From NCBI GenBank assembly GCA_012839115.1, contig DUNX01000045.1:1-48502 (forward strand): a stretch of DNA of 48,502 bases. The letters run 5' to 3'. Below are positions 1-48,502 of the stretch, piece after piece. The number at the start of each line of letters is the position of its first letter. Position 1 is the stretch's first letter. A model generated the notes under the pieces. It did not search any database and was not told the DNA's origin. It saw only the letters and a program-made list of their open reading frames with translations. Origin of the DNA: Bacillota bacterium (GTDB lineage: Bacteria; Bacillota; UBA4882; UBA10575). A program made the position numbers and the translations under genes.

Positions 1-1212
1 GCGGAGCAGTCGGAGATGAAGGACCTGCGGGACCAGTTGGCAAAGAACAAAGCCGCTTTGGTGGAAAAACTTTTGTTGGACCTGCTTAACGGCAATGCGG
101 TCACCAATATTGACGCCCAATTGGATTTTTTGGGGATCAGCGGGATCAACAACCGTGACTTTCAAGTGGCGGTGATTGAGATCCCTGAGAACCAACTCTT
201 GGAAATGAACGAAGAAGAGAAGTATCTCCTCAACTTGCACCTTTACCAACAGGTACAACGGTTGGCCAATGCCAGCGCTTACCGGAATTTTGTCGTCAAC
301 CACCATCGCAACCAAGTGGTACTAATCTTCATTGAACCGGATCACAATTTGCCCCTGCGCTTGGAGGAGATTTTATCCCAAGCGCATTTGGCGTTGAAAT
401 ATTCGCTCGCTTGCGGCTTGGGCCGTCCCTACCGGGATCTGGCGGACTTGGCCGTTTCCTACCGGGAGGCGTGTTCCGCGTTGCAATACCGGTATTTATA
501 CGGGATGAATCAGGTTTTCTTTATTAACGATCTTAATCCGGATGGTCAATCCTATCATAAAATCCTCAATGCGCTTCACCGCCATCCGATTTTTGACAAT
601 ATAAAAATTGGCGCGGCTTCAGCCATTGAAGAGGATTTGGAAAGGATCATCCATCAGATATGCCTGGCCAAATTGAATCCGGAATTAACAAAGATGGTGG
701 CCAGCAATTTAATCCTGTTGACCCTTGCCACCCTGAACGAACTGGGGTATAACGCCGGAGAAATCTTTGGCGCCAATGACACGACCCTGGTCGACCTGGA
801 GCAGGTGGAAAGCTTGGATGAGTTGAAGCGGCTTTTGCATTCCTTTTTTACCCGGATTAATAATCATATCCGGCGAAAACGCGCTTCCCTCAATCATCGA
901 CTGGTGGAGGAGATCCGGCGGTATCTGGATGAGAATTTCGCCGCAGATATTACCCTTTCCGCCATGGCCAACCGTTATCATATCAGCCCCAGCTATCTCA
1001 GTCTCTTATTTACGGAACAGACCGGGAAGAATTTCATTGATTATCTAACCGAACGCCGGATCAAGAAAGCCAAAGAATTGCTGAAACATACCGGCCTGAA
1101 AATTTATGAGGTCGCCAATGCCGTTGGCTATAAGGATTCGTTTTATTTCAGCAATTGCTTTAAAAAGGTGGCGGGGATGTCGCCCAGCGAATACCGGGAG
1201 AATACCAAGTGA
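1..1212 (+). CDS. Response regulator with AraC-type DNA-binding domain, 5' truncated by the window edge
   Basis: The frame is open to base 1, so the ATG at 16 is probably internal and the N-terminal receiver domain lies outside the window. About 403 residues are visible. The last 100 or so form a double helix-turn-helix AraC domain: the segment around IRRYLDENF opens it, and the second helix-turn-helix ends in the familiar VGYKDSFYFSNCFKK and GMSPSEYR signatures. The central 200 residues resemble the helical/GGDEF-like linker of YesN-type response regulators, which pair with a membrane histidine kinase and usually control sugar uptake genes. The kinase and targets are not visible here. Domain identity is firm; the regulon is unknown. 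Confidence 0.88.
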   Translation, partial: AEQSEMKDLRDQLAKNKAALVEKLLLDLLNGNAVTNIDAQLDFLGISGINNRDFQVAVIEIPENQLLEMNEEEKYLLNLHLYQQVQRLANASAYRNFVVNHHRNQVVLIFIEPDHNLPLRLEEILSQAHLALKYSLACGLGRPYRDLADLAVSYREACSALQYRYLYGMNQVFFINDLNPDGQSYHKILNALHRHPIFDNIKIGAASAIEEDLERIIHQICLAKLNPELTKMVASNLILLTLATLNELGYNAGEIFGANDTTLVDLEQVESLDELKRLLHSFFTRINNHIRRKRASLNHRLVEEIRRYLDENFAADITLSAMANRYHISPSYLSLLFTEQTGKNFIDYLTERRIKKAKELLKHTGLKIYEVANAVGYKDSFYFSNCFKKVAGMSPSEYRENTK

Positions 1213-1249
1213 CTGTGCCGGCCGGCATTTGGTCGGCATAAACATAAAT

Positions 1250-1280
1250 CCCGGCCACCATGAGCCGGGAAACTCTTGTT
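1250..1280. terminator. Probable bidirectional terminator hairpin between the AraC regulator and tRNA-Arg
   Basis: CCCGGC (1250-1255) and GCCGGG (1264-1269) form a stem with a loop of 8 nt. In the minus direction the stem is followed by ATTTATGTTT, which would serve tRNA-Arg. In the plus direction the tail AAACTCTTGTTATT is weaker, and would serve the regulator gene. Confidence 0.5.
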
Positions 1281-1285
1281 ATTAC

Positions 1286-1362
1286 TGGCGCGCCTGAGAG
1301 GATTCGAACCTCTGGCCTACGGATTAGAAGTCCGTTGCTCTATCCTGCTGAGCTACAGGCGC
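1286..1362 (-). tRNA. tRNA-Arg (anticodon UCU)
   Basis: On the minus strand a full cloverleaf can be read: acceptor GCGCCTG/CAGGCGC, D-arm GCTC..GAGC, anticodon stem ACGGA/TCCGT with loop CTTCTAA (anticodon TCT), T-arm AGAGG-TTCGAAT-CCTCT, discriminator G, and an encoded CCA end. It is 77 nt including CCA. It stands alone, flanked by a promoter-like sequence and a hairpin. Confidence 0.97.
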
Positions 1363-1374
1363 GCTGCTTTATCA

Positions 1375-1403
1375 ATTTTATCATATTCTCCTGCCCGCCG
1401 CAA
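1375..1403 (-). promoter_or_regulatory. Putative sigma-A promoter of tRNA-Arg
   Basis: Read on the minus strand, TTGCGG (-35 like) and TAAAAT (-10 like) are separated by exactly 17 nt. The -10 lies about a dozen bases upstream of the mature tRNA 5' end. Inferred from consensus and position only. Confidence 0.45.
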
Positions 1404-1497
1404 TCCCCTGCAGGTGAATTTTCAACCCCACAGGCCATCTGTGCATGTTGCCCCGCCTCTTGTCAACACTGGTTGTCTTTTCCTTTTCGTGTTTTTT

Positions 1498-1506
1498 TGT
1501 TATACT
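1498..1506 (+). promoter_or_regulatory. Extended -10 promoter upstream of the HEPN gene
   Basis: TGTTATACT at 1498-1506 fits the extended -10 form (TGn-TATACT), about 35 nt upstream of the ATG at 1542. No good -35 hexamer lies at the normal spacing, which is tolerated by extended -10 promoters. Confidence 0.4.
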
Positions 1507-1541
1507 ATTATGAGGAAACCGGTTTAAGGAGGTAAGGCTTG

Positions 1542-1865
1542 ATGGAAAAAACCGCCACGATCCTGGAGTTGATAAAAAAAGATTGCCTTGACATCCAAAG
1601 CCTGGTTACAGGCATTGGCAAGCAAGAGTTTCTGGCAAGCCCACAGGTGAATATGGCGGTAACCATGTCCCTTTTCAGTATCGCTGAACTCAGTAAGACA
1701 TTACCGTCGGAGTTTCATACAAACTTTTCCCACCTGCCATGGGAAAATGTGATCACCCTTAATGCCGCCGCCCACGAAAATAAATGCATCGATCTGGAGG
1801 AGGTTTGGGCGATCGCCACCGGGGAAATCAGAAAGATTTTACATTTTATCAACTCCTATGAATAG
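1542..1865 (+). CDS. HEPN-domain (HepT/DUF86-like) protein with degenerate active site
   Basis: This 107-residue all-helical protein has the layout of HepT toxins: N-terminal helices, a central segment after PWENV, and the C-terminal block AAAHENKCIDLEEVW, which parallels the HepT block with HEYFGIDLE. HEPN RNases use R-x4-6-H with a Tyr two residues after the His. Here the His is kept, but the Arg position is Leu and the Tyr position is Asn, so RNase activity is doubtful. No MntA-type nucleotidyltransferase antitoxin gene is adjacent. The start at ATG 1542 is preceded by AAGGAGG (1526-1532); a TTG at 1539 is also possible. It may be an inactive remnant or a repurposed HEPN adaptor. Confidence 0.6.
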   Translation: MEKTATILELIKKDCLDIQSLVTGIGKQEFLASPQVNMAVTMSLFSIAELSKTLPSEFHTNFSHLPWENVITLNAAAHENKCIDLEEVWAIATGEIRKILHFINSYE

Positions 1866-1911
1866 CCGGGGCCAGCAACAATAGCCGGTCAAAACCCTCC
1901 TGCAGCCAACG

Positions 1912-1943
1912 AAAAGCCCCGGCCAAAGACGCCGGGACTCTTT
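1912..1943. terminator. Bidirectional terminator between the HEPN gene and the small membrane-protein gene
   Basis: GCCCCGGC (1916-1923) and GCCGGGACT (1931-1939) form a GC-rich stem. It is flanked by A-rich sequence on the left and CTCTTT on the right, so it can end convergent transcripts: HEPN (plus, ending 1865) and the microprotein (minus, ending 1967). On the minus strand the stem is followed by CTTTT. Confidence 0.6.
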
Positions 1944-1966
1944 CCCTATTACACGAAAACGTATTT

Positions 1967-2110
1967 TTATTTCGGGTTTGTGTCCATAAACTTCTTCAGC
2001 AGGGTTTTCCCGGTAATATAAAGAACCCAGCCAACAATCACCGCGGCGGATATTTGCTGCACGCAATAGACTACTATATCAAGAAAGTATAAAAGATTAC
2101 GCCAGAGCAT
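1967..2110 (-). CDS. Small single-pass membrane protein (47 aa), unknown function
   Basis: On the minus strand an ATG at 2110 follows a clear GGAGG (GGAGGTGGCTTGGGG-ATG) and opens a 47-residue frame ending at TAA 1967. The protein begins MLWRNLLYFLDIVVY and has one hydrophobic stretch (about residues 20-33, ISAAVIVGWVLYIT), then a basic, polar tail GKTLLKKFMDTNPK. A GC-rich hairpin terminator follows about 25 nt downstream. A good RBS, a membrane segment and its own terminator support a real gene. No family is recognised. The neighbouring cobO gene runs in the same direction about 80 nt further on but is probably not linked. Confidence 0.62.
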   Translation of the reverse strand: MLWRNLLYFLDIVVYCVQQISAAVIVGWVLYITGKTLLKKFMDTNPK

Positions 2111-2193
2111 CCCCAAGCCACCTCCGAACTGTTATCTCACACCAATTATGCCACAAATTCGGAGATTCTATACGGTGATTTGGCGTCTTAATA

Positions 2194-2694
2194 CTAATAC
2201 TCCACCCCCCGCCGGGCTTTTATCCCCTTTTGGTACGGGTGTTTAACCTCTTTCATCTCTGTGACCAGGTCCGCCCGGGCGATCAGTTCCTCCGGCATCG
2301 CGCGGCCGGTCAAGACCAGTTCCACCCCGGCCGGCAGGCTCTCAACAAACCCGAGCAGCGCGGATAAAGGAAGCAACCCCAGGTTGATGGTATGGCTGAT
2401 CTCGTCGAGGATCACCACCTGGCAACCGTTCTGTACGGCGGCCGCCGCCTCTTCCAGTCCCCGCCCGGCCAGGCGCTTTTCTTCTTCTGTGGGGGCGCGG
2501 TCGATAAGCCAGGAACCGCTCCCGTACTGGCGAACGCCGATCCCCAGCTTTCGCGCGGCTTTCACCTCCCCGCTTATCCCTTTCTTTAAAAACTGGAATA
2601 CCTCCACCTTCAACCCCTGCCCGCAGGCACGGAGGGCCAGGCCAAAGGCGGCGGTGGTTTTTCCTTTGCCGTCTCCTGTATATACCTGGATCAT
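2194..2694 (-). CDS. cobO: Cob(I)yrinic acid a,c-diamide / cobalamin adenosyltransferase (CobO/BtuR family)
   Basis: This 166-residue P-loop protein transfers the 5'-deoxyadenosyl group of ATP to reduced corrinoids. The N-terminus starts directly with the family's P-loop (IQVYTGDGKGKTTAAFGLA, residues 2-20). Further on are QFLKKG, the Walker-B-like VVILDEI followed by the typical GLLPLSALL, and the C-terminal LVTEMKEVKHPYQKGIKARRG. Length is normal for the short CobO form. The start overlaps the stop of amrS by 4 nt (ATGA), so the two are translationally coupled. No other cobalamin genes are in the window; the enzyme may act in salvage. Confidence 0.95.
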   Translation of the reverse strand: MIQVYTGDGKGKTTAAFGLALRACGQGLKVEVFQFLKKGISGEVKAARKLGIGVRQYGSGSWLIDRAPTEEEKRLAGRGLEEAAAAVQNGCQVVILDEISHTINLGLLPLSALLGFVESLPAGVELVLTGRAMPEELIARADLVTEMKEVKHPYQKGIKARRGVEY

Positions 2695-3728
2695 CTCTCC
2701 TCATCCCCTTCTGTGGGGAGAACCAGGTCAACCTCGCGTCCGCAGTTGCTGCACCGGCCTTGGTCAACCCCGGTCACCCGGGCGGCAAAGCCCGCCCTTT
2801 CTACCAACACCTGCCCGCAGTCCGGACAGTTTGTCCGGTTATACCCCGTACGGGCGTCAACAGCGCTGATATTGCCGATATAGACGTAATGCAGTTCTTC
2901 TTTCGCCAACTTAAAGGCGTTTTCCAGCACCCGCAGGGGTGTGGGCGGCAGTTCCAGTTGGTAATGGGGAAAATATCTGGAGAAATGAAGGGGAATCCTC
3001 CGGTCCAGGCCGGCCAGGAATCGGACCAGTTCCCTGATTTCTTCCTCCTGGTCGTTCTCCCCGGGGATCAGCAGGTTGGTCACTTCAAGATGCACCATTT
3101 TGGCCATAATTTCCGCGGCCTTCCGGACCGGGCCCACCCGGCCTTCACAATGCCTGCGGTAAAAACCATCCTCCCAGGCCTTAATATCCAGGTTCACCGC
3201 GTCGATGAAGGGCAACAATTCCCGCAGGGGCTCCGGGTTGAGGTAGCCGTTGGTCACCAGCACATTCTTTAAGCCTTTCTCCCGTGCCAGGCGGGCGGTG
3301 TCATATACGTACTCGTACCAGACCAGCGGCTCCGAATAGGTATAGGCCAAGCCGATATTGCCCCGGGCGCGGTAGTTATCCGCCAGTTCCACCAGGTTTT
3401 TTGGGGAAAGGTACTCCGTCGGGGCTTCCCCGTGGGCGATCTCCCAGTTCTGGCAGAACCCGCAACGCAAATTGCAGCCAACCGTCCCCACGGAAAGGAT
3501 CAACGCCCCCGGATAAAAATGGTACAAGGGTTTCTTCTCAATCGGGTCCAAAGCCAGGGCAGAGACCTGCCCGTAACTGGATAAACAAACCTTGTCACCG
3601 TGGCGAAAACGGACGCGGCAAAGGCCCCTCTCACCCTCCTGCAACCGGCAGGCTTGCGGGCAAAGGGTACAAAGTACCGCTCCCTCCGGCAAACGACGGG
3701 AGAAATGTGTTTCCTGTGGGGTTTGCAT
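2691..3728 (-). CDS. amrS: AmmeMemoRadiSam system radical SAM enzyme
   Basis: This 345-residue radical SAM enzyme belongs to the AmrS (PflA-like) family. Cysteines at C85-x3-C89-x2-C92 (CNLRCGFCQNW) form the 4Fe-4S/SAM site. The N-terminus has the family's Cys-rich segment (CTLCPQACRL..GLCRVR) and the substrate-proximal DPIEKKPLYHFYPG block. The C-terminus ends in a zinc-ribbon (NCPDCG..CSNCG). The family co-occurs with AMMECR1 and Memo/LigB-like proteins; the reaction was not established to my knowledge. It lies 38 nt downstream of the amrA fusion gene and overlaps cobO by 4 nt, so the three are probably one operon. Confidence 0.95.
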   Translation of the reverse strand: MQTPQETHFSRRLPEGAVLCTLCPQACRLQEGERGLCRVRFRHGDKVCLSSYGQVSALALDPIEKKPLYHFYPGALILSVGTVGCNLRCGFCQNWEIAHGEAPTEYLSPKNLVELADNYRARGNIGLAYTYSEPLVWYEYVYDTARLAREKGLKNVLVTNGYLNPEPLRELLPFIDAVNLDIKAWEDGFYRRHCEGRVGPVRKAAEIMAKMVHLEVTNLLIPGENDQEEEIRELVRFLAGLDRRIPLHFSRYFPHYQLELPPTPLRVLENAFKLAKEELHYVYIGNISAVDARTGYNRTNCPDCGQVLVERAGFAARVTGVDQGRCSNCGREVDLVLPTEGDEER

Positions 3729-3766
3729 TCTGCTTGATCCTTGTCCTTTCTCTTCCCTGTTGGTTA

Positions 3767-5176
3767 TTAATGATAACGCACGACCTCAAAACGTTCCAGT
3801 TCCACCGGTTCGTCCGGGCCAATCCCCGCCTTCCGCCGGGCAATGGCCACTTGTTCTTCAGGGGTCTCAATCCCTTCCAGGTTCGGGAGGAGAAGACCGC
3901 TGCGGCGTCCCCTGCGGACAATCACCCCGTATTTTTCCGGATCAAGGTCACCGGTTCCCCTGACCGGTTCCGGGGGCTTCAAGATATCTACGGAATAGAC
4001 CAGATCCTCCAGTTCGTCTTCGCTGACCGGCGGGAAGCGGGGATCCTGAAAAGCGGCGGCAAGGGCGTTCGCCATGATCTCCCGGGCAAGACTGCCCCGG
4101 GTGGGATAGACCGTCCCGATACAGCCCCTGAGTTCCCCGTGTTTTTTAATGGAAACAAAAACCCCGGCCCTCTGTGGTAACTCTTCCGGAAGTCCGGGCT
4201 CTGTCCCTGTCTCTGCCTCTCCCTCTTTTTTACGGAGGTAATTCTCCACTGTCCGGCGGGCTAAGCGCACCGGCGCCGATTCCTGCTGCCGGCGGGAGGC
4301 AACCTCTGCCGCTCTTTTTTCCTGCAGGGCGGGGAGGAGCCGGCGGGCCGGGTTTTCCGCCCCCGGAATGAATGTGGCCACCGCATAGCCCACGCCAAAG
4401 GGTCCTTCGTAACTTAAGACCTGGGTCTTAACCTCTAGGCCATCAAAGACCCCCAGCAGCATCAGGACCGACCGGTATCCGCACTCGGCAGCCTCTTCCA
4501 CCAGTTCGGGGTCAAGCCGGACAATCTCTTCCGTGCGGTTCTCCTGGAGCAGCTTGACCAGGAGGAGATCAAATTCTTTTCCCCGCGGGTTATAGGCGAC
4601 CGGCGCACCCGGAATCAGGCAATGGGAGAGGTCGCCGCTGGCCACCACCGCCACGCGCCGGGAGGTCTTTTTGATTGCCCGGCCGATGGCCACACCCAAA
4701 GCATACTGTTTCTCCGGAGGGTAATAATAGCAAATCCCGGTAGCCACTAAACGGAAGGGGTTCTCCGCCAGGAAAGAAAGGGGAACCACCACACCGTGGT
4801 CCAACCCGCGATTCAGCCCAAAGGAGGGGTATGTATCCCGGTTAAAAACCGTTGCTGACAGCCCTTCCGCCTCCACTTCGGCGGTAATTAGATCCACCAG
4901 TTCCCGGTCGTTCTGGAAGACCCAGGAGAGGCGCGAGCCGAATTGCCGGAGATCGCCCTCCAGGTTTTCGTCCCCTCTGACCGGCAACTCTGTTCCCAGG
5001 ACCGGTCCGTGGGGAGAAAAAACCACAACCGTCTCCGGGGATAAATCCTTGAAGATCCCGGCCAGCCTGTTCATGGCTGCGACGGTACTGGCGACTTTAT
5101 TGGTTTCCTCGCCCCCGATCTCCCTAATAATAATCGCGGCATGGGGGACCAGCGCACCAAAGAGCAACATGGCCAA
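3767..5176 (-). CDS. amrA: AmmeMemoRadiSam fusion: LigB/Memo-like dioxygenase-superfamily domain plus AMMECR1 domain
   Basis: The protein (469 residues) has two domains. Residues 1 to about 270 resemble class III extradiol dioxygenase/Memo proteins: a metal-binding type His in LVPHAAIII, then VVFSPHGPV, a LDHGVVVPL block and VAVVASGDLSHCL. Residues about 300-469 are an AMMECR1 domain with the signature GVFVSIKKHGELRGCIG, then DPRFPPV and YSVDIL. In many genomes these are separate genes (AmrB and AmrA), so one polypeptide plus AmrS would make a compact complete system. It is followed by amrS and probably cobO in one transcript. The N-terminal domain may be LigB rather than true Memo; activity is unknown. 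Confidence 0.9.
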   Translation of the reverse strand: MAMLLFGALVPHAAIIIREIGGEETNKVASTVAAMNRLAGIFKDLSPETVVVFSPHGPVLGTELPVRGDENLEGDLRQFGSRLSWVFQNDRELVDLITAEVEAEGLSATVFNRDTYPSFGLNRGLDHGVVVPLSFLAENPFRLVATGICYYYPPEKQYALGVAIGRAIKKTSRRVAVVASGDLSHCLIPGAPVAYNPRGKEFDLLLVKLLQENRTEEIVRLDPELVEEAAECGYRSVLMLLGVFDGLEVKTQVLSYEGPFGVGYAVATFIPGAENPARRLLPALQEKRAAEVASRRQQESAPVRLARRTVENYLRKKEGEAETGTEPGLPEELPQRAGVFVSIKKHGELRGCIGTVYPTRGSLAREIMANALAAAFQDPRFPPVSEDELEDLVYSVDILKPPEPVRGTGDLDPEKYGVIVRRGRRSGLLLPNLEGIETPEEQVAIARRKAGIGPDEPVELERFEVVRYH

Positions 5177-5183
5177 CCCTCCT

Positions 5184-6332
5184 TCAAAAATAATATCGTG
5201 TCTCTACCCAATATCCTTTCTCTGCAGAAGAATTAAATCCTCCCCAGGGGGCGATCCCCAACTGCCATCGCCATTTCTTTTTTTCCCCGCGGAGAACCAG
5301 GAGGGCGCCTTCCCGGACCTGCTCCGCTTTCCAGTGACGGAAGAGTTCGATCCGCACCCGGCACCCGGGAAAAACCCGCTGCCAGCGCAGGCCAGCCCGG
5401 AATCCGGGCTCCTCCCGCTCCTCCACTTCATCATCGGGATCGTACTCCCAGTAGTCCCGGCGGACGGCTTGCCTGTACGCCAGCATCCAACCGGTCGTCA
5501 TCTCCGGGGAGCGGGGATACTCCAAAATCCCGGTAATCTCCCACTCCTCCCGCTGCTTATTCTCCCCCCACTCCCGGAAGAGACGGGAACCCCTGGCTAC
5601 TAGGTGGGTGCGGTCGTTGATCTTCCATTCCCACCGGAAGTTCCAGTAGTTGCCCCATTCGTTCTTCCAGGCGTCCCCCGGATAGACCCCTGTGCTCTCC
5701 CGGTAACGCAGGGAAAAAAAGTGCCCGGCCGACCGGTGTTCACCTCCGGTTTCCAACTGTAGCTTGCGCCAGGAGTTTTTCGTCAGCCGCCGGTATTCTT
5801 TCTGCCTCCCTTTGAGCTCGCCCAACCAGGAAAAACCGGCCCGCCGCAGCCGGATCCTGGCCCCGGCTTCATGATAGGAGTATTCATCCAGGCGGGAAGA
5901 AACATGCGTGCGCTTCCCCGGAATAACCCGCCGCTCTTCTTCCCCCCACAACCGGCCGGACCAATTACGGCGGCTGGTGTTTTCAAGAAAGAACCGGGTC
6001 GCCAGGTAATTGCAGACCGGTTGGGTGGAAAACCGCCCCCACCCCCCGTACCACCAGTTGCCTTTGGCCTTCTTCCGGACCTCCGTCTGCAGGAAAGATA
6101 GGCGATCGTCGGCAGAGGGCTCGTTATAGACCAGCCGCCAGTTCCAGCGTAAATCCGGGATCCGGTACCCGAAGTTGTAGGCCGCCCGGGTGTAAAACCC
6201 CTCTCCCTCCTGGTACTTGTTTTTCCAGGTCAAGTTCCCCGGTTGCCAGGCGGCTTCAGCCGCGCCGGGGTTGATCAAAATAAGACCGCCAACAAGTAGC
6301 AGCCCTTTAAAGAGCAGTGTCCCTTTTTTCAC
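5184..6332 (-). CDS. Secreted protein, predicted outer-membrane-like beta-barrel; no recognised family
   Basis: I chose the GTG at 6332 because GGAGG lies 9 nt upstream and the protein then begins with a compact signal peptide (VKKGTLLFKGLLLVGG..NPGAAEA, cut before AWQPG). A longer frame to 6413 would put about 27 basic residues before it. The mature protein (about 355 residues) is rich in Trp, Tyr and Arg, has alternating polar/hydrophobic strands separated by charged turns, no Cys-rich or enzymatic motif, and ends in GYWVETRYYF, with a C-terminal Phe like the beta-signal of outer-membrane barrels. It sits between the amidase-GerMN gene and the amr genes on the same strand. Barrel topology is inferred; it could also be a surface beta-sandwich. 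Confidence 0.6.
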   Translation of the reverse strand: MKKGTLLFKGLLLVGGLILINPGAAEAAWQPGNLTWKNKYQEGEGFYTRAAYNFGYRIPDLRWNWRLVYNEPSADDRLSFLQTEVRKKAKGNWWYGGWGRFSTQPVCNYLATRFFLENTSRRNWSGRLWGEEERRVIPGKRTHVSSRLDEYSYHEAGARIRLRRAGFSWLGELKGRQKEYRRLTKNSWRKLQLETGGEHRSAGHFFSLRYRESTGVYPGDAWKNEWGNYWNFRWEWKINDRTHLVARGSRLFREWGENKQREEWEITGILEYPRSPEMTTGWMLAYRQAVRRDYWEYDPDDEVEEREEPGFRAGLRWQRVFPGCRVRIELFRHWKAEQVREGALLVLRGEKKKWRWQLGIAPWGGFNSSAEKGYWVETRYYF

Positions 6333-6396
6333 CTCTCTTCCCCTCCGCTTCCTCTTTATGGAAGAGAGTTTCGACACTGCCCTTCTTTTTCCTTTT

Positions 6397-7623
6397 TTAT
6401 CTATTCTCCCCAATCAGGTCAAAACGGGGACTAAGCGGTTCGCCCAGTACCAAATGGCCGCCCAGGGTCCCTTTTTCCCCGGCCACCAGGAGGGTGACTG
6501 ATTCCAGGTCCAGGTTGACGGCAAGGGTGTTGACGATGCTGTAAACAGCCAGCAATTCTGCGGTTCCTCCCTGTACCGCCGGCACCAGTTCCGCCTCTAA
6601 ATCAACCACCGCTGTTTTCCCGTTAACCCGGAGTTCCCGTACCCAACCACCGGGTGGCACCGCCGGGAGCAGTAGACTCTTTTCCCCGGGGCCGGCAAAA
6701 AGCTCTTCCAAAAGACGGCGGGCCAGGTCCGACCGGGTTTCTGCCCCGTCCGGCAGTTTCCTTTCCTCCGCCCATAACTCCGGACCCTTATTCTCCGGGG
6801 CTGCGAAATAAAGGTGGGCGGTTGCCGGCGACGGCCTTGCCAACACCGGCTTTTCCTGCCGGATTACCGGCACACCTCCGGCCCGTTCCCGTTTGCGGAG
6901 GAAATAACCGACCGTACCGGCAAAGATTGCCTCCGCCACCTGTTCGCGGTAGGCCTTATCCGCCAACAGCCTTTCTTCGCGGGGATTGGAGATAAAACCC
7001 ACCTCTACGGTGACCGCAGGCATCCGGGTAGCCTTCAACATCAGATAATCCGCAGCCACCGGCCGGCGCCGGTTAGGCCCGAGCCGGGCCGCCAGTTCAT
7101 CCTGGATGGCGGTGGCCAATTCCTTGCTCTCCGGGCTCCCGGCCTCGTAAAAGCACTGGGCGCCGGACCAGATGGACTGGGGAAAACTATTCACATGGAT
7201 GCTCAGCAAGAGGTCGGCCCCGCTCCGGTTGGCAATCCCGGCCCGGTGGGCCAGATCCCGGCTTTTCCTGGTGCCGCGGGAGAGATCACCCGTCTCGCCA
7301 TAATCCAGATCCTTCTCCCTGGTCATTACCACATAGACCCCCACCCGGGAAAAAAGACGGCGGAGCCTCAAGGCAATATCCAACGTGATCTCCTTTTCCG
7401 TCAAACCGCTCCTGCCCACCGCGCCGGGATCTCTCCCCCCGTGGCCGGCATCGATCACTACCGTCTTTCCTGTGACCACCCCCGGTAAAGGAACCGTTGT
7501 CCGGAGCGGCTCATCCTTCCCCACCAACCGCCATCCCAGGAAAAAACAGAGGAAAACCACTGCCAATACCCGGAAAACAGCCCGCGGCGAGATGATGGCC
7601 AAAAAAACAGGCGGCCGGGCCAC
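6397..7623 (-). CDS. N-acetylmuramoyl-L-alanine amidase (Amidase_3, CwlD-like) with C-terminal GerMN domain
   Basis: A peptidoglycan amidase of 408 residues. After an N-terminal membrane anchor (about residues 7-32) comes a zinc amidase domain: VVIDAGHGGRDPGA (first His ligand), LTEKEITLDIALRL, LLSIHVNSFP (second His) and VTVEVGFISNPREE (catalytic Glu). Residues about 300-400 match GerMN, the domain of the spore germination protein GerM (LRVNGKTAVVDLE, SIVNTLAVNL). CwlD makes muramic delta-lactam in the spore cortex, and GerM acts in the engulfing cell, so a sporulation or germination wall role is likely. The start is GTG. The upstream region holds a CCCGGG tandem array. Confidence 0.92.
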   Translation of the reverse strand: MARPPVFLAIISPRAVFRVLAVVFLCFFLGWRLVGKDEPLRTTVPLPGVVTGKTVVIDAGHGGRDPGAVGRSGLTEKEITLDIALRLRRLFSRVGVYVVMTREKDLDYGETGDLSRGTRKSRDLAHRAGIANRSGADLLLSIHVNSFPQSIWSGAQCFYEAGSPESKELATAIQDELAARLGPNRRRPVAADYLMLKATRMPAVTVEVGFISNPREERLLADKAYREQVAEAIFAGTVGYFLRKRERAGGVPVIRQEKPVLARPSPATAHLYFAAPENKGPELWAEERKLPDGAETRSDLARRLLEELFAGPGEKSLLLPAVPPGGWVRELRVNGKTAVVDLEAELVPAVQGGTAELLAVYSIVNTLAVNLDLESVTLLVAGEKGTLGGHLVLGEPLSPRFDLIGENR

Positions 7624-7758
7624 CGTGCTATCACTCCCTTGTCCGGTGTACTACGGGCACACGATACTGCGCGCGTGCGTTCGTATTTATGCATTTAAAA
7701 GATATGCCGGCCGACGGCGGCTTAGAAGTAACAGGTGCGTGCCCGCTTCCTCCAGAAA

Positions 7759-7841
7759 CCCGGGATGGTTGCCGCCCAGGGAGGTTATTTAGCCCGGGGA
7801 GGTTGTTAACCCGGGAAATTATTGGCCCGGGGTAATTGTTG
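7759..7841. repeat. Five-unit degenerate tandem repeat, CCCGGG-containing, upstream of the amidase gene
   Basis: Units of 16-18 bp start at 7759, 7775, 7793, 7810 and 7826. Each begins CCCGGG (the second is CCCAGGG) followed by an A/G-T rich tail such as GAGGTTGTTAA or AAATTATTGG. It lies in the 556-bp gap between the divergent amidase (minus) and speD (plus) genes, 136-218 bp upstream of the amidase start. The palindromic cores repeat about every 1.6 helical turns. It could be an operator array or a simple repeat expansion. The rest of the gap on this side (7624-7758) shows only an alternating purine-pyrimidine tract. Confidence 0.6.
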
Positions 7842-7934
7842 TGGATTTGGCATGGCAATGGCAGAAGTTGAAACTCCCTGCTTCATTTGGCTTTTTTAAC
7901 TGCTGTTAACTGCAGAAAAAATTACTTTTCTTTG

Positions 7935-7963
7935 TTGACTTTTACTTTTAATTCTGCTATTAT
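7935..7963 (+). promoter_or_regulatory. Sigma-A promoter of the speD transcript
   Basis: TTGACT (7935-7940) and TATTAT (7958-7963) are 17 nt apart, and TGC directly before the -10 gives an extended -10. The start of transcription would be near 7970, leaving a leader of about 210 nt before the speD ATG. Confidence 0.75.
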
Positions 7964-7976
7964 TATTTTGTTTAAT

Positions 7977-8150
7977 GCGCGCAGGGTACGGGTATGCCTG
8001 CGTAACGTTCAAAAGACCAAAGGGGGAGAGACGTTCCATCCCAGACAAAACCGATAGTCCTGATCTAACATATATCCCGAGGCTTCCTTAGGTATCGTCG
8101 GGTAAAGGGAAATCAGGGCGCTTATGGGTCAAAACGTTCTTCCTGACCAA
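7977..8150 (+). promoter_or_regulatory. Long structured 5' leader of speD, possible cis-regulatory RNA
   Basis: Between the promoter and speD several helices can be drawn: CGCAGG (7980-7985)/CCTGCG (7997-8002); AACGT (8004-8008)/ACGTT (8031-8035); CGATA (8052-8056)/TATCG (8093-8097); and GGTCA (8127-8131)/TGACC (8144-8148). A third AACGTT at 8133-8138 could compete for the second helix, giving alternative folds. I do not recognise a SAM, T-box, glycine or other common riboswitch consensus. A leader of this size before a polyamine gene suggests regulation by S-adenosylmethionine, polyamines or translation, but this is inference. Confidence 0.4.
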
Positions 8151-8179
8151 GAAAAGTTAAATGAACGGGGTGAGGTGGA

Positions 8180-8542
8180 ATGAGAGCTTTTGATACTGTA
8201 GGTGCTCATGTACTGGCAGATTTTTGGGGGTGCCAGTTCGAAAAGCTCGATGATGCCGAGCTTTTGATGAACAGTTTGCGTGAAGCGGCCAAAACCGCCA
8301 ATATGACTGTTCTGGCTGAGGAAGCCTATAAATTTGAGCCCCAGGGTTTTACCGGGCTTCTCCTCCTGGCGGAAAGTCATATTTCCATTCACACCTATCC
8401 GGAACAGGGTTACGCTGCGGTTGACGTTTACACCTGCGGCGGCGGGGTAACACAGAAAGCCATTGACTACCTGAAAAAAGTCCTCGCCCCCACCAAAACC
8501 AAGGAAGTCGTCTTGCGCCGGGGGGTACCGGAAGATACTTGA
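8180..8542 (+). CDS. speD: S-adenosylmethionine decarboxylase proenzyme, class 1B
   Basis: SpeD decarboxylates S-adenosylmethionine to give the aminopropyl donor for spermidine synthesis. The 120-residue proenzyme has the self-cleavage site AES-HISIHTYPE: cleavage between Glu65 and Ser66 turns Ser66 into the pyruvoyl cofactor. His71 and Cys86 (VYTCGG) fit the conserved processing and proton-donor residues. Length is typical of the short bacterial form, which dimerises. No speE or agmatinase lies nearby. It has its own strong promoter, a 210-nt leader and a strong terminator, so it is a single-gene transcript. GAGGTGG just before the ATG serves as RBS. Confidence 0.97.
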   Translation: MRAFDTVGAHVLADFWGCQFEKLDDAELLMNSLREAAKTANMTVLAEEAYKFEPQGFTGLLLLAESHISIHTYPEQGYAAVDVYTCGGGVTQKAIDYLKKVLAPTKTKEVVLRRGVPEDT

Positions 8543-8553
8543 CTGACAAGTTT

Positions 8554-8578
8554 AAAACCGGTCCAACCGGTTTTTTTT
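8554..8578 (+). terminator. Rho-independent terminator of speD
   Basis: AAAACCGGT and ACCGGTTTT form a 9-bp stem with a 3-nt loop (CCA), followed by an unbroken T run to 8578. It lies 12 nt after the speD stop. Confidence 0.92.
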
Positions 8579-8702
8579 ATGCCCGGAATTGCCCATCCTT
8601 CCCCTCATCCGGCTGAATTTTCCCCCGGGGCTTTTGTCCCTCCCGGTTATACTAAGGTTGGATAAAGCCGCAGGATACCGCGGTATTACAGGGGGAAGAG
8701 CC

Positions 8703-9536
8703 ATGCGTACGCTCTGGAAGGGCGCCATCAGCTTTGGGCTGGTCAATGTCCCGGTCAAAATGTACACCGCCACCGGACGGAAGGATATCCACTTCAACTA
8801 CCTCCATGCCGCTTGCAAAACGCCCATTCAATACCGGCGCTATTGCCCTGCCTGCCAGGTTGAGGTGAAACAAGAGGACCTGGTCTGGGGTTATGAGTAC
8901 GAAAAAGGGCGTTACGTGGTTCTCCGGGAAGAGGATTTCCAGAGCCTTCCCGGGGAAAACACCAAAACCATTGATATATTGGATTTTATCAACTTGGCTG
9001 AGGTGGATCCGGTCTTTTTTGACAAAAGCTATTATCTGGAGCCGGCCCCCGGCGGTGAGAAGGCCTATGCCCTCCTGAAAAAGGCCATGCTGGAAACGGG
9101 GAAAATCGCCGTTGCCCGGGTGATGATCCGGGCCAAGTTTTCCCTCTGCTGCCTCCGGGTCTTCAACAACCTGCTGCTAATGGCAACCATGTTCTACCCG
9201 GATGAGGTGCGGCCGGCCGAAGCCCTGAGCGGGCAGATTAAAGAGCCCTCCCTTCACCCCAACGAGATCACCATGGCCAACAGCCTGATTGAAAATCTCT
9301 CCGCCCCTTTTCAGCCGGAGAAATACACTAACGAATACCGGACAGCCCTGATGGAATTGATCCAAGCCAAGATTGCCGGGGAGGAAGTGGCGGTTCCCGC
9401 CACCCCGGAAACGGAAAAGGTGGTGGACCTGATGGAGGCGTTGCAAGCCAGTTTACAAGCGACCGGCGCCGCCAAGACCGCCGGCGTTGCCTCCGAGCCG
9501 CCCGCCCGGGGCAAGCGGAAGAAGAAGACCGGATGA
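8703..9536 (+). CDS. ku: DNA end-binding protein Ku
   Basis: Bacterial Ku homodimers bind double-strand ends and recruit LigD-type enzymes for non-homologous end joining. This 277-residue protein starts with the family signature RTLWKGAISFGLVNVPVK and keeps HAACKTPIQYRRYCPAC, KGYEY-like WGYEYEKGRYV, TIDILDFINLAEVDP and the C-terminal MEALQASLQ helix plus a basic tail (GKRKKKTG). The ATG at 8703 starts right at this signature; a longer frame to 8589 lacks family similarity. Its stop overlaps the ligase start by 4 nt, so Ku, ligase and, 78 nt later, polymerase form one operon. In spore-formers this module typically protects dormant or germinating spores. Confidence 0.97.
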   Translation: MRTLWKGAISFGLVNVPVKMYTATGRKDIHFNYLHAACKTPIQYRRYCPACQVEVKQEDLVWGYEYEKGRYVVLREEDFQSLPGENTKTIDILDFINLAEVDPVFFDKSYYLEPAPGGEKAYALLKKAMLETGKIAVARVMIRAKFSLCCLRVFNNLLLMATMFYPDEVRPAEALSGQIKEPSLHPNEITMANSLIENLSAPFQPEKYTNEYRTALMELIQAKIAGEEVAVPATPETEKVVDLMEALQASLQATGAAKTAGVASEPPARGKRKKKTG

Positions 9537-10636
9537 AGCTCCCGGATAAGATCCGGCCGATGCTGGCTGTAGCCGCCGAACCCTTTGATTCCCCCGCTTA
9601 TCTCTTTGAACTCAAATGGGACGGCCTGCGGGCCCTGGCCTTTCTCAACGGCGGCACCCGTTTGCAAAGCAGGAACCTGCGGGAGATCTCCGCCCAATAT
9701 CCCGAATTGTCCGCTTTACACAAACAGGTGAAGAAACCCGGAACCATCCTGGACGGGGAGGTTATTGCCCTGGCGGACGGGAAACCCAGTTTCCAGCGGT
9801 TGACCAGCCGGATGCATACCACATCCCCCCAGGGGATCCGGCGGGGGATGCGGGAAAACCCCGTGCTTTATGTAGCCTTTGACCTGCTTTATTATAACGG
9901 CCGTCCTCTCCTGCAAGAGCCTTGCCAAAAAAGGCAAGAGTTGCTGCAGGCCGCTGTCACACCCGGCGACTCCCTGCTCGTCAGTACCGGCCTGCCGGAA
10001 CAAGGGCGGGAACTCTTCCGGCTGGCTGCAGAGAGAGGCCTGGAAGGGGTGATGGGCAAAGAGAAGGACAGCCCCTACCTTCCGGGAAAACGCAGCCCTT
10101 TTTGGAAAAAGATCCGGGTCACCCGGAGCGCCCCTTTTGTGATTTGCGGGTATACCACCAACCCCGCCGGCCGCCGGGATTTGTCCGCTTTAATCCTTGG
10201 GGCCTATGCCGGTGAAGGTGATGGCCGCCTCCTCCTCCCCTGCGGCCTGGTGGGCGCCGGTCTTTCCCAGGAAGAGATCGACCACCTCCTCTCCCTGTTA
10301 CGGCCACTGGCTACGGACGCGCCCTCCTTTTCCGCCGGCGGTCTTTCTTTTTCCGGCGGCAGTTTTCGCTTCTCCGGCCGTGGTCTTCCTTCTTCCGGTG
10401 ACAGTCTTCCCGTCTCCGGCAGCGATCCTCCTTTTTCCGGCGGCGATCTTCCCTCCTCCGGCAGCCCGTCCCGGAAAACAAGTACCGGCGAATCGCGGGT
10501 CCATTGGGTCCGGCCGGAACTCGTCTGTGAAGTGGAATACCTGGAATTCACCGCCTCCGGTCAGCTCCGGCATCCACTCTACCGCGGGCTCCGCCCGGAA
10601 ACCGCCCCGGCCGCCTGCCGTCTGCCCGGGAAATAA
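9533..10636 (+). CDS. ATP-dependent DNA ligase, LigD ligase domain as a separate protein, with a heptad-repeat insert
   Basis: The protein (367 residues) seals DNA ends in NHEJ. Motif I is LKWDG with the nucleotidyl-accepting Lys28; other motifs are LQSRN, LDGEVIAL, FDLLYYNG, EGVMGKEKDSPY and WKKIR. An OB-fold follows (RRDLSALILGAY, LVGAGLSQEEID). The OB-fold is interrupted by about 50 residues of low complexity (about 267-315) built from seven-residue units such as SGGDLPS, after which VRPELVCEVEYLEFT and HPLYRGLR resume the normal ligase end. The ligase is fused to the polymerase in classic LigD but is separate here. The start overlaps the Ku stop. Confidence 0.94.
   Translation: MKLPDKIRPMLAVAAEPFDSPAYLFELKWDGLRALAFLNGGTRLQSRNLREISAQYPELSALHKQVKKPGTILDGEVIALADGKPSFQRLTSRMHTTSPQGIRRGMRENPVLYVAFDLLYYNGRPLLQEPCQKRQELLQAAVTPGDSLLVSTGLPEQGRELFRLAAERGLEGVMGKEKDSPYLPGKRSPFWKKIRVTRSAPFVICGYTTNPAGRRDLSALILGAYAGEGDGRLLLPCGLVGAGLSQEEIDHLLSLLRPLATDAPSFSAGGLSFSGGSFRFSGRGLPSSGDSLPVSGSDPPFSGGDLPSSGSPSRKTSTGESRVHWVRPELVCEVEYLEFTASGQLRHPLYRGLRPETAPAACRLPGK
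10331..10477 (+). repeat. 21-bp in-frame tandem repeat (7 units) inside the ligase gene
   Basis: Seven consecutive 21-bp units start at 10331, 10352, 10373, 10394, 10415, 10436 and 10457. Each opens with TCC followed by GGC-like codons, encoding heptads of the type S-G-x-x-L-P-x. Units have diverged at wobble and some coding positions, and the period preserves the frame. It lies within the C-terminal OB-fold region of the ligase. Copy number may vary between strains. Confidence 0.9.
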
Positions 10637-10713
10637 AGGCCAAACAAAGCCGGAAAAAACTTTTTATCCCTTGCCAGGCAGAGATTTTGCCAGCCGCGAT
10701 TCTGGAGGAGAAA

Positions 10714-11610
10714 ATGTCTACCACCACCATCGAAACCCTTACCATCAACGGACACCGGTTAACCCTGAAAAACCTGGATAAACCCTTCTGGCCGGAGGAA
10801 GGGATTACGAAGGGCGATATCATGGAGTATTATATAAAGGTCTGGCCTTTCCTCAGCCCCCACCTGCGAGACCGTCCCCTTTCCCTGGTCCGCTACCCCG
10901 ACGGGATCCACGGCGACTATTTTTACCAGAAAAACTTCCCCGACGCCCCGCCGTGGGTGGAGAGGGTTGCCGTCAAAACCGGCAAGCGTGTGGTCTATTA
11001 TGTTATGGCCAACAACCTGGAGACCCTTCTTTGGAGCGTCAACCTGGGTTGTATCGAGGTCCACCCCCAACTGGCCACCAGGAACAACCCGGATCACCCC
11101 AGTTACATCATTTTTGACCTGGACCCCATGCCCCCGGCCACACTGGAAGAGGCAAAACAGGTCGCCCTGGCCATAAAGAAAATCGCTGACCGCCTGGGTC
11201 TGCAGATCTATCCCAAGCTCTCCGGGGCCACCGGGATCCACCTTTACCTGCCGCTCGCCCCGGTCTACACCTTTAAGCAGACGGCCGCCTTTGTCCAGCA
11301 ACTGGGGGCCGCCGTCATCCAGGTCTTTCCGGAACTGGCCACCGCCGAGCGTTCCGTCACCGCCCGGGGCGGAAAAGTCTATATTGATCACCTCCAAAAC
11401 CTGCCGGGCAAGACCATTGCCGCCGTCTACAGTCTCCGCCCCTTTCCTAGCGCCCCGGTCTCCATGCCTGTGACCTGGAAAGAACTCCCCCATGTCCATC
11501 CGGGCTTCTTCACCATTGCCACCGCCCACCGCCGCCTGGAGGAAAAGGGCGACCTTTTTTCACCCCTTCTCTCCCTTGAGCAGCTTCTCCCCACCCGTTA
11601 CCTGCCGTAA
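10714..11610 (+). CDS. Stand-alone LigD-type polymerase/primase domain (PolDom)
   Basis: This archaeo-eukaryotic primase-type polymerase fills gaps during NHEJ, favouring ribonucleotides. The protein (298 residues) opens with LTLKNLDKPFWPEEGITKGD, the family start. It has RPLSLVRYPDGI, the catalytic DLDP motif (IIFDLDPMPP), SGATGIHLYLPL and a third acidic site in VYIDHLQN, then YSLRPFPSAPVSMPV. The ATG at 10714 follows GGAGGAG closely; a TTG at 10687 would add nine unconserved residues. It is the last gene of the Ku-ligase-polymerase operon. A stretch with an inverted repeat and a T run follows. Confidence 0.95.
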   Translation: MSTTTIETLTINGHRLTLKNLDKPFWPEEGITKGDIMEYYIKVWPFLSPHLRDRPLSLVRYPDGIHGDYFYQKNFPDAPPWVERVAVKTGKRVVYYVMANNLETLLWSVNLGCIEVHPQLATRNNPDHPSYIIFDLDPMPPATLEEAKQVALAIKKIADRLGLQIYPKLSGATGIHLYLPLAPVYTFKQTAAFVQQLGAAVIQVFPELATAERSVTARGGKVYIDHLQNLPGKTIAAVYSLRPFPSAPVSMPVTWKELPHVHPGFFTIATAHRRLEEKGDLFSPLLSLEQLLPTRYLP

Positions 11611-11611
11611 C

Positions 11612-11672
11612 CCATACCTGCCCTGTAAATAACCACAAAAGGAGAAACTTTTCTGGTATGGCCCGGTTTTTT
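11612..11672 (+). terminator. Possible terminator after the NHEJ operon
   Basis: CCATACC (11612-11618) pairs with GGTATGG (11655-11661). The loop contains a smaller AAAAG/CTTTT hairpin, and TTTTTT follows at 11667-11672. The large loop makes it atypical. Confidence 0.4.
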
Positions 11673-11743
11673 CTTGCCATTCTTACCACCAATTACTTGC
11701 AGGAAAAGCCTGTTTCATCGCTAATCAGGAATAAGGTATTAAG

Positions 11744-11778
11744 TTGACAATAAATATTTCCGGGAAATTATCCCGGGG
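11744..11778 (+). promoter_or_regulatory. Promoter of the LysM-deacetylase gene overlapped by a palindrome
   Basis: A perfect TTGACA (11744-11749) is followed after 17 nt by ATTATC (11767-11772). CCGGG (11760-11764) and CCCGG (11772-11776) flank the -10 as an inverted repeat, so a protein bound there would block RNA polymerase. The same arrangement of CCGGG-AAATTAT followed by CCCGGGGTAA occurs in the tandem array at 7810-7835. Confidence 0.5.
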
Positions 11779-11832
11779 TAAGCATACGTCAACAAATCCA
11801 CGGAGAAACGTTAATTTCAGGGGGTTATAGCG

Positions 11833-12942
11833 ATGAAAAAAATACCAATCTTTCTTCTTGTTTTTCTTATTCTTGTGGCTATGGCCGTACCCGGCCTGGC
11901 GGCCTACCGGGTTTACCGCGTACAACCGAGAAATACCGTCTCCCAGATCGCTACCTGGTACGGCTTAACCGGCAGTACGCTGGCACAGACCAACCGGTTG
12001 CCGGATCCGGGGTTCATTATTCCCCGCCAGGTTCTCCTGATCCCTGATCCCGTCACCGGACCCGACGAGCAGCTTCACTTGGTTAAACCGGGTGATACAT
12101 TGCAAAAACTGGCCGTTAGATACAACACCAGCCTTCAATGGCTGCTGGACCATAATTATCTGCCGGGCGGGATCCTTTACGCCGGGCAAATGATCAAAGT
12201 CCCGGCTGCGCCAAAACCTGCCGCACAACCCCGGAAACCGGCGCAAACGGGAAACACCCCGGGCAGTTCTTCCAATTCCTATGTTTGGAACATCCCGGCC
12301 TTAATGGCCAGGCACCCAGGGCGGATCTTTCTGAACGGTCCGGCAAGCCAAAGAAAAGTCGCACTGACCTTTGACGACGGGCCGGATGCAACCTATACCC
12401 CGGCAATCCTCGATCTCCTGGCCGAACTCGGCGTCAAAGCAACCTTTTTCTTAAGGGGAGACAGGATCCCCGGCCGGGAATGGGTGGTGCAAAGGATTAT
12501 TAACGAAGGCCATATCATCGGGAACCACACCCAGACCCATGCCAACCTCCGGAAGTTAAGTTTGGCCCGCTTACAGGAGGAGGTTTTGCGTACCGAGGAA
12601 TTGATTGCGGCCCAGACCGGCCTCAGGCCTGCCCTGATCCGCCCGCCTTATGGCGAGATGTCCGAGTCCGGCCTGGATTGGCTGACCGGAGCGGGATACG
12701 TGATGACTAATTGGTCGGTGGACTCCGGCGATTGGCGGGCGGAGAACGCCGACCAGATTATGATTAATATCTTGCCCGACCTCAACCCCGGTTCAGTTAT
12801 CCTGCTTCATTGCGCCGGCGGAACCGGCCAGGACCTGACCCCTACCGTCAATGCCACGGAGGATTTAATCTATACCCTCTGGGGCCTGGGGTATGAGATC
12901 ACGACCTTGCCCCAGCTTCTCTCGGTCCCTGCTTACCATTAA
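11833..12942 (+). CDS. Secreted polysaccharide deacetylase (NodB domain) with two LysM repeats
   Basis: Total length is 369 residues. A signal peptide (about 1-23, ending GLAA) precedes two LysM peptidoglycan-binding repeats (about 27-72 and 82-125; VKPGDTLQKLAVRYNTSLQWLL). A Pro/Ala/Ser linker leads to a NodB deacetylase domain: LTFDDGPDATYTP (motif 1, catalytic Asp and metal Asp), HIIGNHTQTHANL (motif 2 His ligands), IRPPYGE (motif 3), DSGDW (motif 4) and ILLHC (motif 5). It should remove N-acetyl groups from peptidoglycan outside the membrane, like the PdaA family that works with CwlD on spore cortex. GGGGTTA lies close upstream of the ATG. Confidence 0.95.
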   Translation: MKKIPIFLLVFLILVAMAVPGLAAYRVYRVQPRNTVSQIATWYGLTGSTLAQTNRLPDPGFIIPRQVLLIPDPVTGPDEQLHLVKPGDTLQKLAVRYNTSLQWLLDHNYLPGGILYAGQMIKVPAAPKPAAQPRKPAQTGNTPGSSSNSYVWNIPALMARHPGRIFLNGPASQRKVALTFDDGPDATYTPAILDLLAELGVKATFFLRGDRIPGREWVVQRIINEGHIIGNHTQTHANLRKLSLARLQEEVLRTEELIAAQTGLRPALIRPPYGEMSESGLDWLTGAGYVMTNWSVDSGDWRAENADQIMINILPDLNPGSVILLHCAGGTGQDLTPTVNATEDLIYTLWGLGYEITTLPQLLSVPAYH

Positions 12943-12993
12943 CCGCAGAGTAGTAGTCATATGCGCGCGCGGGAGCATCTGAAGCAAATAAAG

Positions 12994-13021
12994 AAAACCG
13001 GCCTGCCCAGGCCGGTTCTTT
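12994..13021 (+). terminator. Rho-independent terminator of the LysM-deacetylase gene
   Basis: AACCGGCCT (12996-13004) and AGGCCGGTT (13009-13017) form a 9-bp stem with a 4-nt loop, with AAAGA on the left and CTTTATT on the right. It works best in the plus direction, about 50 nt after the stop, but could also help end the convergent rhomboid-like gene. Confidence 0.8.
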
Positions 13022-13066
13022 ATTCGATCATTCGTAATCTACCTCTCGCAACCTATCACCCTTAAC

Positions 13067-13759
13067 CTATTCTACCACCCGTAACCTGCGCTTCTTCCTC
13101 CGGGATCTGCCGGTCCAGCCTTTAAAGGAAAAGCCTCTCCGCCAGAGCCAGTACCGGAACCCTTGGGCAAACGGGCCTCTGCCCCGGAAAAGATAGACCA
13201 CGGCGATGCCGCTGACCGAGGCCACTCCCAACAGCCAGTCCAGTCTGAAGTATCTAAGGAAAGTAAGCGCTGCATGGAGCCAGGCCAGCCACTCCGCCTT
13301 AATGGGAATAATCCCCCAAAACAAGAGTTCTTGTCCCCGGAAAACATCAGCCCAAGCCCAGGTTATGGCGGTCAAAGGCAGCCAAAAACCGTATATTTGG
13401 ATTGGAAACCGCAATAAGAACGCGACCAACGCCATTGCCAGGCCGGTTACAAGTGTCACCAGGAAAAGGAAAAACCCGTATGTTTGCGTTCCCCAACTCC
13501 GTTCCAGGCTGCTACCGGCAAACCATAACCACAAAAAAGAAAGGAGCGTAGAGAGAATATCCGGATTTACCAGGGGGTAAGTGAGCAATGTCCAGGGATA
13601 CCTGAAAAAAGTTACCGGGGTAAGAACAATCAGACTAGACAGGGGCTTGTATAGATGAATCAGGAGTAAGAAAACCCCTCCTAAAAGAATCAGCCCTTTG
13701 GTTACAGGGGTAAAACCTTTGTACAAAAAATACCTTACTTCGCGGGTAAATCTCCGCAC
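13067..13759 (-). CDS. Rhomboid-like polytopic membrane protein, apparently lacking the catalytic dyad
   Basis: I place the start at GTG 13759 because AGGAGG precedes it by 7 nt; the longer frame to 13900 reads into a heptamer repeat. The 230-residue protein has five or six hydrophobic segments and a rhomboid-like pattern: YPWTLLTYPLVNPDILSTLLSFLWLWFAG, then SSLERSWGTQTYGFFLF. Active rhomboids have GxSG and a later His; I see no GxSG (the matching region reads LTAITWAWAD), so it may be a non-proteolytic iRhom or derlin-like relative. The C-terminal tail is very basic (RRKKRRLR). It is followed by the terminator region at 12994-13021. Confidence 0.7.
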   Translation of the reverse strand: MRRFTREVRYFLYKGFTPVTKGLILLGGVFLLLIHLYKPLSSLIVLTPVTFFRYPWTLLTYPLVNPDILSTLLSFLWLWFAGSSLERSWGTQTYGFFLFLVTLVTGLAMALVAFLLRFPIQIYGFWLPLTAITWAWADVFRGQELLFWGIIPIKAEWLAWLHAALTFLRYFRLDWLLGVASVSGIAVVYLFRGRGPFAQGFRYWLWRRGFSFKGWTGRSRRKKRRLRVVE

Positions 13760-13773
13760 AAAAATGCCTCCTC

Positions 13774-13840
13774 TCGTCGCTCGTAACTTGTCGCTTGTCG
13801 CTCGTGGTTCGTTGTTCGTTGCTCGTTGGTTCGTCACTTG
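13774..13840 (+). repeat. Heptanucleotide tandem array, copy A
   Basis: Nine 7-bp units (TCGTCGC, TCGTAAC, TTGTCGC, TTGTCGC, TCGTGGT, TCGTTGT, TCGTTGC, TCGTTGG, TCGTCAC) run with one extra base between the last two. The array lies directly upstream of the rhomboid-like gene and 39 bp left of structured element A. A second array of the same type is at 28317-28410. Confidence 0.85.
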
Positions 13841-13878
13841 TATTTCACAGGCTTGGCCAAGCTGCAAGCACACCCCGT

Positions 13879-14092
13879 GTGGCAGGGCGCCCGGCGCCAC
13901 GTCGGCCTTGGATACCCTGTTCCTAGTCTTTCTTATCTACGCGGAGCCGGGGGAGCGGGTCGAGCCGCAGGACGCGGCGAGACGGCTTCCGGGACAAGGA
14001 GGGCCCGTAAGCCGTTTGCCCGCCACCCGGTGGAGCGGAGATTAGAAAGACTCAACAGGTATCCCGGCTGCAAGCACCGGGCGCCCTGCCAC
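13879..14092. ncRNA. Structured RNA-like element, copy A
   Basis: The ends are a 16-bp perfect inverted repeat: GTGGCAGGGCGCCCGG (13879-13894) and its complement at 14077-14092. Inside, GATACC/GGTATC (13911-13916/14058-14063), TGTT/AACA and AGTCTTTCT/AGAAAGACT (13925-13933/14044-14052) continue the stem. The core holds GCGGG/CCCGC (13955-13959/14019-14023), hairpin GCCGC-AGGAC-GCGGC (13964-13978) and hairpin ACGGCTT-cc-GGG...CCC-gt-AAGCCGT (13982-14015). The core is shared with copy B at about 28.6 kb. It fills the gap between the start of the rhomboid-like gene and the end of the zinc-ribbon gene. No protein signal is seen. I drew it on the plus strand because B has the same sense. Confidence 0.6.
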
Positions 14093-14094
14093 CT

Positions 14095-14817
14095 TTAGAG
14101 GACTACGAGCAATCTCCCACAATTCTCGCACCCCGGCGGCGCCGCCCCTCCCCTCCGCGCCTTCTCCAAAATCCCGGCGGAAACCAGCACATGGCAGTGG
14201 CCGCAGGTCTTATCTTTCACAGGGGCTAGGACCACCCCGTTCATCCGCTCACGCAACCGTTCAAACCTCTCCTTCCACTCTGGAGAAACCAGCCCGGCGA
14301 GGCGTTCACCCTCTTTTTGCAAAGCCGCAACCTCTTTCTGGAGTGCGCTTCGCTTCGCCTCCAGTCCGGCCCGGCGCTTTGCCAGTTCCTCTTTGAGACC
14401 GGCCTCCTCTTTTCCCAGGCCGGCCAGTTTTTTCTCCATCTCCTCCACGTCGTACATGGCCTGGAGAATTCCTTCTTCAACCCGCTCTTCCGCCTGCCGG
14501 TATTCGGCAATTTTCTTTTCCAGTTGGGTTAATTCTTTAGGAGAGGTAATTTTTCCTCCATAAAGGTCTTTTTCCGATTCCTCCCGGTGGTAACGGAGCT
14601 TGGTACGTTCTTCTTCCCACCGTTTCATCTCTTTGCGCCTATTAGAAATGGCCTCTTGACAGGAGGCCATCTTACCAGCAACCAACGTTAGTTTATTTGC
14701 CAACGGGATCAGGGAATGGTCGGCAAGAAGTTCTTCCAGTTCCTTTTCGAGTTTCGACTGGCGTCTGCGAACCTCTTGGTACTGATATAACCACTTCAAT
14801 TCCTGGTCTTTACTCAT
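14095..14817 (-). CDS. Coiled-coil protein with C-terminal C4 zinc ribbon (DUF164/CdsZ-like)
   Basis: The first 190 or so of 240 residues are a long charged coiled coil (many KEE, RRK and EEL repeats, with a conserved-looking YGGKITSPKELTQLEKKI segment near residue 85). The final part carries KDKTCGHCHVLVSAG and PGCENCGRLLV, a CxxC...CxxC zinc ribbon. This layout is that of the widespread DUF164 (zf-RING_7) family, often encoded near nif3 as here. The stop lies 3 bp from the right arm of structured element A. The family's exact function is unclear. Confidence 0.9.
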   Translation of the reverse strand: MSKDQELKWLYQYQEVRRRQSKLEKELEELLADHSLIPLANKLTLVAGKMASCQEAISNRRKEMKRWEEERTKLRYHREESEKDLYGGKITSPKELTQLEKKIAEYRQAEERVEEGILQAMYDVEEMEKKLAGLGKEEAGLKEELAKRRAGLEAKRSALQKEVAALQKEGERLAGLVSPEWKERFERLRERMNGVVLAPVKDKTCGHCHVLVSAGILEKARRGGAAPPGCENCGRLLVVL

Positions 14818-14855
14818 ATCCCATCATCCCCATCCAACTATAACTCCGTAGGCTT

Positions 14856-15041
14856 TTAACTCCGTATTGCTCCAAGCAAATCTTTGTAGGTATCAATATC
14901 CATACCAATCTCCGACCTACGGGCGACGATGTCGGAGCCTTTCTCCCGTGCGCATTCAACACATCTCTTTGTCTCCGGCAGGGCTTTGAGCCTTTCCGCA
15001 GGGATCTCCTTTGCGCAGATCTCGCATTTCCTTCCCATCAT
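14856..15041 (-). CDS. Small DksA/TraR-type C4 zinc-finger protein (61 aa)
   Basis: A compact protein with CEICAKEIPAERLKALPETKRCVECA, a four-cysteine finger like the C-terminal finger of DksA/TraR (CxxCGxxIxxxRLxAxPxTxxCxxC). The coiled-coil arm of DksA that reaches the polymerase secondary channel is missing. A short tail (about 30 residues, GMDIDTYKDLLGAIRS) follows. AAAGGAGG lies just upstream of two consecutive ATGs. It sits 15 nt downstream of nif3 and 38 nt upstream of the zinc-ribbon gene, likely in one operon. Its function is unknown; nucleic-acid or RNA-polymerase binding is plausible. Confidence 0.8.
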   Translation of the reverse strand: MMGRKCEICAKEIPAERLKALPETKRCVECAREKGSDIVARRSEIGMDIDTYKDLLGAIRS

Positions 15042-15056
15042 AGAAAACCTCCTTTT

Positions 15057-16166
15057 TTAATCCAGGCGGTAGGGAGCAATCTGCTTCCGGCTGGTAAAAA
15101 CCTGCAACCGGTGATCACCGGCAAACATGGCATCCAGGTACTCTTTTATCTGGACCAAACCCCGGGAATCCATAACATGGTGCCCGGGATCAACAATGGC
15201 CAACCCTGCCTGCTGCGCGGCAAAAAAATGGTGGTGGCTAAGATCGGAAGTGATAAAAACATCGGCGCCCATCTCTTTAACCTGTGGCAAGAATCTCCCG
15301 CCGCCACCGGCAACAACCGCGACTCTTTTTACCTTGTCAATTACGGCTCCCCCGCATCTGAGCGCCGGAAGGGCAAAAATCTCTTTGCTTCTGGCTAAAA
15401 AATCATCCCACGCGAGTTCGGAGGGAAGGTTTCCGATCCGTCCCCAACCGGTATTCCCGGTTGCCTGGGCTAAGGGATAAAGGTCATAAGCAACCTCTTC
15501 GTACGGGTGAACGGCGAGCAAGGCCCGGAGGACTTCCTGTTCCAGCCTGGCCGGGAAAATTGTCTCCAAGCGTACCTCAGGGACCCGTTCCAACTTACCC
15601 GTTTCTCCCAGGAACGGGTTGGTACCCTCCCGGGGCAGAAAAGTGCCTGTTCCTTCCGTTTGAAAAGTACAATGACTGTAATTGCCGATCCAACCGGCCC
15701 CGGCCCGGGCCAACCCTTCCATAATCACATCTTCATAGCCTTTAGGTAAAAAAACCACTAATTTTAGGTGCTTTTCACCGCCGGCCTCTACCGGCTGGGG
15801 TTTGACCAGATGCAACAGACAGGCCAAGTAATGGTTAAGTCCCCGGGGCGCCCGTTCATAATTGGTGTGTAACGTATAAAGGGAAATCTCTTTTTTTACC
15901 AGTTTCCCCCAAAGCCTGCCGGGGGGAGAATCCAAGCGAAGATCCGTCAATATCCCCCCAAAGGGCGGGTGGTGGGTTATAATCAGTCCGGCTTTTACCT
16001 CTTCCGCTTCGGCAATCACTTCTTCCGTAAGGTCCAAGGCCAGTAAAACAGTGGAAATTTCCTGATCGGCCCGGCCCGCAATGAGCCCTACCCTGTCCCC
16101 GGCCTCCGCCAGGGCAAGGGGGGCCAATTCTTCCAATACCGAAGCAACCTCACTAACCAGCGGCAT
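15057..16166 (-). CDS. Nif3-like dinuclear metal-centre protein (YqfO type, with CutA/PII-like insert)
   Basis: The length, 369 residues, matches the long YqfO form. The N-terminal half has GDRVGLIAG, LLALDLTEEVI and LIITHHPPFGG (metal His pair). The middle (about 130-230) is the inserted PII/CutA-like domain (KLVVFLPKGYEDVIMEGLARAGAG, VHPYEEVAYDLYPL). The C-terminal half has VAVVAGGGGRFL, ADVFITSDLSHHHFF and IVDPGHHVMD. It was proposed to act in GTP cyclohydrolase or metal-related roles, but the true activity is unsettled. In Bacillus the gene follows sigA and trmK; here the sigA link is broken by two tRNAs and no trmK is seen. Confidence 0.95.
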   Translation of the reverse strand: MPLVSEVASVLEELAPLALAEAGDRVGLIAGRADQEISTVLLALDLTEEVIAEAEEVKAGLIITHHPPFGGILTDLRLDSPPGRLWGKLVKKEISLYTLHTNYERAPRGLNHYLACLLHLVKPQPVEAGGEKHLKLVVFLPKGYEDVIMEGLARAGAGWIGNYSHCTFQTEGTGTFLPREGTNPFLGETGKLERVPEVRLETIFPARLEQEVLRALLAVHPYEEVAYDLYPLAQATGNTGWGRIGNLPSELAWDDFLARSKEIFALPALRCGGAVIDKVKRVAVVAGGGGRFLPQVKEMGADVFITSDLSHHHFFAAQQAGLAIVDPGHHVMDSRGLVQIKEYLDAMFAGDHRLQVFTSRKQIAPYRLD

Positions 16167-16172
16167 ACTTGT

Positions 16173-16267
16173 TCATCCCTCGTATACGCGCGCTTCGTCG
16201 ACCGGGGACAGGAAACCGTCCCCTCTCTCGCTCTACTTAATCATCCTTCGTAAACGCGCGCTCCGTC
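16173..16267. repeat. 27-bp near-identical direct repeat flanking a GGGGAC hairpin
   Basis: TCATCC..ACGCGCGCT..CGTC occurs at 16173-16199 and again at 16241-16267 with three mismatches in 27 positions. Between them GGGGAC (16204-16209) and GTCCCC (16218-16223) form a hairpin. It lies directly upstream of nif3. The rest of the gap to the tRNA terminator (16268-16480) contains two copies of CTATAGAAAT (minus strand, near 16295-16315), which may be promoter -10 material, and nothing else I recognise. Confidence 0.65.
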
Positions 16268-16480
16268 CCGCATTTGACGGATTTTTCTATTTATTTCTAT
16301 AGTAATTTCTATAGGGTACCCCATTTTTCCTGCCTGTAACGGAATAATTTTCTGGCAATTCCTGCAAAACTTTCCTTTTTCCTTTGTTGTGCCGCCCAAC
16401 TAAAAAGAGACTGTTTTGCCTCTATATTCATATTCCTCACCCTAATCCTATATAGCGCAGGTCAACGCTTAAATTTTTCC

Positions 16481-16504
16481 AAAAAAAAAGTGGGCTCCCC
16501 CACT
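16481..16504 (-). terminator. Rho-independent terminator of the tRNA-Asn/tRNA-Met transcript
   Basis: On the minus strand AGTGGG and CCCACT form a stem with a short GGGAG-type loop, followed by nine Ts (16489 down to 16481). It begins 12 nt after the tRNA-Met CCA end. Confidence 0.85.
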
Positions 16505-16516
16505 CACTCTTGTTTG

Positions 16517-16591
16517 TGGTGGGCCCACCTGGATTTGAACCAGGGACCGATCGGTTATGAGCCGACTGCTCTGCCGCTGAGCTATGGGCCC
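16517..16591 (-). tRNA. tRNA with CAU anticodon (elongator Met; Ile2 not excluded)
   Basis: A cloverleaf on the minus strand: acceptor GGGCCCA/TGGGCCC, D-arm GCTC..GAGC, anticodon stem GTCGG/CCGAT with loop CTCATAA (CAT), T-arm CCTGG-TTCAAAT-CCAGG, discriminator A and encoded CCA. It is not an initiator, because the acceptor begins with a paired G. CAU tRNAs may be elongator Met or lysidine-modified Ile2; the acceptor stem resembles clostridial elongator Met, but this is not decisive. Confidence 0.93.
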
Positions 16592-16609
16592 TTAATTTTT
16601 GAAATATAA

Positions 16610-16684
16610 TGGCTCCTCGAGCTGGACTCGAACCAGCAACCACCCGGTTAACAGCCGGGTGCTCTACCATTGAGCTATCGAGGA
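16610..16684 (-). tRNA. tRNA-Asn (anticodon GUU)
   Basis: Minus-strand cloverleaf: acceptor TCCTCGA/TCGAGGA, D-arm GCTC..GAGC, anticodon stem CCCGG/CCGGG with loop CTGTTAA (GTT), T-arm GCTGG-TTCGAGT-CCAGC, discriminator G and encoded CCA. It is 18 nt upstream of the CAU tRNA and co-transcribed with it from the promoter at 16703-16731. Confidence 0.97.
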
Positions 16685-16702
16685 GCGTAACCACCATATA
16701 TA

Positions 16703-16731
16703 ATTTTACACCCTTTTGCGTTCTTCGTCAA
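16703..16731 (-). promoter_or_regulatory. Sigma-A promoter of the tRNA-Asn/tRNA-Met operon
   Basis: On the minus strand TTGACG (16731-16726) and TAAAAT (16708-16703) are 17 nt apart, close upstream of tRNA-Asn. The -35 lies about 14 bp past the rpoD stop, so the tRNAs can be made independently of rpoD. Confidence 0.75.
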
Positions 16732-16744
16732 GACCCGGTTTGCT

Positions 16745-17926
16745 TCATTCTAAAAAATCTTTCAGCTTCTTGCTACGGCTGGGATGGCGCAACTTGCGCA
16801 GGGCCTTGGCTTCAATCTGCCGGATCCGCTCCCTGGTCACACCAAAAACCTGGCCTACCTCCTCCAGGGTCCTGGCCCGGCCGTCCTCCAACCCGAAACG
16901 CAAGCGTAAAACCTTCTCTTCCCGGGAAGTAAGGGTGTTCAGAACACCCTCCAATTGCTCGGTGAGCAGCCGGAAAGAAGCGGCTTCCGAAGGGGCCGGC
17001 GCCTCATGGTCTTCAATGAAATCCCCCAAGTGGCTGTCTTCCTCCTCACCGATGGGGGTCTCCAGGGAAACCGGTTCCTGGGCGATTTTGATGATCTCCC
17101 GCACCCGTTCAACCGGGAGGTTCATTTCCTGGGCGATCTCTTCCGCGGTCGGTTCCCGCCCCAAAGCTTGTAACAACTGGCGTGAAACCCGGATCAATTT
17201 ATTAATCGTCTCCACCATATGCACGGGGATCCGGATGGTGCGGGCCTGATCGGCGATGGCCCTGGTAATGGCCTGCCTTATCCACCAGGTAGCATAAGTA
17301 CTAAATTTGAACCCCTTGTGGGGGTCAAATTTCTCCACTGCTTTGATCAAGCCAAGGTTTCCTTCTTGAATCAAATCAAGGAAGAGCATCCCCCGGCCGA
17401 CATAGCGCTTGGCGATACTCACCACCAGCCGCAGATTGGCTTCGGCCAGCTTGCGTTTGGCAACTTCATCGCCCTCTTTGGCCTTTTGCGCCAGGTCCAA
17501 TTCTTCTTCCGGGGTAAGCAGGGGAACCCGCCCGATCTCCTTCAGATACATCCGCACCGGATCATCCAGGGCGATCCCTTCCGGAACGGAAAGATCGAGT
17601 TCATCCTCGTCTTCTTTTAAATCCTCCACCGCTTCCAGAGAATCATCGGTATCGTCATCATCGGTGCCCCCGACAATCTCGATCCCTTGCTGGGTCAGCA
17701 ATTCATAGATCTCTTCGATCTCGTCCGGGGAGAGTTCAACCCGTTCAAAGGCATCCATGATCTCCTGGTAGGAAACCATGCCTTTTTGCCGGCCTCGGGC
17801 AATAACCCTCTTCAAGCAGGTTATCTTGTTCGCTGCGCGTTCCTGCTCCTGAGGCGCCTGCTGCTCCTGTTTGTCTTCGCGTTCTTCTTCGTTGTTCTGA
17901 AGTTCCTGTTCTTTTTCTTTGCTCAC
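16745..17926 (-). CDS. rpoD: RNA polymerase primary sigma factor
   Basis: This housekeeping sigma-70 shows region 1.1-like sequence ([21 protein letters not shown]), an acidic linker, region 1.2 ([18 protein letters not shown]), region 2 ([38 protein letters not shown]), region 3 ([14 protein letters not shown]) and region 4 ([34 protein letters not shown]). I favour GTG 17926 because AAGGA precedes it by 10 nt; an ATG at 17962 has no visible RBS but would add 12 residues. The gene follows dnaG by about 50 nt, the classic macromolecular-synthesis order, with dgt further upstream. Confidence 0.97.
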
Positions 17927-17979
17927 GTAATGATCATCCTTCCCGGAAAACCCGGTCACCATTTTGTTCCCGGTCGTCT

Positions 17980-19815
17980 TTATCTCAACCCTGAAAATGA
18001 AGGGAATTCTTCCCGCATCTGCCGGTGCAACTTATTTAGAAGCGCCAGTTTCTCATGGAGCTCCGGGCTGTCTTCCGCCGCGGCGGCCACTTCCTGCTGG
18101 ATCTGCCGGATCTCCCGGCTCAGTTGGAGTTGGCGTAAACGGCGGCAACAACCGTCAAGATCCGGCGGGAGCAAACCAAGCTCATTCTCGGCCTGGAGTT
18201 CGGTATAAAGAGAACGAAGCTCCGCCGGGAATAGAGAAGCAGGCGGCGGCCAACTTTCTGCCGTATATACCTCTAAAAGACGGATAAAAAATAACCTGTA
18301 TTCCTCAACTGTCCAGTCTATCCCGGACAACGCTTCTTTTATTCGCTCTAAATTCTTTTTTTCCTGCAAACAGAGACGTAAAACTTCCCGTTCCGGATGG
18401 GAAGGGGTTTCTCTCTCTGTTTTTCCGGGGGCCGCCGGTGGCAAACCCGCAGGGTGAGTAATATCATTAGTATTCCTTGATTTCCTTTTTATATCCAAAG
18501 GTTGCTTCTTTTTCCTTTGCGCGCGTGCGTATTTCCGCCATTCCGTATAGACGGCTTCTTCAGAAACTTCAAGCCGGACCGCCACCCTCCGGATGTATTC
18601 TTCCCGCACCACCATATTTTCTTCTTCAGCCAGGAGCGGCAGGATCGCCTTTACCACCTGCGCCTTTTTCTCCGGGGTCCCGGGCTTCGCCTTCTCCAGG
18701 AAATAATCGAGTTTAAAGGTGAAAAGGTCCTTACTCGCCTCCAACAACTGCCGGAAAGCCCCGGGGCCTTCCTTTCTCAGTAACGAATCGGGGTCCTCGC
18801 CCGGAGGCAACGTTACCACTTGTACTTGAAGGCCGTTCTCCTTCAAAATATCCAGCCCGCGCATGGCCGCCGCCTGGCCGGCCAAGTCGGCGTCAAAGGC
18901 GATGACCGCGTATTCCGTGTAACGCCTGAGGGCCCTTGCCTGGTCCCGGGTGAGGGCGGTTCCCAAGGCGGCAACCACATTTTTAAAACCGGCCTGGTGA
19001 GCCTGGAGGAGATCCATATACCCCTCGACAACCACCGCCCTCCCCTCTCTCCTGATGGCTTCCTTTGCCTGAAAAAGACCGTATAAATAACGGCCTTTAC
19101 TGAAAAGAGGGGTTTCCGGCGAATTCAAATACTTGGGGACCCCTTCGCCCAGCAACCGGCCGCCAAAGGCCGCCACCCGTCCCTGGGGGTTACTAATCGG
19201 AAAGAGCAGCCGGTCACGGAAGCGGTCATAATAACCCTTCTCCCCCCGGAGAATCAGGCCGGATTTCTCCGCTGCCTGAAGGGAGAGGTTTTTTTTCTGG
19301 AAAAGATCCACCAAACCCGTCCAGGAATCCGGGGCGTACCCCAATAAAAACTCTTCGGCGGCAGCCGGCGTAATCCCCCGCTCTTCCAGGTAGGCGCGGG
19401 CTTTGTTCCCGGCCGGGGTTTCCGTTAAAATCTTCCGGTAATAAAGGGCGGCCAGTTTATGCAGGCGAAACAGCCACTCCCTTTCTTTTTGGGCCCGTTG
19501 TTCCGCCGGGGTTTCCTTCACCGGCAGGGAGATCCCCGCCCTCTCCGCCAGCCAGTTCAGGGCCTCGGGAAAGGTCAGGTTCTCCATGCGCATAATAAAG
19601 TTGATCACATCGCCCCCGGTCCCGCAGCCAAAACAATAAAAAAACTGCTTCTCCGGGTTGACGTTAAAAGAAGGCGTCTTTTCCTGGTGAAACGGGCACA
19701 GCCCAAGAAAAGAACTGCCCCTTTTCCGCAATGATACATATTCCCCGATGACAGAGGTAATCTCATTTCCGGCCTTTACTTCCTCAATAAACTCTTCCTG
19801 TTTTAAACGGTCCAC
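17980..19815 (-). CDS. dnaG: DNA primase
   Basis: DnaG makes RNA primers at the replication fork. The zinc domain is [30 protein letters not shown]. The TOPRIM core includes [40 protein letters not shown] (catalytic Glu) and [17 protein letters not shown] (Asp pair). The C-terminal DnaB-binding region (about 450-611) is poorly conserved. The likely start is GTG 19815 ([13 protein letters not shown], with GGTGA 7 nt upstream), which matches the usual N-terminus; an earlier ATG at 19884 would add 23 unconserved residues. It forms an operon with rpoD. Confidence 0.97.
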
Positions 19816-19998
19816 TTTTCTTTCACCATTATGAATATTCGCCCCCGGCGTCCGAACTCCTTTTAATATAGTAATATTCGACAAAAACTACAAATAACGG
19901 CTTTAGCTTGGCTTTTGCCTGGTTTCAGTTTGGCTCTTGCCAGGCCAAATTGGCGTTAACCTGGTTTCGCCCGGCACCAGTTCGGCTGAGAGTTTGTT

Positions 19999-20026
19999 TT
20001 CAGCCTGGTTCCTTAACCAGGCTGAA
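19999..20026. other. Perfect 12-bp hairpin at the 3' end of dgt
   Basis: TTCAGCCTGGTT and AACCAGGCTGAA flank a CCTT loop, 7 nt beyond the dgt stop. There is no T run in either direction (minus: AAACAAAC), so it may protect the mRNA 3' end or act as an attenuator instead of a classical terminator. Just left of it (about 19910-19960) a degenerate direct repeat of TTGGCTYTTGCC is visible. Confidence 0.55.
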
Positions 20027-20032
20027 GACGAA

Positions 20033-21037
20033 TTATCCCATCCAGACCCTGGGGACAAAGCGCCGTTGAAAATCGGCGATGGCGTAATGGTCGGTCATCC
20101 CGGCCAAATAATCGGCGGCCCTTCTTTCCAAGGGATCTTCCTCCCCTGAAGGTAAAGGCGGCAATTCTTCCGGGTGCTTGAGGTAAAAATGGTAGAGCCG
20201 GCCGAGAAAATCTTGTAACTTCGTTTCCTCTGCCTTCGCCCGTGGGTTGGTATAGACATGTTGAAAGAGAAAACTGCGGAGTTTCTCCACCATGGCGCCG
20301 ACTTCCGGGCTGAGGCGCACCTTCCCCCCGTTGCTGCTGGTTTTCACTGTATCCTGGATCATCCGGCTGATCCGCTGCGAGTGACTGTGGCCCAGGACCT
20401 CCAGGCAGTCGGCGGGGAGATCCCCCCGGTGCAGGATCCCGGCGCGGATCGCATCGTCGATATCATGGTTGATATAGGCGATCCGGTCGGCCAGGTGTAC
20501 AACTTCCCCTTCGTGCGTGGCCGGTTGCCCGGAACCGGTATGGTTCCCGATCCCGTCCCGCACCTCCCAGGTGAGGTTGAGGCCGGCCCCGGGTAGGTGG
20601 TAAGGTTCCAAAAGGTCCACCACCCGCAGGCTCTGATCCTGATGGCGGAAGCCTCCGGGCACCAATTGGTTCAAGACCTCCTCCCCGGCATGGCCAAAAG
20701 GGGTATGCCCCAGATCATGACCGAGGGCGATGGCTTCGGTCAAGTCCTCGTTCAAACGGAGCAGGCGGGCAATGGTCCGGGCGATCTGCGCCACCTCCAG
20801 GGTGTGGGTCAGGCGGGTCCGGTAATGGTCACCCCCGGGCGCGATAAAGACCTGGGTTTTATGTTTCAAACGCCGGAAAGCCTTGGAATGAATGATCCGG
20901 TCCCGGTCCCGCTGGAAACAGGTGCGGAAAGCGCATTCTTCCTCAGAGAACCGTCTTCCCTGGGACTGGCGGGCCTTCATTGCCCCCGGCGCAAGGCGGC
21001 GGAGTTCCTCTTCTTCCTGTTGTATGCGGGCAAACAC
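20033..21037 (-). CDS. Deoxyguanosinetriphosphate triphosphohydrolase-like HD protein
   Basis: A dNTP triphosphohydrolase of the Dgt family, 334 residues. It has the family N-terminus ([30 protein letters not shown]), [23 protein letters not shown] with the first HD His, [16 protein letters not shown] with the HD pair and the second loop His, and [22 protein letters not shown] with the final Asp. It splits dNTPs into nucleosides and triphosphate and may balance nucleotide pools. It lies immediately upstream of dnaG-rpoD in the same direction (218-nt gap), a common clostridial order. It is divergent from the quinate-dehydrogenase-like gene. Confidence 0.95.
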
Positions 21038-21055
21038 CGGGCTCCCCCTTTCTGT

Positions 21056-21084
21056 TTGTCTTTACTTTTTAAAAATGCTATAAT
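21056..21084 (+). promoter_or_regulatory. Sigma-A promoter with extended -10 before the quinate-dehydrogenase-like gene
   Basis: TTGTCT (21056-21061) and a perfect TATAAT (21079-21084) are 17 nt apart, with TGC immediately before the -10. The ATG of the gene is about 64 nt downstream. Confidence 0.8.
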
Positions 21085-21147
21085 ATAGAGTCGGAAAATA
21101 GGAAAATCGCACTGCATCCCAAATCTGACTTAAGAAGGGAGACGACA

Positions 21148-22056
21148 ATGAAAAGAATTGTCAGTATCAGTTTAGGATCCTCACGTCGTAATCATAAACA
21201 CCTTATCGAAGCCGCCGGTGAAAAGGTAGAGATGGAACGGATCGGAACCGACGGTAATGTCAATGATGCGATCCGCCTCGTCCGGGAGTTGGACGGAAAA
21301 GTCGACGCCTTCGGTCTCGGCGGGATCAGCATGTATCTATATGCTGCCGGCCGCCGCTATGTACTGCGCGAGGCACAGCGAATCGCAAACCACGCCAAGC
21401 GGACTCCGGTGGTGGACGGCGCCGGGATTAAACATACGGTAGAAGGCAGGTTGGCCCGGATCTTTGAAGAAAAGTCCGGTGAAAAACTGGCCGGGCGGAA
21501 AGCATTGATCGTCAGTGCCACCGAGCGTTACCCCATGGCCGAATCGTTGGTGGCCGCCGGTTGCCGGCTCGTGATCGGGGACCTCGTTTTTGCCCTGGAA
21601 CTGCCGATCCCCCTTTATTCCCTCCGGGCCCTGGACCGGGTGGGCAAAGCCTTTTTACCTTTAATCTGCCGGTTGCCCATTAAGCTGCTCTACCCCACCG
21701 GCTCCAAACAGGAAGAGCAGACCGCAAAGAAAGCCACCCGTTACCTTGAAGAAGCAGAAATCCTCGCCGGCGATTTCCATTATATCCGCAGGTTCTTACC
21801 GGAAAAACTCGACGGCAAAGTGATCATCTCCAATACCGTGACCCAGGCCGACCGGGAAATCCTGGCCGAACGGGGCGCTTCCTGGCTGGTGACGGCCAGC
21901 CCGGAACTGGGCGGGCGCTCTTTTGCCACCAATATCCTGGACGCCCTGGTCGTTGGGGTCTCCGGCCGACGCCCGGAGGAGTTGACCGCCGTCGATTATG
22001 AAAAGTACCTGAAGAAGTTCTCCCTAAACCCGCGGGTGGAGAACCTTCAGTCGTAA
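21148..22056 (+). CDS. Conserved protein of the type annotated as quinate 5-dehydrogenase; true activity uncertain
   Basis: The protein (302 residues) begins MKRIVSISLGSSRRNH and carries GKVDAFGLGGISMYLYAAGRRYVLR, TPVVDGAGIKHTVEGR, ALIVSATERYPMAESLVAAG and VIISNTVTQADREILAERG. I recall this family from Moorella- and Desulfotomaculum-type genomes, where it is named quinate 5-dehydrogenase, but I see no clear Rossmann glycine motif of shikimate/quinate dehydrogenases, so the name should be treated with caution. The middle segment KRTPVVDGAGIK suggests nucleotide or cofactor binding. AAGGGAG lies close before the ATG. It has its own strong promoter and ends 1 nt before the convergent ftsK stop, so both genes share an almost zero-length junction. 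Confidence 0.7.
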   Translation: MKRIVSISLGSSRRNHKHLIEAAGEKVEMERIGTDGNVNDAIRLVRELDGKVDAFGLGGISMYLYAAGRRYVLREAQRIANHAKRTPVVDGAGIKHTVEGRLARIFEEKSGEKLAGRKALIVSATERYPMAESLVAAGCRLVIGDLVFALELPIPLYSLRALDRVGKAFLPLICRLPIKLLYPTGSKQEEQTAKKATRYLEEAEILAGDFHYIRRFLPEKLDGKVIISNTVTQADREILAERGASWLVTASPELGGRSFATNILDALVVGVSGRRPEELTAVDYEKYLKKFSLNPRVENLQS

Positions 22057-22057
22057 T

Positions 22058-24229
22058 TTATTTTCCCTTTAACAATTCTTCCAGACGCCGCGGGGAGATC
22101 AAGACATCCCGCGGTTTGCTTCCTTCACGGGGGCTGACAAACCCCCGTTCTTCCATCATATCCACAAGCCGCGCGGCCCTGGTATAACCAATACGAAAGC
22201 GCCTCTGGAGGGTGGAAGCGGAGGCCTGTCCCTGGTCCACCACAAGCTTGACTGCTTCCCAGAAGAGCTCATCCTCTTCCCCGCCCTGCACTCTTCCTGC
22301 AGGCTCAATCTTCTCCGCCTTTAGGAAGGCCTCGACATAATCGGGGCTCCCCTGCTGGCGCCAGAACTCGGTTACCCTTTTTATCTCCTCATCCAAAACC
22401 AGAGCCCCCTGCACCCTTTGGGGTTTAAGGGCGCCGACCGGCGAATAGAGCATGTCTCCCCGTCCCAGGAGTTGTTCGGCCCCGACTCCGTCGAGGATCG
22501 TCCTGGAATCGATCTGGGAGGAAACGGCAAAGGCAACCCGCGAAGGGATGTTGGCCTTAATCAGCCCGGTGATCACATCAACCGACGGACGCTGGGTAGC
22601 CACAACCAGATGAATCCCTGTGGCCCGGGCCATCTGCGCCAAGCGGCAAATGGCATCCTCCACCTCCACCGGGGCAACGGCCATCAAGTCCGCCAGTTCG
22701 TCAATGAAGATCACCACATAAGGCAGGGGCCCCTCATCTTTCTTCAGGGCCTGGTTAAACCGGGGCAAATCCCGCACCCCGCGCTCGGCAAAGAGGCGAT
22801 ACCTCTTCTCCATCTCGGCAACAACGGCCTTGAGGACTGCCGCCGCCTTTTCCGCCTCCGTAACCACAGGCACGGAGAGATGGGGAATCCCCTCATAAAC
22901 CGATAACTCCACCCTTTTCGGGTCAACCATAATCAACTTCACTTCCACCGGCGACGCTTTGTATAACAAACTCAGGATCAGGGCGTTCAGGCAGACGCTC
23001 TTTCCGGAACCCGTTGCTCCGGCAACTAAAAGGTGGGGCATCTGGTCCAAAGAAGCCACCACCGGTGCGCCGGCAATATCCACGCCCAACGCCACCCCCA
23101 GTTTTCCGGTATCCCAAAACTCTTTTGTCTCCAGGACCTCGCGGAGCGTCACCGTCCGGGGTTCCTTGTTGGGGACCTCAATCCCCACCGCGGCCTTGCC
23201 GGGGATCGGGGCTTCAATCCGCAAGCCCCGGGCGGCTAAAGCCAGGGCCAGATCATCGGCAAGGTTGACAATCTTACTCACCTTTACCCCTGGGCCCGGT
23301 TGCAAATCGTAACGGGTGATCACCGGGCCTTGGAAAACATCGATTACCCGGGCTGCAACCCCGAAAGCCGCCAAGGTCTTTTCCAATTGTTCCGTTTGGT
23401 CTATACTCCTGACGCCACGCCGGAAACGGGTGGGAAGATGCAGAAGATCCAAAGGCGGCAAGTGGTACGGGCCTAATTTGCGCCCGGCCTGCCCGGAGAT
23501 GTCCAGGGCAGTGGTGTAGTCTTCTTCCGCTTTTTTACTTGTCCGGAAACGTTCAACCGGTTCAGCCTCAGCGGTGGCCGCCGGTTCCGCCACCCGGGCG
23601 TGACTGCGCCCCTTCTCCGCTTTGGGCAGCAGCCGCCGGAAGGTTTCCTTTAGAACCCGGATCATGTCTTTAAAGGCCTGAACCAGCGGGCGATTGAGCA
23701 TCAGGACCAGGGCGACCACCATCAAAAGGCTGAGGATGATCAGGGTGCCGTAGAAAGAAAAAACCCGGTACAGGGCAAAAAGAATCACCCCGCTAAAAAA
23801 GCCGCCCCTTGCCGAATACCAGACCGGCAACGGCGCCCCTACCGGTAAACTCTCTGTGACCATGTAGAGGACCAGAATCCACCAGCAACAAAAGATAATA
23901 AACCCCCAAAAACGGCTGGAAAAAGTAACCTTCTGGGGTCTTCTGACCATTTGCCAGCCAACTGCGCCAATAATGAGCGGGAGAAAATAGGCCCCTCTTT
24001 CCCCGGCGAAAGCAAAGAAAAACCTCCGTACACTCATGCCGAAAGCCCCGGATTCCTGTACCGCCAAAGAAATAAAGGTCAAAGCCGCCAGCCCCAAAAA
24101 CAGAACCCCCGCAAGCTCCCGCCTTAGTTCACGCTGGCGCTCAGAAAGCTCGTGACCGCGTCTGACCCGCGGTTTGACGCTGCGCTTTGGTTTCCGTTTT
24201 CTCTTAAACAAAAACGCCCAAAACATCAA
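22058..24229 (-). CDS. DNA translocase FtsK/SpoIIIE
   Basis: This 723-residue translocase pumps DNA during chromosome segregation or into the forespore. About four membrane helices occupy the first 190 residues after a very basic start (KRKRKPKRSVKPRVRRG). A short linker leads to the motor: alpha domain (GPVITRYDLQPGPGVKVSKI), Walker A VAGATGSGKSV, Walker B YVVIFIDELADLM, and QRPSVDVITGLIKANIPSRVAF. The C-terminal gamma winged helix (RRFRIGYTRAARLVDMMEERG, SKPRDVL) reads KOPS/SRS motifs. Next to tepA and ylzJ, as in Bacillus spoIIIE, it most likely serves sporulation. Its ATG overlaps the stop of the Na/Pi transporter gene. Confidence 0.96.
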   Translation of the reverse strand: MMFWAFLFKRKRKPKRSVKPRVRRGHELSERQRELRRELAGVLFLGLAALTFISLAVQESGAFGMSVRRFFFAFAGERGAYFLPLIIGAVGWQMVRRPQKVTFSSRFWGFIIFCCWWILVLYMVTESLPVGAPLPVWYSARGGFFSGVILFALYRVFSFYGTLIILSLLMVVALVLMLNRPLVQAFKDMIRVLKETFRRLLPKAEKGRSHARVAEPAATAEAEPVERFRTSKKAEEDYTTALDISGQAGRKLGPYHLPPLDLLHLPTRFRRGVRSIDQTEQLEKTLAAFGVAARVIDVFQGPVITRYDLQPGPGVKVSKIVNLADDLALALAARGLRIEAPIPGKAAVGIEVPNKEPRTVTLREVLETKEFWDTGKLGVALGVDIAGAPVVASLDQMPHLLVAGATGSGKSVCLNALILSLLYKASPVEVKLIMVDPKRVELSVYEGIPHLSVPVVTEAEKAAAVLKAVVAEMEKRYRLFAERGVRDLPRFNQALKKDEGPLPYVVIFIDELADLMAVAPVEVEDAICRLAQMARATGIHLVVATQRPSVDVITGLIKANIPSRVAFAVSSQIDSRTILDGVGAEQLLGRGDMLYSPVGALKPQRVQGALVLDEEIKRVTEFWRQQGSPDYVEAFLKAEKIEPAGRVQGGEEDELFWEAVKLVVDQGQASASTLQRRFRIGYTRAARLVDMMEERGFVSPREGSKPRDVLISPRRLEELLKGK

Positions 24230-25950
24230 ATACCCCTTTCTTTGCCCTTTAGAACCACTTGGGCAATATTGACGGCATGGTCCGCCACCCGTTCCAGGTT
24301 AGCGATGAATTCCAGATAGACAATGCCTGAAGCCGGCCAGCATCTGCCCCTATTCAGACGGTTGATATGGTTCTGTTTCATCTCTTCTTCCAGCTTATCC
24401 GCGGCTTCTTCTTTCTCGAGCACCCGCCGGGCGACGGCCGGATCATTATCAGCCAAGGCACGATAGGCCTCCTTACATATGGCAATGACTTTGTTATAAA
24501 GCAAGTCCAGTTCGTTCATGGCTGTTTCCGAGAAGGGAAGTTTCTCGTCGATTTTTGCCTCCGCACACTGGGCGATATTCTCCGCATGATCGGCCATCCG
24601 TTCCACATCATTGACCACATGGATCAGTCCGGCCAAATACTGGGATTGGGCCGCCGTAAGCAAACTCCGGGAAAGCAGGGTCGAAAGGTAGATGGTGATC
24701 CGTTCCTGAAAGCTGTCGGCTGCTCTTTCTTTCCTCTCCACCTCCCGGACGGCGGCAACATTCCCCTGGGTAAAAGCGGTCCAGGCCAGATGGAGCATTT
24801 CCAAGGCCAAATCGGCCATTCTTAAGATTTCTTTTGTCGCCAGTTGCAACGCGATGGTTGGTGTGTCAAACATCTTTTCATTTAAGAAGTCCGGTTGCAA
24901 ATCCTCTTCCAGCCGGCCGTTGGGGAAGGCCCGCTCCGCCATTTTTAACAACGGGGTCAACAGCGGCAGCCAAAACAAAAGCATGAGCAGGTTAAAGACG
25001 GTATGGGCCACCGCAATTTCCCGGGAGATTAAACCCGCCTGTTGGGGGGGGCACTCCGCGGGAATAAGGAAGAAGACCTCCCCAAGCCAGCCACCCAGGG
25101 CACAAAGCCCCCGGGTTAAATCCTGAACCAGGTGGGAAAAGGGCTTGAGTAACAGAAGGAAGAGAATGGAAGGCAACAGGTTGATGATCCACTGCGCCAA
25201 TACCGCCCTTCTCGTCATGGCATTCCCTTTGAAAGAAGCCAGGGTCGCGGTGGCACAAACTCCCAAATTGGTCCCGAACAAAAATGGCAATGCCGCCGGT
25301 AATAAAGGCAGGCGCAAACCGTTTTCCAGTACCGACTGGCTGGCGATGACCTGTAACAAACCGATTGTTGCCGTACTGCTCTGAACCACAAAAGTCGCCA
25401 GCGCGCCGGAGATATACCCCAAAACCGGTAAACGGCCAAACCGGGAGATGGTTCCTGGCACCAAAATATTCCCGGCAATAGGTTTCATGGTTTCAAGTAA
25501 AGCATCAAGGCCGGTAAAGAGAAGTCCGAACCCGAGAATACTATACCCAAGGTAACGGGTGAAACGTTTCCGTCCAAAGGAGTAAAGCAAAAAACCTAAC
25601 CCCACCGCCAATAAGGGATAATGCTCTATACGAAAAGCAATCAGATGGACCGTAACGGAAATGCCAAGATTAACCCCGAGCAGCATACAAACGGCCTGCT
25701 TTAGCCGGAGCAAACCGGAACTGAGCAACCCCACCACCAAAGCAACGGCCGCAGCCCCGTCTTGCAAAACCACTGTCAGCAAAAGCCCGGTCACTGCTGC
25801 CAGCACCGGGTTTTCCGTTGTTCCCAGAAACCGGCGGAGCTTGTCCCCGGCGATCTTCTGAAACCCCTGACCCATTAAGGTCAGGCCGAAAAGGAACAAG
25901 CCCAGGCCGCCAACGACACCAAAGATTAATTCCTGTGTGAAAAGGGTCAT
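24226..25950 (-). CDS. Na+/phosphate cotransporter-family (NptA/PF02690) protein with C-terminal PhoU-like helices
   Basis: An N-terminal half of about eight to ten membrane helices is followed by a PhoU-like helical tail (about 350-574; VNDVERMADHAENIAQ, LEFIANLERVADHAVNIA). The family has two inverted repeats, each with a QSS motif for Na+/phosphate. Here the second repeat keeps QSST (Q190) but the first reads QDG (Q63-D64-G65). I chose ATG 25950 because GGAGG lies 5 nt upstream; upstream ATG and TTG codons are weaker. The gene overlaps ftsK by 4 nt, so the two are coupled. Substrate is uncertain given the altered motif. Confidence 0.88.
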   Translation of the reverse strand: MTLFTQELIFGVVGGLGLFLFGLTLMGQGFQKIAGDKLRRFLGTTENPVLAAVTGLLLTVVLQDGAAAVALVVGLLSSGLLRLKQAVCMLLGVNLGISVTVHLIAFRIEHYPLLAVGLGFLLYSFGRKRFTRYLGYSILGFGLLFTGLDALLETMKPIAGNILVPGTISRFGRLPVLGYISGALATFVVQSSTATIGLLQVIASQSVLENGLRLPLLPAALPFLFGTNLGVCATATLASFKGNAMTRRAVLAQWIINLLPSILFLLLLKPFSHLVQDLTRGLCALGGWLGEVFFLIPAECPPQQAGLISREIAVAHTVFNLLMLLFWLPLLTPLLKMAERAFPNGRLEEDLQPDFLNEKMFDTPTIALQLATKEILRMADLALEMLHLAWTAFTQGNVAAVREVERKERAADSFQERITIYLSTLLSRSLLTAAQSQYLAGLIHVVNDVERMADHAENIAQCAEAKIDEKLPFSETAMNELDLLYNKVIAICKEAYRALADNDPAVARRVLEKEEAADKLEEEMKQNHINRLNRGRCWPASGIVYLEFIANLERVADHAVNIAQVVLKGKERGI

Positions 25951-26098
25951 TAGGTCCTCCATTCCCACCAACGGGTCTCCACAGAAGTGTCATTATTATT
26001 TTATGGGCATTGTTTGATCTAGTTATTCTTTTCTCCGCTTGATTCTCCTCCCTTGACACCGGCTCTTCACGGCAGGGGAAACTCCTTTTTTAGAATGA

Positions 26099-26329
26099 TT
26101 AATCAGTTTTTAACCAAATGATCATATTCCCCGGGTGCCAACGGGGATCGAGAAAATCGGCCGGGTCCGTACTGAGCAATTGCATAATGCGGCCTTGACC
26201 CGGTCCCTCCGGTGCGACCAGGAGTCTTTTCCCGCCCATTGTCATTTCAAAAGGCCTGCCTGTGGCTGTTTCTTCTTCTGACAATACCTCCTCCAGAGGT
26301 ACAATCGTATAAAGGGCCAATCTATTCAT
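26099..26329 (-). CDS. YlzJ-like protein (76 aa)
   Basis: The sequence [12 protein letters not shown] near the start, the G-rich [21 protein letters not shown] and the closing [10 protein letters not shown] match YlzJ, a small conserved Bacillota protein of unknown function. In Bacillus ylzJ lies between tepA and spoIIIE; here it overlaps the end of tepA by 8 nt and the transporter-ftsK pair follows. Because of the overlap it is almost certainly translated with tepA. Confidence 0.85.
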
Positions 26330-27074
26330 CCCCTCCGTTTTTCCGGTAAAGTCCCTTAAGAGAGGTCAACTCCTTCAACTTCCGCAGTGCACTGCTGACA
26401 CCGCCGACATCATTAATTAGCCCTTCTGCCACCGCGTCTTTCCCCACCAGCACCGTTCCCACATCACGCACAAGATCGCCGGTTTTAAACATCAACTCCC
26501 GCAGTCTTTCTTCAGTGATCCGTGAATGCCCGGTGATGAAGTTAATCACCCGGTCTTGCATCTTCTCCAGATACTCATAGGTCTGGGGTACCCCGATTAA
26601 CATCCCGCTGAGGCGTAGCGGGTGAATGGTCATCGTGGCAGTCGCGGCAATAAAAGAATAATCGGCGGCCGTGGCAATTGGCACACCAATCGAATGCCCG
26701 CCGCCTAAAACCAATGAAACCGTGGCTTTAGAAAGGCTTTCAATCATTTCCGCGATTGCCAGCCCGGCTTCGACATCACCGCCGACGGTATTTAAAATAA
26801 CCAACAAGCCTTTGATATGCGGATTCTGCTCAATCGCCACCAACTGGGGGATTAGGTGCTCGTATTTGGTGGTCTTATTCTTTGCCGGCAAAAGCATATG
26901 TCCTTCAATCTGGCCGATGATCACCATACAATGGATATCCGAGGGGATCTGCGGCGGAGGACTCATCTGTCCCAGTTGTTTCAGGCTTTGTAGAGTCAGG
27001 CGTTGACGCCGGGCCGGTCTTTCCCTTTCCTCCGCTTCCGCTTGTTCCTGGCGCCATCTCATCTGCAAACGCAC
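26322..27074 (-). CDS. tepA: TepA, ClpP-fold serine peptidase
   Basis: Length is 250 residues. The ClpP/crotonase fold is seen in [42 protein letters not shown], the catalytic serine in [16 protein letters not shown], and the His region [12 protein letters not shown]. The N-terminal 40 residues are charged and disordered ([16 protein letters not shown]). TepA (translocation-enhancing protein, YmfB) is a cytosolic ClpP relative implicated in protein secretion and in sporulation through degradation of SASP-like proteins. Start is a GTG after GGGGGAGAG. It diverges from rfbA, with a 171-nt intergenic region. Confidence 0.92.
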
Positions 27075-27173
27075 TTTCTTCTCTCTCCCCCTTTCCGGTT
27101 TTTTTTGTTAGTATCGGTTATCGCCGCTGAAAAAATACGGTTTCTCTCCGGCAACAAAAACCGGCCTCCGGCA

Positions 27174-27179
27174 TATAAT
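27174..27179 (+). promoter_or_regulatory. Candidate -10 element of the rfbA transcript
   Basis: A perfect TATAAT at 27174-27179 lies about 67 nt before the rfbA ATG. The -35 position (GCAACA at 27151-27156, 17-nt spacing) matches only half of TTGACA. An inverted CCGG...CCGG overlaps that region. Confidence 0.35.
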
Positions 27180-27245
27180 GGACCAGTCAGCCCGTATACT
27201 CGCGCGCGCGTTCAGTCTAGAGAAACAAGAGGTCTGATTCAAGTC

Positions 27246-28322
27246 ATGAAAGTTCTTCTTCTCTGCGGCGGCGAAGGAACCCGCCTTCGCCCTTTTACCC
27301 ACAGTATTCCAAAGCAACTGCTTCCGGTGGTCAATAAACCCATCTTATATCATATACTAGAATGGGTGGCAACCCGTACCTCCCTCCGGGAAATGGTACT
27401 GGTGACCGGTGAAAACCAAAGGATTTTCCAGCAAACAGTCGGCGACGGAAGCAACTGGGGCCTGACAATATCCTACGTTTACCAACCCCGCCCCCTCGGC
27501 CTGGCCCATGCCGTGCTGACCGCCGAAGCAGCCCTGGGCAAAGACCCATTCTTGATGTATCTCGGTGATAATCTTCTGGAAGAATCTCTCCAAGAATACC
27601 TCGCTGTTTTCGAAAAAAAGCGCCTGGACTGTTTACTTTTCCTCCGCAAAGTACCGGACCCTGAAAACTACGGCATAGCGGAGATTGAAGACGACCGTGT
27701 CCTTCGTGTAATGGAAAAGCCGGAAAAGCCGCCAAGTAATTTAGCCCTTTCCGGCCTTTATCTCTTTTCCCCCGCTATTTTCCAGTCGATAAGGAATATT
27801 TCCCCTTCCGCCAGGGGAGAACTGGAAATAACCGATGCCATTCAAAACCTCCTCGACCGGAAAAAAAGGGTCGAATACCGGCTCTTAACCGGCTGGTGGC
27901 TGGATACCGGCAGCCCAAATGCTCTTTTGGAAGCCAACCGCCGCCTGCTGCAAAAGGTCACCCCCGTCTCCCTGGGCCGGATTATTAACTCCCAGGTTGG
28001 CGGTGGCCTGCACCTGGAGAAAGAAAGCCTCATCGAAAACTCCAAGATTAATGGGCCGGTCTATATCGGAACCGGTTGCCTAATCAAAGATTCCACCATC
28101 GGTCCATGGGTAACAGTGGGCGACGGCGGAACCGTCACCGGCAGCACCCTGAAAAACTCCATCCTCTTTTCCGGAGTACGGATGGAAAATTACGCCCTGC
28201 ACCAAAGTATCATCGGCCACCGGGCCCTGCTCGCCGGCAAACACAGATCCGATCAGACCGCCGCACTGCCCCCGCAACCCTTCTCCCGCCTACTGTTGGG
28301 GGATGATGGGGTCGTCTCGTAG
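27246..28322 (+). CDS. rfbA: Glucose-1-phosphate thymidylyltransferase, long form
   Basis: A nucleotidyltransferase of 358 residues starting MKVLLLCGGEGTRLRPFTHSIPKQLLPVVNKP, with YQPRPLGLAHAVL, FLMYLGDNLL (Mg/NTP Asp), ENYGIAEIED and EITDAIQ. After GWWLDTGSPNALLEANR comes a C-terminal left-handed beta-helix (IENSKINGPVYIGTGC, DSTIGPWVTVGDGG), as in the long RfbA/archaeal-type enzymes that make dTDP- or UDP-sugars. It should supply activated glucose for rhamnose or related sugars to the downstream glycosyltransferases, though rfbB, C and D are not in the window. The stop codon forms the start of a heptamer repeat array. RBS is weak (AGAGGT). Confidence 0.92.
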   Translation: MKVLLLCGGEGTRLRPFTHSIPKQLLPVVNKPILYHILEWVATRTSLREMVLVTGENQRIFQQTVGDGSNWGLTISYVYQPRPLGLAHAVLTAEAALGKDPFLMYLGDNLLEESLQEYLAVFEKKRLDCLLFLRKVPDPENYGIAEIEDDRVLRVMEKPEKPPSNLALSGLYLFSPAIFQSIRNISPSARGELEITDAIQNLLDRKKRVEYRLLTGWWLDTGSPNALLEANRRLLQKVTPVSLGRIINSQVGGGLHLEKESLIENSKINGPVYIGTGCLIKDSTIGPWVTVGDGGTVTGSTLKNSILFSGVRMENYALHQSIIGHRALLAGKHRSDQTAALPPQPFSRLLLGDDGVVS

Positions 28323-28410
28323 CTCGTAGCTCGTCGCTCGGCGCTCGGACTCGGGACTCGGCGCTCGGCGCTGGTTGCTCGTGGCTCAGACTCGGCGCTC
28401 GGCGCTAGTG
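28317..28410 (+). repeat. Heptanucleotide tandem array, copy B
   Basis: Thirteen or so 7-bp (occasionally 6-bp) units of the form TCG(T/G)NGC run from the rfbA stop: TCGTAGC, TCGTAGC, TCGTCGC, TCGGCGC, TCGGAC, TCGGGAC, TCGGCGC, TCGGCGC, TGGTTGC, TCGTGGC, TCAGAC, TCGGCGC, TCGGCGC. Same unit family as the array at 13774-13840. It is followed 80 bp later by structured element B. Confidence 0.85.
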
Positions 28411-28453
28411 TTTGAGTCTGCCGCCGGAATTAAAGACCTGAACAAGACCTGGC

Positions 28454-28822
28454 CCGGCGCCCGGCCCCAATGCGCCGGGGGGGCGCCCTCGCCGGATTGC
28501 CGGCAGGCCGGCCCACAGTTCCAACTAGAATTCTATCGTCTGGCGGGGGCTCCGGAAAACCTAAGTCTGGGAAGACGGCCTTAGGCATGCTTGGCGAGGG
28601 GGAAAGGAAGACCGGGGCAAGCCGCAGGAGGTGGCGCGGTGGCTTCCGGGACATGAAGGTCCCGTAAGCCACGTACCCGGTTTTACTTCCCACCGAGCCT
28701 TAGCAGCCCGGCCGGATTCCTTGGTTCTGGTTTCCCGGAGTCCCCGCCAGCTTCGAGCACCGCCCGGACCGAGCAACGACGTCATGCGCCGCCGCTCACG
28801 CCGCGTCTGCCGGCAATCCGGC
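28454..28822. ncRNA. Structured RNA-like element, copy B
   Basis: GCCGGATTGCCGGCAG (28491-28506) is a perfect 16-bp inverted match to 28807-28822, and GGCGGGGGCTCCGG (28542-28555) pairs with 28735-28748 (one G-U). Inside are a hairpin CCTAA-GTCT-GGGA-AGAC..CTTAGG with a GNRA-type loop (28560-28585), stem AAGACCGGG/CCCGGTTTT (28608-28616/28676-28684), hairpin GCCGC-AGGAG-GTGGC (28621-28635) and hairpin GTGGCTT-cc-GGGAC..GTCCC-gt-AAGCCAC (28639-28672). The last three match copy A at about 13.96-14.02 kb with compensatory changes. A GC-rich hairpin (28454-28487) precedes the arms. The region 28323-28902 holds no convincing protein gene. Confidence 0.62.
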
Positions 28823-28902
28823 AAAATGCTCTCAGTACCCGTCCCCCCATACTCGTCGTTACGCAGAACAGGGTGAACCAGAGGAAGGTGAAACAAACCG
28901 GC

Positions 28903-29664
28903 ATGTCCAACCCATCCTACCCTGTAGACATCATCGTCGTGAATTTCAATACCAAAAAATACCTGGCCGCTTGCTTGAAAAGCATCCGGGCCTATAGCGG
29001 CTACCCTGGCGATTACCGGGTCACCGTTGTCGACAACGCCAGCACCGATGGAAGCCCGGCCGTGATCCGTTCTCTCCGTTGGGTCAAGGGGATTTTCAAC
29101 AGTGTTAACCGGGGTTACGGGGCCGCTTGCAACCAAGGGATAAAAAGCGGTGCGGGGGAATATATTTTTCTTCTGAACAGTGATACCATGGTCACACCCG
29201 GCTGGTTACCCCCCCTCCTCCTGCTGCTGGCCCGGCCTGAGACCGCAGTGGCCGGGCCGCGGCTGGTCACTCCCGACGGCTTCCTTGCCGGCGTTGGCGT
29301 GACCGGCAGCAACCTCCGGCCAATCCTGAGAGGATGGGGCGAACCCGACGACCAGGAACGGTACAACGAAGTCACCGAATGTCTCAGCATCAGCGGCGCT
29401 TGTATGGGGATTAAACGTGCCCTCCTGCCGGAACTGGGGTATTTTGACGAGCACTACTTCCACTACTTTGAAGAGACCGACTACTGCTACAACGCGCGCT
29501 TTCACGGGTATAAAGTTTTCTACTCCCCGGAAAGCAAGGTAATCCACCGGGTCTCCGGGAGTTGCCGGAATCCCCGCCGTTTACAACGGTATTTCCGGGA
29601 AGGAGAGCGGTACTTCAAAAAGAAATGGCAGGGCTTTCTGGCGGACCCGCAAATATACGGATAG
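28903..29664 (+). CDS. GT2-family glycosyltransferase (rhamnosyltransferase-like)
   Basis: A GT-A-fold transferase of 253 residues. Visible motifs are DIIVVNFNTKKYLAACLKSI, VTVVDNASTDGSP, NRGYGAACNQGI, FLLNSDTMVTPGW (DxD-like metal site) and the acceptor region GACMGIKRALLPELGYFDEHYFHYFEETDYC. This pattern is typical of enzymes building polysaccharide or lipopolysaccharide-like chains. ATG 28903 is preferred; GTG codons at 28873 and 28888 lack a well-placed RBS. It is the first gene after structured element B and separated by 171 nt of foldable sequence from the next GT2. Confidence 0.88.
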   Translation: MSNPSYPVDIIVVNFNTKKYLAACLKSIRAYSGYPGDYRVTVVDNASTDGSPAVIRSLRWVKGIFNSVNRGYGAACNQGIKSGAGEYIFLLNSDTMVTPGWLPPLLLLLARPETAVAGPRLVTPDGFLAGVGVTGSNLRPILRGWGEPDDQERYNEVTECLSISGACMGIKRALLPELGYFDEHYFHYFEETDYCYNARFHGYKVFYSPESKVIHRVSGSCRNPRRLQRYFREGERYFKKKWQGFLADPQIYG

Positions 29665-29701
29665 CCCGCTTGTGGTCGCGCGTTTACGCTTCTACTGCGG
29701 A

Positions 29702-29813
29702 GGACCGGAAGATTTCCGCCGTTACCGGGAACAGGCTCCGGGGGGCAAATTCTCCCCTCCGGAGCATGGCCGGTCCCTGGCGATCACCGGCGATGATTGC
29801 TGCTTTGGACCGG
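29702..29813 (+). other. Foldable intercistronic region with competing hairpins
   Basis: CCGGTCC (29770-29776) can pair either with GGACCGG at 29702-29708 or with GGACCGG at 29807-29813. The first pairing encloses a GC-rich hairpin, GCTCCGG/CCGGAGC (29735-29741/29759-29765), extended by G/C runs. The region lies in the 171-nt gap between two glycosyltransferase genes and ends just before the GGAGGTG RBS (29824-29830). The mutually exclusive pairings could form a switch or an mRNA-processing site. Confidence 0.4.
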
Positions 29814-29835
29814 TGGCAGAAGCGGAGGTGTAACC

Positions 29836-30675
29836 ATGAAAAAGGGGAAGAAAACCAGCATCATTATTGTCAATTACAACTCCCGCCCCTATCTGGAACT
29901 CTGTCTCCAGTCCCTGTTGGCCAATACCTTTTCTCCTTATGAAATCCTGATTATTGACAACCACTCGCAAGACGATTCCGCTCTCTTTTTGGGTAAAATC
30001 AAAGATCCACGGATCCGGGTATTTGTCAACCGCTCCAACCTGGGGTTCAGCAAAGCCTGTAACCAAGGGCTGGCGAAGGCGGCGGGCGATTTTTTTGTCA
30101 CCATGAACCCGGACGTCGTGGTCCCGGAGGGCTGGTTGACCCGTCTCATTCACCACCTGGAGATTAACCCCAGTACGCTAATAGTCGGCCCTAAAAGCCT
30201 GGGGTTCGGCGGTTCCCAGTGGGCGGGACCGCTCAGTTTTTCCTCGCGTTTTCCTGCGGCAGACCGGAAGTTTGCCCGTCTTTATCATCGTATGTCGGAA
30301 CCGGCGAAATTTCTCACCGGTTGTCTGCTTCTTTTTGACCGGCGCCTCCTCCGCCGCATCGGCTATTTTGACGAAAACCTTCTCCTGGGCGGTGATGATT
30401 TTGACCTTTCGCTCCGGGTCCGCCGGGCCGGCTACAAGCTCCGGATCGCCAAGGATCTCTTGATCCGCCACGTTAGCCACGGTTCATTCCGCAGCAGTGA
30501 TCCGCAGGAAAATGAACGGCTGGCCGCAGCCTCCTGGAAATATTTCTACCAAAAATGGGCGCAAGAGCTAAAGGAGTACGGGTGGAAAAGGCTTTTTGAA
30601 GACGAGTTCCCCGTCTTCCCCGGTGAAGAGACCTTCCGGGCCCTACCCGTCTTTCCGGGGGGGGCCGGGCGGTGA
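29836..30675 (+). CDS. GT2-family glycosyltransferase
   Basis: The 279-residue enzyme has the GT-A signatures TSIIIVNYNSRPYLELCLQSL, EILIIDNHSQDDS, NLGFSKACNQGLAKA, FFVTMNPDVVVPEGW and FLTGCLLLFDRRLLRRIGYFDENLLLGGDDFDLSLRVRRAGY. The C-terminal 60 residues are an alpha-helical tail (YFYQKWAQELKEYGW). The ATG follows GGAGGTG by 5 nt. Its stop overlaps the next gene (GT-D) start by 4 nt, so they are coupled. Sugar specificity is unknown. Confidence 0.9.
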   Translation: MKKGKKTSIIIVNYNSRPYLELCLQSLLANTFSPYEILIIDNHSQDDSALFLGKIKDPRIRVFVNRSNLGFSKACNQGLAKAAGDFFVTMNPDVVVPEGWLTRLIHHLEINPSTLIVGPKSLGFGGSQWAGPLSFSSRFPAADRKFARLYHRMSEPAKFLTGCLLLFDRRLLRRIGYFDENLLLGGDDFDLSLRVRRAGYKLRIAKDLLIRHVSHGSFRSSDPQENERLAAASWKYFYQKWAQELKEYGWKRLFEDEFPVFPGEETFRALPVFPGGAGR

Positions 30676-31421
30676 AAAAGACAAGTGTGTATAAAGGGAA
30701 GAAAATCCACCCTGTCCAAGATGTTTTAGAGAAGATCCGGACCGCACTGGCCACGGGAGGAAAGCTCTCTTTGATCCGCCTGGCCAGTGGGGAAGCGTTT
30801 ACCCTCGCCCACGGCGTCCTTCTCCCGCTGAACCGGATCCCCTGGTGGGTCGAGTATGCCGGGGTAAAACTGCCCAATGAACCGGCCCGGCAGGCATTGC
30901 TCACCGCCTTGCGCACCGCCGATATTGCCGGTCTCTCCACCGACCGCAAACACTGGGAATCTGCCCCCCTGTTGGAGCAGGCCCTTTCCTATTTCCGGGT
31001 TGAACCCTACTGGCTGACCGACTCCACCATCAACTGGCATCTCCATTATTACGACCGCCTTTACCGGCTGCTTGACAAAGAGCCCACTGTTTTAGTGGGA
31101 CGGCTGGCGCAGGCCGCCGCCAGCCGCCTGCGCCGGAAAGGAGTAAATGTCGTTGGCACCGTCCCCCTGGAAGGCTTTGCGGACCTGCCCCGGGTGGAAG
31201 AAACCCTGCTTAACGGGGCATTTTTCCGGGTGGCGCTGGTCGCCGCCGGGATCCCCGCAACCATCCTCTGCCCCCGTCTGGCGCGGAAAACCGGTTGTGT
31301 GGCCATTGACTACGGGCATGTCATCAACGATCTCTTACACCCCGGGTTTTGTATAAAAGACCTGGACCGGGAGAAACAGCGCTGGCGGGAAAGACAAAAA
31401 CCTGGGGGGGAGAAGTCCTGA
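30672..31421 (+). CDS. GT-D fold glycosyltransferase-like protein (DUF1792 type), copy 1
   Basis: A 249-residue protein of the GT-D type: LSLIRLASGEAFTLAHG, WWVEYAGVKLPNE, STINWHLHYYDRL, VLVGRLA, and the C-terminal block VALVAAGIPATILCPRLARKTGCVAIDYGHVINDLLHP. Known GT-D enzymes have (D/G)GE at the first block; here it reads SGE, so metal or donor binding may differ. It is about 65% identical by eye to copy 2 at 33519. Its last 98 nt are read on the other strand as the C-terminus of the convergent CgeB copy 1. Confidence 0.75.
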   Translation: MKKTSVYKGKKIHPVQDVLEKIRTALATGGKLSLIRLASGEAFTLAHGVLLPLNRIPWWVEYAGVKLPNEPARQALLTALRTADIAGLSTDRKHWESAPLLEQALSYFRVEPYWLTDSTINWHLHYYDRLYRLLDKEPTVLVGRLAQAAASRLRRKGVNVVGTVPLEGFADLPRVEETLLNGAFFRVALVAAGIPATILCPRLARKTGCVAIDYGHVINDLLHPGFCIKDLDREKQRWRERQKPGGEKS

Positions 31422-32403
31422 TCGTTGTCTCCCAATTCTTCTCCGGGAAGCGGCGGACTTTCAGGAAAATCTCCCCCAAACGGTGCCTGTAGGTGTGCTG
31501 CCGGTAGGCCCTTTGTTGCGCCGCTTCGCCAATCATCGTCCTCTTCACCGGTTTGGCGAGATATTCCTGGATCTTTTCCGCCAGATCGTCCGGGTCGGTA
31601 AAACCGGCCATCTCCACACCGTCGGTGAAACAATCCCAGAGCCCGGCACGGGTCCGGTCCACCAGTTGAAAAGCGGCGCAACCGGCCAGGGCAAAAGTCC
31701 GGTCATTGGGGCTCTCCGCCCCCACGCCCCGGCTGTTTCCGGAAGGCGGATCCACCGGGTCCCTGTGGATATTCAGGTTGATGCGGGCGCCGTTGTAATA
31801 CTTCCGGATCTCCCAAAAATCCCCGGTCACCGGACGTACTTTACCCCTTAAGTCGGGGTGGAGCCGGCCCCAGCTTTCCCAGTCACCGATGAGGACGACC
31901 TTCATTTTTTTTAAGAGCGGCGCCAGGTAATTAATGATCCGCAAGCGGTTGGGGAAACCCATCCCCACAAACAACAGATCGCTCCAGTAAGCGGGAGGCG
32001 CTGTGACCCGCTGGTGGACACGGGGGTTGCAGCACCAGGGGAGATAATAAACCCGGGGATGGTCATACTCCCGCACCGCCCTCTGTTCAGTGGTGAAAAC
32101 ATACTGGTAAGCCTCGACCATTTTCCCGCGGTGGTAATCGATTTCATAGGGGTCCTCCACCAACCAAAGGACAGTGGAGACACCGCGTTCCCCGGCGTAA
32201 CGCACCAACTCCGGCTTGGTATACGTACCGTGAACTACCAGCAGAAGATCGGGGTTAAACTCCCGGATCAGACGCTTGGAAAGGTTCTGGGGCGAGGTTT
32301 GCCGGACCAGGCAGTGAAAATCCTGGCGTAAACAGGTGTGGATATCATAGGCATAGCGGGCCGGAAACCCCGGTATCCCCGAGTTGACAAAGAGCACTTT
32401 CAT
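31324..32403 (-). CDS. CgeB-family glycosyltransferase-like protein, copy 1
   Basis: The protein, 359 residues, has the CgeB (DUF3880 + GT-B-like) layout: VLFVNSGIPGFPARYAYDIH at the start, LLLVVHGT, TVLWLVEDPYEIDYH, YVFTTEQRAV, YYLPWCCNP, LLFVGMGFPNR, YNGARINLNIHRDP, SPNDRTFALAGCAAFQLVD and TYRHRLGEIF. CgeB is linked to spore crust glycosylation in Bacillus. The ATG at 32403 follows AGGAG by 7 nt; a GTG at 32418 is less likely. Compared with copy 2 it carries a C-terminal extension of about 35 residues, most of it encoded within the antisense of the GT-D gene. Confidence 0.85.
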   Translation of the reverse strand: MKVLFVNSGIPGFPARYAYDIHTCLRQDFHCLVRQTSPQNLSKRLIREFNPDLLLVVHGTYTKPELVRYAGERGVSTVLWLVEDPYEIDYHRGKMVEAYQYVFTTEQRAVREYDHPRVYYLPWCCNPRVHQRVTAPPAYWSDLLFVGMGFPNRLRIINYLAPLLKKMKVVLIGDWESWGRLHPDLRGKVRPVTGDFWEIRKYYNGARINLNIHRDPVDPPSGNSRGVGAESPNDRTFALAGCAAFQLVDRTRAGLWDCFTDGVEMAGFTDPDDLAEKIQEYLAKPVKRTMIGEAAQQRAYRQHTYRHRLGEIFLKVRRFPEKNWETTIRTSPPQVFVFPASAVSPGPGLLYKTRGVRDR

Positions 32404-32414
32404 TTCTTCTCTCC

Positions 32415-33332
32415 TCACCCCGTACCCGCTGTTTGCTGTTTCTTCCGGCGCGCGGCAATTTTCTGCCAGCGTAAAGCCTGTATCCGGCTGACGCTCTTCT
32501 CCTCATCCTTCCCGGTACTTCTTCCCCCGCCGGCCACCTGAAACGGGGCAAACCGTCCCCGCCATTTCCGGGAAAACCTGGCGATACTCTCCATCTCTTT
32601 CCTATACCAAAATGGGTCTTTATCCGCGGGGCTCCTCCCCCTTGTGTATCCCTCATGATGCACGGCTACGGTATCCCCGGTGTAGAACACCCGCCACCCT
32701 TCCTCCCAAACCCGCAGGGAAAAATCGACATCCTCCAGGGCGATAAAAAACCGCTCATCCATTCCTCCCATGCGCTCCCAGAGGCATTTATCAACAAGCA
32801 TCAGCGCGCCGGTCACCGCCAGGGCTTCGCCGCGCCTGAGCGCCGGCAGGTAATTCCCGGGCCGGAAGCGGTATTCGTGATCAAAAGTCTTCTGTGCCGG
32901 CAGGTAAATGACCCCGCCGTGTTGGATCCGGCCGTCCGGATAAAGGAGCCGGGCGCCAACCACCCCCACCCGGGGTTTACGGACTTCTCTCATCATCGGG
33001 TCCAACCAGTATTTCCAGGGAAAAAAAACATCGCTGTTGACCAGGCAAAGGTAATCTCCCTTACTGCCGGCGGCTCCCGCATTAACTGTGGCGGCGAATC
33101 CGGTATTCTTTTCTTTTATCAATAAACGGACGGGGTACGGGCGCAACCGGCGCCTTAGTTTTTCCTGTAACCCCGGAGGACTCCCGTCATCCACAACGAT
33201 TATTTCCCGGTTATAAAGAGCCGACGGTTCGCTCTTTATAATTGAAACCACGCATTTTTCTACCAGTTCCAGTTGATTCACAGTCGGAATAATTATACTA
33301 ACTAAAGGCTGTCGCCGGTTTTCCGGTGTCAC
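32415..33332 (-). CDS. GT2-family glycosyltransferase, copy 1 of the cassette
   Basis: Start at GTG 33332 follows GGAGGG by about 7 nt and gives PLVSIIIPTVNQLELVEKCV at once; a longer frame to 33551 overlaps the divergent promoter region. The 305-residue enzyme has IIVVDDGSPPGLQEKLRRRL, KNTGFAATVNAGAA, YLCLVNSDVFFPWKYW and GALMLVDKCLWERMGGMDERFFIALEDVDFSLRVWEEGW. It ends 11 nt before the CgeB start, forming a two-gene transcript. The sister copy at 36586 shares these motifs almost word for word. Confidence 0.88.
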   Translation of the reverse strand: MTPENRRQPLVSIIIPTVNQLELVEKCVVSIIKSEPSALYNREIIVVDDGSPPGLQEKLRRRLRPYPVRLLIKEKNTGFAATVNAGAAGSKGDYLCLVNSDVFFPWKYWLDPMMREVRKPRVGVVGARLLYPDGRIQHGGVIYLPAQKTFDHEYRFRPGNYLPALRRGEALAVTGALMLVDKCLWERMGGMDERFFIALEDVDFSLRVWEEGWRVFYTGDTVAVHHEGYTRGRSPADKDPFWYRKEMESIARFSRKWRGRFAPFQVAGGGRSTGKDEEKSVSRIQALRWQKIAARRKKQQTAGTG

Positions 33333-33378
33333 TTTTTTCCCTCCAGTCACCGATTCTTTTAACATTCTATGTCTCTTT

Positions 33379-33420
33379 TTACCCCGGGGACCAGAGAGTT
33401 TGCGAATTATGCCGGGGTAA
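33379..33420. promoter_or_regulatory. Inverted repeat in the divergent promoter region between the two cassettes
   Basis: TTACCCCGG (33379-33387) and CCGGGGTAA (33412-33420) form a 9-bp perfect inverted repeat with 24 nt between them. It lies between a GT2 gene (minus, start 33332) and a GT-D gene (plus, start 33519), where both promoters should be. The half-site CCGGGGTAA also occurs in the array at 7826-7841 and at the deacetylase promoter. Confidence 0.4.
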
Positions 33421-33518
33421 CTGCACAGAGGCCGCAGTCGCCCGTAAAATAATATAACCTGCTGCCCGGCGCCGGTCGCCGGTCTTGTCTTCGTTAATAA
33501 AAATGGGGAGGAACTGCC

Positions 33519-34253
33519 GTGAAGATCAAAGAGGAAAAGATCCACCCACACACCGACGTGCTGGCCCGGATCAAAGGGGCCCTGGCCAACGGAAAAAGCC
33601 TTTCCTTAATCCGCCTCTGCAGCGGGGAAGGTTTTACCCTGGCCCATGGTACCCTTCTCCCGCTGAAACAGATCCCCTGGTGGGTTGAGTACGCCGGGGT
33701 AAAATTACCCAATGAAGCGGCAAGAAGAGCGTTGCTCCATGCTCTTCATACCGCCGACATCGTCGGTTTGGGCACCGACTATACGAACTGGCAGTCCGCC
33801 CCGCTCTTGGACCGGGTGCTTACCTACTACAAGTTCAAGCCCAGTTACATCACGAGTTCCACTGTGAACTGGCGGCTCCATGCGCATGACCGCCTTTACA
33901 AGCTACTTGGCAAAACCCCTACTGTACTGGTGGGCCGCCTGGCGCCCGCGGCCGCTCCCCTCCTGAAAAAAAGAGGCGTGCAGGTCGTGGGCGCTGTGAG
34001 TCTTGAAGGGTTTGCAGAATTACCGGCTGTAGAAAAACAGCTCTTACGGAGGTACAAGTTCCGGGTCGCCCTGGTAGCGGCCGGGATCCCCGCGGCAATC
34101 CTCTGCCCCCGTTTGGCGGAAAAAACCGGCTGCGTAGCCATAGATTACGGGCATGTCATCAACGATCTCCTCCACCCCGGTTTCAGCGCCAAGGATCTGC
34201 CTGCTGAAAAAGAACGCTGGCGGCGCGCGCGCATCCGTAAAAAGGAGGGGTAA
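33519..34253 (+). CDS. GT-D fold glycosyltransferase-like protein (DUF1792 type), copy 2
   Basis: The protein (244 residues) is the paralogue of the gene at 30672, with LSLIRLCSGEGFTLAHG, IPWWVEYAGVKLPNE, STVNWRLHAHDRLYKLLG, TVLVGRLAPAAAPLL and VALVAAGIPAAILCPRLAEKTGCVAIDYGHVINDLLHPGF. The start is GTG with GGAGG 8 nt upstream. A COG4091 oxidoreductase gene follows after 2 nt in the same transcript. The C-terminus is basic (RRARIRKKEG). Activity is inferred from the fold; donor and acceptor are unknown. Confidence 0.77.
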   Translation: MKIKEEKIHPHTDVLARIKGALANGKSLSLIRLCSGEGFTLAHGTLLPLKQIPWWVEYAGVKLPNEAARRALLHALHTADIVGLGTDYTNWQSAPLLDRVLTYYKFKPSYITSSTVNWRLHAHDRLYKLLGKTPTVLVGRLAPAAAPLLKKRGVQVVGAVSLEGFAELPAVEKQLLRRYKFRVALVAAGIPAAILCPRLAEKTGCVAIDYGHVINDLLHPGFSAKDLPAEKERWRRARIRKKEG

Positions 34254-34255
34254 AA

Positions 34256-35539
34256 ATGACCGGTGACCACCTGCGGAAAGAATTGGCCGCCCGGGAAAAG
34301 GCAAAAAACCCGGTGAAAATCGGGGTGGCCGGCGCCGGCTTTCTCGGCCGGGGTCTGGTCAACCAGATCAGCCAAATGCATGGTTTGCGCGTCGTAGCTC
34401 TGGCTACCCGCCGTCCGGAACAAGCCGAAGCTGTTCTCAGCCAGACAGGGAGGGCCGGTAGATACCGGCGTTGTCATGATTTGGAGAGCCTGCAGAAGGC
34501 AACTGGCTGCGGCGAGATTGGGGTTGTCACCGACCCTTTGCTGCTGGCCGGGGTGGATCTGGATATCGTGGTGGACTGCACCGGAGACCCGGAGACCGGC
34601 GCCGCCTTGGGCTATGCCGTCATCAAAGCCGGACGGAACTTCATTGCCAACCCGGAGACGGATGCCATCGCCGGTGCGGCCTTGAAAACCCTGGCCGACC
34701 AGGCGGGTGTAGTCTATAGCGGCGCCGACGGCGACGAGCCCGGGGTGATTATGAACCTCTACCATTATGTCTCCTTGCTCGGCCTGGAAATTGTGGCCGC
34801 CGGGAAATTCAAGGGTTATCTCAACCATTTTGCCACACCGGCGACGGTCAAAAAATGGGCCGCCCGTTTTGCACAGAACCCCTACAAAATTGCGTCCTTT
34901 GCCGACGGTACCAAGATGAATATAGAAATGGCCATTGTTGCCAATGCCACCGGGTTGGTACCGGATACCAGGGGGATGAATTGCCCCCGCGGTACCCTGG
35001 AAGAGGTGGCCCGGTTGATGCAAAAACGGGAAGACGGCGGGGTTCTCTCCGGTACCGGCGTAGTCGAGGTGGTCTTGGGAGCGGAGCCCAGCGGCGCTGT
35101 TTTTGTGGTCGCCAACGTCACCCACCCGCAGATCAGGAAAGACCTCCAGTATTTGAAGATGGGCGACGGTCCGAATTACCTTTTTTACCGGCCCTATCAT
35201 CTCTGCGGCATGGAACTGGGGATCGCCATTGCCCGCGCCGTCCTGGCCGGTGAGGCCACCATCGCTCCTGCCGGCTCTCCCGTGGCTGAAGTCCTGGCTG
35301 TGGCCAAACGGGACCTGCGCCCTGGTGAAGTCCTGGATCAGATCGGCGGTTACACTTTTTATGGTCTGATCGACCGGGCGGCGGTAGTCAGAAGGGAAAA
35401 CCTGCTCCCGGTGGGGCTGGCCCCGGGCGCCCGGGTCCTCCGCCCGGTCAAGGCCGGCCAACCGTTGACCATGGATGATGTGGAACTGAAACCCGGCTCC
35501 ATCCTTCGCCAACTCTACCTCCAGACACAACCGGCTTGA
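34256..35539 (+). CDS. COG4091-type NAD(P)-dependent oxidoreductase with C-terminal SAF domain
   Basis: This 427-residue protein has a Rossmann start (KIGVAGAGFLGRGLVNQI, about residues 21-38), DIVVDCTGDPETGA, YSGADGDEPGVIMNLY and, at the C-terminus (about 350-427), a SAF domain (AKRDLRPGEVLDQIGGYTFYG, LLPVGLAPGARVLRPVKAGQPLT). COG4091 is listed as a predicted homoserine dehydrogenase, but reported relatives act in sugar or sugar-acid metabolism. AAGGAGG precedes the ATG. Being coupled to a GT-D gene within a glycosyltransferase locus suggests it makes or modifies an unusual sugar. It is the only gene in cassette 2 that cassette 1 lacks. Confidence 0.82.
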   Translation: MTGDHLRKELAAREKAKNPVKIGVAGAGFLGRGLVNQISQMHGLRVVALATRRPEQAEAVLSQTGRAGRYRRCHDLESLQKATGCGEIGVVTDPLLLAGVDLDIVVDCTGDPETGAALGYAVIKAGRNFIANPETDAIAGAALKTLADQAGVVYSGADGDEPGVIMNLYHYVSLLGLEIVAAGKFKGYLNHFATPATVKKWAARFAQNPYKIASFADGTKMNIEMAIVANATGLVPDTRGMNCPRGTLEEVARLMQKREDGGVLSGTGVVEVVLGAEPSGAVFVVANVTHPQIRKDLQYLKMGDGPNYLFYRPYHLCGMELGIAIARAVLAGEATIAPAGSPVAEVLAVAKRDLRPGEVLDQIGGYTFYGLIDRAAVVRRENLLPVGLAPGARVLRPVKAGQPLTMDDVELKPGSILRQLYLQTQPA

Positions 35540-35567
35540 GTTGCGCGGGTTTAAAGTGTGCAGGCTA

Positions 35568-36542
35568 TTATTTCACCGGCCACTTTCTTCCCATGAGACG
35601 AAAGAGTTCCTGCAGGCGACGTTTGTAAGTATGTTTCCGGCAGGCTCTCTGCCTTGCGGCGGCGCCGATTTTTCGCCTCAGGTCAGGCCGTTGCAGGTAA
35701 AAGCGGATCTTTTTCTCCAGGTCCGCGGGGGTGGAAAAACTGATGATCTCCCGGTCCCGGAGAAAGCAAGCCCAGAGGTCCGGACGGGTATCATCCACCA
35801 ACTGCAAAACCCCGCACCCAGCCAGGATGAAAGCCCGGTCATTGGGGCTGGTGCTCCGCACCCCCCTCCTGTTGGCATACTGCGGCCGCACCGGATCCCG
35901 GTGAATATTAAGGTTAATCGCGGCGCCGTTATAATACTTCTGGATCTCCATGAAATCATTAACCACCGGGATGACAAACCGCCTCAGCTTGGGGTGGAGT
36001 TTCCCCCACCGTGTCCAGTCCCCGATCAATTTGAGATTGAGGTCTTTTAAGAAAGGAACCAGGGAATTGAGGAGTTCCAGGCGGTTGGGGAAGCCCATCC
36101 CGACAAAACAAAGGTCACTGTAGTATTTTGGGGAAACGGCCATTGGTCTGTTAACCTGCGGATTACAGGCAAAGGGGAGGTAGAAGACCCGCGGCCGCCG
36201 GTATTCTTTAGCCGCCTGCCGCTCGTTGGTGAATACAAAATCATAACTCGCAACCATCTTTCCCCGGTGACGGTCGATCTCAAAAGGATCCTCCAGGATC
36301 CACAGGGCGGTGGTACTCCCCAGTTTATGAGCGTGACGGACCAGGTTGAGCGGGGTTTTGCTCCCGTGCGCCACCAGGAGCACTTCCGGGCGAAATTCCT
36401 GGAGTAAGGCAGTGGAAAGGCTTTGCGGAGAGACCCGCCGTACCCGGCTTCCCGGGTCCTCTTTTAGCGCATAGTAGATGTCATGATCAAACCGGTCATG
36501 GATCCCCGGGATCCCGCAGCCGACAAAAAGGATCCTCATCAT
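35568..36542 (-). CDS. CgeB-family glycosyltransferase-like protein, copy 2
   Basis: The protein has 324 residues. MMRILFVGCGIPGIHDRFDHDIYY, LLVAHGSKTPLNLVRHAH, TALWILEDPFEIDRHRGKMV, FYLPFACNP, LCFVGMGFPNRLELLN, YNGAAINLNIHRDP, SPNDRAFILAGCGVLQLVD and TYKRRLQELF match copy 1 block by block. Start: two ATGs in tandem after GGGGGGAG. Unlike copy 1, it stops right after the conserved end, 28 nt from the convergent oxidoreductase stop, so the antisense overlap does not recur. A spore-coat or surface glycan role is inferred from the CgeB family. Confidence 0.86.
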   Translation of the reverse strand: MMRILFVGCGIPGIHDRFDHDIYYALKEDPGSRVRRVSPQSLSTALLQEFRPEVLLVAHGSKTPLNLVRHAHKLGSTTALWILEDPFEIDRHRGKMVASYDFVFTNERQAAKEYRRPRVFYLPFACNPQVNRPMAVSPKYYSDLCFVGMGFPNRLELLNSLVPFLKDLNLKLIGDWTRWGKLHPKLRRFVIPVVNDFMEIQKYYNGAAINLNIHRDPVRPQYANRRGVRSTSPNDRAFILAGCGVLQLVDDTRPDLWACFLRDREIISFSTPADLEKKIRFYLQRPDLRRKIGAAARQRACRKHTYKRRLQELFRLMGRKWPVK

Positions 36543-36585
36543 ACTCCCCCCTGTTTCCTTTTGGTTCTTCAAATCTGCGCGCGGT

Positions 36586-37569
36586 TCAACCCCGGAGTAC
36601 CTTACACCAGTAGTCCGCCTGTAACCGGCTGAAACGGGGCTTCCCGCCGGTCTCCGGATCAGGCCAGCCGGCGGTAAAAAACCGGCCGCCCCATTTCCGC
36701 CAGAACCTTGCCTTGGTCTCCCGGTCCATTTTGTGCCAGAAAGCCCAGGAAGCCGCCTTCCGGTTTGCCCTGGTCGATCCCTCGGGGTGAACGGCATAGG
36801 CTTGGCCGGTATAGAGCACCCGCCGCCCGGCTGCCCAGGTCCGCAAGGAAAAATCCACATCCTCCCAGGAAAGAAAGAATTGTTCATCCATGCCGCCCAG
36901 TTTGTTCCAGAAGCCTTTTTCCACCAGCATCAGGGCGCCGGTAACCCCCAAGACCTCCGTTGTTTCCAGCGCCGGCGGGTAGTTGCCCGGCCGGTGCCGG
37001 TACTCATGGTCAAACCGCCGCGCCCGCGGGAGGTAAACAATGCCGGCATGTTGCAGGCGCCCGCTGGGATAGAGCAGGCGGGCGCCGACTACTCCCGCCC
37101 CCGGCTTTTCTATCTCCTTCAGCATCGCCGCCAGCCAGGGTTTACGCGGGAAGACCAAATCGTTATTGACCAGGCACAGATACCGGCCGCGGGCAACAGC
37201 AGCCCCGCTGTTCACCGCATGGGCAAAGCCGGTATTCTTCTTCCACCGCAGTAACCGCCCGTTGAACGGCCTTAAGGCCTTGGCCAGTTTTTCCTGGAGC
37301 GGCGGCGGGCTGCCATCATCCACCACCACATATTCAAAGGCATGGACTGGCAAGGAAAGCCCGGCGCCAAGCGAGGAGAGGCATTTTACTACCAAATCGA
37401 CCTGGTTGATGGTGGGGATAACAAAACTGACAAGCGGTTTTGGTACAGGTTTGGGTATTGGCTTTGCTTTGCTTTGGGTCCCGGGTTTAGGTTGAGTCTC
37501 AGGCTTGAGTTGGGCCTTAGGCTTTGCTGGAGTCTTCGGTTTAGGTTGCTGGCTAATGGTTTTACGCAC
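36586..37569 (-). CDS. GT2-family glycosyltransferase with Pro/Lys-rich N-terminal linker, copy 2 of the cassette
   Basis: The GT2 core (from about PLVSFVIPTINQVDLVVKCL) shares YVVVDDGSPPPLQEKLAKAL, KNTGFAHAVNSGAA, YLCLVNNDLVFPRKPW and LMLVEKGFWNKLGGMDEQFFLSWEDVDFSLRTW with copy 1. Unlike copy 1 it begins with about 45 residues of Pro/Lys/Gln repeats (KPKTPAKPKAQLKPETQ). I set the start at GTG 37569 (GGAG 8 nt upstream). A frame to 37668 begins inside a terminator for the upstream operon, so that longer start is unlikely. The exact start remains uncertain by a few codons. Confidence 0.83.
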   Translation of the reverse strand: MRKTISQQPKPKTPAKPKAQLKPETQPKPGTQSKAKPIPKPVPKPLVSFVIPTINQVDLVVKCLSSLGAGLSLPVHAFEYVVVDDGSPPPLQEKLAKALRPFNGRLLRWKKNTGFAHAVNSGAAVARGRYLCLVNNDLVFPRKPWLAAMLKEIEKPGAGVVGARLLYPSGRLQHAGIVYLPRARRFDHEYRHRPGNYPPALETTEVLGVTGALMLVEKGFWNKLGGMDEQFFLSWEDVDFSLRTWAAGRRVLYTGQAYAVHPEGSTRANRKAASWAFWHKMDRETKARFWRKWGGRFFTAGWPDPETGGKPRFSRLQADYWCKVLRG

Positions 37570-37635
37570 CTGTTTCACTCCGGAGATTAATCTTTTATAT
37601 GGTATGACCTTTCCGGTCTCCGGGAAACAAGGGCC

Positions 37636-37668
37636 AAAAAAAGATGCCCCGGTAATACCAGAGGGCAC
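37636..37668 (-). terminator. Rho-independent terminator after the VWA operon
   Basis: On the minus strand TGCCC (from 37667) pairs with GGGCA, with an inner GGT/ACC stem, and is followed by TTTTTTT (37642-37636). It ends the long operon that finishes with the VWA gene at 37833. The 37669-37832 stretch before it is pyrimidine-rich on the plus strand and shows no gene. Confidence 0.85.
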
Positions 37669-37832
37669 AGGGAATTATTGATGTGGAGGATCGAGATTCG
37701 CTGCCGGCCGGCAACCGCCGCACCGGGCCACCAAACCCTTTCATGGCTGGCGCGTTTCTTATTTCGTGTTCATAGTCCGGTCGTGTCTTCTTTTCTTCTT
37801 ATATTCACCTCACAACCTGGCAGCGTCTGCTT

Positions 37833-40631
37833 TTATTCGCTACCGTGCGCGTCTTTTCTCTCTTCTTCCCCGCTCCGGGCTTTACGCCGGCGGGCCAGGT
37901 ACCTGTAGGAAAGGCTTGCTTCCGGGAGATACTCCTTGTCAGCGCCGGGTTTTTTATCTTCTGTCTCCCATTCCGCCATCTCTTCCACGGCCATCTGTTG
38001 CCGTTGCCACCAGGCTTTCAGCGCAGCCCAGGCATTGGCCGGCTGCCCAAGGAAGCTACTCCTGTAGATGAGTTCCGCCACAAAGAGGAGCAAGGCCAGG
38101 AAAATTAGGATCCGCCGCAGCGGTACCAGGCGCCAACTCCAAAGCAACTCCGGCATTTCCGGATTTTCCGGGGTCAGGCTCCGGCCTCCGGTGAGAGAAG
38201 CAAGCCGGTCCAAAAAAGCGGTATCAGGGCCCGCTTGCCGGTGTTCCAGGCCGGGGGGGCTGAAAACCCAGCCGGTATTCCAATTCTCCCCGTTAATTTC
38301 GTAGACGGTGAAGAGATGGAGCCCCGGCTCATCCAGGGGGATTACCGTCTCATACCGGCCGGCCGCCGTCTCCCGCAGGCGGAAGATCGCACCCTGCCTG
38401 TCTCGGGCCGCCAGTTGCAAACCGGGCCGGAGCCGGCGGTCCGGGCTGGTCGCCTCCACCACCAGCCTGGCTGTTCCCGCCTCCAGGCTGGCAAAGACCC
38501 GGATCCCCTCGTCAGGGCCCCCCCGTTCCAAAAAACGTACCAGTTGACCGAAAAAACGGTTGTAGAACTGCGTATGTATCCAGGCGGACAGCCAGCGCTC
38601 TCCTGTATCTGCCGAAAAAACCGCCACCCGGCCGTTGCCATAGCGCCAGGCCGCCAGTAAAGGGTCGCCCTCTCCCACTTCCAGGTAGACTTCGGCCGTG
38701 GTTTTCGCCCTGGTTCGCAGGTAACCAAGGACCGGCGGGAGGGGGTCCGGTAAACCGCCAAGAAAATCCGCGGGGATCCGCAGCACAGGAGTGAAAATAT
38801 CCTCCTGGATCAGTTCCCTGGTTACCCGGAAGGTCTCCGCCACGATGACCTGGGGAAGGCGGGCCTGATCCGCCCGGTAAAATTCCCCTTCCCCCATTAC
38901 GGCAAGGTCCCGCAAGAGCGACTCGTTGATATCATATCCCACACCGATTGTGGTGATTGTCACCCGCATCTCCTGCAACCGGCGGCAAAGGGCGGCAAAA
39001 TCCGCTGATATGGTCATCCCGTCGCTGACTATGACCATATGGCGTCGTACCGCTTCCGCCCCGGCAAAACCGCGAATGGCCGCCGCCAAACCGGTAGCCA
39101 GTTCGGTTCCGCCGCCGGCGCTGATCTTCCGCACAGCGGATTGGATCTCTTTCCCGTCGCCGACTGGAGTAAAGGGGAGGATCCAATCGGCTTTATCATC
39201 AAAGCAGAGGATCCCCACTTCATCCCAGGGGTTTAGTTTGGCTGCCGCCGCCAGGAGTCCTGCAACCGCCGCCTCCTGTTTGGAGATGCCTCCAACCTCC
39301 TCACTCATGGAACCGGACCGGTCGATGAGGAACAAAATCTTCAACCGGTCGAAGAGCAACCGCTGACGGGTGTCCGTCCGGACCGGCAACAATTCTTCCA
39401 GGCGGCTGGCGTAGTATTCCCCGCGTCCCAGGGCCTTGTCTCCCCCTGTCACCAGCAACCCGCCGCCGCCGGCCACATAATCGCCGAGGTTATCCTGGAA
39501 TTCCTTGGCCAGGGCGTAGGCGGGGATGTTTTCCAGGACCACCGCGGCGTAAGAATTCAGTTCCGCCGGGGTGGCACGCGCGCCGGTAAAACCGGCGATC
39601 TTTTCTTCGGTTACCGCCATCCCTTGGGCCCGCAAGGCTGCAGCCAACGGTGAAGGTGGGACTCCGGTCAAAACCAGAACGCGGGCGGGCGCCCCTATCC
39701 GGAGCAGTCCGGCCGCACCGGCCATTGGCAACGCCCGGCCGTCCTCGCCGGTTACTTCCAACTCAACCCGGGCCAAACCGGTAGCCGGGACGGTAAGCGG
39801 TAACTGCAACCGGTTGTTACCGGCGGCAACCTTCACCTGGCGCGTGCTCGCGGTTTGCCCGTTCAGTTTCAGACGCACAGTAACCTCCTGCAACCGGTCG
39901 GAAAAGACTCTCCACCCGGCGCTGATCTCTTCGCCGGGACGAGCAATCTCCGGCAATTCCAGCCCTGAACTATAAAGGCCGGCGGCGGGCGTACCAACCG
40001 GCACCGTGTATATGCGCACCTTCTCGGCAAAAGGCGCGAAAGTCCCAACCTCTCCGCCGGCGGTAGCCCGCCCGTCGGAACACAGGATAATACTCGGGGC
40101 GCCGGCCCCGGTTGTAAAGATTGTCCCGGCCAGACGGAGCGCCCCATGGAGATTTGTCTTCTCCGGCGCGGGCGCAGTCAGGGTGGCGCCTGCCAAAACA
40201 GCGGCGGCGTTCTCCGGCGCCACCAGCGGGGTCAGGATCCGCTGCCCGCCGGCAAATGCCACCGCCGCCGCCTGGTCGCGGGGGGAAAGACCCGCCAGAA
40301 ACCTCAGGGCGGACCGGCGGGCCCGTTCCTGCTCCCCCCGGTCGATACTGTCGGAAACATCCAATAAAATTACCACCTGCTGCCGGCGGGAAGGAAGCGG
40401 TAAGACCGTTCCGGCCAAGGCCAACAAAAGCAGGATGACGGTGATCACCCGCAAGCGGGCCAGATGTTGCCGGACCGGACTGCCGCCCGGTTTTGGGCCC
40501 GCGTAGGCGCGTACCCCATGCCTCCCGGCGCCGGTTGCGCGCAAGCCGGTTTTCCGTATAAATTTTCGTAAGAATTTTTGCGCCTTCGTTTGTATGGCAC
40601 TTAGCGCCTGGTCCAACCACCGTTTCGCCAT
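37833..40631 (-). CDS. Large membrane protein with two von Willebrand A domains and a glutamine-amidotransferase-like domain
   Basis: I chose ATG 40631 (GGAG 8 nt upstream). It overlaps the BatA gene by 31 nt. About 932 residues. After a basic cytosolic start, a membrane helix (about 62-80) leads to VWA domain 1, with MIDAS site LLDVSDS at about D91. A middle GATase1-like segment follows (YVAGGGGLLVTGGDKALGRGEYYAS). VWA domain 2 has FLIDRSGSM. A second helix near the C-terminus (RILIFLALLLFVAELIY) ends in a charged tail. This matches the large VWA proteins encoded beside MoxR and DUF58 genes, believed to act as an envelope chaperone or metal-dependent complex. It is the last gene of the operon. 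Confidence 0.9.
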   Translation of the reverse strand: MAKRWLDQALSAIQTKAQKFLRKFIRKTGLRATGAGRHGVRAYAGPKPGGSPVRQHLARLRVITVILLLLALAGTVLPLPSRRQQVVILLDVSDSIDRGEQERARRSALRFLAGLSPRDQAAAVAFAGGQRILTPLVAPENAAAVLAGATLTAPAPEKTNLHGALRLAGTIFTTGAGAPSIILCSDGRATAGGEVGTFAPFAEKVRIYTVPVGTPAAGLYSSGLELPEIARPGEEISAGWRVFSDRLQEVTVRLKLNGQTASTRQVKVAAGNNRLQLPLTVPATGLARVELEVTGEDGRALPMAGAAGLLRIGAPARVLVLTGVPPSPLAAALRAQGMAVTEEKIAGFTGARATPAELNSYAAVVLENIPAYALAKEFQDNLGDYVAGGGGLLVTGGDKALGRGEYYASRLEELLPVRTDTRQRLLFDRLKILFLIDRSGSMSEEVGGISKQEAAVAGLLAAAAKLNPWDEVGILCFDDKADWILPFTPVGDGKEIQSAVRKISAGGGTELATGLAAAIRGFAGAEAVRRHMVIVSDGMTISADFAALCRRLQEMRVTITTIGVGYDINESLLRDLAVMGEGEFYRADQARLPQVIVAETFRVTRELIQEDIFTPVLRIPADFLGGLPDPLPPVLGYLRTRAKTTAEVYLEVGEGDPLLAAWRYGNGRVAVFSADTGERWLSAWIHTQFYNRFFGQLVRFLERGGPDEGIRVFASLEAGTARLVVEATSPDRRLRPGLQLAARDRQGAIFRLRETAAGRYETVIPLDEPGLHLFTVYEINGENWNTGWVFSPPGLEHRQAGPDTAFLDRLASLTGGRSLTPENPEMPELLWSWRLVPLRRILIFLALLLFVAELIYRSSFLGQPANAWAALKAWWQRQQMAVEEMAEWETEDKKPGADKEYLPEASLSYRYLARRRKARSGEEERKDAHGSE

Positions 40632-42448
40632 AAATACCACTCCATTCCCAGTAGAAACAGGGCCAGGAGAATAAAACATCCGGTTAGGGAAAAGCTCCGG
40701 GTTTTCAAGACCGCCACCGCTTCCGTTGTTCTTTTCTTCTCCTCCACCGGGAGCCGCGGTTTTAGATCGACCTCATCTGCAGGGATGTTTGCCGCCAAAA
40801 CCCCGTGTTCTTCGCCATCCGCCCAGTGAAAAATCCCGGGCCTGGAAGCCCGCAGTACCACGTGGCGCCCGCGGTGCTCAACACTTAATGCGCTCGCGCG
40901 CGCGTCCTCCCCGTCAATGACCTGGAAAAAACGGCCGGCGGATAAAACTGCCGGTTCCCCTGTGGTAAGGGTATAGGCCATTGGGTCGGTGAGTTGGGGG
41001 AGACAGTACGCCAGCAGGTTCTGGAAAAAAACCGGCCAGACGCCTGTGATCCCAAGTTCGGAAGTGAGAAGTGAAAACCCCAGGACGACCCGGAGGCGCC
41101 CTTTCTCTTCCCAGGCTACAGCTACCGGCCTGCCGTCCACCTGCGCCAGTACCTGAAGCCCGCTGTGTTCACGTGTTTCTACGATCAAGGCCTGACCTTC
41201 ACCGATGGTTGCTTCACCCCAATCAACAAAGCGCAGGAGGGGGTGGGGGGAATCCGTCCCTTCCAGGCGGCCGGCAACCTTCTGCCCCGGGCGGACCGGC
41301 GCCCCCGGCGGGGCGGTCAAAAAGGCCAGAAGGTCTGTGTCAAGCTCCGCCGGTACCGGTACCCGGTCGGCAATCACCAAATCCCATTCCTTCCCGGTAA
41401 ATTGCGCGGGGGGAAGCTCCGGCATTTCTGTTACCTCCACACCCGGACGGCGCAGGGCGGCGCGGAGAAAAGGGTTCCCCGGCCCGGCCAAAAGAACACG
41501 GGCAACCCGGGGCGGGTTCACCGCCAAATAGGTCCGGCTGCCGGGGGGGAAAACTATCCCGCCTTCCGCCGCGCTGAGCACCGCCTCGTAAGCGCCAGGC
41601 AGCAACTCCTCAGGTACAGGCAACCGCCGGTAACTGCTCCCCGGCGCCACCGGCCACGACTCTTCTGCCAGCAGCCGGCCGTCCCTTTTTATCTGCAGGG
41701 TAACGGTCTTCTCCTCCGGCCAGCCGTTAACAATCCGGATCTGCAGGACGCTGGGGGCGACAACCCGCAACCCGGTGACTGCCAGGTTATAACCGCCGGC
41801 GGCGATTTGTTTTATACGCAAAGCATCCCCAAAAACCCGCCGCAACCGGCGCCCCTCTAAATCCAGGCCGCCGTCGGTGATCAACACCGCCTCCCAGGAG
41901 CGTTCCTCCTTAACCCGCCACAGTTCAAGGTCGCCGGCAATGGCTTCTTCAGCAAATCCTTCATAACGCGGGCGCTCTCTTTGCACCCTCTGTAACAGCT
42001 TCTGCCAGTCGCCGGCCTTCTCCAGCAGTTCGGCGCCGGCGGCACAGAGAAAAACCGCACCGGGCGTCTCCGGAGGCAGGGCGGCGACCTCCTCCTCCAG
42101 TAATAACAGGGCCTGGTCCCACCGGCTTAACCCCCCCGGCCCGTCCTCTGCCGCCATCCCGGCGGAGGCATCCAGCAAAAAAAGGACCCCCGGCGGCTCC
42201 ATCTTCCGCTGTTGCAGGAGGGGTCCGGCCAGGGCAAAAATCGCCGTTGTGACCGTGGCGATTTGCAAAAAAAGCAGGAGCAAGGGAAAACGGCGCAGGC
42301 GCCGGCCGCCGCTGATCTGCCGGACCTGCTGCCACAGGTAAATTGAGGAGACCGGGTGCCGGCTAAAACGGACCCGGAGAAAATAACAGATAATTACGGG
42401 GATAAGCAGAAAAAAAAGCCAGAAGGCAGCGGGTACTTCCCAACTCAC
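40601..42448 (-). CDS. BatA N-terminal / VWA-domain membrane protein
   Basis: At 615 residues this is the long BatA-type protein. MSWEVPAAFWLFFLLIPVII and FPLLLLFLQIATVTTAIFALAGPLL form the two N-terminal helices typical of BatA. The VWA-like domain begins VLFLLDASAGMAAEDG; the MIDAS pattern DxSxS is degraded to DASAG. A long extracytoplasmic beta-rich segment ends in a last helix (LTGCFILLALFLLGMEWYLW). It overlaps DUF58 upstream by 4 nt (ATGA) and the VWA gene downstream by 31 nt. Tight coupling suggests a stoichiometric complex. Confidence 0.88.
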   Translation of the reverse strand: MSWEVPAAFWLFFLLIPVIICYFLRVRFSRHPVSSIYLWQQVRQISGGRRLRRFPLLLLFLQIATVTTAIFALAGPLLQQRKMEPPGVLFLLDASAGMAAEDGPGGLSRWDQALLLLEEEVAALPPETPGAVFLCAAGAELLEKAGDWQKLLQRVQRERPRYEGFAEEAIAGDLELWRVKEERSWEAVLITDGGLDLEGRRLRRVFGDALRIKQIAAGGYNLAVTGLRVVAPSVLQIRIVNGWPEEKTVTLQIKRDGRLLAEESWPVAPGSSYRRLPVPEELLPGAYEAVLSAAEGGIVFPPGSRTYLAVNPPRVARVLLAGPGNPFLRAALRRPGVEVTEMPELPPAQFTGKEWDLVIADRVPVPAELDTDLLAFLTAPPGAPVRPGQKVAGRLEGTDSPHPLLRFVDWGEATIGEGQALIVETREHSGLQVLAQVDGRPVAVAWEEKGRLRVVLGFSLLTSELGITGVWPVFFQNLLAYCLPQLTDPMAYTLTTGEPAVLSAGRFFQVIDGEDARASALSVEHRGRHVVLRASRPGIFHWADGEEHGVLAANIPADEVDLKPRLPVEEKKRTTEAVAVLKTRSFSLTGCFILLALFLLGMEWYLWRNGGWTRR

Positions 42449-43338
42449 GCCAGCAGCCCCCCCTGTCGCAAATTGGCGGTGAAAAACCGGGCCAGGGGTA
42501 GAGCGGTCGGCAGGAGGGAATAACCCATATGAAAACGCTGGCTGGTTCTGTGCACCGCCTCCAAGAAATCAGCTAATGCCCGGTGGTAGCGGCTGAGGTC
42601 TTCAGCACCGAGATAAAGGGGGACCTCGCCGCAGCCTTCCATATCCACCAGGGTGATCTCCCCCAGATAAGGAGGGTCCAGTTCTTCCGGGGCCAGGATC
42701 TGAATGAGATATCCCTCCCCGGCGTCACCGCAACCAACGGCCGCCGCCAGCCGGCGTAAGGCAGTCTCCCACTCTGGAAAAAGGAGGTCGGAAAGGAAAA
42801 CCGCTAAAACCCGGCGGCCGTACACGGTTGCCAGCCTGTTTAGAACCGGCGCCGGATCCACGGCCACCGACGGTTGCACCCGTGAGGCCGCCTCCACCAC
42901 CCGGAAGAGGGCATCGCGCCCGTGGACCGGAGGGAGAATCTCCACCGGATCGGCGCCCAGCCCCAGGATTGCGGCGCGATTCCCGCCGGCCAGGGCGACC
43001 CCGGCCAAAATCACTGCCGCCCGGAGCGCGGTCCGGAGTTTTTCCGGCTGCCCGAAGGCCATCGAGCGGGTAGTATCAACAATCAAGATCAGGGTAAGCT
43101 CTTTTTCTTCCGCACAGAGCTTGATCATCAACCGGTGCATCCGTAAAAAAACCGTCCAGTCAATACGCCGGCTGTCATCCCCCGGCTGGTACTCCCGGTA
43201 CTCGGCAAATTCAATTCCCCCGCTCTGAACCGGGCTGCGTTGCTCGCCGGTGATTAATCCGGAAACCCTCAGCCGCACCTGCAAGTTAAGGTTTTTAATC
43301 AGTTCATAGTCTCCGGGTTCCAGAAGCTGACCTGCCAT
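42445..43338 (-). CDS. DUF58 domain protein
   Basis: The protein has 297 residues. The diagnostic motif FAEYREYQPGDDSRRIDWTVFLR appears near residue 45-65, followed by a VWA-like core with LILIVDTTRSM (DxTxS MIDAS-like) and VLAVFLSDLLFPEWE. DUF58 proteins are soluble or membrane-linked partners of MoxR ATPases. It lies 24 nt downstream of moxR and overlaps the BatA gene, within a continuous operon. Function is inferred from this context. Confidence 0.95.
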   Translation of the reverse strand: MAGQLLEPGDYELIKNLNLQVRLRVSGLITGEQRSPVQSGGIEFAEYREYQPGDDSRRIDWTVFLRMHRLMIKLCAEEKELTLILIVDTTRSMAFGQPEKLRTALRAAVILAGVALAGGNRAAILGLGADPVEILPPVHGRDALFRVVEAASRVQPSVAVDPAPVLNRLATVYGRRVLAVFLSDLLFPEWETALRRLAAAVGCGDAGEGYLIQILAPEELDPPYLGEITLVDMEGCGEVPLYLGAEDLSRYHRALADFLEAVHRTSQRFHMGYSLLPTALPLARFFTANLRQGGLLA

Positions 43339-43362
43339 TTTTCATCTTCCTCCTGCCGCCTA

Positions 43363-44397
43363 CTAAAGGGTGGTCTTTTTCTCCTGCAATTCCACAGGTA
43401 TTCCCTTTTCCACCGGAGTTTTCTCGATAACCTCCGCCAGGAGCAGGTCAATGGAAACCCCTTCGCTCTGGCCGTCGAAATTAAGGCCGATCCGGTGGCG
43501 GAGAGCGGGTAATGCCACCGCTTGGACGTCCTCCACCCCGGCGTTCAACCTTCCCGTACTGAGCGCCTGTGCCTTTGCCGCCATGACGAGCGCCTGGGCG
43601 CCCCGGGGACCGGCGCCGTACCGCACATACTGGCGGACACCAGCGGTTGTTGCCTTCTCCCCGGGCTGGGTCCCCAGGACCAAACGGGCGGCATACCCGG
43701 CCACATTGGGAGGGACCACTACTTCCCGGACGGCTTTCTGGAGGGCAAGAAGCTCCTCCCGGCTTAAGACCGGACGGCAGGAAGGCACGGCCGGCCCTGA
43801 AGTGCTCTGAATAATCTCGACCAACTCCTCTTCGGAGGGGTGATCCACCAGGATCTTAAAGAAAAACCGGTCGACTTGGGCTTCGGGCAGGGGATAGGTA
43901 CCCTCCATCTCCAGGGGGTTCTGTGTGGCCAAAACCTGGAAGGGACCGGGCAACCGGTGGTTTTCACCACGGATGGTCACCGTTCTCTCCTGCATCGCTT
44001 CCAAGAGGGCGGATTGGGTTTTCGGCGAAGCCCGGTTAATCTCGTCCGCCAGCACCAGGTGGGCAAAGACAGGGCCTTCTTCAAACTGCAGGTCAAATCC
44101 GCCCCGGTTGTTTTGCATCACAATACTGGTCCCAAGGATATCCGCGGGCATCAGATCCGGCGTAAACTGAATCCTGGCAAAAGAGAGCGACAAAGACCCG
44201 GCCAGGGCACGAACAAGCATGGTTTTACCGATCCCCGGCACTCCCTCCAGTAAAACATGGCCTTCGCAAAGCAAGGCCAGGAGCACCAGGTCCACCACCT
44301 CCTCCTGGCCGATGATCACCCGGTGGATCTCCTTCCTGACGCGTTCCAGACTCTCCCGGTATTCATTCACTCCGGGTTTTCCTCGTCCCATTGCCAT
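43363..44397 (-). CDS. MoxR-family AAA ATPase
   Basis: The 344-residue ATPase shows Walker A EGVPGIGKTMLV, Walker B LVLADEINRASPKTQSALLEAMQE, the sensor region VLATQNPLEMEGTYPLPEAQVDRFFF, and a C-terminal lid with ALRHRIGLNFDGQSEG. MoxR enzymes act as chaperone-like ATPases that assemble or insert metals into partner proteins, usually with DUF58 and VWA proteins, as here. ATG 44397 is preceded by an AAGGA sequence; an ATG two codons later is also possible. Confidence 0.95.
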   Translation of the reverse strand: MAMGRGKPGVNEYRESLERVRKEIHRVIIGQEEVVDLVLLALLCEGHVLLEGVPGIGKTMLVRALAGSLSLSFARIQFTPDLMPADILGTSIVMQNNRGGFDLQFEEGPVFAHLVLADEINRASPKTQSALLEAMQERTVTIRGENHRLPGPFQVLATQNPLEMEGTYPLPEAQVDRFFFKILVDHPSEEELVEIIQSTSGPAVPSCRPVLSREELLALQKAVREVVVPPNVAGYAARLVLGTQPGEKATTAGVRQYVRYGAGPRGAQALVMAAKAQALSTGRLNAGVEDVQAVALPALRHRIGLNFDGQSEGVSIDLLLAEVIEKTPVEKGIPVELQEKKTTL

Positions 44398-44439
44398 CCC
44401 ATCCTTCCCACGATAAAAATCGATCTCCGGTTGAACCGG

Positions 44440-45918
44440 CTATTCAAATTCCTTGGCCAACTCCTGGAAATAGACTCTTACGTATTCCTCATACTCAAGG
44501 GGCACGCCTGCTCTGGCCAGCGCCTCCTCAGCCGCCCGGGCCGCCGGTGGTAAAGCCGCATTAAAAGGGGTCCGGGGGTCCTGAGCCGGCAAGACATATG
44601 CGAAGACCGGACTGTCGGCGGAACGGGTGATGACAGCCTCCTCGTGCCCGGAAAGCCCGGAAAACACCTCCACGTTTTCCCCTCTGTCTCCTTCTCCCTC
44701 TCCCCCGGTCAAGCCGCCGCCCCTAATCTCCCTGGGTGTGCCTTCTTCCCCGGCTCTCCCGGCAAAAGCAGCCGGCAGGGTTTCGTCGCCGCCTTCTCCT
44801 TCCCGGCTGCCGGTTCCTTCTTCCGCCCATACCCTCTCCGTACCGGTTATCTCCTCTCCAGCTCTTCCGATCCAGCCCTCCTCCGGAGAGATTCCCGGTT
44901 CTTCTTCCGGTCTTCCACCCCAAACAGGAGGTCCGCTGTTCCGGGAGGCCGGGGTCCCCTGCTCTCTGCCGGGGTACTCTCCCTCCGGCAACAATTCGCC
45001 GCCCCCGGCCAAAAACTCCTCCAATTCCTGGGCTGCCATCCGCCAGGTATCAGAATCCCCCATCTGCTCCCCGGCTTCTCTGAGCAGGCCGGCCAAGGCT
45101 TTCATATCCCCCGCGCGTAAGGCATCTACGGCCCGCTCTGCCAATTCTTGATCGTGGGTAAAGAGAAAACCGGCCAGTTCTTCCGGTAAAATTACCTGCC
45201 CTTCTTTATCCCGGAACAAGAATCCTCCCTCTTCTTCCATGACCTCCGGGGGATGGGGAAGCCGGGAAGAGGACGGGGCCCGCCGGAAAAAAGCCAGGTC
45301 AAGGGTGGCCGGGATCAAGAACAGGAAAAAAACGGCCGTTACTGCCAGCAGCGTACGCCGGTATAAAGACCGGAGCGGCCAAGGCGGCTTTTCTATCCGG
45401 AGGGCAACCGCCCCCGCCCGGCTCAGGATCTCCCGGTCAAACAGACCGGTACAGCCACGTTCCAGGCAAAAAAGGGCCGCGCTGAAAATTTCTTGCAGTT
45501 GGAGGGAGCGGTCAAGCCAGAAGGCGGTTGCCGCCAGATCCAGGCGTTTTTGCCGCCCCCGCCACCATCCGGCCAGGATCCCAAGGACCGGCAGGAGCAA
45601 CCAGAGAAAAAGAGGCGCACGTATCTTCACGTCCCCCGCCCATCCCGGCCAAAGCCGGAAGAAAAGGAATAACCCGGCTGCCGCTCCCAGCCAGGCGGTA
45701 CAAGTAGCCGCCTCGACACCGGTAATAATCATGTTTAGGCGTTTCTGTACCCGGTATAACAGTCCATATATATGTGCACGCACGTACAGCCGGCTCCCCG
45801 GTTCCGGATCCGGAATTGCCGGGGGCTGCTCCCCTTCCCGTACCGGCCGCCCACGGAGCTCTCCGGCCCCCGGCGCGCGCCCGCGCCTGCGGATCCCAAC
45901 CCGGAATATTCGCTTCAT
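44440..45918 (-). CDS. Membrane protein of the MoxR/VWA operon, no recognised family
   Basis: It has 492 residues; start ATG 45918 follows GGGGGAG by 7 nt. A basic N-terminus (about 60 residues) is followed by about three membrane helices (around 68-90, 100-117 and 185-205) and then a soluble part. The latter has a helical segment (DQELAERAVDALRAGDMKALAGLLREAG), a long Gly/Glu-rich low-complexity stretch (about 300-430) and an ending LEYEEYVRVYFQELAKEFE. A closing helix of the kind VRxYFxxLA is common in proteins of MoxR operons. It lies upstream of moxR and 2 nt after the permease gene. I do not assign a function. Confidence 0.75.
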   Translation of the reverse strand: MKRIFRVGIRRRGRAPGAGELRGRPVREGEQPPAIPDPEPGSRLYVRAHIYGLLYRVQKRLNMIITGVEAATCTAWLGAAAGLFLFFRLWPGWAGDVKIRAPLFLWLLLPVLGILAGWWRGRQKRLDLAATAFWLDRSLQLQEIFSAALFCLERGCTGLFDREILSRAGAVALRIEKPPWPLRSLYRRTLLAVTAVFFLFLIPATLDLAFFRRAPSSSRLPHPPEVMEEEGGFLFRDKEGQVILPEELAGFLFTHDQELAERAVDALRAGDMKALAGLLREAGEQMGDSDTWRMAAQELEEFLAGGGELLPEGEYPGREQGTPASRNSGPPVWGGRPEEEPGISPEEGWIGRAGEEITGTERVWAEEGTGSREGEGGDETLPAAFAGRAGEEGTPREIRGGGLTGGEGEGDRGENVEVFSGLSGHEEAVITRSADSPVFAYVLPAQDPRTPFNAALPPAARAAEEALARAGVPLEYEEYVRVYFQELAKEFE

Positions 45919-45920
45919 CT

Positions 45921-46613
45921 CTAGACTCCCCCGCCGCTGTTTTCTATTGCCCCCGCCCTGGCCGCCTTGAACCGCTTTTTATTATACTGCCAAAGAAGCA
46001 AGGCGGAAAAAAACGTTAAGGCCAGATTTGCCAGGAGCCCGGGGACGATGCTTGCCAACGGTCCGGGCAAAAGCAGCCTGCCCGTGAAGATGAAGGGATT
46101 AAGCGGGCGCAAAAACGGCACGGCGGCGCTGAGCACCAGCCAGCCGCCGCCCAACAAAATCCGGGTCACCTGCTGCCCCAGCCAAATCATGTGGTCCGCC
46201 AGGAAAATCAAGGCCGCAATCAACCAGGAAGCGGTCATGATAAATATTACCAGCCGGAACAATCTTACCCAGGGTATCCCCCAAACGTAAACCATGGTCA
46301 CAAGTAGCGGCAAAGCAGGTAAAGCATGCAAAATGATTAAGAGCAATGCGGCGGTGAATTTCCCCGCAACGATCCGGGCAATACCGAGCCGCTCCTGCCG
46401 GATCCAGTCCCATGATTTCAGCCTGATCCATTTCTCCGCGCCAACCTGCCACCCGACCCAAAGTAAAGAGATGGTCAACGCCTGGCCCCAGAGTTCCGGC
46501 CGGAGCCGGAAAAGAATGCCGGCGGCAGTCAAACATGCAGAAACCGCCAAAAGCGAAAACCTCGCCCGCCGGCTACTCCAGGCGTTAAGGTCAGCCCAGG
46601 CCACGGCAATCAT
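45921..46613 (-). CDS. ABC-2-type transporter permease-like membrane protein
   Basis: Six hydrophobic segments span the 230 residues (for example FSLLAVSACLTAAGILF, FTAALLLIILHALPALPLLV, LVIFIMTASWLIAALIFLA, ASIVPGLLANLALTFFSALLLW). A charged loop (RLKSWDWIRQERLGIARIVAGK) between helices resembles the coupling-loop region of ABC-2 permeases. GGGAG lies 5 nt before the ATG. The ATPase partner is not in the window but may lie beyond 48502 in the same operon. Family assignment is by topology and context. Confidence 0.55.
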   Translation of the reverse strand: MIAVAWADLNAWSSRRARFSLLAVSACLTAAGILFRLRPELWGQALTISLLWVGWQVGAEKWIRLKSWDWIRQERLGIARIVAGKFTAALLLIILHALPALPLLVTMVYVWGIPWVRLFRLVIFIMTASWLIAALIFLADHMIWLGQQVTRILLGGGWLVLSAAVPFLRPLNPFIFTGRLLLPGPLASIVPGLLANLALTFFSALLLWQYNKKRFKAARAGAIENSGGGV

Positions 46614-46665
46614 GGCAACTCCCCCGCTTCTTCACGCGCGCACGGCAGTGCACACGCCTTTGTTA

Positions 46666-48399
46666 TTACGGCAAACCTTCCGGTAGAGGTTTTGGTTCAG
46701 CCCAAAGAACCAAATTGCCCCGGCTGTTTTCCAATGTAAGGGTAAACCCGGGAAGATCGCCGTAACCAACCGTCCACCTCTCCCCAGGAAAAAGTGCTCC
46801 CAAACCGGCAAGCCATGGATCTCTTTGCAGCAGGCCGCCGGGGGGTTGAACCGCCGCGCCTTCTCCTGCCGGCTTTCTCCCTGCTTTCATTTTCATCGCC
46901 TGTCCCGGACCGGTTTTACCACGCACGTGCGTGTCACCGGCGCGTCTGGTCCCGGGCGGCAGCAATCCCGTCAAGTGCAAGTGCTTTGCATCTCCCGCTT
47001 TCGCAAAGAATGAAGGCTGCAGGCTATCGTGGCGCCAAAACGTTTCCCCTGTTCCTTCCCGGTTGATCGCTCCCTGTGCCGTTTCCCCCAACGCCAGGGT
47101 GGCCCCCCACGGCGAAACCGGCGTTTTCCAGGTGGATTCCGGAAACCGGATTACGGTATCAATTAAGACTCCGGTATCTTCCGGAAGAAGAACCGCCCGC
47201 GTATAGATGATCGCACCCCGCTGCCAGTTACCGGCGAGCCATCTTCCAACCGGCACGGCCAGAAGTGTTGTTACGGCAACGTACGCAAGCAAGGCAACAG
47301 CCGTTCTTTTCTTGTAGAAAATGCCCGCAACGGCCAAGCCGCCCAGGAACAAAAGGGCAAGCACGATCATAAGCGGGACAAGTGTAATCCCCTCATTTTC
47401 CCCGAAAAACCGGGGTATTTCCCCTTCCCGGAAAACCAGCCCCGGTGTCAAGCGCAATGGCCGGGGATAAGATTCCAGCGCCAGCAACCGCTGCCAATCC
47501 ACGGTTGTGACCGGTTGCCCGCTGTCTTGCGCCTGTGCGCAGATGATCCGCCCCCGTCCATAACGGCGAATTTCCCACCCTTCTTCTGTTTCCCCCGTGG
47601 GTATGCCATACACACCTGCCGCCGCCGGACCGCTCCAAACATCCGTCTGCCTGCCATCCGCCTCCGCTTCCACGCAGCCCTGTGTGGGAAAGAGAAGTAA
47701 ACTCCCGCCCCCGGCCAGCCAGGTCCGTAAAGCCTGGACTTGCAGGGGGTTGAGGACCTCCAAATCCCCGCTTACCACTAGCGCGCTGACTCCGTCGTAA
47801 GCCAGGGCGGACCCGGGAAGGGCGGAAAACTCCACTGGAATTGCTAATACCGGCTCATGCCCGTGGGCGGAAGAAAACACCGGTCCAACTGTGTGTTGAT
47901 GCTGTGCGGGCAAGTTCACCGTCAGAATCAGGTGCCCGGGAAAAACCTTCTCCAGAAGATCCAATCCTACCCGGCCCAAGACCTTCCCATCCTCAACCAA
48001 CCGGACCTCGAACCTGCTTCCGGTCTCCTCCGCAAAAACCGGGATCAACAAACGCCGGGTATCATCTTCTACCCGGCAACGGTACTCTTCGGTCACCGCA
48101 GGTAAGCCCTCTCGCAGCCTGGTAATTTGGACCCAACCGTCCATGACGCCGGTAACCTCTATTTCCAACGGGGCCCAGCGCCCGGGAACCACATATCCTT
48201 CGTACCCGGCGGTAACAGTCAGTACAACACCGGCCGCAGGCAAGGCCTGAATCAGCAAGCAGAAAACAACAGTGAAAAACAGCACATACATGCGCGACGC
48301 AGATACGTGTGGTCTATGTCTGCGCGGTCTACAGTATGTACGCAGCGCGATGAGGCTCACAGCCGTACGCAAAGGGGAAAATAACCGCCGCCTGTCCAT
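46666..48399 (-). CDS. Secreted/anchored membrane protein of the MoxR/VWA operon with a glutamine-amidotransferase-like domain
   Basis: The protein is 577 residues from ATG 48399 (AAGG 10 nt upstream). An ATG at 48291 would give a tidy signal peptide (MYVLFFTVVFCLLIQALPAAG), so the start is uncertain. The middle contains a GATase1-like segment (LVVSGDLEVLNPLQVQALRTW, LAGGGSLLLFPTQG), as in proteins of this operon type. Two helices follow (LVPLMIVLALLFLGGLAVAG and TAVALLAYVAVTTLLAVPVG), then a soluble C-terminus. The gene is 52 nt upstream of the permease. A first-in-line role as a surface-exposed receptor or scaffold is possible. Confidence 0.72.
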   Translation of the reverse strand: MDRRRLFSPLRTAVSLIALRTYCRPRRHRPHVSASRMYVLFFTVVFCLLIQALPAAGVVLTVTAGYEGYVVPGRWAPLEIEVTGVMDGWVQITRLREGLPAVTEEYRCRVEDDTRRLLIPVFAEETGSRFEVRLVEDGKVLGRVGLDLLEKVFPGHLILTVNLPAQHQHTVGPVFSSAHGHEPVLAIPVEFSALPGSALAYDGVSALVVSGDLEVLNPLQVQALRTWLAGGGSLLLFPTQGCVEAEADGRQTDVWSGPAAAGVYGIPTGETEEGWEIRRYGRGRIICAQAQDSGQPVTTVDWQRLLALESYPRPLRLTPGLVFREGEIPRFFGENEGITLVPLMIVLALLFLGGLAVAGIFYKKRTAVALLAYVAVTTLLAVPVGRWLAGNWQRGAIIYTRAVLLPEDTGVLIDTVIRFPESTWKTPVSPWGATLALGETAQGAINREGTGETFWRHDSLQPSFFAKAGDAKHLHLTGLLPPGTRRAGDTHVRGKTGPGQAMKMKAGRKPAGEGAAVQPPGGLLQRDPWLAGLGALFPGERWTVGYGDLPGFTLTLENSRGNLVLWAEPKPLPEGLP

Positions 48400-48502
48400 A
48401 CATCACATACCTTCTGTTTGTTCTTTCTTTTTGCCATCGCATCACCGGCAGTGTGCTGCGGGACTGCAAAAAACGCGCAGGCGCCCGCAATTGGCTGAAT
48501 AA
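48400..48502. other. Window edge; possible 3' end of a further minus-strand gene
   Basis: On the minus strand two frames stay open from the window edge, so the last codons of the next upstream operon gene could be here, but neither frame has a recognisable motif. No hairpin or promoter stands out. Nothing is called. Confidence 0.2.

Follow-up and report, generated by a model that had tools for sequence, protein, structure and literature searches.

A dispersed hairpin repeat with a TwoAYGGAY-like RNA core in the Bacillota

The closest described system to the element reported here is TwoAYGGAY (Rfam RF01731), introduced in 2010 as a probable RNA of the human gut, gamma-Proteobacteria, and Clostridiales (PMC2864571). 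Citing its tandem GAs, Gardner and Eldai (2014) proposed that TwoAYGGAY sequesters CsrA (PMC4333381). The CsrA SELEX consensus is RUACARGGAUGU, mostly displayed in six-nucleotide loops (PMC7652899). Rfam groups RF01731 in clan CL00106 together with E. coli CsrB, and the sponge RNAs CsrB, CsrC, and RsmXYZ likewise present GGA-loop hairpins. The complement of the modeled strand of Bacillaceae-1 RNA (RF01690) contains two hairpins with GGA loops (PMC4333381).

Here, we analyze two elements, A and B, in a stretch of 48,502 nucleotides (the window) from a Bacillota genome. Like TwoAYGGAY, they belong to a repeat family built as a long outer rod followed by a pair of adjacent hairpins whose loops read A(N)GGA(N), and Clostridia are among the hosts. 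Element A has two hairpins of the ANGGAY type, with loops AGGAC and AAGGAG, so the last base is not always a pyrimidine; B keeps AGGAG, and its second loop, AUGAAG, lacks GGA. Unlike TwoAYGGAY, A and B lie below detection by RF01731, the rod sequence of the repeat family differs, and the copies are numerous and reside on mobile repeats, which is unreported in the papers cited here. Compared with CsrB, CsrC, and RsmXYZ, each copy has just two loops on its long rod, the copies are many and dispersed, and the host genus (g1) has no CsrA. The features are as follows.

13768..13843: degenerate array of heptamers flanking A and independent of it
13879..14092, plus strand: element A, with inverted repeats GTGGCAGGGCGCCCGG (13879-13894) and CCGGGCGCCCTGCCAC (14077-14092), from sequence and fold
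13945..14028, plus strand: core A, from fold, alignment, and pair counts
13950-13959 with 14019-14028: core A, stem P1
13964-13978: core A, hairpin P2, loop AGGAC, tandem GA at its base
13982-14015: core A, hairpin P3, loop AAGGAG
28311..28411: degenerate array of CTCGTNG heptamers flanking B and independent of it
28454..28490, plus strand: outer GC-rich hairpin module to the left of B's inverted repeat, from the fold, common to other B-type copies
28491..28822, plus strand: element B, bounded by 16-bp terminal inverted repeats (28491-28506 and 28807-28822)
28602..28685, plus strand: core B, from alignment, pair counts, and fold
28607-28616 with 28676-28685: core B, stem P1
28621-28635: core B, hairpin P2, loop AGGAG
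28639-28672: core B, hairpin P3, loop AUGAAG, GGA lost

The core, its covariation, and its kinship with TwoAYGGAY

A and B share an 84-nucleotide core consisting of a stem followed by two hairpins. Specifically, B 28602-28685 aligns without gaps to A 13945-14028, and a genome-wide BLAST search with the B core retrieves A (E=8.8e-11) along with five further copies, full or partial. This genome search, which the preliminary description had suggested, brings the core copies to seven: three B-type, three C-type (a tandem pair on contig C121 and one copy on contig C52, all with ends related to those of element A), and A. The compensatory base changes reported at the outset are confirmed at two pairs of P3: alignment columns 38/71 change from G-C to A-U and columns 39/70 from U-A to C-G. 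Likewise, the arms beyond the core differ in sequence between A and B while pairing is kept within each copy. Against dinucleotide shuffles, the fold z-score is -8.05 for the B region (28440-28830) and -6.67 for the A region (13845-14105).

A first covariance model of the core, R1, matches 5 to 10 copies per genome in all three genomes of g1 (G000, G001, and G002) and also finds divergent copies in other genera of the host family, f1. A second model, R2, detects the core in 13 of 16 f1 genomes, with as many as 12 copies per genome. Elsewhere in the class, R2 gives just two marginal matches (E 0.08-0.1), both in one genome. In a phylum sample of 249 genomes from 187 genera, R2 is positive (E<=0.001) in 28 genomes from 22 genera, many of these genomes holding 7 to 17 copies. 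These covariance searches rule out the genus-restricted novelty that exact-pattern scans had suggested.

Pairing holds in 94.6% of the pair cells among 69 aligned f1 copies, and 22 of the 28 pairs change on both sides. Double-change cells number 288; shuffling yields 82, and sliding the partners yields no more than 38. When copies are aligned across the phylum, both partners vary at 26 of 28 pairs, and double-change cells total 311, compared with 87 for shuffles. In the external stem of about 220 nucleotides that forms the rod beyond the core, double changes appear at 27 of 70 predicted pairs across seven sequences. Thus, the early proposal that structure is conserved over sequence is strongly supported by covariation, both in f1 and phylum-wide.

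While the stems vary, both loops stay C-A(N)GGA(N)-G in nearly all phylum-wide aligned copies, a form shared with the CsrA SELEX consensus and the Rsm hexaloop (PMC7652899). GGA is present in P2 of 65 and P3 of 60 of the 69 f1 copies, and in 34 of 35 phylum-wide copies for each loop. Two further TwoAYGGAY traits, the external stem and tandem GA, are also present. Tandem GA (CGAG/CGAG) is confined to the plus strand and, in A and many relatives, sits where P2 begins to pair; it is missing in B and swapped for CGCG/CGCG in some copies. On the plus strand, G-U pairs outnumber A-C mismatches, 64 to 37 (p 0.009, over copies that are non-independent and under a covariance model that itself favors G-U). 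The G-U excess and the plus-strand tandem GA lead us to take the plus strand as the favored structured strand. The same asymmetries, and the persistence in many families of C-G-closed A(N)GGA(N) loops on stems that vary throughout, argue against a reading in which the repeat is a DNA-level foldback (MITE or REP-like) whose hairpins serve transposition or arise from palindrome turnover and have no RNA function.

Neither A nor B matches any Rfam family, and neither reaches the curated gathering threshold of RF01731. Against B, RF01731 returns nothing even at E<=10; at seven other f1 loci it returns nothing at E<=1, and no relevant Rfam match exists there. The connection is provided by a locus from another family, L255, which was found with R2 and scores 48.3 bits against RF01731, above the threshold of 43. 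The RF01731 alignment at L255 spans the same two hairpins as the core. Below threshold, RF01731 gives four matches in three R2 loci (L271 twice, L272, and L257). Homology through these bridging loci, which both models match, makes it well supported that the core is a divergent relative of TwoAYGGAY. Because A and B fall short of RF01731, the family link rests on the bridging loci, and because they failed the formal score test, A and B are filed as a TwoAYGGAY variant. The original suggestion of an undescribed RNA therefore survives in that A and B have no Rfam match, and lapses in that homologues recovered by R2 in other families match the known family TwoAYGGAY, one of them above threshold.

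The preliminary description also raised a stand-alone relative of OMEGA/HEARO-type guide RNAs. Such guide RNAs and the core are alike in being multi-copy structured RNAs, and the location near gene ends would suit such a role. However, HEARO is unmatched in the Rfam searches, the architecture is that of TwoAYGGAY, and no IscB or TnpB nuclease gene lies beside any copy examined. Rather, sampled copies occupy intergenic gaps next to unrelated housekeeping genes, including uvrC, valS, glnS, purA, dnaK, htrA, carB, purH, pgm, and others. We regard the guide-RNA interpretation as scarcely credible.

Separately, the minus strand of the core at L255 and L271 carries sub-threshold matches to Bacillaceae-1, in agreement with the published doubt regarding the strand of that RNA. 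The reverse complement of Bacillaceae-1 shares the two GGA-loop hairpins, and the loci overlap on the minus strand. Bacillaceae-1 differs in being 67 nucleotides long and rodless, and its matches here are all sub-threshold.

Mobility, decay, and genomic context

Bacterial MITEs and palindromic repeats, such as ERIC, are short, intergenic, multi-copy, imperfect palindromes. The elements described here differ in carrying a core with protein-binding-type loops conserved across the phylum. A concrete case of mobility comes from the distant family f20 (genomes G159 and G043). Specifically, f20 core copies sit in elements of 268-381 bp with terminal inverted repeats, the start resembling GACTCCACTGC and the end resembling GCAGTAGAATC. 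Of 22 distinct copies with both ends, 19 are flanked by direct repeats of 5-10 bp, mostly 6-8 bp. We count 249 occurrences of the terminal repeat in G159 and 114 in G043, against 1 control match each, and the units that it bounds, 110-380 bp in length with 6-bp duplications, exist both with and without the core. The core-bearing elements of f20 are MITEs. Many TIR-bounded elements there lack the core, so the core is unneeded for their transposition. Among side observations in G159 and G043 (L295-L324), terminal repeat CTTTTTGCAGTNGAATC is present at more than 100 places per genome; its sequence resembles IS6-family ends. A cobalamin riboswitch lies directly behind one MITE copy (L263:1683-1866).

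Transposition is directly seen only in this relative; for f1, we infer it from dispersal. The g1 copies are numerous and show inverted repeats but not target duplications. At f1 and g1 copies, we saw neither f20-type target duplications nor the f20 terminal repeat, and the f1 copy ends inspected had no clean target duplication. Mobility of the REP/RAYT type was rejected, as a Y1 transposase is present in just 2 of 16 f1 genomes. One further rearrangement was found at B itself: segment 28491-28822 is inverted in place in the sister species G001 (L221), with flanks unchanged. Thus, the segment between the 16-bp inverted repeats behaves as if able to flip.

Searches with either end alone reveal many f1 copies that are 5'-truncated, 3'-truncated, or internally deleted. 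A SINE-like retroelement, copied by reverse transcription, would account for the many 5'-truncated copies that retain an intact 3' end and lie behind stop codons or terminators. Copies truncated at the 3' end are, however, about as common (27 against 35), internal deletions also occur, and the ends and duplications in f20 are of the DNA transposon type. We consider a SINE-like origin very improbable, and retrotransposition was discarded on the basis of truncations on both sides.

Among neighboring genes that point in the same direction, the structured strand lies opposite in 35 of 42 pairs (35 against 7). At convergent or divergent gene pairs, the element mostly opposes the local GC skew as well. 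Because the structured strand opposes the neighboring genes at most loci, the element would need its own promoter. No promoter or terminator match was found near B. A role as an intrinsic terminator was rejected: no consistent T-run follows the inspected copies, and B has no terminator match. Orientation set by replication was likewise set aside, with five same-direction cases that misfit a simple rule, although the convergent and divergent cases mostly agree with it.

The orientation bias against genes and against local GC skew, the multi-copy and truncated state of the repeat, the terminal repeats and target duplications in f20, and the in-place inversion of B are each what a DNA-level foldback repeat would show. 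The many core-free TIR-bounded elements of f20, together with the loop conservation, one-strand tandem GA, and G-U excess presented above, stand against it. On balance, we judge a foldback repeat devoid of RNA function to be unlikely. Searching the literature for compensatory changes in bcr repeats yielded no result.

CsrA and the proposed function

CsrA is absent from all three g1 genomes, which are 94-97% complete, and is present in 12 of the 13 other f1 genomes. CsrA thus appears to have been lost in g1 though conserved across f1. The GGA-type loops and membership of clan CL00106 would befit a functional CsrA-sequestering small RNA in the host genome. We nonetheless hold such an RNA to be highly improbable: the genus has no CsrA gene, and the P3 loop of B has become AUGAAG. 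A CsrA sponge acting in this genome is ruled out by the missing gene, and CsrA absence coupled with the lost GGA loop in B means that CsrA titration cannot be the job of the element in g1. Elsewhere, CsrA titration may be its function. Across g1, 34 of 40 loops keep GGA.

The explanation that we consider probable is that A and B belong to a non-coding repeat that transposition has dispersed, with a core that is a TwoAYGGAY-related structured RNA: a long rod ending in two C-G-closed A(N)GGA(N) hairpin loops. In a transcribed copy, the two loops would form a paired binding site for the CsrA dimer, and, wherever the host possesses CsrA, each copy would serve as a small decoy for it. With CsrA gone from g1, the likeliest status of A and B is that of relics or hitch-hiking repeats devoid of a CsrA-decoy function, B having already shed one loop.

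Across the phylum sample, CsrA and the element weakly co-occur. CsrA is present in 24 of 28 element-bearing genomes (one of the 24, G029, by a weak match at E 8e-5) and in 155 of 221 others (one-sided p=0.06). At the genus level, it is present in 20 of 22 element-bearing genera (p=0.02, uncorrected for phylogeny). We tentatively entertain a broader but less likely possibility: transposon-borne CsrA decoys operate phylum-wide, transposition shifts the decoy dose, and persistence of the repeat in g1 reflects a second partner that binds the loops. Within that broader reading, a second partner is suggested because mostly intact loops persist in a genus lacking CsrA. If so, transposition of a two-loop CsrA-type RNA cargo borne on MITEs would alter the decoy dose of a global regulator.

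TwoAYGGAY, until now a candidate CsrA-sequestering RNA of unclear behavior, is extended to lineages that Rfam misses. Its relatives form a multi-copy dispersed repeat and, in f20, are MITE cargo. Such loci are best annotated as mobile repeats rather than as single-copy small RNA genes. Furthermore, a genus with the RNA and without CsrA, alongside sister genera with both, provides natural tests of the CsrA idea.

Neighboring repeats

The preliminary description noted that both A and B are preceded by a heptamer array and treated the array as a mark of the element. This association does not hold. About ten CTCGTNG arrays exist in the window (e.g., 5409-5462, 15564-15633, and 31486-31547), and heptamer matches occur in 16 of 16 f1 genomes, dozens in some, including the core-free genome G005. 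We therefore reject the array as a partner: such arrays are widespread and occur independently of the element. Finally, at L061, L062, L110, L131, L175, L191, L194, and L196, in related genomes, another hairpin repeat, GTCGACTCACCCGGCT...AGCCGGCGTGAGCGACTAC, borders parts of the element or takes their place, and the end of this second repeat is similar to the heptamer unit GAGCGAC.
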